Positions 1 to 32,829 of a DNA stretch of 32,829 bases are shown here, one piece after another. The stretch lies in assembly GCA_002937585.1 (NCBI GenBank), contig PTKE01000018.1:1-32829 (forward strand), read 5' to 3'. The DNA is from Alphaproteobacteria bacterium MarineAlpha9_Bin6. GTDB lineage: Bacteria > Pseudomonadota > Alphaproteobacteria > UBA7887. Made by a program: the position numbers and the translations under genes. Position 1 is the stretch's first letter, and every line of letters begins with the position of its first letter. The notes under the pieces are model-generated. The model saw only the letters and a program-made list of their open reading frames with translations, did no database searches and was not told the DNA's origin.

Positions 1-11
1 GTTGAAAGAAT

Positions 12-88
12 TGGTCGGGGTGGACGGATTCGAACCGCCGACCCTCTGCTCCCAAAGCAGATGCGCTACCAGGCTGCGCTACACCCCG
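12..88 (-). tRNA. tRNA-Pro (anticodon TGG)
   Basis: Read on the minus strand, this 77-nt gene has a seven-base-pair acceptor stem (CGGGGTG at its 5' end pairing with CACCCCG), an A discriminator and an encoded CCA at positions 14-12. The anticodon arm reads CTGCTTTGGGAGCAG, which places TGG in the anticodon, so it decodes proline CCN codons. The T-loop contains the usual GGTTCGAATCC sequence. Its 3' end lies only 11 bases from the left edge of the window, so its terminator and any attachment site are outside the view. Confidence 0.97.
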
Positions 89-468
89 AGCATCCAAACG
101 ACAATGGAAAAGCCAAATTTAACTATAAATTCAATTGTTTAGACCTTTGACAATGTACTTTAAATTTCAATATCAGGCTAAGTAGTATCCTCTTTTATCG
201 AATCCGGCGCTACTGTTTACGAATCAGTCCAAATTTCTCACGAAATTGCAGAAACAATAATGAATTTTTGAATATTCTATTGGAGCATCCTAGAGATCAG
301 TCTCCATCAACCTTTACCAGCAACGAATCCCGTGCAAACTAAATCACAAAAAAAACTACTCTTAACCATGACACTCTCCCCCACCGCTAGCGCCCCACTT
401 GACGAATAGATATAGCAAAGGTATCTCGACCAAAATAATTCAAACCGTCTAACACAAACTTTCTGAAT
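89..468. other. AT-rich intergenic spacer, no gene seen
   Basis: This 380-bp stretch separates the minus-strand tRNA-Pro from the plus-strand repeat protein. It is visibly richer in A and T than the surrounding genes. It must hold the tRNA promoter on the minus strand and probably the promoter of the small gene on the plus strand. I could not pick convincing -35/-10 pairs. An open frame across 307-507 on the minus strand runs into the repeat gene and has no family resemblance, so I do not call it. Confidence 0.6.
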
Positions 469-795
469 ATGGCCTACGAAAAAGCTAAGATCAAACCCTC
501 GATGCAAGCTGCAAAACCATCGAAGTCGGAATCGAAGTCGGAATCGAAATCGGAATCGAAATCGGAATCGAAGTCGGAATCGAAGTCGGAATCGAAGTCG
601 GAATCGAAATCGGAATCGAAGTCGGAATCGAAGTCGGAATCGAAGTCGGAATCAACATCAGATACTACAGTTAAAGATCTCACAAAAGATTCCGGGAAAG
701 AGCCCAAAACGTACACCCTAGGTGAACGGCAAAAACCGGTAACAGATTCTTACAGAACAAGCTGGGACAGGATCTTTGGTAAAGGCGCCACCTAG
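469..795 (+). CDS. Small Lys/Ser/Glu-repeat protein, unknown function
   Basis: A 108-residue, highly charged, soluble protein that I do not recognise. Residues 19-62 are eleven perfect copies of Lys-Ser-Glu-Ser. A short N-terminal segment and a non-repetitive C-terminus (about residues 75-108, containing TLGERQKPVTDSYRTSW) flank the repeat. The C-terminal part has the composition of a real folded or binding segment, which supports coding. The strongest support is that every base difference between repeat copies is synonymous (AAG/AAA for Lys, one TCG/TCA for Ser). There is no signal peptide or membrane segment, and no clear Shine-Dalgarno before the ATG. The repeat is probably disordered. The gene ends 10 bases from the stop of the convergent Sel1 gene. 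A complementary Asp/Phe-rich frame on the other strand is a shadow of the same repeat. Confidence 0.6.
   Translation: MAYEKAKIKPSMQAAKPSKSESKSESKSESKSESKSESKSESKSESKSESKSESKSESKSESTSDTTVKDLTKDSGKEPKTYTLGERQKPVTDSYRTSWDRIFGKGAT
523..654 (+). repeat. Tandem repeat, 11 x 12 bp, in-frame
   Basis: Eleven contiguous 12-bp units of consensus AAGTCGGAATCG. Units 3, 4 and 8 carry AAA instead of AAG, and the last unit ends in TCA instead of TCG. The period is a multiple of three, so copy-number change would alter protein length without a frameshift. Confidence 0.95.
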
Positions 796-807
796 CCTTA
801 AGTTTTT
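782..807 (+). terminator. Weak candidate intrinsic terminator between convergent genes
   Basis: AAGGC (782-786) can pair with GCCTT (795-799) around an eight-base loop, followed by AAG and five T residues (803-807). It overlaps the stop codon of the repeat protein and the end of the convergent Sel1 gene. The stem has only five pairs, so this is a tentative call. Confidence 0.3.
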
Positions 808-1498
808 ATTCCGATTCCCCCCCCCAATTATTGACCAGACGAGCTCCCTCCGCAATTTCATCCATCGTCATCTGGGACATCAGGATATCTAGATTTTTTG
901 CTGCTATCTTGTGGCCTTGTGCGGTGGCTAATGACCACCACAAATAGGCGGTTACGTAGTTCTTCGGAACACCAACACCCCCAGCATTTATGGATCCGAG
1001 AGCAGCCTGCGCAACAACTAGGCCTTGCTCAGCAGCCTCGACATACCAGCGAATTGCTTCAACGTAATTCTCGGCGACCCACTCACCCTCCTCGTACAAC
1101 ATGTTGCCCAGATTGAACTGCGCCGCCGCCACGCCCTGCTCGGCAGCCAGCCTGTACCATTTGGCGCCTTCAACCGGATCCCGGGCAACACCCCGACCAT
1201 TACGGTAAATTACTCCTAAGTTGTACTGAGCCAAAGCGTTCCCTTGCTCGGCAGCCAATCGGTACCATTTTTCTGCTTCGACGTCGTCTTCTAATACGCC
1301 CTTCCCAGTTGCATACATCAAGCCCAAGCCGATCTGGGCTCCAATGTGACCCTCTTCCGCAAGCGGCCTCCACTCTTCAAAAGCGGTGTCATAGCTCCCT
1401 TGCTGAAAAGCCGCTATGCCATGTTCGAAGTCAGCCCTTGCCGAAGCAACAGCTACGCAACAAAGTAATGTCAGAGTGACAATAATGAGATTGTGCAT
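806..1498 (-). CDS. Secreted Sel1-repeat (TPR-like) protein
   Basis: A 230-residue protein with a clear signal peptide (MHNLIIVTLTLLCCVAVASARA) followed by about five Sel1-like repeats, for example AEKWYRLAAEQGNALAQYNLGVIY and AKWYRLAAEQGVAAAQFNLGNML. Sel1 repeats are alpha-helical solenoids that mediate protein-protein contacts, often in the periplasm. The specific partner cannot be read from sequence. I chose the ATG at 1498 over an upstream in-frame one at 1534 because it puts the hydrophobic core right at the N-terminus as a secretion signal should be. The gene is not obviously in an operon. It converges on the Lys/Ser/Glu-repeat gene. A run of nine G residues (on the coding strand) lies in the last codons (Trp-Gly-Gly-Glu), so slippage there would change only the extreme C-terminus. 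Confidence 0.88.
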   Translation of the reverse strand: MHNLIIVTLTLLCCVAVASARADFEHGIAAFQQGSYDTAFEEWRPLAEEGHIGAQIGLGLMYATGKGVLEDDVEAEKWYRLAAEQGNALAQYNLGVIYRNGRGVARDPVEGAKWYRLAAEQGVAAAQFNLGNMLYEEGEWVAENYVEAIRWYVEAAEQGLVVAQAALGSINAGGVGVPKNYVTAYLWWSLATAQGHKIAAKNLDILMSQMTMDEIAEGARLVNNWGGESE

Positions 1499-1581
1499 GA
1501 TGGAGTGATAGACCCTATCTGTCTCAGGACACAATGCCCGTACCCAATATATATTAGTGATACAGGTCAGAGATGGGGCGT

Positions 1582-1597
1582 ATCGCTCGGGAGCGAT
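1582..1597. repeat. Perfect 7-bp inverted repeat in spacer
   Basis: ATCGCTC, two bases, then GAGCGAT. It lies between the end of egtB and the Sel1 gene, about 85 bases upstream of the Sel1 start. No T-run follows on either strand, so it does not look like an intrinsic terminator. It could be an operator-like site or chance. The rest of the 277-bp spacer (1499-1775) shows nothing I can name. Confidence 0.35.
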
Positions 1598-1775
1598 CTC
1601 TTAAAAACTTGCGACTCGCAACCAGCAATCTAGCATGTGCCAAGATAAGAAAGGCTGCCAGTAAAATTAAATTAACCTATTCGAATCGAAACCTTAAGTT
1701 TTAACGTTCCGGGATTGGGTTGTATTGGTCACAATATTTATCACATCTAAAAGGTCGTAGTGGATAGGCAGAATC

Positions 1776-2954
1776 TTATTTTGCAAGCCGTATGCCGGCA
1801 AACAAGTAACCCGCATCGGCCAAATAGTAATTTCTGAAGGCTGGACGCTTAATTTCCACTTCGCTATGGGTGCAGCCGCCACGTAGTACGAAATGCCTGT
1901 GATCAAACCATGGCACCGAATATTCCCGATAAGGATACGCACCAAATCCAGGATAAGGATGAAAAGTATTTGCACACCATTCCCAAACCTCACCAGCCTT
2001 ATCGAGAAGGCCAGCTCGGGCAGCGGCCTCCCATTCAAATTCATGGGGAAGTCGCGCCCTCGCCCAAGAAGCGAAAGCACCTGCCTCAAAGCGGGTAACC
2101 CCGTGTACCGGTGACTTCGCAATAAAATCGGCCGAGCCATCAGAATTGATTTCAAACCAAAGACCCCCTGCATCACGTCGCCATCGTGCAGGATGGCGAA
2201 TATTCTGACGGGTAAGCCACATCCAGCCTGCTCCAGACCACCAGTTGCGAGTTTGGTAACCCCCATCTTGGATAAAAGCTAAATACTGAGCGTTGCTAAC
2301 CGGCTTTGCAGCAATATCAAACGCCGCTAACTCAACCTGCTGCCGAGGTAATTCATTGTCATAGGAAAACCCCGGATCATCGCCAATGTGATAACGCCCA
2401 GACCCCAAACGTTGGAATGAAATTATAGAATTGTCGGGAGACAACTCCGATGTCACCCTATAACCATCCATTGGCGATGCCGCATGCCAAGCTGCATTTG
2501 CCATAGATAAGATTTCCAAATGCTGCGCATGATGATGGATTAGAAAATAAATTAAATAATCATCCTGCATCATTCGCTCTCTTGCGGCTCCCGGAGGGGC
2601 CATTTTTAACATGCCTCGGTGTTCCTCCATCAGTCGCTCAGCCCAATCAACAAGTTCTTCACGTGGCGGGAGGATCTCACCACGGTCTCCCTTCGGCACT
2701 AATTCTGGCGAATAGAGATCCCGCAAGCATCTCTCTAACCCGCAGTCACCAAAGAGAGTGCTTCGGATCCACAGACACTCAACGTAAACACAATGGCCCA
2801 AGTGCCAGCCTGGAGGGCTCAGAAGCGGGTGAGGTTGCCGTCTATAATATTCTTCATCATCGATTTTTTGGGGGCAGTTTCTAGCGGCAGGGAGAATGGC
2901 CTTTATCAAGCTCGTCTGAAGAGTGGCCAAACGTTGAACTGGGGAGGTGCTCAC
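1776..2954 (-). CDS. egtB: Hercynine oxygenase / sulfoxide synthase EgtB
   Basis: A 392-residue non-haem iron enzyme expected to couple hercynine to a cysteine thiol with O2 to give the sulfoxide precursor of ergothioneine. The N-terminal DinB-like domain (about 1-170) carries the iron ligands: His51 in PPGWHLGH and the HxxxHxE set at His141, His145 and Glu147. The C-terminal half is a formylglycine-generating-enzyme/sulfatase-modifying domain, with conserved stretches around PVSNAQYLAFI, LPHEFEWEAAAR, GEVWEWCANTF and VLRGG. It is shorter than the roughly 430 residues usual for EgtB. Its ATG overlaps the egtC stop by four bases (ATGA), so the two are translationally coupled. An EgtB-like paralogue such as SenA is possible, but the egtC and egtD neighbours argue for ergothioneine. 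Confidence 0.9.
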   Translation of the reverse strand: MSTSPVQRLATLQTSLIKAILPAARNCPQKIDDEEYYRRQPHPLLSPPGWHLGHCVYVECLWIRSTLFGDCGLERCLRDLYSPELVPKGDRGEILPPREELVDWAERLMEEHRGMLKMAPPGAARERMMQDDYLIYFLIHHHAQHLEILSMANAAWHAASPMDGYRVTSELSPDNSIISFQRLGSGRYHIGDDPGFSYDNELPRQQVELAAFDIAAKPVSNAQYLAFIQDGGYQTRNWWSGAGWMWLTRQNIRHPARWRRDAGGLWFEINSDGSADFIAKSPVHGVTRFEAGAFASWARARLPHEFEWEAAARAGLLDKAGEVWEWCANTFHPYPGFGAYPYREYSVPWFDHRHFVLRGGCTHSEVEIKRPAFRNYYLADAGYLFAGIRLAK

Positions 2955-3727
2955 AGGGCAATTTGCTGTGGTCGTGAGTCCGGGGAGAGAATCACCAAAT
3001 GATGCTTAGGCACCGGCACCCATTCGCCAGACTCGCTAAACGGCTCCGAAGCAACCAGCCAGCCACCGGGAAAATGTTTTTCGTCCTGTCCTAAATAAAG
3101 GCTAGGCGGCTTATGACCGACTGCATGACGGGTTGCATAAACCTTCTTACCATCTAAGATAAGAAAATTGAATAACCCAACGTCGTTTCCCAACCATTCA
3201 TAAATTTGTTCGAACAACGTTCCTAATGCTTTGATTACATCACCATCATGTTCGGGCAGCATCTGACGCATCACTGCAAAAAGGTATTCGGAATCGGTAT
3301 TGCCATGAATATTAGCCTCGATTTCAGGTGCTAGGTACCGACGAATGGCTGGCCGCACTTTAGTTGCGAAATCGTTGATGAATCCGTTATGCGAAAATAA
3401 CAGGCGCCCGACACCATAAGGCGGAGTGTTCGCAGATGTAATCGATCCCGCGACCGTTGCACTTCTTACATTTCCCAACCAAAATTTGCTTTGTAGCACG
3501 GGGGCCAACTGAACGATATTGGGGTCGGACCATATGGGTGCTGGATTGATATAGCGCCGAGCGGTGCCATCGTCGAGGTACCAACCAATTCCAAATCCAT
3601 CTGCATTTACCTTGGCAGTGAGCGTTTCGTCGGGTAGGTAAGATTGCTCAACCAAACTATGGCTAGGCTGCAGGAGAAATTTCTCGAGACTTATCAGAGG
3701 ACCAAGATATGAAGCATGTCGACACAT
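2951..3727 (-). CDS. egtC: Class II glutamine amidotransferase EgtC
   Basis: A 258-residue Ntn-hydrolase that, in the mycobacterial pathway, removes the glutamate from gamma-glutamyl-hercynylcysteine sulfoxide. The start at 3727 gives Met-Cys-Arg-His. Removal of Met exposes Cys2 as the N-terminal nucleophile, which the family requires. An in-frame TTG four codons upstream would bury that cysteine, so I reject it. Family stretches follow: NADGFGIGWY, FSHNGFINDF, and the amidotransferase-type GNTDSEYLFAV. The gene leads the egtC-egtB pair and is divergent from egtD. Its presence implies the gamma-glutamylcysteine-dependent route, although no egtA (glutamate-cysteine ligase) is visible here. Confidence 0.92.
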   Translation of the reverse strand: MCRHASYLGPLISLEKFLLQPSHSLVEQSYLPDETLTAKVNADGFGIGWYLDDGTARRYINPAPIWSDPNIVQLAPVLQSKFWLGNVRSATVAGSITSANTPPYGVGRLLFSHNGFINDFATKVRPAIRRYLAPEIEANIHGNTDSEYLFAVMRQMLPEHDGDVIKALGTLFEQIYEWLGNDVGLFNFLILDGKKVYATRHAVGHKPPSLYLGQDEKHFPGGWLVASEPFSESGEWVPVPKHHLVILSPDSRPQQIAL

Positions 3728-3849
3728 GGGTTTTGCCAAAAAACTTTAAAATATGTTAGATCAGAGCTTGTATCGAATCCGCTAGATGTTAGCTTTATGG
3801 CGTTGATAAGCAAGATGGATTGGGCCGGAATGGCCCCTCGAAAATAGTC
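3728..3849. promoter_or_regulatory. Divergent egtC / egtD control region
   Basis: This 122-bp gap must contain the promoters for egtCB (minus) and egtD (plus). A hairpin GGGCC-GGAAT-GGCCC at 3822-3836 sits 13 bases before the egtD ATG and could affect initiation. No clear Shine-Dalgarno precedes either gene. I could not assign promoter boxes with confidence. Confidence 0.4.
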
Positions 3850-4854
3850 ATGACTAATGTGGATAGCCTGGGAAAGGCTTTGGAACAACGCTTTAGATGT
3901 GTTCGAGTTCCACCAGCAAGACATGTTCCCAGCTTGGAAGAAGACGCGCGAAATGGCCTTTTGTCACAACCGCGCTCGTTGCCGCCGAAGTATTTCTATG
4001 ATGATCACGGCTCTGAGTTGTTTGAGAGAATTTGCAAAACGTCCGAGTATTATCCGACCCGCACTGAGGATTTTTTACTGCAACAACACGCTCAGGACAT
4101 CATCCGGAGCACCCAACCGGGCAAGATTTTTGAACTAGGCAGCGGCTCCTCGACCAAGACCCAACACTTACTTGATGCATGTAATGAGATTGCGCACTTC
4201 CCATCATATACCGCGTTCGATATCTCCGAACGAGCATTACTTTTTGGTTGGGAAACACTGTCCACCCGATATGACTGGTTAGAAATCGACCTGTTCCTTG
4301 GCGATTATGAAGCCGGGTTTAAGAACATACCACGCCAGAATGGATCCAGATTGGTTGTGTTCCTTGGGAGCACCATTGGAAACTTTGAGCAAGATCGCGC
4401 TATTGGCTTTATGAACGATCTCCGAGCCAACATGTCGAATAGTGATCGTTTGTTAGTTGGCTTTGATCGGGTTAAGGATGAGCATATCCTGAACGCTGCC
4501 TATAACGATAAAGATGGTATTACGGCTGCCTTTAACTTGAACGTGCTGAATGTCTTAAACAACGAGCTCGGCGCAAATTTTGACCCCGATAAATTCAAGC
4601 ATTCCGCAAATTATGATGCGGACAAGGCACAAGTCGAAATGCATCTAGTCTCAGCTTGCACACATCGCGTCACGTTCAACACCCTGGCCACCTCCATAGA
4701 GATCGACGCAGGTGAAAGCATTTGCACTGAGATCAGCAGGAAATTTACGACCAAATCTTTAGCTAATTTACTTGGACAGGCCGGTTTTGCGATTGAACAG
4801 GATTTCATCTCGGCCGATGGTTACTTTTCTTTGGTGCTGGCTTACCCAGTCTGA
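3850..4854 (+). CDS. egtD: L-histidine N(alpha)-methyltransferase EgtD
   Basis: A 334-residue SAM-dependent enzyme that trimethylates histidine to hercynine, the first ergothioneine step. Family signatures are dense: PPKYFYDDHGSELFERI and YYPTRTE near the N-terminus, the SAM-binding loop ELGSGSSTKT, YTAFDIS, VVFLGSTIGNF, GFDRVKD with AYND and FNLNVLNVLN for substrate binding, and ISRKFTTKSLANLLGQAGF near the end. I use the ATG at 3850. A TTG at 3820 in the same frame would add ten residues with no family support. The antiporter operon begins only 28 bases after its stop, so read-through transcription is plausible. Confidence 0.95.
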   Translation: MTNVDSLGKALEQRFRCVRVPPARHVPSLEEDARNGLLSQPRSLPPKYFYDDHGSELFERICKTSEYYPTRTEDFLLQQHAQDIIRSTQPGKIFELGSGSSTKTQHLLDACNEIAHFPSYTAFDISERALLFGWETLSTRYDWLEIDLFLGDYEAGFKNIPRQNGSRLVVFLGSTIGNFEQDRAIGFMNDLRANMSNSDRLLVGFDRVKDEHILNAAYNDKDGITAAFNLNVLNVLNNELGANFDPDKFKHSANYDADKAQVEMHLVSACTHRVTFNTLATSIEIDAGESICTEISRKFTTKSLANLLGQAGFAIEQDFISADGYFSLVLAYPV

Positions 4855-4882
4855 GTGAATAGATTGGACCACAGGCAGCACA

Positions 4883-5461
4883 ATGCAGTTGCCCATTGGC
4901 GACTCGGTCACCTTCAGGCATACTCCGCGCCCAACACCGGCAATGCTCGGAATGATTCAATCTAACTGGGGCGGAGCAACTCCCTTGCGCCACAGCATTT
5001 CCTTATTTTTTGTCCTGAGTGGTACCTGGTTGTTATTGTCTGGTCATTTAGAGGCATTACCTCTGATCCTAGGCGCAATATCCTGCTTGTTCGTCATCTA
5101 TTTAGCGCGACGAATGGACGTTATCGATGGTGAAAGCCACCCAATCCACCTGGGTTTTCGATTGCCTGGCTACTGGTTTTGGCTGGGCTGGCAAATATTT
5201 AAGGCTAACTTTGACGTGGCACGTCGAATCCTTGATCCCAGGATGCCAATTGAACCACACTTGTTTGAACTTGAACCCAAGCAATCGAGTGACCTCGGCC
5301 GGGTGATTTACGCTAATTCAATTACCCTCACACCAGGAACCGTGACCACAGATTTGAGCACCGACCGCATCCAAGTTCATGCCCTCAGCGACAAGGCTGA
5401 GAGAGAGCTTCGTGGAGGAGAAATGGCTGCGAAAATCGCGGAACTGGAGATATCCCCGTGA
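4883..5461 (+). CDS. mrpE: Na+/H+ antiporter subunit E (MrpE/MnhE)
   Basis: The accessory E subunit of a Mrp-type cation/proton antiporter, 192 residues as called. The family is usually about 160, so the true start may be the internal ATG at 4943 or 4952, which removes an unconserved leader. The recognisable part starts at SLFFVLSGTWLLLSG, with membrane segments near the N-terminus. Further family stretches are FWLGWQIFKANFDVARRIL, then YANSITLTPGTVTTDL and the cytosolic C-terminus. The stop overlaps the GTG of mrpF (GTGA), so it is the first gene of a coupled operon. The E subunit helps assemble the complex rather than transporting ions. Confidence 0.9.
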   Translation: MQLPIGDSVTFRHTPRPTPAMLGMIQSNWGGATPLRHSISLFFVLSGTWLLLSGHLEALPLILGAISCLFVIYLARRMDVIDGESHPIHLGFRLPGYWFWLGWQIFKANFDVARRILDPRMPIEPHLFELEPKQSSDLGRVIYANSITLTPGTVTTDLSTDRIQVHALSDKAERELRGGEMAAKIAELEISP

Positions 5462-5745
5462 CCTCCTCGTTTGCAATGGTGGGAGCGGCGCTATTATTTG
5501 CCATGGCACTCACCGTAGCACGCGCAGTGGCCGGCCCAACGCTGTTCGACCGGATTCTTGCTGCCAATAGCTTCGGCACCAAAACAGTATTGTTGCTTTC
5601 AATCCTTGGTTTTATTGCAGGGCGACCGCACTTTCTCGACCTGGCCTTAGTGTATGCATTGATCAATTTTCTCGGCGTGATTGCGGCTTTGAAGCTTATT
5701 AAATTTGGTCGTTTTTCTGATCCAGATCCACCAATAAGCGCATGA
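5458..5745 (+). CDS. mrpF: Na+/H+ antiporter subunit F (MrpF/MnhF)
   Basis: A 95-residue membrane subunit with three hydrophobic helices and the family core ARAVAGPTLFDRILAANSFG (residues about 21-40), followed by LDLALVYALINFLGVIA. It starts with GTG in a four-base overlap with mrpE and itself overlaps mrpG by four bases (ATGA). MrpF is needed for assembly and activity of the antiporter, and also for efflux functions in some homologues. Confidence 0.93.
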   Translation: MTSSFAMVGAALLFAMALTVARAVAGPTLFDRILAANSFGTKTVLLLSILGFIAGRPHFLDLALVYALINFLGVIAALKLIKFGRFSDPDPPISA

Positions 5746-6098
5746 TACTTGCTCTCGACATACTGAGTTGGATTTTATTAGGAACGGGAACCATATTTTT
5801 ACTGATTGGCAGCGTCGGACTGATTCGACTGCCGGATTTTTACACCCGGATGCACGCAGCCGGATTAATTGACACGTTAGGCGCAGGCCTCATTCTTACG
5901 GGCTTGATGGTCGAGGCCGGCTGGTCACTGAATCTCGCCAAGCTCGCCATGATTGTGTTGTTTTTGCTTTTTACCAGCCCAACATCCACTCACGCGCTCG
6001 CACACGCAGCCTTGGTGCACGGCCTCAAGCCGTGGCAAAGTGTGAAAGACGATAGGCAGTCTCATAAAATGGTGGGAGATAAACCATCGAGCCCTTAA
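5742..6098 (+). CDS. mrpG: Na+/H+ antiporter subunit G (MrpG/MnhG)
   Basis: A 118-residue membrane subunit. The characteristic GSVGLIRLPDFYTRMHAAGLIDTLG (about residues 23-47) and the following hydrophobic helices, ending in FTSPTSTHALAHAA, identify it. It overlaps mrpF by four bases. Its C-terminus overlaps the probable start of the next gene by 13 bases, keeping the operon coupled. Confidence 0.94.
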   Translation: MILALDILSWILLGTGTIFLLIGSVGLIRLPDFYTRMHAAGLIDTLGAGLILTGLMVEAGWSLNLAKLAMIVLFLLFTSPTSTHALAHAALVHGLKPWQSVKDDRQSHKMVGDKPSSP

Positions 6099-6619
6099 TT
6101 GGAATCGGCCTATTGCTGTTTCTGCTACTAACCGCAGCCGCTATCGTTTGGGTCCGAAATCTATTTGCCGTGGTGATACTTAGCGGCGTTTACAGCCTGT
6201 TAATGGCTGGGACTTTCACGATTCTTGATGCGGTTGATGTGGCTTTTACCGAGGCAGCGGTGGGTGCCGGCATCAGCACGGTGTTGCTCCTTGCCACCCT
6301 GGCTCTCGTAGGCCAGGAAGATCATGGGCAACATCGACGAGCTCTGGGCCCGATCGCGATAGTAGCGTTGGCAGGCGCCATGCTGATTTACGCAGTACCT
6401 GACATGCCTAGATTTGGCAGCCCGGAAGCACCAATTCATGTTCATGTGGCACCGCGTTACATCGAGGAAACACCCAATGCGATCGGTATTCCAAACGTAG
6501 TAACTGCAGTCCTCGCCGATTACCGCAGCTTCGATACTCTGGGCGAGGTAACTGTAATCTTCACTGCTGGCATTGGCGTGCTCCTTTTGCTCGCTGGCAA
6601 GCGGAGAAAACGAAAATGA
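6086..6619 (+). CDS. DUF4040 antiporter subunit (MrpA C-terminal / MbhD-MbhE type)
   Basis: A membrane subunit matching the detached C-terminal portion of MrpA, comparable to MbhD plus MbhE of membrane-bound hydrogenases. The N-terminal half has the DUF4040 pattern: VRNLFAVVILSGVYSLLMAG, then DVAFTEAAVGAGISTVLLL with its conserved acidic residues. The C-terminal half has the MbhE-like VLADYRSFDTLGEVTVIFTA. The start is unusual. The frame is closed by TAA at 6080-6082 and offers no ATG or GTG before the first helix. A good Shine-Dalgarno (GGGAG, 6074-6078) lies seven bases before an ATC at 6086, giving a natural N-terminus (xEPLIGIG). The first conventional alternative is TTG at 6113, which lacks such a site. 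Its stop overlaps mrpB by four bases. Confidence 0.85.
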   Translation: MEPLIGIGLLLFLLLTAAAIVWVRNLFAVVILSGVYSLLMAGTFTILDAVDVAFTEAAVGAGISTVLLLATLALVGQEDHGQHRRALGPIAIVALAGAMLIYAVPDMPRFGSPEAPIHVHVAPRYIEETPNAIGIPNVVTAVLADYRSFDTLGEVTVIFTAGIGVLLLLAGKRRKRK

Positions 6620-7062
6620 ACGAACACTTAATTCTCCGCGTAGTCATCAAGTTTCTTATTCCCTTCATTCTTCTTTTTGCGCTTTACGTTCAGGCTCACG
6701 GCGACTATGGACCGGGAGGAGGGTTTCAGGCAGGCGTAATTTTTTCGGCTGGCCTCATTCTTTACGGCATGGTTTTTGGCTTGCAACGACTACGTAAGGT
6801 AGCGCCCCCTAAACTGGTTCTGACATTTATCGCGATTGGTCTGTTGCTTTATGCCGGAGTAGGCTTTGTAACTATGTTGCTCGGCGGAACGTTTCTCGAT
6901 TACGGGTACCTCGCCGATATCTCCACCCACGGTCATCACTACGGCATTATCCTGATTGAACTTGGCGTTGGAATCACTGTGGCATCGGTGATGATTGCTA
7001 TCTTTCAAACCTTCACCGAGCGCACTGAGGAAAACACGGACAGAAATGTCGGCACTCGGTAA
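6616..7062 (+). CDS. mrpB: Na+/H+ antiporter subunit B (MrpB/MnhB)
   Basis: A 148-residue, four-helix MnhB-family protein. Typical stretches are LFALYVQAHGDYGPGGGFQAGVIF (residues about 20-43) and the late helix after HGHHYGIILIELGVGITVASVMI. The ATG overlaps the previous stop (ATGA), and its 3' end overlaps mrpC by 17 bases. MrpB together with the preceding DUF4040 subunit forms the part of the complex that in MrpA-type operons is joined to subunit A. Confidence 0.93.
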   Translation: MNEHLILRVVIKFLIPFILLFALYVQAHGDYGPGGGFQAGVIFSAGLILYGMVFGLQRLRKVAPPKLVLTFIAIGLLLYAGVGFVTMLLGGTFLDYGYLADISTHGHHYGIILIELGVGITVASVMIAIFQTFTERTEENTDRNVGTR

Positions 7063-7411
7063 TTTCAATTACGTGATTGCGATCACGCTTGCCATGATTG
7101 GTTTTTACGTTCTCATCGAACGAGGAAACCTGATCAAAAAATTAGTAGGCCTGAACGTATTTCAAACCTCCGTTTTCCTTCTTTACATCTCAATGGGGAA
7201 AATTGAGGGAGGCACCCCACCAATTCATTATGACGGTGTTGCACCTTTTTCTAACCCGTTGCCGCATGTGCTGATCCTAACCGCAATCGTAGTTGCCGTT
7301 GCTACCCTCTCTGTCGGATTAGCATTGGTGATACGAATTCGAGAGGCTTACGGCACTATTGAGGAAGATGAAATTCGCGCCCTAGATGATCAATTAGGAG
7401 ACGCCGAATGA
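7046..7411 (+). CDS. mrpC: Na+/H+ antiporter subunit C (MrpC, NuoK-like)
   Basis: A 121-residue, three-helix protein homologous to NuoK of complex I. Recognisable stretches are the N-terminal membrane helix with AMIGFYVLIERGNLIKKLVGLNVFQTSVFL and the conserved PFSNPLPHVLILTAIVVAVATLSVGLAL. I use the ATG at 7046. The same frame is open upstream, but that extension lies inside mrpB and is unlike the family. It overlaps mrpD by four bases. Confidence 0.94.
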   Translation: MSALGNFNYVIAITLAMIGFYVLIERGNLIKKLVGLNVFQTSVFLLYISMGKIEGGTPPIHYDGVAPFSNPLPHVLILTAIVVAVATLSVGLALVIRIREAYGTIEEDEIRALDDQLGDAE

Positions 7412-8895
7412 TCGGACTCAATTTAGCGGCCCTTCAGGTCGTGGTGCCTCTGATAGGGGCGCCATTGTGCACCCTCTTTGGGCGGGGAGCACGTGCATGG
7501 GTGCTGAGTACGGCACTAACTTGGTGTGCATTTGCAATCTCGATCGCGCTCTTAGTGGAGGTCCTGTGCTGTGGAACCATTAGTTATGTAATGGGAGGAT
7601 GGCTTGCCCCGTGGGGCATTGAATACCGAGTTGATTACCTCTCCGCTTTGGTGCTGTTGTTAATCACCGGGGTAGCATCTGCTGTAATGCCCTTTGCCTA
7701 TCACAGCGTCATTAGCGAAGTTTCCAGAGAAAAACACCGCCTTTTTTACACCGCCTACCTGCTTACCTTCGCTGGCTTGCTCGGCATGGTAATCACAGGC
7801 GATGCGTTTAACGCATTTGTTTTCATGGAAATCGCATCTTTATCAGCATATGTGCTGATCGGCCTTGGGCGAAACCGGCGCGCACTATATGCGAGTTTTC
7901 AGTATTTAGTCCTGGGCACGATTGGTGCAACGTTTTTTTTGATTGGGGTGGGACTGCTATACATGCTCACCGGAACACTCAACATGGTTGATCTGAGCGA
8001 ACGGTTGAGTGGTCAACACGATAATCGAGTGCTCTTTGCAGCGTTCAGTTTTCTAGTTGTCGGACTAAGTCTGAAGCTTGCACTATTTCCACTTCACCTG
8101 TGGCTACCCAACTCATACGCTTACGCACCATCGATTGTGACCGTACTACTTGCCGCGACAGGAACGAAGGTTGCTGTTTACCTCTTGCTGCGTTTCGGTT
8201 TTACAGTTTTACAAGTCAACCAGCATCACGAATTGCTATCCATCATAGATTTGTTGCTTCCGCTAGCACTCATTGGCATGTTCGCAGGATCGATAGTAGC
8301 GATATACCAAACCGACATCAAACGCCTACTAGCATACTCGAGCATTTCCCAGATAGGCTATATCCTGCTCGGCATAGCCTTGGCTTCCGAGCGCGGGTTA
8401 ATTGGAGCGATAGTACATGTGTTTAATCATGGAGTGATGAAGGCTGGGCTGTTTGTTGCAGTTGGCGCGATAGCGCTACACGCCGGCGGCTCATCAGTTA
8501 ACAATCTTGCCGGTCTTGGAAAACGTATGCCGCTAACCATGGCGGCATTTACAGTATGTGCACTTAGTTTGATCGGCATACCTGGCACTGTTGGATTCAT
8601 CAGTAAATGGTACCTCGTTCTGGCAGCATTAGAGACCGGCACGACGAGGGGCATCATTGCTGCGATTGGCGTAATCTCTGCTTCACTAGTAGCGATCATT
8701 TACGTTTGGCGTTTAGTGGAAGTTGCTTATTTTACGAACCCATCCAATGTCGAAGCATCTGTGACCGAAGCGTCTTGGCCGACATTGCTTAGCCTATGGA
8801 TACTTGCGGGCTCATGCTTAGTGTTCGGCTTGGCTACAGACCTCACGGTTGGTGTATCTCGTCTCGCAGCACGAATGCTGTTGGGTATAAGTTGA
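7408..8895 (+). CDS. mrpD: Proton-conducting antiporter subunit D, first copy
   Basis: A 495-residue polytopic protein of the proton-conducting membrane transporter family (NuoL/M/N and MrpD). It is expected to be one of the ion-translocating subunits. The conserved membrane glutamate is at about residue 141 (FMEIASLSAYVLIGLG). The family lysines follow in LKLALFPLHLWLP, TGTKVAVYLL, TDIKRLLAYSSISQIGYI and HGVMKAGLFVAVGAI. It overlaps mrpC by four bases, and its stop shares a base with the next start (TGATG). The downstream neighbours are two further paralogues. Confidence 0.95.
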   Translation: MIGLNLAALQVVVPLIGAPLCTLFGRGARAWVLSTALTWCAFAISIALLVEVLCCGTISYVMGGWLAPWGIEYRVDYLSALVLLLITGVASAVMPFAYHSVISEVSREKHRLFYTAYLLTFAGLLGMVITGDAFNAFVFMEIASLSAYVLIGLGRNRRALYASFQYLVLGTIGATFFLIGVGLLYMLTGTLNMVDLSERLSGQHDNRVLFAAFSFLVVGLSLKLALFPLHLWLPNSYAYAPSIVTVLLAATGTKVAVYLLLRFGFTVLQVNQHHELLSIIDLLLPLALIGMFAGSIVAIYQTDIKRLLAYSSISQIGYILLGIALASERGLIGAIVHVFNHGVMKAGLFVAVGAIALHAGGSSVNNLAGLGKRMPLTMAAFTVCALSLIGIPGTVGFISKWYLVLAALETGTTRGIIAAIGVISASLVAIIYVWRLVEVAYFTNPSNVEASVTEASWPTLLSLWILAGSCLVFGLATDLTVGVSRLAARMLLGIS

Positions 8896-10358
8896 TGAGC
8901 CCAAATACAGCAATCATTGTGGCTCTTGTTATTCCGTTGTTTGGCGCCCTGTTGATAGGGTTGGCGAGACGCTCGCCTAATGTCCGCGAAGGTATCACTT
9001 TGATCACGGCAGCTACCTTGTTCCTCCTGGTGCTGTCTATTACTCCCTCGGTTCTTGCCGGCGCTCGCCCATCGATTAAAATATTTGAGTTGCTACCGGG
9101 GCTCGCAATAGCTTTTGAAGTCGAACCACTCGGAATGTTGTTCGCATTGATTGCGTCCTTTCTGTGGATACCCAATTCCATCTACTCAATCGGCTATATG
9201 CGGGCACACCACGAATCTAATCAAACGCGTTACTACATTTTTTTTGCCCTCGCTTTAGCCAGCGTGATCGGGCTCGCATTTTCCGCTAATTTGGTAACCA
9301 TGTTCCTGTTCTATGAAACGTTGACCCTTAGCACCTACCCTTTGGTCACCCACAGTGGAACAGTCGAAGCAAAACGGGCGGGAAGAATTTATTTGGGCCT
9401 ATTATTGGGAACCTCGATTGGTCTTCAACTCCTCGCCATTATCGGCACCTATACGATTGCTGGAACCACTGATTTCAAGCCGGGTGGAATTCTTGCTGGA
9501 CAGGCGGGACCAGGTGTTATTGCAATTCTATTCGCTTTGTACATGTTCGGGATTGGCAAGGCCGCGTTGATGCCATTTCATCGCTGGCTTCCAGCAGCCA
9601 TGGTTGCACCAACGCCGGTATCAGCCTTCATTCATGCGGTAGCGGTTGTAAAGGGCGGCGTATTTGCCGTGCTTAAAGTGGTGGTCTATGTATTCGGCCT
9701 CGACTTGATGCAGAGCTCTCACCCCGGAGAATGGCTCATGTGGGTCGCAGCATTCACGATTCTCGTTGCCTCACTCATCGCCTTGACTAAAGACAACCTC
9801 AAAGCACGTCTCGCCTATTCCACGGTAAGTCAACTCTCCTATATCGTGCTCGGTGCAGCGTTGGCCACGAGCGCCAGTGTACTTGGCGGTGGCCTGCACA
9901 TTCTTACCCATGCCTTTGGCAAGATTACCTTATTCTTTTGCGCCGGTGCGATCATGGTCACTACCCATAAAGAAAATGTCAGCGATATGCGAGGAATTGG
10001 ACGGGCTATGCCGTTGACGATGTTTGCATTCCTAATTGGCAGTCTCAGTGTAATCGGCCTGCCGCCGTTCGCTGGCGCATGGAGCAAATGGTATCTAGCA
10101 GTAGGTGCGATGGAGGCAAACCACGCTTTTTTTGTTGCAGTGCTAATGATCAGCAGCCTGCTTAATATTGCGTATCTGATGCCCGTAGTCGTCCAGGCTT
10201 TTTTTCCGGGCGCCAATCCTACGGAGTTTGAGGATGGAATGCGCGAAGCACCGCTTGCCTGTCTTATTCCCCTTTTGCTGACTGCTACCGGATGTGTGGT
10301 CATTTTCATATATCCCGACCCGTTCCACGCCCTGCTGCAACAAGTGGTTGGGGACTAA
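8895..10358 (+). CDS. Proton-conducting antiporter subunit D-like, second copy
   Basis: A 487-residue member of the same transporter family as the preceding gene. The membrane glutamate is in FLFYETLTLSTYPLV. The conserved lysines occur in GIGKAALMPFHRWLPAAM, HAVAVVKGGVFAVLKV, TKDNLKARLAYSTVSQLSYIVLG and HAFGKITLFFCAGAI. The ATG at 8895 overlaps the previous stop by one base (TGATG). An open extension upstream lies inside mrpD and is not conserved. It may substitute for the N-terminal NuoL-like part of MrpA, which is missing from this operon, or act as an additional pumping module. Confidence 0.93.
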   Translation: MSPNTAIIVALVIPLFGALLIGLARRSPNVREGITLITAATLFLLVLSITPSVLAGARPSIKIFELLPGLAIAFEVEPLGMLFALIASFLWIPNSIYSIGYMRAHHESNQTRYYIFFALALASVIGLAFSANLVTMFLFYETLTLSTYPLVTHSGTVEAKRAGRIYLGLLLGTSIGLQLLAIIGTYTIAGTTDFKPGGILAGQAGPGVIAILFALYMFGIGKAALMPFHRWLPAAMVAPTPVSAFIHAVAVVKGGVFAVLKVVVYVFGLDLMQSSHPGEWLMWVAAFTILVASLIALTKDNLKARLAYSTVSQLSYIVLGAALATSASVLGGGLHILTHAFGKITLFFCAGAIMVTTHKENVSDMRGIGRAMPLTMFAFLIGSLSVIGLPPFAGAWSKWYLAVGAMEANHAFFVAVLMISSLLNIAYLMPVVVQAFFPGANPTEFEDGMREAPLACLIPLLLTATGCVVIFIYPDPFHALLQQVVGD

Positions 10359-10364
10359 AAGATA

Positions 10365-10622
10365 ATGATAGAAAAACGTTATTGGCTCGACAAATCGGGC
10401 AACGTGAAAAAGATTTTAGTAGGGCTCTATCTGCTTTGCGCCTGCCTCTTATTCATCGACGCGATATACCGTCGCCACGCGATTCTCACAATGGAAAATT
10501 GGTTCGGCTTTTATGGCATTTACGGGTTTATCGCCTGCGTGATTCTGGTTTTAGCTGCAAAGGAACTTCGTAAGCTGGTGGCACGCGCCGAGCACTATTA
10601 CGAGGACGAAAATGATCGGTAA
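10365..10622 (+). CDS. Small two-helix membrane protein within antiporter operon
   Basis: An 85-residue protein that I do not recognise as a named subunit. It has two predicted membrane helices, about residues 17-34 and 46-65, and charged ends (KRYWLDKSGNVKK at the N-terminus, ARAEHYYEDENDR at the C-terminus). It sits six bases after the second D-like gene and overlaps the third by 11 bases, so it is co-translated with the antiporter. An accessory, assembly or gating role in the complex is the reasonable inference. Confidence 0.8.
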   Translation: MIEKRYWLDKSGNVKKILVGLYLLCACLLFIDAIYRRHAILTMENWFGFYGIYGFIACVILVLAAKELRKLVARAEHYYEDENDR

Positions 10623-12303
10623 TGTGCCTCCGTTCTTGATCTTTCTCGTTGGCGCATTTTTGACTTTCCTCCTGCCTCAACACCGGCAAGGATGGTTCTC
10701 GTTATTGGTCACATTGGTGGCTTTGGCAAATTTCGCCACCCTGCCCCACGGTACGTATTGGCAAGTGCAAATGCTCGAGTATCAACTTACCTTTGGTAGG
10801 ATCGATACACTGGGCTATTTGTTTGGATTAATGTTTCACATTGCGGCAGTAATCGCGACCTTGTTTGCACTACATGTCCGCGATCCCGTTCAAAACCTGG
10901 CCGCTCTCCTGTACGCTGGGGGGGCAGTTGGAGCCGTTGCCGCTGGTGATCTCATTACCCTGTTCATTTTCTGGGAAGTTATGGCGGTTGCGTCGACTTT
11001 TCTCATTTGGGCTCGACGCAGTGCGCAATCTAATCGCACCGGGCAACGTTACCTTTTGGTTCAAGTTACCTCTGGAGTGTTACTTCTCGCTGGTGCAGCC
11101 GCCCATCTTGCGGAGACCGGCTCTATTGCTTTCAACCAGATAGGGCTTGGGACTTTCGGCGGAACATTGATCTTCATTGCATTCGGGATCAAATGTGCAT
11201 TCCCACTCTTACACGGATGGTTAGTTGACGCCTACCCCCAATCCACTCCAACCGGCACAGTCTTCCTATGTGTATTTACTACCAAGCTTGCCGTTTATGC
11301 GCTAGCGCGGGGCTTCCCCGGGACCGAGATCCTGATCTATTTAGGCGCTACGATGGCGATGTTCCCTATTTTCTATGCTGTGATCGAAAACGACCTGCGC
11401 CGGGTGCTCAGTTACAGCATGATTAACCAAATTGGATTCATGGTGTGCGGCATTGGATTGGGAACTGAGCTCGCGCTAAATGGAGCTGTCAGCCACGCTT
11501 TCAACGACGTCCTATTCAAGGGACTGTTGTTCATGAGCATGGGGGCAGTGCTGCACATGACGGGGCGGATAAACGGGACCGATTTAGGCGGTCTATACAA
11601 ATCGATGCCCATAACAACCGCCTTGTGCATCGTCGGCGCCGCCTCGATTTCTGCCTTCCCGTTGTTTTCCGGGTTCGTATCAAAATCGATGGTAATGGCC
11701 GCAGCCGCAGAGGAAGGCCACAGCGTGGTTTTTCTTTTACTACTATTCGCCTCGGCTGGCGTCTTTCACCACGCAGGAATCAAAATTCCCTATTTTGCCT
11801 TTTTTGGACACGATTCGGGCATTCGGACACGTGAACCGCCTATCAATATGCTTATAGCAATGGCCGTTGCCGCCGGTTTTTGCGTTTTTAATGGTTGCTA
11901 TCCATGGATATTATACGGCCTTTTACCGTGGGAGGTGAGCTACCAGCCGTACACTTGGAGCCACATTATCAGCCAGAGCCAATTACTGTTCTTTTCCGCA
12001 TTAGCGTTTTCTCTGTTAATGACCAGCGGGTTGTATCCGCCTGAGATGAAACTGATCAATCTCGATGTTGACTGGCTCTATCGTCGGCTTGGACTGAGCC
12101 TCATCCGAGCGACGGGGCGTGTCATCATCATTATGTGGACGGAGTGTTTGGGGATATTACGGGGCTCACTGGAAGAAGTATTAGATAGCGCCAACTCGCT
12201 CGCAAGACCTGGAGGAGTGCTCGCCAGAACCTGGAGTACGGCGACCGGGGCTATGTGGGTGCTCGTGATCTTAGCGGCGTATCTTTTACTGTATTATAGG
12301 TGA
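10612..12303 (+). CDS. Proton-conducting antiporter subunit D/NuoL-like, third copy
   Basis: At 563 residues this is the longest of the three transporter paralogues. It has an additional C-terminal extension ending in membrane helices (RTWSTATGAMWVLVILAAYLLLYY). Key motifs are ITLFIFWEVMAVASTFLIW with the membrane glutamate, FGIKCAFPLLHGWLVDAYPQ, VIENDLRRVLSYSMINQIGF, HAFNDVLFKGLLFMSMGAV and FPLFSGFVSKSMVMA. The length and C-terminal tail recall NuoL/MrpA-type subunits, though the resemblance is general. It is the last gene of the antiporter operon. Confidence 0.93.
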   Translation: MIGNVPPFLIFLVGAFLTFLLPQHRQGWFSLLVTLVALANFATLPHGTYWQVQMLEYQLTFGRIDTLGYLFGLMFHIAAVIATLFALHVRDPVQNLAALLYAGGAVGAVAAGDLITLFIFWEVMAVASTFLIWARRSAQSNRTGQRYLLVQVTSGVLLLAGAAAHLAETGSIAFNQIGLGTFGGTLIFIAFGIKCAFPLLHGWLVDAYPQSTPTGTVFLCVFTTKLAVYALARGFPGTEILIYLGATMAMFPIFYAVIENDLRRVLSYSMINQIGFMVCGIGLGTELALNGAVSHAFNDVLFKGLLFMSMGAVLHMTGRINGTDLGGLYKSMPITTALCIVGAASISAFPLFSGFVSKSMVMAAAAEEGHSVVFLLLLFASAGVFHHAGIKIPYFAFFGHDSGIRTREPPINMLIAMAVAAGFCVFNGCYPWILYGLLPWEVSYQPYTWSHIISQSQLLFFSALAFSLLMTSGLYPPEMKLINLDVDWLYRRLGLSLIRATGRVIIIMWTECLGILRGSLEEVLDSANSLARPGGVLARTWSTATGAMWVLVILAAYLLLYYR

Positions 12304-12371
12304 ACAGCTCGTCAGCAAATATTACTCGGTCACGCGAACAATCATTCGATAGTTGGATAACTAGGCTGTTC
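12302..12371. repeat. 7-bp inverted repeat spanning the post-antiporter gap
   Basis: GAACAGC (12302-12308, overlapping the stop codon of the last antiporter gene) is the exact reverse complement of GCTGTTC (12365-12371). A smaller hairpin, AGTT-GGAT-AACT, lies inside. No T-run follows. It could be a boundary structure or a regulatory site for the FAH gene, whose Shine-Dalgarno (GGAGG) lies just before 12414. Confidence 0.3.
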
Positions 12372-12413
12372 TAAATAGATAATCGCAGCATCGTTACAAT
12401 CACGGAGGACCCC

Positions 12414-13604
12414 ATGGATTTTGCTCTATCACCGGACGTCGTTCTACCTGAAGACGGGTGCCGGGGTATGCTAATTGGGCGTGTATGGTTGCCCGGCACC
12501 AGCGGGTCACCGGCAGGACCATCACTGGTGGTAGTGGCTAAGCACGGTGTTTACGACATCACTACTTCCTACCCAACCTCTGCTGAGCTAATGAACGCCG
12601 ACAAACCAGTGATGGCGGCAGCGAACGCCGACGGCGCTGTGCGTATTGGTGGAATCGAGGAACTATTACTGAACAGCGTCCCCGACAAAAGGGACCCTGC
12701 AAAACCACATTTCCTCGCACCCATCGACCTGCAATCTATTAAGGCATGTGGTGTGACCTTTCTTGACAGTCTGCTCGAACGGTTGATCGAAGAACTAGCC
12801 AAAGGGGATGCTGCTGACGCCGAAACTATTCGCGAAACTATTGGGAAAGAAATCGGAGGTGATCTCCATGGCGTCCGACCGGGATCGGAAGAAGCAGAGC
12901 GGCTAAAACAATCGTTAAAAGAACGTGACCTATGGTCGCCATACCTTGAAGTAGGGATTGGCCCAGACGCAGAAGTCTTCACCAAGGCACAACCCATGTC
13001 AGCCGTCGGCGTTGGTGCTGAAATCGGCGTGCTTGAAAGTTCTACGTGGAACAACCCTGAACCCGAGGCAGTGCTCATCGTCAATGCACGCGGGGAAATT
13101 GTCGGTGCAACGCTGGGAAACGACGTAAACCTTCGCGACATGGAGGGGCGGAGTGCACTTCTACTAAACCGAGCCAAAGATAATAACGGTTCGTGTGCGA
13201 TTGGGCCGTTCATTCGATTGTTTGATGAGACATTTACTCTCCATGATCTGAAAAGCGTCGAGGTAAGCCTCGCAGTGGAAGGCGATGATCAATTTTCGTT
13301 GGTAGGAAATTCAAACATTGGCCTAATGAGTCGTGAACCGGAGGATTTAGTCGCACAGACGATCAACCAAAACCATCAATATCCCGATGGGCTTGCGTTA
13401 ATGACCGGAACCATGTTTGCACCGACGGACGACCGAGGTGAACCCGGAAAAGGCTTTACCCATCATCTTGGAGATGCTGTGATAATTTTCTGCCCACCTC
13501 TGGGCGCTCTTATTAACCGGGTCAATTATTGCGATAAAATTCCGCCGTGGGAATTCGGCACTGCCGCTTTATTTCGAAATTTAAGCGCACGCAAACTAAT
13601 CTAG
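12414..13604 (+). CDS. Fumarylacetoacetate hydrolase family protein (sugar-acid dehydratase type)
   Basis: A 396-residue FAH-family enzyme. The C-terminal catalytic domain contains YLEVGIGPDAEVFTKAQPMS, the metal-site region around EIGVLESSTWNNPEPEAVLIV, and TLGNDVNLRDMEGRSALLL followed by RAKDNNGSCAIGPF. This long version of the family includes 2-keto-3-deoxy-pentonate dehydratases such as XylX of the Weimberg pathway, which make alpha-ketoglutarate semialdehyde. The neighbouring, convergent gene is a sugar-acid dehydratase that would make exactly such a substrate. The ATG is preceded by a good GGAGG. The substrate identity is inferred from the pairing and is not proven by residues. Confidence 0.82.
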   Translation: MDFALSPDVVLPEDGCRGMLIGRVWLPGTSGSPAGPSLVVVAKHGVYDITTSYPTSAELMNADKPVMAAANADGAVRIGGIEELLLNSVPDKRDPAKPHFLAPIDLQSIKACGVTFLDSLLERLIEELAKGDAADAETIRETIGKEIGGDLHGVRPGSEEAERLKQSLKERDLWSPYLEVGIGPDAEVFTKAQPMSAVGVGAEIGVLESSTWNNPEPEAVLIVNARGEIVGATLGNDVNLRDMEGRSALLLNRAKDNNGSCAIGPFIRLFDETFTLHDLKSVEVSLAVEGDDQFSLVGNSNIGLMSREPEDLVAQTINQNHQYPDGLALMTGTMFAPTDDRGEPGKGFTHHLGDAVIIFCPPLGALINRVNYCDKIPPWEFGTAALFRNLSARKLI

Positions 13605-13658
13605 CACGCACTAAAGACATCGTTCGCGTGGGACTGACTCTATTGAGTAAATACTACT

Positions 13659-15389
13659 TTATTCCGGCGTGATTGCACCAGAGGACCTCGGTTTTAGTAC
13701 ATCAAGGTCGCACCCCTGATGTGCCTGCTCTACATGATCTAAATGAAGCCGAAGATAACCACGCTCGGAGCCTACAGGAAGCGTGGGTGGCTTCCACGCG
13801 GATCGGCGATCCTCCAGAATTCGATCGTCAACTACAAGATTGAGGCGCCGATTTGGTACGTCGAGTTGAATGCGATCCCCCTCTTGCACCAATGAAAGCG
13901 GGCCGCCAACTGCGGCCTCAGGACATACATGCAAAATAATAGTACCAAAAGCAGTTCCGCTCATTCGCGCATCAGACAACCGAACCATGTCCTTTACCCC
14001 GGTTGCTGCAAGTTTCTTCGGGATCGGGATGTAGCCGGATTCCGGCATCCCAGGAGCACCCTTAGGTCCCGCATTGCGAAGCACTAAAACGTCGTCCTCG
14101 CCAACATCAAGGTCCGGATCATCAATCCTTTCCGCCAAATCCTCCAGCGAGTCGAACACAACCGCTCGCCCTTCGTGCACCAACAATTCTGGAGTTGCCG
14201 CCGATTGCTTTATGATTGCAGTTTCCGGAGCGAGATTTCCTGTTAGCACAGCTATCCCACCTTCCGGTTTCAAAGGTGATTTAATACTTCTGACAATATC
14301 TTGTGACCAAGTTCGGGCACTTTCGATTTCCTCCCCCAGTGTGCGTCCAGTTACGGTTTTACAATCAAGGTGAAGAAATGGGGAGAGTTCGCGCAAAATC
14401 GTAGCCAAGCCACCAGCCTTGTGAAGGTCCTCCATATAATTGGTGCCAGATGGTTTTAGATCCACCAACACCGGCGTCTCGCGTCCCATACGATCAAGCG
14501 CACCCAAGTCAACCTTGATGCCGCACCGACCGGCGACAGCGGTCATATGGATAAGACTATTTGTTGATCCACCAACCGCCAGAAGGACACGAAAAGCGTT
14601 GGAAAACGCATGTGGCGTCATTATCTCATCCGGACTCAAACGTTTATCGGCAATTTGTACAGCACGCTCACCTGTGCATTCAGCAATCCTCAGCCGTTCC
14701 GCGTGAACGGCAGGTGCCGTTGCTCCACCCGGTAACATCATACCCAGGGCCTCGGTCATTAATGCCATTGTACTAGCCGTTCCCATTACCATGCAGGTGC
14801 CCGCGGTAGTCGATAGTTCACTTCCGACCTCCGCGATTTGTTGGTCATCTAACTCTCCAGCTCGATAACGGCCCCATTGACGTCGGCAATCGGTGCAAGC
14901 CCCAAGACGTTCTCCCCGCCAACTTCCTGTCAGCATTGGCCCTACGACCAATGAAATGGCGGGAAGGTTTACGCTAGCCGCAGCCATGAGTTGTGCCGGT
15001 AAAGTCTTATCGCAGCCACCGATCAATACGACCGCATCCATGGGCTGAGCACGAATCATCTCCTCGGTATCGATGGCCATCAGATTGCGGAACAACATGC
15101 TGGTGGGATTGAGATAAGGCTCACCCAGAGAAATCGTCGGGAATTCGACTGGCAACCCACCACCGTACATAACCCCTCGCTTAACTGCCTCAATCAGGTC
15201 CGGCACCGATCGATGGCAATTATTAAAGCCGCTTGCGGTGTTGGCAATTCCAATCACAGGGCGCTCAAGATCTTGCTCCGTATATCCCATCGACTTAGCG
15301 AAACTTTTGCGCAGGAACAATGAAAAACCTGTATCACCGTAATTCGTTAAACCTCGTTTTAATCCTTTCCCCTTGTCATTATCGGCCAT
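13659..15389 (-). CDS. IlvD/Edd-family sugar-acid (pentonate) dehydratase
   Basis: A 576-residue Fe-S dehydratase. Cluster-ligand cysteines are visible at about residues 58 (NNCHRS), 126 (GGCDKT) and 165 (GACTDC). The lysine following CD in GGCDKT is the residue that is carbamylated in family members to hold Mg2+. Features such as RQWGRYRAGEL and PSGTNYMEDLHKAGG resemble L-arabinonate/D-xylonate dehydratases more than the branched-chain enzyme IlvD. I use the ATG at 15389, which has GGGAGG five bases upstream. An in-frame extension to 15437 is unsupported. It is divergent from the O-methyltransferase across a 97-bp gap and convergent with the FAH gene. Confidence 0.87.
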   Translation of the reverse strand: MADNDKGKGLKRGLTNYGDTGFSLFLRKSFAKSMGYTEQDLERPVIGIANTASGFNNCHRSVPDLIEAVKRGVMYGGGLPVEFPTISLGEPYLNPTSMLFRNLMAIDTEEMIRAQPMDAVVLIGGCDKTLPAQLMAAASVNLPAISLVVGPMLTGSWRGERLGACTDCRRQWGRYRAGELDDQQIAEVGSELSTTAGTCMVMGTASTMALMTEALGMMLPGGATAPAVHAERLRIAECTGERAVQIADKRLSPDEIMTPHAFSNAFRVLLAVGGSTNSLIHMTAVAGRCGIKVDLGALDRMGRETPVLVDLKPSGTNYMEDLHKAGGLATILRELSPFLHLDCKTVTGRTLGEEIESARTWSQDIVRSIKSPLKPEGGIAVLTGNLAPETAIIKQSAATPELLVHEGRAVVFDSLEDLAERIDDPDLDVGEDDVLVLRNAGPKGAPGMPESGYIPIPKKLAATGVKDMVRLSDARMSGTAFGTIILHVCPEAAVGGPLSLVQEGDRIQLDVPNRRLNLVVDDRILEDRRSAWKPPTLPVGSERGYLRLHLDHVEQAHQGCDLDVLKPRSSGAITPE

Positions 15390-15486
15390 CGAATCCTCCC
15401 TATTGTCATCCCCGTAGCCTGCCAAGCACATTTGCAACTGTATAGCAATTTGTCGCTTCTTACGGGAGGAGGTAAGTTAAAACGTA

Positions 15487-16149
15487 ATGAAATCTGTCCA
15501 GCTTACAGAAACCCTCTACGACTATATGCTCGGCGCCTCGCTCCGCGAGACCGACGTACAACGCCGTCTTCGCGAAACCACCGCGTCTCTACCAGGCGCA
15601 ATTATGCAGATCCCACCGGAGCAAGGACAATTCATGGCGCTTCTCGCTGAACTTACGGGGGCACAACGTTGTATCGAAGTCGGTGTTTACACGGGATATA
15701 GCGCGCTGAGCGTAGCACTTGCACTTCCAAAAAACGGCAAACTCATTGCCTGCGACATTGACCCTTCAAACACCGAGATAGCACAGCATTATTGGCGGGA
15801 AGCCGGAGTGGAAAACATAATTGAGCTTCGTCTCGGGCCGGCTTTGGGAACGCTTAACCATCTAATCGACGAAGGCGGGACAGGCAGTTACGACATGGCC
15901 TTCATTGATGCCGACAAAACGGAGTATAACCACTACTATGAGGCACTGATGACCCTGCTACGCCCACGCGGACTCTTAATAGCGGACAATGTTTTATGGG
16001 CGGGGCGTGTCGCCGACCCTTCTCATAAGGATCCCGATACCAACGCGCTTCGGTCCTTTGCCAGGAAGTTACACGGCGATAAAAGGGTCTCTACCAGCCT
16101 ATTGCCTGTAGCCGACGGTTTGCTGTTGGCAATGAAGCGTGAGTTATAA
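15487..16149 (+). CDS. SAM-dependent O-methyltransferase (CCoAOMT/COMT family)
   Basis: A 220-residue class I methyltransferase. The SAM-binding motif I is IEVGVYTGYSALSVALALP. The acidic residue for the ribose appears in ACDIDPSN. The metal-binding region FIDADKTEYNHYYE and ADNVLWAGRV are typical of catechol- and caffeoyl-CoA-type enzymes. Small phenolic or catecholic substrates are likely, but the exact substrate is unknown. An AGGAGG-like sequence lies upstream, though about 14 bases from the ATG, which is further than usual. It converges tail to tail on the DUF1289 gene, three bases away. Confidence 0.88.
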   Translation: MKSVQLTETLYDYMLGASLRETDVQRRLRETTASLPGAIMQIPPEQGQFMALLAELTGAQRCIEVGVYTGYSALSVALALPKNGKLIACDIDPSNTEIAQHYWREAGVENIIELRLGPALGTLNHLIDEGGTGSYDMAFIDADKTEYNHYYEALMTLLRPRGLLIADNVLWAGRVADPSHKDPDTNALRSFARKLHGDKRVSTSLLPVADGLLLAMKREL

Positions 16150-16152
16150 TGG

Positions 16153-16380
16153 TCACTCTTTGCCGCTCTCATTTAGTGGCTGAAGTAACCTGCCGAACGG
16201 ATCCCGATCAACCAGCTGTTCCATGATGGCGCGCTTCTTCTCATTGGAATAAAAAAGCCACTCCGCCACCTCCGCAGCGGAACGTCGGCATCCTTCGCAC
16301 AATTGACTACGCTGATTTATACGACAAATTCCTATACAGGGAGTGAGAACATTTACTGCGCCAGTTACCGCGCCGATCAT
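16153..16380 (-). CDS. DUF1289 four-cysteine protein
   Basis: A 75-residue protein with the DUF1289 pattern: PCIGICRI followed by CEGCRRSAAEVAEW. Cysteines are at residues 15, 19, 28 and 31. The family is widespread in Pseudomonadota and is suspected to bind a metal or Fe-S centre, but its role is not established. Its ATG overlaps the stop of the methyl-H4folate methyltransferase (ATGA), making it the last gene of the corrinoid operon. Confidence 0.85.
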   Translation of the reverse strand: MIGAVTGAVNVLTPCIGICRINQRSQLCEGCRRSAAEVAEWLFYSNEKKRAIMEQLVDRDPFGRLLQPLNESGKE

Positions 16381-17420
16381 CTTGCTTCACCAATTTCGCC
16401 TTTTCGCCATGCCGCGATGTATTTCTGACAAAACTCGTCGCGACCTAATATTACATCCTCCGCCATTTGATATGCATTGGAATCACGGTTCATACCAAAC
16501 ACCTCAACGGGATTACTAAGAACAGGGTCTATGATTCCCCCATCGGCGCCTGCCTCAACCGAGAGAATCAAGAACACCTCGTTGATCAACTTTCGGCCTG
16601 GAATTCCAAACGAAGCATTACTGATGCCACCTGTTATGTGAATATCTGGTCCGTATTTTTTTCGAAGCCCCCGAATAGCCTCAAGGCAGTGAAGGCCAAA
16701 AACCCTGTCCACCGAAGTAGGAAATACAAGAGGGTCTATAAAAAGATCACCGAGTGTAAAGCCCTTCTCAAGAGCTGCATCGACCATACGAGATGCATTT
16801 TGTACTCTCTCTTCAGCACCGTTGGGCATTCCACTTTCGCCGGCAGCGGTAACCACCACACGAGCATTGTGTTCTTGGGCCAAATCGAGGGCTTCGATAC
16901 GTTCCAGTGAGGCAGAATTGAGTAGCGGTCGAGTTGCGGCCGAATCGTAAGCCGCCAGTCCCGTTGCTATTACCTCAACGTTTGAGGAATCAATCGACAG
17001 TGGAAGCTTGGTCATCCCCTGAATTGTGGTCACCAGCCACTTAATTGCCGCCTTTTGTTCTTCAAGTTTCCAGGAAATTTCGTCAACATTTAGGTCAAGA
17101 AAATCCGCGTTCACCCTAATCTGTTTATCAACTAACTGGCGTAAATATATCAGCGCCTCATCGGACCCATCACCACCAGCCATCGCTACTTTCACCGCAA
17201 TCATGACATGCTTAATCTGTCCCTGCTGGTACTCCTGTCTTCTCTTAAAGGAATCAGGTACCGGCAAGTGGCGCTGGGCACCCGCTGAATCGGTATAAGC
17301 AACGGCCTCCCTGCCGCTATTCTCGACGATACTCTTGCCCTTGCTACGCAGCGCCCGGGTAGTGTGAATGTTCTCTCCAATGACAATCAATTCTCCGCCG
17401 GCCACCGCATCAAGCTTCAT
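16377..17420 (-). CDS. Methyltetrahydrofolate:corrinoid methyltransferase (pterin-binding)
   Basis: A 347-residue TIM-barrel protein of the pterin-binding/MeTr family that transfers methyl groups between a corrinoid protein and tetrahydrofolate. Residues expected in the folate site are visible: FLDLNVDE (Asp109, Asn111), LPLSIDSSN (Asp144), RPLLNSASLE (Asn168), and the signature TGGISNASFGIPGRKLINEVFL. It is longer than the roughly 260-residue AcsE-type enzymes because of extra sequence at about residues 25-75. I use the ATG at 17420, which has GGGAG eight bases upstream, over a TTG at 17435. In this operon it would take the methyl group from the corrinoid protein and deliver it as 5-methyl-H4folate. 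Confidence 0.9.
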   Translation of the reverse strand: MKLDAVAGGELIVIGENIHTTRALRSKGKSIVENSGREAVAYTDSAGAQRHLPVPDSFKRRQEYQQGQIKHVMIAVKVAMAGGDGSDEALIYLRQLVDKQIRVNADFLDLNVDEISWKLEEQKAAIKWLVTTIQGMTKLPLSIDSSNVEVIATGLAAYDSAATRPLLNSASLERIEALDLAQEHNARVVVTAAGESGMPNGAEERVQNASRMVDAALEKGFTLGDLFIDPLVFPTSVDRVFGLHCLEAIRGLRKKYGPDIHITGGISNASFGIPGRKLINEVFLILSVEAGADGGIIDPVLSNPVEVFGMNRDSNAYQMAEDVILGRDEFCQKYIAAWRKGEIGEAR

Positions 17421-17447
17421 GTCAGTTTCTCCCAAACTGGAACAGCA

Positions 17448-19109
17448 TCATGTGGACGCTGATTTCACATTGCAAATGCGGGAAGGCATTGGCGTAAACT
17501 GACAACCTTCGACGAAGATATCGAAGAAATCAGATGTAGATTCCAGTTCAATATGTTCAATATTTTTAATTAGCGCCCTTAGTTTTTTTCGCTGACGCCG
17601 TGACAAAAGTAGCTCGCGGGCCCCATCTATAGCAGCGTTGCCTACTTTGATAATCCGCTCAACCGAAACCGGCGCAAGAAAACCTATTGCTATGGCATTT
17701 TCAACGTCAACATAGTTCGCGAACCCGCCCGCTAGGTACAGTTTTGAAATAGACTCTGGATCAATGCCAAACTTCTGCATGACTATAAATTGACCACAAT
17801 AATTTGCTGCAGTTGCCTGAGCCAACGCACTGCCATCAGCACGCGAAAATGTAATCCCATTTTCAGGCACAACCGTAATTTCGTTTTGCCGTTTATCCGG
17901 CTGAAATACACCCTTAGGGGTCATTCGGTCATGCCGACGGAGTTCCGCTATTAAGTCAATAAGACCGGAACCACACAAGCCCTCTGGTGACACACCACCG
18001 ATCGTCACATAGTCGAAATTGCCATTCTCAGGACGGAATTTAAGCGACTCGATTGCGCCGTCGTAGCCGGGCATACCGTAAGTTACTACCCCCCCCTCAA
18101 AAGCGGGTCCAGCAGGACAAGAAGCTGCCAACATGCGCTTGGCGTTGCCGATCACAACCTCCGTATTCGTGCCAACATCAACCATCATCACCACCTCTCC
18201 CTCAACAGAGGCCATATCTATTGCAGTCAAACATGCGGCTGCATCCGCACCCACATGGCTTCCAATAAGCGGCAAGCCATACAGTCTGGTCTCACGATGG
18301 GCCCGAAGGCCCAGCTTCCAAGCATTCTCGTTTAATTCCGTAGAAGATCTTTTCCCTTCCAGATATTCATGTTCAATCAATGACTTATAGGGTTTCTGCC
18401 CGATGCTTTGTATATCGAGCCCGAACAACAGATCGCGCATACTACTGTTTCCAGCAACAATGATTTCGTAGATCGCTCGGCGAGGAAATTTCCATGCGCG
18501 CGAGAGATTTCGAATAGATCGGTTGATCGCGGTCACGATAGCTTTTTGCAGTTCACCTCTGTCGGAACCGCCATCGTATGAGATCCGATGCATCACATCA
18601 CTACCACCAAACCGCTGAGGATTTTCAAAACTTAGGCGCTCCAGACTGTCACCCGTTTCCAGATCGACGAGATCAATCACGACAGTAGTTGTGCCGAGGT
18701 CAATCGCTAGGCCGTAGAGATAGCCTCGGTACTGGTCGATGACTTTGCCATCGTAGAGAACGTCTAGCCCTCTCCGGGAAACCATTGGATCAAGGTCCAG
18801 ATGAGTTTTGTTTTGACCTAACGTGAGAATTCTTGGCTTCCGACGTAACGGTGCAAAGTGGATTTCCGTGTCGATTCTCTCTACCACCGCCTGGCACGCC
18901 AGACGATAATTTCCTCGCAGAAAAGACTCAGGCTCAGAAGCTGCGTTAAGAGCCTCCATACCACTGATTATTTCGACCACGCATTCGTGACACTTCCCGT
19001 TTCTCCCACATGAGGTTGGCACCTCTACCGCGAGATCGTCCGCGAAGTCGAAAATTGTCTTGCCCAATTCAAGAGATTGGATCCGACCGTCGTGTGAGAT
19101 CGTACTCAA
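17448..19109 (-). CDS. Corrinoid reductive activation protein ([2Fe-2S] + ASKHA/DUF4445)
   Basis: A 553-residue ATP-dependent activator that re-reduces Co(II) corrinoid to Co(I) after accidental oxidation. The N-terminal ferredoxin-like domain has the [2Fe-2S] pattern Cys34-x5-Cys40-x2-Cys43 ... Cys72. The ASKHA nucleotide-binding part begins at GLAIDLGTTTVVIDL (Asp137), with VMMVDVGTNTEVVIG and CGSGLIDLIAEL further on, and matches RACo/DUF4445 proteins. No ATG is available near the domain start. A TTG at 19109 overlaps the upstream stop (TTGA) and puts the [2Fe-2S] domain right at the N-terminus. Reading further upstream would give an unconserved leader overlapping the previous gene. Confidence 0.9.
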   Translation of the reverse strand: MSTISHDGRIQSLELGKTIFDFADDLAVEVPTSCGRNGKCHECVVEIISGMEALNAASEPESFLRGNYRLACQAVVERIDTEIHFAPLRRKPRILTLGQNKTHLDLDPMVSRRGLDVLYDGKVIDQYRGYLYGLAIDLGTTTVVIDLVDLETGDSLERLSFENPQRFGGSDVMHRISYDGGSDRGELQKAIVTAINRSIRNLSRAWKFPRRAIYEIIVAGNSSMRDLLFGLDIQSIGQKPYKSLIEHEYLEGKRSSTELNENAWKLGLRAHRETRLYGLPLIGSHVGADAAACLTAIDMASVEGEVVMMVDVGTNTEVVIGNAKRMLAASCPAGPAFEGGVVTYGMPGYDGAIESLKFRPENGNFDYVTIGGVSPEGLCGSGLIDLIAELRRHDRMTPKGVFQPDKRQNEITVVPENGITFSRADGSALAQATAANYCGQFIVMQKFGIDPESISKLYLAGGFANYVDVENAIAIGFLAPVSVERIIKVGNAAIDGARELLLSRRQRKKLRALIKNIEHIELESTSDFFDIFVEGCQFTPMPSRICNVKSAST

Positions 19110-19477
19110 TCTTTTTTGGAAATTTCGCTCGGCGGTGCTCTTCTTTCCGCAGAGACTTTCTTGATTTTTTTGATTCGAGCCTTGGCGCGACCATAAGATT
19201 CGGGGTCTGTTTCCCACGCACTTCGATAATCGAACTGTCCATCATGGAGACAAACCAGCAAGTCATCATCAGGCGACACTTTTTGATTGCGGCACTTAAA
19301 TTTTCCAGTGCAACGATCCAAACGATCACGATAGGGACAGCGAAACTTTGAAAGTTCCTCTGCGTGTCCAGCGATATCGGAAAAAATCGCGCTCAAACGG
19401 TCAATTCGTTGGCGGTGGGCCTCCGGATCAATCTTGGGCGTTGGCTTGTCCTTGATAGATCGATCAGGCTTGGACAC
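19106..19477 (-). CDS. Unrecognised four-cysteine protein in corrinoid operon
   Basis: A 123-residue soluble basic protein that I cannot assign to a named family. The middle carries cysteines at residues 47, 56, 62 and 76 (FRCPYRDRLDRCTGKFKC and LVCLHDGQFDYRSAW), suggesting a zinc or Fe-S site. The C-terminus is lysine/arginine rich. The gene starts with GTG inside the end of the corrinoid-protein gene (14-bp overlap) and its stop overlaps the activator start by four bases. It is therefore almost certainly translated with them and probably acts on the corrinoid protein or its activation. That role is inferred from position only. Confidence 0.75.
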   Translation of the reverse strand: MSKPDRSIKDKPTPKIDPEAHRQRIDRLSAIFSDIAGHAEELSKFRCPYRDRLDRCTGKFKCRNQKVSPDDDLLVCLHDGQFDYRSAWETDPESYGRAKARIKKIKKVSAERRAPPSEISKKD

Positions 19478-20213
19478 TCACAAAACCTTTCGCAACTGCC
19501 ACGCAGTCGAGCGCATCTTTGCCATATGCGTCAGCACCCATGTCATCAGCAAATTCCTGGGTGACGGGCGCACCACCAACCATGATCCTTACGTCCTCGC
19601 GCAAATCCGCATCGATAAAGGCTTCAATGGTTTTCCCCATGTTCGGCATGGTTGTGGTCAGCAACGCGGACATACCGAGTATTGGGGCTTTGTGTTCTTC
19701 TACTGCGTCGATGAACTCATCATCCGAGGTATCCACACCGAGATCAATCACGGAAAAACCGGATCCGCGCAACATCATAATACAAAGATTTTTTCCGATA
19801 TCATGCAAGTCACCCTTCACCGTTCCCATCACCACCGTGGCGAGTGGCTTAACGCCTGAAGCGGAAAGAATTGGTTCTATATAGGCCATTCCAGCCTTCA
19901 TTGCGCGTGCACAGGCAAGCACCTCGGGAACAAATATAAAGGTGTCGCGAAACTTAATTCCCACGATGCCCATACCGGAAATAAGACCATCATCCATTAT
20001 CTCAAGCGCATCTATACCCTCGCCCAACGCCTGTTTAGTCAATCGATCCACGGTACCGTCATCACCCTCAATCAACGCTGCTGCTATCTCTTGCATCAGG
20101 GGGCGAACACGCACAAACAAACCGACGTTGCGCTCGATCTCCTCCGGCCGATCCAGATATTCCTCTATTTCACGGCGAATTGTTTCGTTCGCGATATCTG
20201 TTAGCTCAGCCAT
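19464..20213 (-). CDS. Corrinoid-binding methyltransferase protein (MtbC/MttC-like)
   Basis: A 249-residue cobalamin carrier. The N-terminal helical cap (about residues 30-115) includes the IPEVLACARAM-like stretch VPEVLACARAMKAGM. The Rossmann-like B12 domain follows, with the DxHxxG motif at Asp135-Leu-His137-Asp-Ile-Gly140, whose histidine is the lower axial cobalt ligand. Further motifs are MSALLTTTM and VGGAPVTQEFADDMGADAYGKDA. It would shuttle the methyl group between the URO-D-type methyltransferase encoded seven bases upstream and the methyl-H4folate enzyme. It overlaps the following four-cysteine gene by 14 bases. Confidence 0.94.
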   Translation of the reverse strand: MAELTDIANETIRREIEEYLDRPEEIERNVGLFVRVRPLMQEIAAALIEGDDGTVDRLTKQALGEGIDALEIMDDGLISGMGIVGIKFRDTFIFVPEVLACARAMKAGMAYIEPILSASGVKPLATVVMGTVKGDLHDIGKNLCIMMLRGSGFSVIDLGVDTSDDEFIDAVEEHKAPILGMSALLTTTMPNMGKTIEAFIDADLREDVRIMVGGAPVTQEFADDMGADAYGKDALDCVAVAKGFVSVQA

Positions 20214-20220
20214 TATTCTT

Positions 20221-21285
20221 CTATCTTGCTACGCGACTTTGGTTGTGGGCATGATCCGCGTGCCAATCGCGCACAGCACGAGGGATTGCGAGCAAGTTTT
20301 CAATCGACGTCTGCAACGGGATGGCACATTCCGGACCGACCATGTGCACGCCTGCATCAAGGTTAGCGCACACCTCCGCACACACTGCATCCGGTTCTTT
20401 AGCATACAAAGTCTCAGGATTATTGATGTTGCCAATCAGAGAAATACGATCGCGAGTAATATCCATTGATTCCTGTGGCTTATTCTTTGAATCAAAGTGG
20501 AATGCGGCCATACCCGTCTCAGCGATCGAATTCATGCGATCAACGGTGCGCCCACAGATGTGTAGAATCAGTGGAACTGGAATAAGGTCAACGAACTCTG
20601 CATGCATATCCTTGAGATACCGGTCGTAATACTCGCCACTCACTAAGTCACCGGTAGCATGATCTGGCAATGTCAGCGCATCGGCTCCCGCTTCAATTTG
20701 AGCTACTCCGAACTGGATTGTTGCTTCCTTCATACGCTCCAAGGCAAGTTTCGTTTTCCCTGGATCGTCCAACGACATCAGCAGGAATGGCTCCACACCA
20801 AAACAGTGATAGCCAAGCGTCCATGGCCCCATTGTTTTACCAATAATCGCAACCTCGTCTCCAAACTCCTTTCTGAGCAACTTGATTGCTTCGATCACGC
20901 ATACGGTATCAGGATGCGTCAAAAAATCATTTGGAATTCGGATATCATCTACGTCTCGCCATATTGGTTCACGCATGCGCACAGTTGGCCAATTATCTTT
21001 TTGCTCCCACTGCATTTTACAGCCAAGCGCGGACGACTCCTGAATGATTGAGAAGACCGGCATTATACTGTCAAAACCAAGCTCAGTATATCCAGTGGCG
21101 GCTAGGCGCGCCATCATTTCCGGATCGCGGTTGGCCTCGGGAAAATAAGCATCGACGAGGTCCATCAACTCGACCGTCGCCACCGAAGTCGGATTGCAGA
21201 CGGGAGTTCTGTCGACGGGCTCGCGACGCAGTCCAGCAAGCACTCGCTCGCGGCTGGTCATCGGCTGGACTCGCACGTCAGTCAT
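20221..21285 (-). CDS. URO-D-fold corrinoid methyltransferase (MtaA/CmuA-like)
   Basis: A 354-residue member of the uroporphyrinogen decarboxylase superfamily. The genuine decarboxylase is unlikely because the zinc-binding pattern of MtaA/MtbA/CmuA-type methyltransferases is present: His242-x-Cys244 in LILHICGRTVD and Cys320 in VGPECAIPLQT. Other family stretches are GKTMGPWTLGYHCFG, ADALTLPDHATG and IGNINNPETLY. The gene has a strong purine-rich ribosome site (GGGGGGAG) before its ATG. With the adjacent corrinoid protein it would demethylate a small substrate, the zinc ion activating either the methyl donor or its leaving group. The donor cannot be read from sequence. Confidence 0.88.
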   Translation of the reverse strand: MTDVRVQPMTSRERVLAGLRREPVDRTPVCNPTSVATVELMDLVDAYFPEANRDPEMMARLAATGYTELGFDSIMPVFSIIQESSALGCKMQWEQKDNWPTVRMREPIWRDVDDIRIPNDFLTHPDTVCVIEAIKLLRKEFGDEVAIIGKTMGPWTLGYHCFGVEPFLLMSLDDPGKTKLALERMKEATIQFGVAQIEAGADALTLPDHATGDLVSGEYYDRYLKDMHAEFVDLIPVPLILHICGRTVDRMNSIAETGMAAFHFDSKNKPQESMDITRDRISLIGNINNPETLYAKEPDAVCAEVCANLDAGVHMVGPECAIPLQTSIENLLAIPRAVRDWHADHAHNQSRVAR

Positions 21286-21309
21286 CTCTCCCCCCTCAAA
21301 AGCTCTAGG

Positions 21310-21957
21310 TCATTGCTGTTGTGCACTGGGAGCCGATAACATACCGCGCCCAGCTGAATCGTCCTGTTCCCGCATCGCGGCGCGGACGTTAAGCGCGCGC
21401 TTTAGCAATAGGCCAATCAGCGAATTGTGGTCATTATTGCAATCGAATACCACTGTTTGATCACTGTCCTCGACATAATCCATCTCGGCAAGTTTAACAA
21501 AACCACCGGCGATGGCGGTGATGCGGCGTGCGCGGCCATCTTCTTCACCATCGGCATTTATCCGATAAGCACCTTGTCCCAAACCGTCCACGTTGATATT
21601 GCGCTCCGTTTTCTTGTCGAAGATAAACATCGGTCGCGACTTTAATTCTGTACCTAGCTCGATCTTGCATGCTTCCAGAAATATCCGCTTACAGGCTTTC
21701 CGGTGTTGCTTCCCACATGAGAAGCGAACACAGGTACCGTCACCTACCACTGGAATCATACCACCTAACGTGATCATTGCAGCTGTAACATGGCGCAAAC
21801 ATTGGTCGACCCCGGCTCGACCAGCATAGCTGTGGACCTGGAATTCAAAACTGTCGCCGTCGCCCTGGCGCTCGTACAGCGAGATAGAAATGTCATGAAA
21901 ATGCGGATACATCGAAACCAGTTCGATCCGAATGCCAATGTCTACGAGCCGTGTCAT
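21310..21957 (-). CDS. Unrecognised first gene of corrinoid operon
   Basis: A 215-residue soluble alpha/beta-looking protein that I cannot place in a family. It lacks a signal peptide and membrane segments. Notable stretches are MYPHFHDISISLYE near the N-terminus, a region containing RFSCGKQHRKACKRIFLEACKIE (three cysteines and a histidine, about residues 80-102), and NVDGLGQGAYRINADGEEDG. It lies 24 bases upstream of the URO-D-type methyltransferase in the same orientation and is the likely operon leader. A substrate-binding, sensory or accessory enzyme role are all possible; the sequence does not decide. Confidence 0.75.
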   Translation of the reverse strand: MTRLVDIGIRIELVSMYPHFHDISISLYERQGDGDSFEFQVHSYAGRAGVDQCLRHVTAAMITLGGMIPVVGDGTCVRFSCGKQHRKACKRIFLEACKIELGTELKSRPMFIFDKKTERNINVDGLGQGAYRINADGEEDGRARRITAIAGGFVKLAEMDYVEDSDQTVVFDCNNDHNSLIGLLLKRALNVRAAMREQDDSAGRGMLSAPSAQQQ

Positions 21958-22127
21958 GGCCGAACATCCTCACCAAAGGGACAGCACCATTGCTCCAGCA
22001 CGGAACAAGTAGCATTGCTCCCACATTTGGTTAAATAGGTCAAATTCCGTTTCGATTCCTCTTCGAGATCTAATGCAATCGGGAAAAGAAAACGACGGAG
22101 ATCAGGTCACTATTTTCATTATCAAGT

Positions 22128-22889
22128 TTATATGCATCGGCCACCGTCGATTTCCAGCATTACGCCGGTAACTAGTTCGGCCTCATCAGATGCTAGATAG
22201 AGAGCTGCTGACGCAACATCACTCGGCAAGCTCAGGCGGCCTAGCGGCACAGTGGCCACAAAGCGTTTATAGGACTCATTCCGATCTCCGTCACCCAGAA
22301 AATCATCCAACATCGGCGTATCTCCGGCTACCGGGCATAGGCCGTTAACACGAATCTTGTCGGGTGCTAGTTCTAACGCAAGCGCTTTTGTCATTGGCAC
22401 CAGTGCACCTTTGGTACCATTATAAATAGCAAGATTTGGGCGAGGTCTGATTGCCGCAGTTGAAACAGTGTTGATGATAACCCCGCCCTTCCCCTGGTCT
22501 TTAAGCACAGGGACTACCTCCCGTACCCCTAAATAGATGCTCTTGACATTTACCAGGAACAGTTTGTCGAATAGTGCCTCAGGAGTTTCATGCATGGGCA
22601 TGGGCTTCATCCCCATACCCGCATTCTGGACCAAGATATCGAGACCACCATAAGCATCTAACGCAGCCCCAATCATGGCCTTGGTAGATACCGTGTCGGT
22701 TACATCTGTCCTGACGAAGGTAGCTTCACCACCGTCCGCGGTAATGTCATCAACAACTCTGCTGCCAGTCTGAGTATTTATCTCAGCGGCCACCACCCTG
22801 GCACCTTCACCCGCAAACCGTTTAGCAATGCCCTCACCGAAGCCAGACCCGGCACCGGTCACAATTGCTACCTTGCCCTCAAGTCTCAT
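22128..22889 (-). CDS. SDR-family NAD(P)-dependent oxidoreductase
   Basis: A 253-residue classical short-chain dehydrogenase. The cofactor loop is TGAGSGFGEGIA (residues 11-22), followed by VQNAGMG, a catalytic serine region NTVSTAAI and the Tyr-x-x-x-Lys pair in YNGTKGA. The C-terminus DGGRCI is typical. GGGAGG precedes its ATG. It is transcribed toward the corrinoid operon, with 170 bp between them, so it may belong to the same pathway (for example oxidising the demethylated alcohol) or have its own transcript. The substrate is unknown. The 170-bp gap showed no cobalamin-riboswitch box that I could identify. Confidence 0.9.
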   Translation of the reverse strand: MRLEGKVAIVTGAGSGFGEGIAKRFAGEGARVVAAEINTQTGSRVVDDITADGGEATFVRTDVTDTVSTKAMIGAALDAYGGLDILVQNAGMGMKPMPMHETPEALFDKLFLVNVKSIYLGVREVVPVLKDQGKGGVIINTVSTAAIRPRPNLAIYNGTKGALVPMTKALALELAPDKIRVNGLCPVAGDTPMLDDFLGDGDRNESYKRFVATVPLGRLSLPSDVASAALYLASDEAELVTGVMLEIDGGRCI

Positions 22890-23010
22890 TCGACCCTCCC
22901 AATCCCGTTCAGATTCAATATTTTTTCTCCGTCATCTGGCGGATGCCAAATCTCCGATCAAACCACAATACAGTTATTTTATTGCTTTCGCCCTCGGAAG
23001 CTGAATCGAC

Positions 23011-23109
23011 GGAGACCTAATAACAAAGCTTTAAAAATGGGTTTTGCAGCAGGAGTGGACCCCGGATTAGTCTCCAGCGCTTTGCCGCGGCCCGGCCGCG
23101 TCGTTTTTT
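23011..23109 (+). promoter_or_regulatory. Candidate structured RNA leader upstream of permease pseudogene
   Basis: GGAGAC-C-TAAT (23011-23021) can pair with ATTA-GTCTCC (23066-23075), giving ten base pairs interrupted by a single bulged C. It encloses 44 bases that can form a smaller AAAA/TTTT-type hairpin. Eleven bases later comes a strong GC-rich terminator hairpin. A closing stem, an internal domain and a terminator directly before a transport gene is the layout of an attenuator or riboswitch. I cannot match it to a named class, and the pairing has not been tested for covariation. The rest of 22890-23010 shows nothing definite. Confidence 0.35.
23086..23109 (+). terminator. Strong intrinsic terminator hairpin
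   Basis: CGCGGC (23086-23091) pairs with GCCGCG (23095-23100) around a three-base loop, followed by TCG and six T residues (23104-23109). The T-tract follows only on the plus strand. No plus-strand gene lies upstream for several kilobases. It stands just 10 bases before the start codon of the permease pseudogene, which fits attenuation rather than operon termination. Confidence 0.6.
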
Positions 23110-23119
23110 CGACACCGTC

Positions 23120-23876
23120 ATGTCATTGACTCTCATTGCTGACCTCTGGTTTTACGTAATTGCGGTACCGGCACTGGTGTTGATTGGAATTTAAAAAGCC
23201 GGGTTTGGTTCAGGTCTAGAATATTCGTGGGACCCATGATGGCATCAATCGTCCCGGCGTCTCAGGGGGCTGCGATCGTGTTACCAATTCGTTATATCAT
23301 GGATGCAATTGGGGTTTGGGCCTATCGCCAACACTGGGATGGAAAAAATCTCTATTACATGATTCCGGGAGCTGCAATCGGCACAGTCATTGCCACCGCA
23401 TTTGTTCACAGACTAACACCCAAATATATCGCACTGCTTATCGGCGTAATCGCAGTGGCCTTCTCGGCGCGTTATTTATTAGTTAATTTAGAGAAACCAT
23501 CGGCAAAACGACACGCATTGAAAGGTCTTCTATGGGCTGGTTTGTCGGGCTCTACCAGCTTTCTCACCCATGCAGGTAGTCCCCACCACTTAACGTCTAT
23601 CTCCTGCCACAAAGACTGAATAAAACAATTTTCGTTGGCACTACTGCTTTTTTCGCCAGCGTAAATTACAGGAAGCTCGTGCCATATGGCTGGCTTGGTC
23701 AATTTTCAGCGGAAAACCTCGGAACTTCATTGGTGTCGGCTCCCATCGCACCACTAGCGATCTGGCTCGGCCCGCAGGTTCACGGTCATATTGGTGGGGT
23801 TTGGTTTTACAAACTGTGCTACGGAATTTTGATTGTCGTTGGAGTCAAGCTCATTGGAGACAGTCTTGCCCTTTGA
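23120..23876 (+). pseudogene. TauE/SafE-type permease, disrupted
   Basis: Read across frames, this stretch encodes a nearly complete TauE/SafE (sulfite/sulfonate exporter-like) membrane protein of about 250 residues. It opens as ATG at 23120 (LWFYVIAVPALVLIGI). It meets an in-frame TAA at 23192-23194 where the family has a serine before KAGFGSG. It shifts frame near 23215-23230 to continue as MMASIVPASQGAAIVLPI through SGSTSFLTHAG. It shifts again near 23578-23583 to continue as PPLNVYLLPQRLNKT through PYGWLGQFSAENLGTSL to the natural end at 23876. Three independent lesions make a single sequencing error unlikely. No Shine-Dalgarno is visible. The convergent VWA gene ends two bases beyond. 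Confidence 0.85.
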
Positions 23877-23878
23877 GG

Positions 23879-25054
23879 TTAGCGTGCCAAATATTTCATA
23901 CCCGCCTCGAGCCCCGCTAGTGTAAGCGAATACATTTGCTCTCCGAGCAACTCTTGGATCATGCGAGTCGATTGGGCGTGCGCCCAGTTCGATTCTGGTT
24001 CCGGATTAAGCCAAATTGCGGACGAGTAGACATTCAGAAGACGACTCATCCAAACACCACCAGGTTCCTCGTTCCAGTGTTCGACGCTACCGCCAGGATA
24101 AGCAATCTCATATGGGCTCATACTCGCATCACCAACAAAAATCAGCTTGTAATCGGCTGGGTACGTATGGATCACATCCCACGTCGCCATCCGTTCTGTA
24201 TGACGTCGATTATTGTCCTTCCACAGACCCTCATATACGCAATTGTGGAAATAAAAATATTCGAGATCCTTGAACTCACTTCGGGCAGCAGAGAACAGTT
24301 CCTCACAAGTCCTAACATGCACGTTCATGGACCCGCCAACATCCATTAACAGCAGCACTTTGATTTTATTGTGCCGTTCCGGACGCATGCGAATATCAAG
24401 CCAGCCACCATTGTCAGCAGTGGCATGTATCGTGTCATCCAGATCAAACTCCGTATCAGCACCATCCCGCACAAACTGCCGCAAACGGCGCAAGGCAACC
24501 TTGATGTTGCGCGTGCCAATCACCACTGAGTCATCAAAATTTTTGTATTCGCGCTTGTCCCATACCTTGACCGCGCTACCGCGCCTACCGTCATGCTGAC
24601 CAATTCGAATTCCTTCTGGATGATCTCCATAAGCACCAAATGGCGAGGTGCCTCCAGTGCCTATCCATTTTGAACCACCTTGATGGCGCTCCTGTTGCTC
24701 AGCCAGCCGTTCGCGCAAGGTCTCCATTAATTTTTCCCAGCCCAATTTGTCGAGCTGCGCGCGCTCTTCAGCGCTGAGCACTTTCTCAATTTCTCGTCGA
24801 AGCCATTCTTCAGGAATTTCAGGAAAAAGCGCCTCACCAAGTGCCTCGACTCCTTTGAAATATTCACTAAAGACACGGTCGAACTTATCAAAGTTACGCT
24901 CGTCCTTCACCAATGCACTGCGGCTTAAATAGTAAAACTCCTCGATTCCGGTATCGGCTACATCTTCGTCAAGCGCTTCGAGCAGAGTCAGATACTCACG
25001 CAAAGTTGCCGGCACTTTTGCTTCTCGAAGCTTCAGAAAAAATTCTGTGAACAT
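23879..25054 (-). CDS. VWA-domain protein, CoxE-like
   Basis: A 391-residue protein of the CoxE/VWA_CoxE type. The N-terminal helical region (about 1-125) is followed by a Gly-rich linker. A von Willebrand A domain then carries a MIDAS-like motif LLLMDVGGSMN, with Asp238, Gly240 and Ser242, so it has DxGxS rather than the canonical DxSxS. The substitution is common in CoxE-like proteins as far as I know. Such proteins act with a MoxR ATPase as a chaperone pair for metal-centre insertion or complex assembly. The MoxR gene lies just upstream on the same strand. No CO dehydrogenase genes are in view, so the client is unknown. Confidence 0.9.
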   Translation of the reverse strand: MFTEFFLKLREAKVPATLREYLTLLEALDEDVADTGIEEFYYLSRSALVKDERNFDKFDRVFSEYFKGVEALGEALFPEIPEEWLRREIEKVLSAEERAQLDKLGWEKLMETLRERLAEQQERHQGGSKWIGTGGTSPFGAYGDHPEGIRIGQHDGRRGSAVKVWDKREYKNFDDSVVIGTRNIKVALRRLRQFVRDGADTEFDLDDTIHATADNGGWLDIRMRPERHNKIKVLLLMDVGGSMNVHVRTCEELFSAARSEFKDLEYFYFHNCVYEGLWKDNNRRHTERMATWDVIHTYPADYKLIFVGDASMSPYEIAYPGGSVEHWNEEPGGVWMSRLLNVYSSAIWLNPEPESNWAHAQSTRMIQELLGEQMYSLTLAGLEAGMKYLAR

Positions 25055-25132
25055 TGCCTAGACCACGTCGAAATTACTATGGAGATTGTATTTAATTTAA
25101 ATGGTCTGCCTAAATGAAAAATAAAACCAATA

Positions 25133-25978
25133 TCAACTGCCTTGTCTGCGTGAAAGGAAAACAAGCCGTTCAAAAAGATGCACATCCTGCTCGTTCTTCA
25201 ACAAGGCGCCATGAAGTGGTGGAATAACCTTGGCCGTATCTTTCATTCGAAGCACCTCAGGGTCGATGTCTTCGACCAGCAACAGCTTGATCCAATCAAG
25301 CAATTCCGAAGTGGATGGTCGTTTTTTAAGACCTGGAGTTTCGCGAACATCGTAAAAAACTTCTAGCGCCCGACGCAACAGTCGTTTTTTTATGTCCGGA
25401 AAATGAACCTCAACAATCCGGCTCATTGTTTCTTGGTCCGGAAACTGGATGTAATGAAAAAAACAACGACGTAAAAAGGCATCGGGCAAATCCTTCTCGT
25501 TATTAGAGGTAATTACCACGATCGGGCGTACCCGTGCCTTGATGTGTTGCTTGGTCTCGTAAACATAGAATTCCATACGATCAAGCTCTAGCAAAAGGTC
25601 GTTAGGGAATTCAATGTCTGCCTTGTCAATCTCATCGATTAATAGAACCGGAGCGCTTTCTCTATCAAAGGCTTCCCACAGCAGTCCGCGCGAAATGTAA
25701 TTAGTGATTTTCGTAGCCCGCTCTTCACCCAGTTGGCCATCACGCAGACGCGCAACGGCGTCGTATTCATAAAGACCTTGTTGGGCTTTGGTCGTAGACT
25801 TGATGTGCCAACGCAGGAGTTCACGTTTGAGCGCCTTGGAAACCTCTTCTGCAAGCATGGTTTTACCAGTTCCCGGCTCCCCCTTGACTAGAAGAGGGCG
25901 CTCAAGACGGATTGCCGCGTTGACCGCAACCATCAGGTCTTCGGTCGCGACGTAGGTATCAGTACCAGAAAATTTCAT
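25133..25978 (-). CDS. MoxR-family AAA+ ATPase, CoxD-like
   Basis: A 281-residue AAA+ ATPase. Walker A is GEPGTGKT (33-40) and Walker B is VLLIDEIDKAD (111-121). A sensor-1 region VITSNNEKDLPDAFLRRCFFHY follows, including the arginine finger pair. It lies 78 bases upstream of the CoxE-like VWA gene, a conserved pairing. Together they probably remodel or activate a metalloenzyme. CoxD/CoxE in CO dehydrogenase maturation is the best-known example, but many such pairs exist for other clients. The upstream gap is shared with the divergent dehydratase operon. Confidence 0.92.
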   Translation of the reverse strand: MKFSGTDTYVATEDLMVAVNAAIRLERPLLVKGEPGTGKTMLAEEVSKALKRELLRWHIKSTTKAQQGLYEYDAVARLRDGQLGEERATKITNYISRGLLWEAFDRESAPVLLIDEIDKADIEFPNDLLLELDRMEFYVYETKQHIKARVRPIVVITSNNEKDLPDAFLRRCFFHYIQFPDQETMSRIVEVHFPDIKKRLLRRALEVFYDVRETPGLKKRPSTSELLDWIKLLLVEDIDPEVLRMKDTAKVIPPLHGALLKNEQDVHLFERLVFLSRRQGS

Positions 25979-26256
25979 AGTCTTCAGAGCTCATCGTCGT
26001 TGGCAATGGACCGGGCAACATCGGGGAGATGGCTCTACACGTCAACCCGGTCAGGATCCCATATAGTGAACTAGAAGATCATCGTGGCAAGGACCGGAGG
26101 TGCTTCGCTCAAAATTTAATCAACGGCGGGTAGCATGACATTCCTTACCTTAAAAGCTCTGGAAGAGCAGCAAAATTGATAACAACATTCGCAAGATGCA
26201 ATGGCCCTAAAGCTCAAGGAGCCGTATACTGCGCAACCTCATGCCCGGGAAGCAAC
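25979..26256. promoter_or_regulatory. Divergent promoter region, MoxR / enolase-superfamily operon
   Basis: A 278-bp gap between two divergently transcribed units, so it should carry promoters for both. A short hairpin, GCTCT-GGA-AGAGC, lies at 26156-26168. The plus-strand gene is preceded by GGGAAG just before 26257. The frame of the dehydratase is open back to 26176, but that part looks non-coding. No operator or riboswitch was recognised. Confidence 0.35.
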
Positions 26257-27393
26257 ATGGCCACCATTACCGATATTAAGGCGATCGGACTTGAACACCA
26301 TTTAGGCGAAACCCATGCATATGGCACGGCACGTGGCCTAATCTCGGTCCGCAACGCAACCCTAATCCTTATCGAAACTGACAGCGGGGTAACAGGGCTT
26401 GGAGAAGCCTGGGGGCCATGTGCTATGGTCGTTGCAGCATTAGAAGTATTGAAGCCCTATTTCATTGATCGAAATTTGTACGACCATAGTCAGGTTCCAC
26501 CATATTTTTATGCTCAGCGCTACCACTTAGGGATTCAGAACACTCTTACTTCGTGCCTCGGTGGAATTGACATTGCAGCGCACGATGCCATTGGCAAACT
26601 TACGAATGTTCCGGTGTACCAACTACTCGGCGGTCTAAACGAAAAACGGGTCCCGGTTTACGCTTCGGATGGGTATTTCGCAGTCCACCCAAAGAGCCAA
26701 CTGGTAGACCAATTGAAATCGTTCGTCGACCAGGGGTTCCGTGGAGTAAAGATAAAGATAGGACGCGGACCAACCGACGACGAGGAACGTGTAGCTTTGG
26801 CGCGTGAGGCACTCGGACCGAATGTCCTGCTAATGGTCGACGTCAACGGCAACTATACCACAGACATCGCGCTTCAAAGCATGGCGCGCATCGAAGATTA
26901 TAATGTCCATTTCTGCGAGGAACCGTTAGCGCCAACTGACTTCGATGGTTACGCCACACTGCGCTCGCGCTCGCCGATCCCAATTGCGACTGGTGAAGCG
27001 CTGTACACTGCGCATGAGTTCAAACGATTGATGGACATTAGCGGCGCAGACATATGGCAGCCAGATCTGACGCTTTGTGGCGGTTTAAGCGCAGCCCGTG
27101 AAATATCTACTCTCGCAAGACTTTCCCATATTCGAGTCTCGCCCCATGTCTGGGGCGGAGCAGTTGGTCTCGCTGCGGCATTACACTTCACTTCCGCACA
27201 AGCCCCATGGCCACACACCGATAATGTGCCATATCCAATGTTACTCGAATATGACCAAGGCGAAAATGCGCTTCGCAATGAAATTTTAAAGACGCCGATC
27301 CCCTGCATCGACGGACACCTGACTGTACCTATCGGCCCAGGGCTTGGAATCGAGCTAGATTGGGATGCAGTCGAAAAATACAGAGTTAACTGA
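26257..27393 (+). CDS. Mandelate racemase/enolase-superfamily sugar-acid dehydratase
   Basis: A 378-residue enolase-superfamily enzyme. The metal ligands and bases of the mandelate-racemase subgroup are visible: Lys165-Ile-Lys167 (VKIKIG), Asp195 (MVDVNGNY), Glu221 (CEEPLAP), Glu247 (ATGEALYT), Asp270 and His297 (VSPHVWGG). This set abstracts the proton next to a carboxylate, so dehydration or epimerisation of an aldonate or aldarate is expected. The precise sugar acid is not evident. The ATG at 26257 has a nearby purine-rich site. An upstream ATG at 26176 would add a Cys-rich unconserved leader. The epimerase gene starts six bases after its stop. Confidence 0.9.
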   Translation: MATITDIKAIGLEHHLGETHAYGTARGLISVRNATLILIETDSGVTGLGEAWGPCAMVVAALEVLKPYFIDRNLYDHSQVPPYFYAQRYHLGIQNTLTSCLGGIDIAAHDAIGKLTNVPVYQLLGGLNEKRVPVYASDGYFAVHPKSQLVDQLKSFVDQGFRGVKIKIGRGPTDDEERVALAREALGPNVLLMVDVNGNYTTDIALQSMARIEDYNVHFCEEPLAPTDFDGYATLRSRSPIPIATGEALYTAHEFKRLMDISGADIWQPDLTLCGGLSAAREISTLARLSHIRVSPHVWGGAVGLAAALHFTSAQAPWPHTDNVPYPMLLEYDQGENALRNEILKTPIPCIDGHLTVPIGPGLGIELDWDAVEKYRVN

Positions 27394-27398
27394 AATTT

Positions 27399-28340
27399 AT
27401 GAGTAAAGTTTTTGTAACCGGCGGCAGCGGTTTCGTTGGCGCTCATGTAGTTCGAGCTTATATCGAAGCTGGATGGGAGGTGACCGTTTTTGGTCCTTCC
27501 CCTACACCATGTTTAACGGAAACTGACCTCGCCCGTATTTCATTCCAAGAAGGCGACATTACCAACTACAACGATATTGATCTGGCACTCGCAAAAACGC
27601 AGCCTGAATTGGTGGTCGGGCTCGCAGCCTACGGGGAAACCGGTCGAGGCTTGTTGGCCTCGGCAGCAGCTGACGAGGCGTCAGCTCTCAAGGTCAACGT
27701 CAATGGGTTTCACAATCTACTCACAGCGTGCTTTAAGCAAAATACACCTCGGGTTCTATGGGCGAGCACACTCGCTGTATTCGGCCGTCCCACACTCTAT
27801 GCAGACGGCATCGTTTATGACGATTCGCCTTGCCGGCCAGAAACGTTTTATGGGCTGACAAAGGCGCTCGCCGAAAGCATTGCTCGTTTCTTCCGAGAGA
27901 CACATGGGCTTGTCATTATTGGTCTACGTTTGCCGTTAGTCTTTGGTCCAGGGCTCTGGTACCAAGGTGTAGCTAGCAAGATTAAAGTCTTGTTTGAAGC
28001 CGCGGCAAAAGATGAAAAGGCAGAGATTGAAGCGCCGGCAGAGCCAATAGATCTGATGTACGTAAAAGATGTTGCGCGTGCCTTCCTCCACCTCACGAAC
28101 CATACAGGTCCGCTAGACCTTATCTACAATCTCACGGCCTATTCGGCGACAGCCGACTCACTCGCAAACGTTGTCCAGGAAATTCGCCCCGCCAGCGAAG
28201 TCAGAGTGAAACCGATACGGTCGGCTTATCACTATCCTACCGTGAATGGTGAGAAACTCGGGAGGAAAACCGGGTTTTCGCATAAGTTCGACTTGCGCGC
28301 AGCGTGCGAGGACTACATAAACGAACTAGCAAAGGCATAG
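27399..28340 (+). CDS. NAD-dependent epimerase/dehydratase family protein
   Basis: A 313-residue extended SDR. The cofactor loop is FVTGGSGFVGAHV at the N-terminus, with a serine region ASTLAVFG and the Tyr-x-x-x-Lys pair in YGLTKALAE. LRLPLVFGPG and YVKDVARAFLHL follow. It is tightly linked to the enolase-superfamily dehydratase and probably handles the same sugar or hydroxy acid. Whether it epimerises, reduces or oxidises cannot be told. Confidence 0.9.
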   Translation: MSKVFVTGGSGFVGAHVVRAYIEAGWEVTVFGPSPTPCLTETDLARISFQEGDITNYNDIDLALAKTQPELVVGLAAYGETGRGLLASAAADEASALKVNVNGFHNLLTACFKQNTPRVLWASTLAVFGRPTLYADGIVYDDSPCRPETFYGLTKALAESIARFFRETHGLVIIGLRLPLVFGPGLWYQGVASKIKVLFEAAAKDEKAEIEAPAEPIDLMYVKDVARAFLHLTNHTGPLDLIYNLTAYSATADSLANVVQEIRPASEVRVKPIRSAYHYPTVNGEKLGRKTGFSHKFDLRAACEDYINELAKA

Positions 28341-28391
28341 GTTGCGAGGATTGGCTCAGCTTGCTCTCTTAACCGCTAAGACGAGGTCCCA

Positions 28392-29588
28392 ATGAATCTT
28401 GATTACAGTGAGTCGGAGCAAACTTTCCGTGAGGAAGTCCAAAATTTCATCCGCGCCAACATTCCTTCAACGATTAAGGCCAAGATCGATGCCAGGCAAA
28501 AGCTGGCAAACGAAGATTATATCGCCTGGCATAAAATTTTGTACGGACGTGGGTGGGTGGCTCCGAATTGGCCCACTGAATTTGGAGGGATCGGATGGAC
28601 CCCTCTACAGTGCCACATCTTTGACGAGGAAATCGGCCTTGCTGGTATCCCTCGGGTAATGCCATTTGGCGTCAACATGGTCGGACCAGTGATTATGGAG
28701 TTCGGCACCGATGCTCAGAAAGAATACTACCTGCCAAGAATTCTCTCTTGTGAGGACGTTTGGTGCCAAGGTTATTCCGAGCCAAGTTCTGGCTCGGATC
28801 TCGCTTCCCTTAAAACGCGCGCAGTACGTGACGGCGACCAGTACGTGGTAAACGGTTCTAAAATATGGACCACCAGCGCTCACTGGGCGGACTTGATATT
28901 TTGTTTAGTGCGCACTGATACGGAAGTCAAAAACCAAGAAGGCATCTCGTTCCTACTTATCAACATGCACGATCCTGGTATCGACGTACGCCCAATTATC
29001 ACCATGGACGGCGGCCATGAGGTTAATCAGGTTTTCTTCACGGACGTGCGCGTCCCAGTTACGAATTTGGTCGGTGAAGAAAACAAAGGGTGGACGTACG
29101 CGAAATTTCTGCTGAAGCACGAACGCGCCGGCATCGCTGCAATTGGGTCTCAGAAGCGGCAGCTCAACAGACTCAAAGAGATAGCCCGCGCAGAGCAATC
29201 AAATGGGCAGGCGTTAATTGAGGAACCTCGTTTCCGCGATAAAATTTCCAAGGCAGAAATCGATCTAATGGCGCTAGAATATACAGAATTGCGTGCAGTA
29301 TCCGCAGCAAACCAAGGCGAAGTGCCGGGGACGGAGGTGAATTTGCTGAAAATCCGCGGTAGCGAGATGCAACAAAAAATTAGTGAGCTCCTGATTGAGG
29401 CAATTGGATATTACGCTAATCCGTTTGTCCCCGACTCCTTTGAGGCGGGTTGGAATGAGGAACCCATAGGGCCTGATTACGCCGCAACTTTAGCGCCAGA
29501 ATACTTTAACTGGCGTAAATCTTCGATATACGCGGGCTCAAACGAAGTACAAAAAAATATAATTTCTAAAATGGTGCTGGGGTTATAG
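28392..29588 (+). CDS. Acyl-CoA dehydrogenase, large-subunit type
   Basis: A 398-residue FAD enzyme. Recognisable regions are GWTPLQCHIFDEEIG, the FAD/substrate loop CQGYSEPSSGSDLASLKTRA, VNGSKIWTTSAHWAD, VGEENKGWTYAKFLL, and a C-terminal SSIYAGSNEVQKNIISK. The residue where medium-chain enzymes have the catalytic glutamate (YEGT) is alanine (YAGS) here. The base must come from elsewhere or be supplied in a heteromer. The next gene is a second, slightly shorter acyl-CoA dehydrogenase, a layout like pimeloyl-CoA dehydrogenase large and small subunits. The substrate is unknown. Confidence 0.92.
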   Translation: MNLDYSESEQTFREEVQNFIRANIPSTIKAKIDARQKLANEDYIAWHKILYGRGWVAPNWPTEFGGIGWTPLQCHIFDEEIGLAGIPRVMPFGVNMVGPVIMEFGTDAQKEYYLPRILSCEDVWCQGYSEPSSGSDLASLKTRAVRDGDQYVVNGSKIWTTSAHWADLIFCLVRTDTEVKNQEGISFLLINMHDPGIDVRPIITMDGGHEVNQVFFTDVRVPVTNLVGEENKGWTYAKFLLKHERAGIAAIGSQKRQLNRLKEIARAEQSNGQALIEEPRFRDKISKAEIDLMALEYTELRAVSAANQGEVPGTEVNLLKIRGSEMQQKISELLIEAIGYYANPFVPDSFEAGWNEEPIGPDYAATLAPEYFNWRKSSIYAGSNEVQKNIISKMVLGL

Positions 29589-29626
29589 ACCCCTGGGATC
29601 ATAAAAAATTAAATTAGAGGCAAGCG

Positions 29627-30763
29627 GTGGACTTCACACTGTCTGACGAACAAAAACTGCTCAAGGATAGCGTCGATCGGTTCGTCGCTGAGAAATATGG
29701 CCTTGACGTGCGACGTGCTCTGGTAGCTTCAGAAGACGGGTTCGGACGCGAAAATTGGAAAACTTTTGCGGAGCTGGGTTGGCTCGCGATACCATTCGCT
29801 GAAGCCAGCGGTGGGCTTGGTGGTGGTCCGATTGAGGTAATGGTACTGATGGAGGCGTTCGGGCGAGGGCTAGTAGTCGAACCATTCATCAGCACCATCC
29901 TGACAGGCGCAAGCTTGGTCGAAGCGTTAGGTGACAAAGAACAAAAAGCAGCAATCCTCCCTAGCGTGATCCAAGGTAAAAAACTCATCACCTTCGCCCA
30001 TGTTGAACCACAAGCACGGTTCACCCTTTCAGATATCATGACCACCGCCACGGCTGATGGCGGCCGGTACCGTATTTCAGGGCATAAAGCTGTGGTATTC
30101 GGCGGCGATAGTGCAAACCATCTTATCGTTTCAGCACGCACCTCCGGTGACCAACGAGACGAAAACGGGATATCATTATTCCTCGTTGATGCTGAGGCCG
30201 AGGGTGTAACACGTCGTAGCTATGGAACTGTTGACGGCCTGCGGGCCGCTGATGTCGCGTTAAAGGATGTCTTGGTGGGCCCTGAAGCTCTGCTTGGTGA
30301 AGAGGGGGACACGTTTGCTACTATCGAAAGCGTGGTGGACAGCGCTACAGCCGCAGTCTGTGCCGAGGCTGTCGGCATCATGGACTCGCTTCACGAGCAA
30401 ACACTCGAGCATCTCAATACCCGTGAGCAATTTGGCGTGAAGCTAGGGAAATTTCAGGCCTTGCAACATCGCTCGGTCGACATGTTTGTTGCATGTCAGG
30501 AAGCTCGTACCATGACCTACGTGGCTACCCTTTCACTCGACAAACCACGGACTGAACGCATTCGCGCTGTCTCAGCAGCGAAATCGCACATCGGTCGAGC
30601 TGGCCGATTGGTTGGACAGGAAGCGGTGCAATTGCACGGCGGCATGGGAATGACCGATGAACTGGCCGTCGGCCACTACTTTAAGCGCCTCACCATGATC
30701 GACACTTTATTTGGCAATATGGATCATCATCTCGAACGATTTGCCGCAGCTGTATATGGCTAA
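29627..30763 (+). CDS. Acyl-CoA dehydrogenase, small-subunit type
   Basis: A 378-residue acyl-CoA dehydrogenase that opens with GTG (MDFTLSDEQKLLKDSVDRF), preceded by a purine-rich AGAGG. Family regions include LGWLAIPFAEASGGLGGGPIE, NTREQFGVKLGKFQALQH and QLHGGMGMTDELAVGHYFKR. It resembles PimD-type small subunits, and the 38-bp spacing to the preceding gene supports a heteromeric enzyme. The position of the medium-chain catalytic glutamate is also not conserved (LFGN). A hairpin of five GC-rich pairs overlaps the preceding stop (29579-29593), possibly tuning the ratio of the two subunits. Confidence 0.91.
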   Translation: MDFTLSDEQKLLKDSVDRFVAEKYGLDVRRALVASEDGFGRENWKTFAELGWLAIPFAEASGGLGGGPIEVMVLMEAFGRGLVVEPFISTILTGASLVEALGDKEQKAAILPSVIQGKKLITFAHVEPQARFTLSDIMTTATADGGRYRISGHKAVVFGGDSANHLIVSARTSGDQRDENGISLFLVDAEAEGVTRRSYGTVDGLRAADVALKDVLVGPEALLGEEGDTFATIESVVDSATAAVCAEAVGIMDSLHEQTLEHLNTREQFGVKLGKFQALQHRSVDMFVACQEARTMTYVATLSLDKPRTERIRAVSAAKSHIGRAGRLVGQEAVQLHGGMGMTDELAVGHYFKRLTMIDTLFGNMDHHLERFAAAVYG

Positions 30764-30803
30764 GCACGGGGCGCAAGAGATCCACTGACTTTAGGAGTTA
30801 ATA

Positions 30804-31580
30804 ATGTCAGACCTTTTCGATTTGACCGATAAAGTTGCCGTCGTGACCGGTTCGAGCTTAGGCATTGGCCGCGCCATTGCCGAGGCCATGGCGGCTCATG
30901 GAGCCAAAGTCGTTATTTCCAGCCGGAAGGCAGACAAATGCGAGATAGTGGCAGAGGAAATCAAGGCGAATGGCGGTGAAGCAATCGTCATTCCCTGCCA
31001 TTGCTCACACAAAGACCAACTTCAAAATCTTGTACATAAAACTATAGACACGTGGGGCAAAATCGACATTTTAGTTTGCAACGCCGCAGTTAATCCTTTT
31101 TATGGCTCACTCAGCGACATCCCCGATGACGCCTACGATAAGATTATGAACACCAATGTTAAAAGCAACGTCTGGCTCACAAGCATGGTGATACCGCAGA
31201 TGATCAAATTAGGTGGCGGCTCCATCATCATCATATCCTCGGTTGCTGCACTGATAGGAAGCGCAAAACTGGGCACATATGGGCTGTCGAAAGCAGCAGA
31301 CGTAGCACTTGCCCGTAATCTCGCAGTTGAATGGGGCGGGGATAACATTCGCGCAAATTGCATCAATCCCGCGATCATACGCACTAATTTTGCACGTGCT
31401 TTATGGGAGAATCCGGAAATATATGACCGGGCCGTCAAGAATTATGCGCTCCACCGTATTGGCGAACCGGAAGAAGTTGGTGGCGTTGCAGTCATGCTAG
31501 CGGCCAAGGCCGGCAGCTTCATCACTGGCCAAACAATCGTTGTAGATGGAGGATCAACAATTTATGGCGGGGACGGTTAA
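30804..31580 (+). CDS. SDR-family oxidoreductase
   Basis: A 258-residue classical SDR. It shows VTGSSLGIGRAIA, VCNAAVNP, ISSVAALIGSAKLGTYGLSKAA with the serine, tyrosine and lysine of the catalytic set, and the C-terminal ITGQTIVVDGGST. It is downstream of the acyl-CoA dehydrogenases with a 40-bp gap and an AGGAG ribosome site. It could act as a 3-hydroxyacyl-CoA or sugar-derivative dehydrogenase in the same route. It is the last intact gene of the plus-strand operon. Confidence 0.92.
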   Translation: MSDLFDLTDKVAVVTGSSLGIGRAIAEAMAAHGAKVVISSRKADKCEIVAEEIKANGGEAIVIPCHCSHKDQLQNLVHKTIDTWGKIDILVCNAAVNPFYGSLSDIPDDAYDKIMNTNVKSNVWLTSMVIPQMIKLGGGSIIIISSVAALIGSAKLGTYGLSKAADVALARNLAVEWGGDNIRANCINPAIIRTNFARALWENPEIYDRAVKNYALHRIGEPEEVGGVAVMLAAKAGSFITGQTIVVDGGSTIYGGDG

Positions 31581-31615
31581 CGCGCGGCGACACGGTCCGA
31601 ATTCGGGAGGAAAAT

Positions 31616-32829
31616 ACGGTCCCAGTTCGCCTATGGCAACGTCTTATCCGTAACGACCAATTCGTCCTGTCGTTACTTGCAGTCGCAGTTGACATTGCCG
31701 GAGCATGTGGCGCCATCGGATTTCGCCGTGCCGTAGACTCGGTGCAGTTGCTTTTGTACGGCGCTCCATCAGAGCAAGTCTATACAGTAGCCCTCAAACT
31801 TGATTGATGGCATCGCTTGTTGGCACCCACCCTCGGCGGATTAGCCATAGGAGTTTTCATCCATGTCTGCATGTCGGAGCAACGCCCTCATGGTGTGGCG
31901 GACGTAATCGAAGCCAACGCGCTCCGCCACGGGAAAATGCGCCTTCGCGACGGCTTAGGAGCCGCAACCGTAAGCGCGGCCTCTATCGGAGTAGGTGCTA
32001 TATCGGTTGGCCCGGAGGGCCCAGTAGTCCATCTAGCAGCAACGATCGCAAGCTGGCCTTTCCAAGAGGTTCGCGCTTAGCCGTTCCATGACCCTTACCC
32101 TCCCCTCGGATGCGGTGTAGCGAGCGGCGTCGCGGCCTCGCTTAACGCGCCAATTGCAGGTGCATTCTTCGCGCTCGAGGTAGTAGCAGATCATTACGGC
32201 CTCGGCGCATTTGCGCCAGTCGTGGTTTCAAGCGTGATCGGCACCATTATTACGCGGGTGCATCTGGGTGATTTTCCCGTTTTCGTGGTACCCGGCGCCG
32301 AACTTGCGTCATACGCCGAACTACCAATTTTTATATTGCTAGGCGTAGTGTGCGCTGGAACCTCAATACTTTGTATGACCGGGTGCAGGGTCTCGCCAAA
32401 CTTGTCTCGCGAGGCCCAATCTCAAAAATGCTATTACCTGCATGCGGGGGCTTACCAGTGGGTGCCATCGCTGTGTTCTATCCGCAAGTCATCGGCGTCG
32501 GTTATGAAACAACTGATCTTGCATTAAATGGCGGATTTGGACCCGATATCATCCTTCTTACAACCTTGGTCCTGGCAAAAATATTGGCTAGTGCATTAAG
32601 CCTGGAAAGTGGATTTAGAGGGGGAGTGTTTTCGCCGAGCCTTTGTATCGGTGCATTAAGCGGTGCGGCCTTTGGCCTCGCAGTTGCCACAATCTTGCCG
32701 AGGATAGATGTAAACCCAAACGACTACAGTGTAGTGCGCATGGGTGTAGTAGCCGGAGCGGTTTTGGGCGCGCCTATTTCAACCTTTCTTATTATTTTCC
32801 AACTAACAGGAGACTTCGGACTGACCGTG
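31616..32829 (+). pseudogene. ClC-family chloride channel/transporter, disrupted and truncated by window end
   Basis: The reading reconstructs a ClC protein: LAPTLGGLAIGVF, the selectivity-type motif VGPEGPVVHLAAT, GVASGVAASLNAPIAGAFFALEVV, GVGYETTDLALNG, ESGFRGGVFSPSLCIGALSGAAFG and VAGAVLGAPIS. Several lesions are visible. A perfectly spaced GGGAGG (31605-31610) faces ACG at 31616 instead of ATG. TGA at 31805-31807 replaces a tryptophan in front of WHRLLAP. A pair of compensating shifts between about 32072 and 32105 leaves a TAG at 32078. A further shift near 32380 moves the rest into another frame. The C-terminal part lies beyond the window. Confidence 0.85.

Follow-up and report, generated by a model that had tools for sequence, protein, structure and literature searches.

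X215, an unnamed protein family that marks one URO-D-type corrinoid methyltransferase

The operon and its neighbours

The window, that is, the whole stretch of 32,829 nucleotides that was analysed, carries on its reverse strand an operon for corrinoid-dependent methyl transfer (Table 1). The 215-aa protein of ORF 21310-21957, for which we use the working name X215, is by gene order the first of the conserved set, followed by the URO-D methyltransferase, the corrinoid protein, a small Cys-rich protein, the RACo-type activator and the pterin methyltransferase. The initial annotation had placed X215 24 bases upstream of the URO-D gene and in the same orientation, and the open reading frames agree on both points. 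A short-chain dehydrogenase gene (22128-22889) lies on the same strand, 170 bases upstream of X215. Against its nearest named relative (L023), to which 171 of 215 residues are identical, X215 shows 28, 20 and 88 differences at the first, second and third codon positions, indicating that its reading frame is under protein selection and the gene is real. The first GTG of the RACo ORF overlaps the small gene, so the true RACo start is probably internal.

Table 1. Genes of the corrinoid operon, in window coordinates
Feature	Position	Strand	Basis
X215, unnamed 215-aa family, two predicted homologous alpha/beta repeats	21310..21957	-	ORF, ATG start
Gap between X215 and URO-D, 24 bases	21286..21309	.	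ORF list
URO-D-fold corrinoid methyltransferase, MtaA/CmuA family, His-x-Cys...Cys residues	20221..21285	-	PF01208; TIGR01463 and PRK06252 over cut-off
Corrinoid protein, B12-binding_2 + B12-binding, MtgC/MtbC-like	19464..20213	-	scores below curated cut-offs of MtgC/MtbC-like models
Small Cys-rich protein, 123 aa	19106..19477	-	no Pfam/NCBIfam match over cut-off
RACo-type reductive activator of corrinoid proteins, 2Fe-2S + ASKHA domain	17448..19217	-	PF14574, PF17651, PF00111
Pterin-binding methyltransferase, methyl-corrinoid:tetrahydrofolate side	16377..17435	-	PF00809; PRK07535 similarity below cut-off

The URO-D protein resembles MtaA, MtbA and CmuA: it scores 250.7 bits against TIGR01463 (curated cut-off 235.4), also exceeds the curated cut-off of PRK06252, and aligns to MtaA (4ay7) over residues 7-339 with the HxC motif and the later Cys in register. 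We know of no accessory protein for MtaA or MtbA. Among 78 URO-D relatives the later Cys is present in every one and HxC in 77 (76 by pattern, and L067 by eye, its preceding residue being Met), the exception being L029 with HxR. In the accessible part of PMC10418091 (Kountz and Balskus), a His-Cys-Cys site is argued to favour S or Se substrates.

Across the 52 loci with a RACo gene, the pterin enzyme is found in 29, a homocysteine S-methyltransferase in 16 and MTHFR in 24. The presence of the pterin enzyme suggests that tetrahydrofolate accepts the methyl group; neither this enzyme nor the homocysteine enzyme lies within the stretch examined in 16 of the 52, so this evidence for the acceptor does not extend to every locus. 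To judge from gene content, the pathway probably exchanges methyl groups with both the folate and the methionine pool, which is not evident in every locus, and this recalls the corrinoid protein of Ruegeria that is shared by methionine synthesis and demethylation (PMC12478193, in the part available). The small Cys-rich protein is fused to the N-terminus of RACo in 28 of the 52 loci and occurs only as a separate protein in 24 (L065 has a fused domain and a separate copy). It is the second unnamed conserved part of the operon, tied to RACo as X215 is to URO-D, and probably serves RACo as an electron-transfer or activation partner. A haem-copper oxidase match was obtained in all 33 genomes tested, that of G367 being a fragment of 79 positions only, and the hosts therefore look aerobic.

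Elsewhere in the window, Pfam identifies FGE-sulfatase plus DinB, class-II glutamine amidotransferase and histidine-specific methyltransferase genes at 1776-2954 (-), 2951-3739 (-) and 3820-4854 (+), which resemble egtB, egtC and egtD of ergothioneine synthesis. Two ORFs within 4883-10358 (+) match Na+/H+ antiporter families (MNHE, proton antiporter), and from these two scanned ORFs the region is probably an Mrp antiporter set.

The X215 family and its probable metal ligands

The initial annotation could assign X215 to no family, and this still holds after the searches. No Pfam or NCBIfam model matches it at E<=1, and neither the single protein nor a 76-row profile gave anything above chance against Pfam, NCBIfam, PHROGs or PDB sequences. 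Scanned singly against Pfam, the 76 members matched six families with one member each (best E 0.014), DUF1638 not being among the six, so that any kinship with it would be remote, and no DNA-binding family was matched in the Pfam and NCBIfam searches or these single scans. The alignment behind the profile (A2) contains 76 of 81 sequences, namely the window and 75 of 80 loci, with L024, L051, L055, L057 and L070 left out by choice; 61 of the 76 make up a smaller alignment, A3.

A scan of a genome collection (84,980 species) gave 116 X215 relatives, the best 80 of which were taken as loci. Record titles of these best 80 include Alpha- and Betaproteobacteria, Poribacteria, Latescibacterota, Gemmatimonadota, Acidobacteria and Acidimicrobiia. 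The records of most relatives are titled MAG, and none of the carriers was identified as a cultured organism. In the window's class, X215 is present in 11 of 385 genomes, its own included, and the relatives in the ten others align at 39-52% identity; this set overlaps the 80 loci (L031, L032, L058, L066 and L081 correspond to G313, G367, G081, G224 and G289), and the two are not independent. When 398 genomes sampled from the window's phylum were searched with a profile, the window's own genome was the sole match, which indicates that the family is sparse in that phylum, and the plasmid records searched gave no match. X215 is an unnamed family in apparently aerobic bacteria of several phyla.

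By comparison of its half profiles, X215 is an internal duplication, each half with one Cys-x3-His: the profiles of residues 1-104 and 105-215 align over 81 columns with a probability of 96.3 and an E of 1.8e-9, as against a maximal probability of 6.05 and an E of 0.0062 in 40 control comparisons with slices of other operon proteins. The aligned repeats cover residues about 13-96 and 105-188 and match C81/H85 to C173/H177. The AlphaFold2 model computed on the 76 rows (pLDDT 89.2, pTM 0.85) consists of two strand-plus-helix units. The profile search and structure prediction that the annotation had proposed gave no strong match to a known unrelated family. Foldseek with the whole model or its second half found no match at E<=0.001, only weak and mixed rows, and the best VIA matches, to 3va7 (Z 7.1, 95 aligned, 3.4 Å) and 5i8i (Z 5.6, 87 aligned, 4.2 Å), both stay under a Z of 8; we claim no new fold.

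C81, H85, C173 and H177 are all present in 71 of the 76 members and all absent in five, without any intermediate, which argues for one joint metal site that is dispensable while the system remains. The site is probably structural and its metal probably Zn. The five ligand-less members (L061, L063, L079, L086, L092) belong to records titled Acidobacteria, Acidobacteriota or Terriglobia, and the remaining Acidobacteria loci that were aligned (L029, L046, L089) have the complete set of ligands; the loss may have been one event in one clade. Four of the five ligand-less loci contain the six operon proteins without exception, L092 lacking only the pterin enzyme where its contig ends, and HxC...C is intact in the URO-D partner of each of the five. 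Eleven further residues are invariant (E12, Y44, R91, K98, D114, Y131, R145, R187, N190, R192, R196) and may, from their conservation, form a site.

These patterns modify what had been read from the window. The Cys/His-rich stretch at about residues 80-102 does contain C81, H85, C89 and C97, but the conserved set is C81/H85 together with C173/H177. The supposed GlnGly/Asn-rich middle is weak, with 4 Gly, 3 Asn and 1 Gln among the 35 residues 106-140. As to the proposed binding or redox role, the redox half finds no support and is unlikely, because the five members without any of the ligands still have X215, URO-D, the corrinoid protein and RACo; binding is possible, and binding to the methyltransferase is what we favour.

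Linkage of X215 to the URO-D gene

URO-D lies directly downstream of X215 in 78 of the 80 loci (the best 80 of 116 relatives), and in the two exceptions, L069 and L097, the contig ends first. Each of the 78 has a single URO-D gene in the stretch, the two cut ones having none; the X215 and URO-D stops are at most 1150 bases apart in 70 of the 78, and no fusion of the two proteins occurs in any of them. In the same 80 loci the corrinoid gene is found in 56, RACo in 52 and the pterin enzyme in 31. The ten relatives from the window's class have X215 just upstream of URO-D on the same strand and RACo and the pterin enzyme downstream without exception, and the corrinoid gene is listed in nine of them (it is unlisted in L015 and shown in the corresponding L081).

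Co-inheritance is equally tight at the level of whole genomes. The 11 of 385 class genomes with URO-D (E<=1e-30) are precisely those that carry X215. In 84 genomes from the phylum of G391 (L037, titled Poribacteria), URO-D (E<=1e-20) is present in 70 and X215 in 68, with 68 genomes having both genes, 14 neither, and G839 and G777 making up the rest. In G839 the URO-D gene is cut by a contig edge. G777 has a URO-D protein of 49% identity, and X215 is absent both from its genome and from the 12-kb region examined; X215 therefore goes with one URO-D subfamily. This relative (L174:1457-2659) adjoins an EamA-type transporter gene and provides a contrast case for what X215 adds.

The Poribacteria-titled loci separate the pair from the other genes. 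No corrinoid gene lies within the stretch examined in 22 of these 27 loci, and 13 genomes of that kind all have the corrinoid protein elsewhere (85-88% identity); in the five such regions L169-L173, RACo and a homocysteine S-methyltransferase stand alongside it in every case, apart from X215 and URO-D. With the corrinoid protein and RACo at another locus, X215 is tied to the URO-D enzyme. The suggestion that X215, if conserved beside the methyltransferase, would mark the corrinoid system is borne out by the neighbour count in a narrower form: what X215 marks is one URO-D enzyme, not the corrinoid operon in its entirety.

Mean identity over 51 loci is 80% for URO-D and for the corrinoid protein, 65% for RACo and 54% for X215. 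X215 thus evolves like an accessory, and from the value of about 80% for URO-D and the corrinoid protein the operon probably has one fixed substrate. Gene-distance correlations range from 0.78 to 0.90 for all gene pairs, so co-evolution does not single out URO-D as the partner of X215.

Possible role of X215 and relation to known systems

The explanation we favour, with moderate confidence, makes X215 a non-catalytic subunit dedicated to the adjoining URO-D methyltransferase, which would act on an S- or Se-methyl substrate; the complex, the substrate class and the direction of methyl flow are what we infer. It draws on the tie of X215 to URO-D where the rest of the system lies elsewhere, on its faster divergence and on its dispensable metal site. 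The URO-D enzyme, with its His-x-Cys...Cys zinc site, would take the methyl group off a substrate of the soft-atom kind (S- or Se-methyl) and hand it to the corrinoid, as Co(I), of the neighbouring protein, and the pterin-binding enzyme would pass it on to tetrahydrofolate; in other genomes a homocysteine methyltransferase is encoded next to the pterin-binding enzyme or in its absence. RACo and the small Cys-rich protein would rescue oxidised corrinoid. X215 itself, two alpha/beta repeats presumably held together by the one C2H2 site, would most likely bind the URO-D methyltransferase and either take part in forming or gating the substrate site of that enzyme or provide a dock for the corrinoid protein. 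No structural match accounting for a docking role was obtained by Foldseek or VIA with the whole model or the second half.

X215 could also play a larger part: as one half of a two-protein methyltransferase I, the substrate-specific or catalytic one, it would bind the methyl donor and present it to the URO-D barrel. This would explain the strict pairing and why so many charged and aromatic residues away from the metal site are invariant. We regard it as doubtful, because X215 diverges faster than URO-D and because, to our knowledge, the known URO-D methyltransferases bind their substrates unaided by a second protein. Delivery of zinc is another conceivable task, X215 being then a metallochaperone that loads the URO-D zinc site via its own Cys2His2 site: the four conserved Cys/His behave as a single site, the partner has zinc-type ligands, and a CobW-type GTPase gene stands directly downstream of the operon in one locus, L031. 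The five ligand-less members with an intact HxC...C in their URO-D partner speak against it, and we hold it to be decidedly unlikely. That X215 regulates the system, transcriptionally or post-translationally, is highly improbable. Its first place in the gene set and its size and alpha/beta fold would allow this, but it matches no DNA-binding family in Pfam, it accompanies URO-D where the corrinoid genes lie elsewhere, and another regulator, of the GntR/FCD type, is present in 25 of the 80 loci (best 80 of 116), on the opposite strand in 21 of 23 loci of one count.

The operon could also be mainly a split methionine synthase, in which X215 helps URO-D to methylate homocysteine from methyl-tetrahydrofolate. 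HxC...C would fit a thiol acceptor, the homocysteine S-methyltransferase and MTHFR counts of the RACo loci agree with such a role, and the shared Ruegeria corrinoid protein offers a parallel. The B12-activation domain of MetH is unmatched in 9 of 33 genomes, and G397 (L061) has neither this domain nor a PF01717 match. The L061 operon includes the pterin enzyme and MTHFR, and the methionine route of G397 may run through it. Yet the MetH domain is matched in the window's genome and in 23 of the 32 others (15 strong matches and 9 weaker ones at 1e-32 to 1e-48), PF01717 is matched in 30 of 33 genomes, although this model is broad and many of its matches need not be MetE proper, and URO-D is retained in all 16 loci with the homocysteine enzyme. 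We consider this reading unlikely, and methionine synthesis as the sole role is disfavoured, since most of the 33 genomes have matches to the MetH domain and to MetE-like proteins.

On the substrate itself the genomes give few clues. The genes flanking the alphaproteobacterial loci (hydrolase, thioesterase, MazG and others) vary and give none. Methanethiol oxidase (PF05694) is not enriched, with one match in 11 operon genomes versus 28 in 374 others, and so lends no support to dimethyl sulfide or methanethiol. Dimethyl sulfide is an attractive idea because an aerobic methyltransferase for it was suggested but not identified in PMC6548844, as far as its accessible part goes. In the boldest version, X215 and URO-D would together make up methyltransferase I, and no earlier corrinoid methyltransferase of the URO-D type would have had an obligate second subunit. 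With this two-protein enzyme, aerobic marine, soil and sponge-associated bacteria would demethylate an S- or Se-methyl compound, and it would be a candidate for the aerobic methyltransferase for thioethers (dimethyl-sulfide-type) that has long been missing; we offer this as speculation that is rather improbable.

The operon is a variant of the known three-component corrinoid methyltransferases and includes two conserved proteins of unnamed families, X215 and the small Cys-rich protein. In the Cmu chloromethane system, CmuA is both methyltransferase I and corrinoid protein (PMC13222342, accessible part), whereas the window has separate genes for the two. The available portion of PMC10418091 describes type 1 mlp clusters of obligate anaerobes, with at least two Mlps (Mlp2 and Mlp3) and proposed S/Se-methyl substrates. 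Like the window operon, they bring together an SCMT-like URO-D enzyme with His-Cys-Cys, a corrinoid protein and a reductive activator. They differ in having at least two URO-D proteins per cluster where the window has one gene, in being described without a tetrahydrofolate methylase where the window has a pterin methyltransferase and X215, and in their anaerobic hosts, all 33 X215 genomes tested having a haem-copper oxidase match.

The marine glycine betaine system MtgBCD, as presented in the part of PMC12478193 at hand, likewise belongs to aerobic marine bacteria and has separate corrinoid and pterin proteins; it combines the activator RamA with a small DUF1638 protein of no known function, much as the window operon has an activator and a small protein. 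Its methyltransferase I, however, is MtgB (pfam06253, MttB-type) and not a URO-D protein, and the Pfam scan of the window's operon genes gave no PF06253 match. The O-demethylases MtvB/OdmB/VdmB and the chloromethane system CdmBCA share with the window a URO-D-fold methyltransferase I, a corrinoid protein, a methyltransferase II and an activator, but CdmB is zinc-free whereas the window's URO-D has the His-x-Cys...Cys zinc-site residues, and the accessible text of PMC13222342 makes no mention of an X215-like protein for either (PMC13222342).

In several phyla, then, hosts that possess aerobic oxidases carry this corrinoid pathway of methyl transfer. X215 is a precise genomic marker for the URO-D enzyme of the pathway; X215 and the small Cys-rich protein are two unnamed families that extend corrinoid biochemistry.
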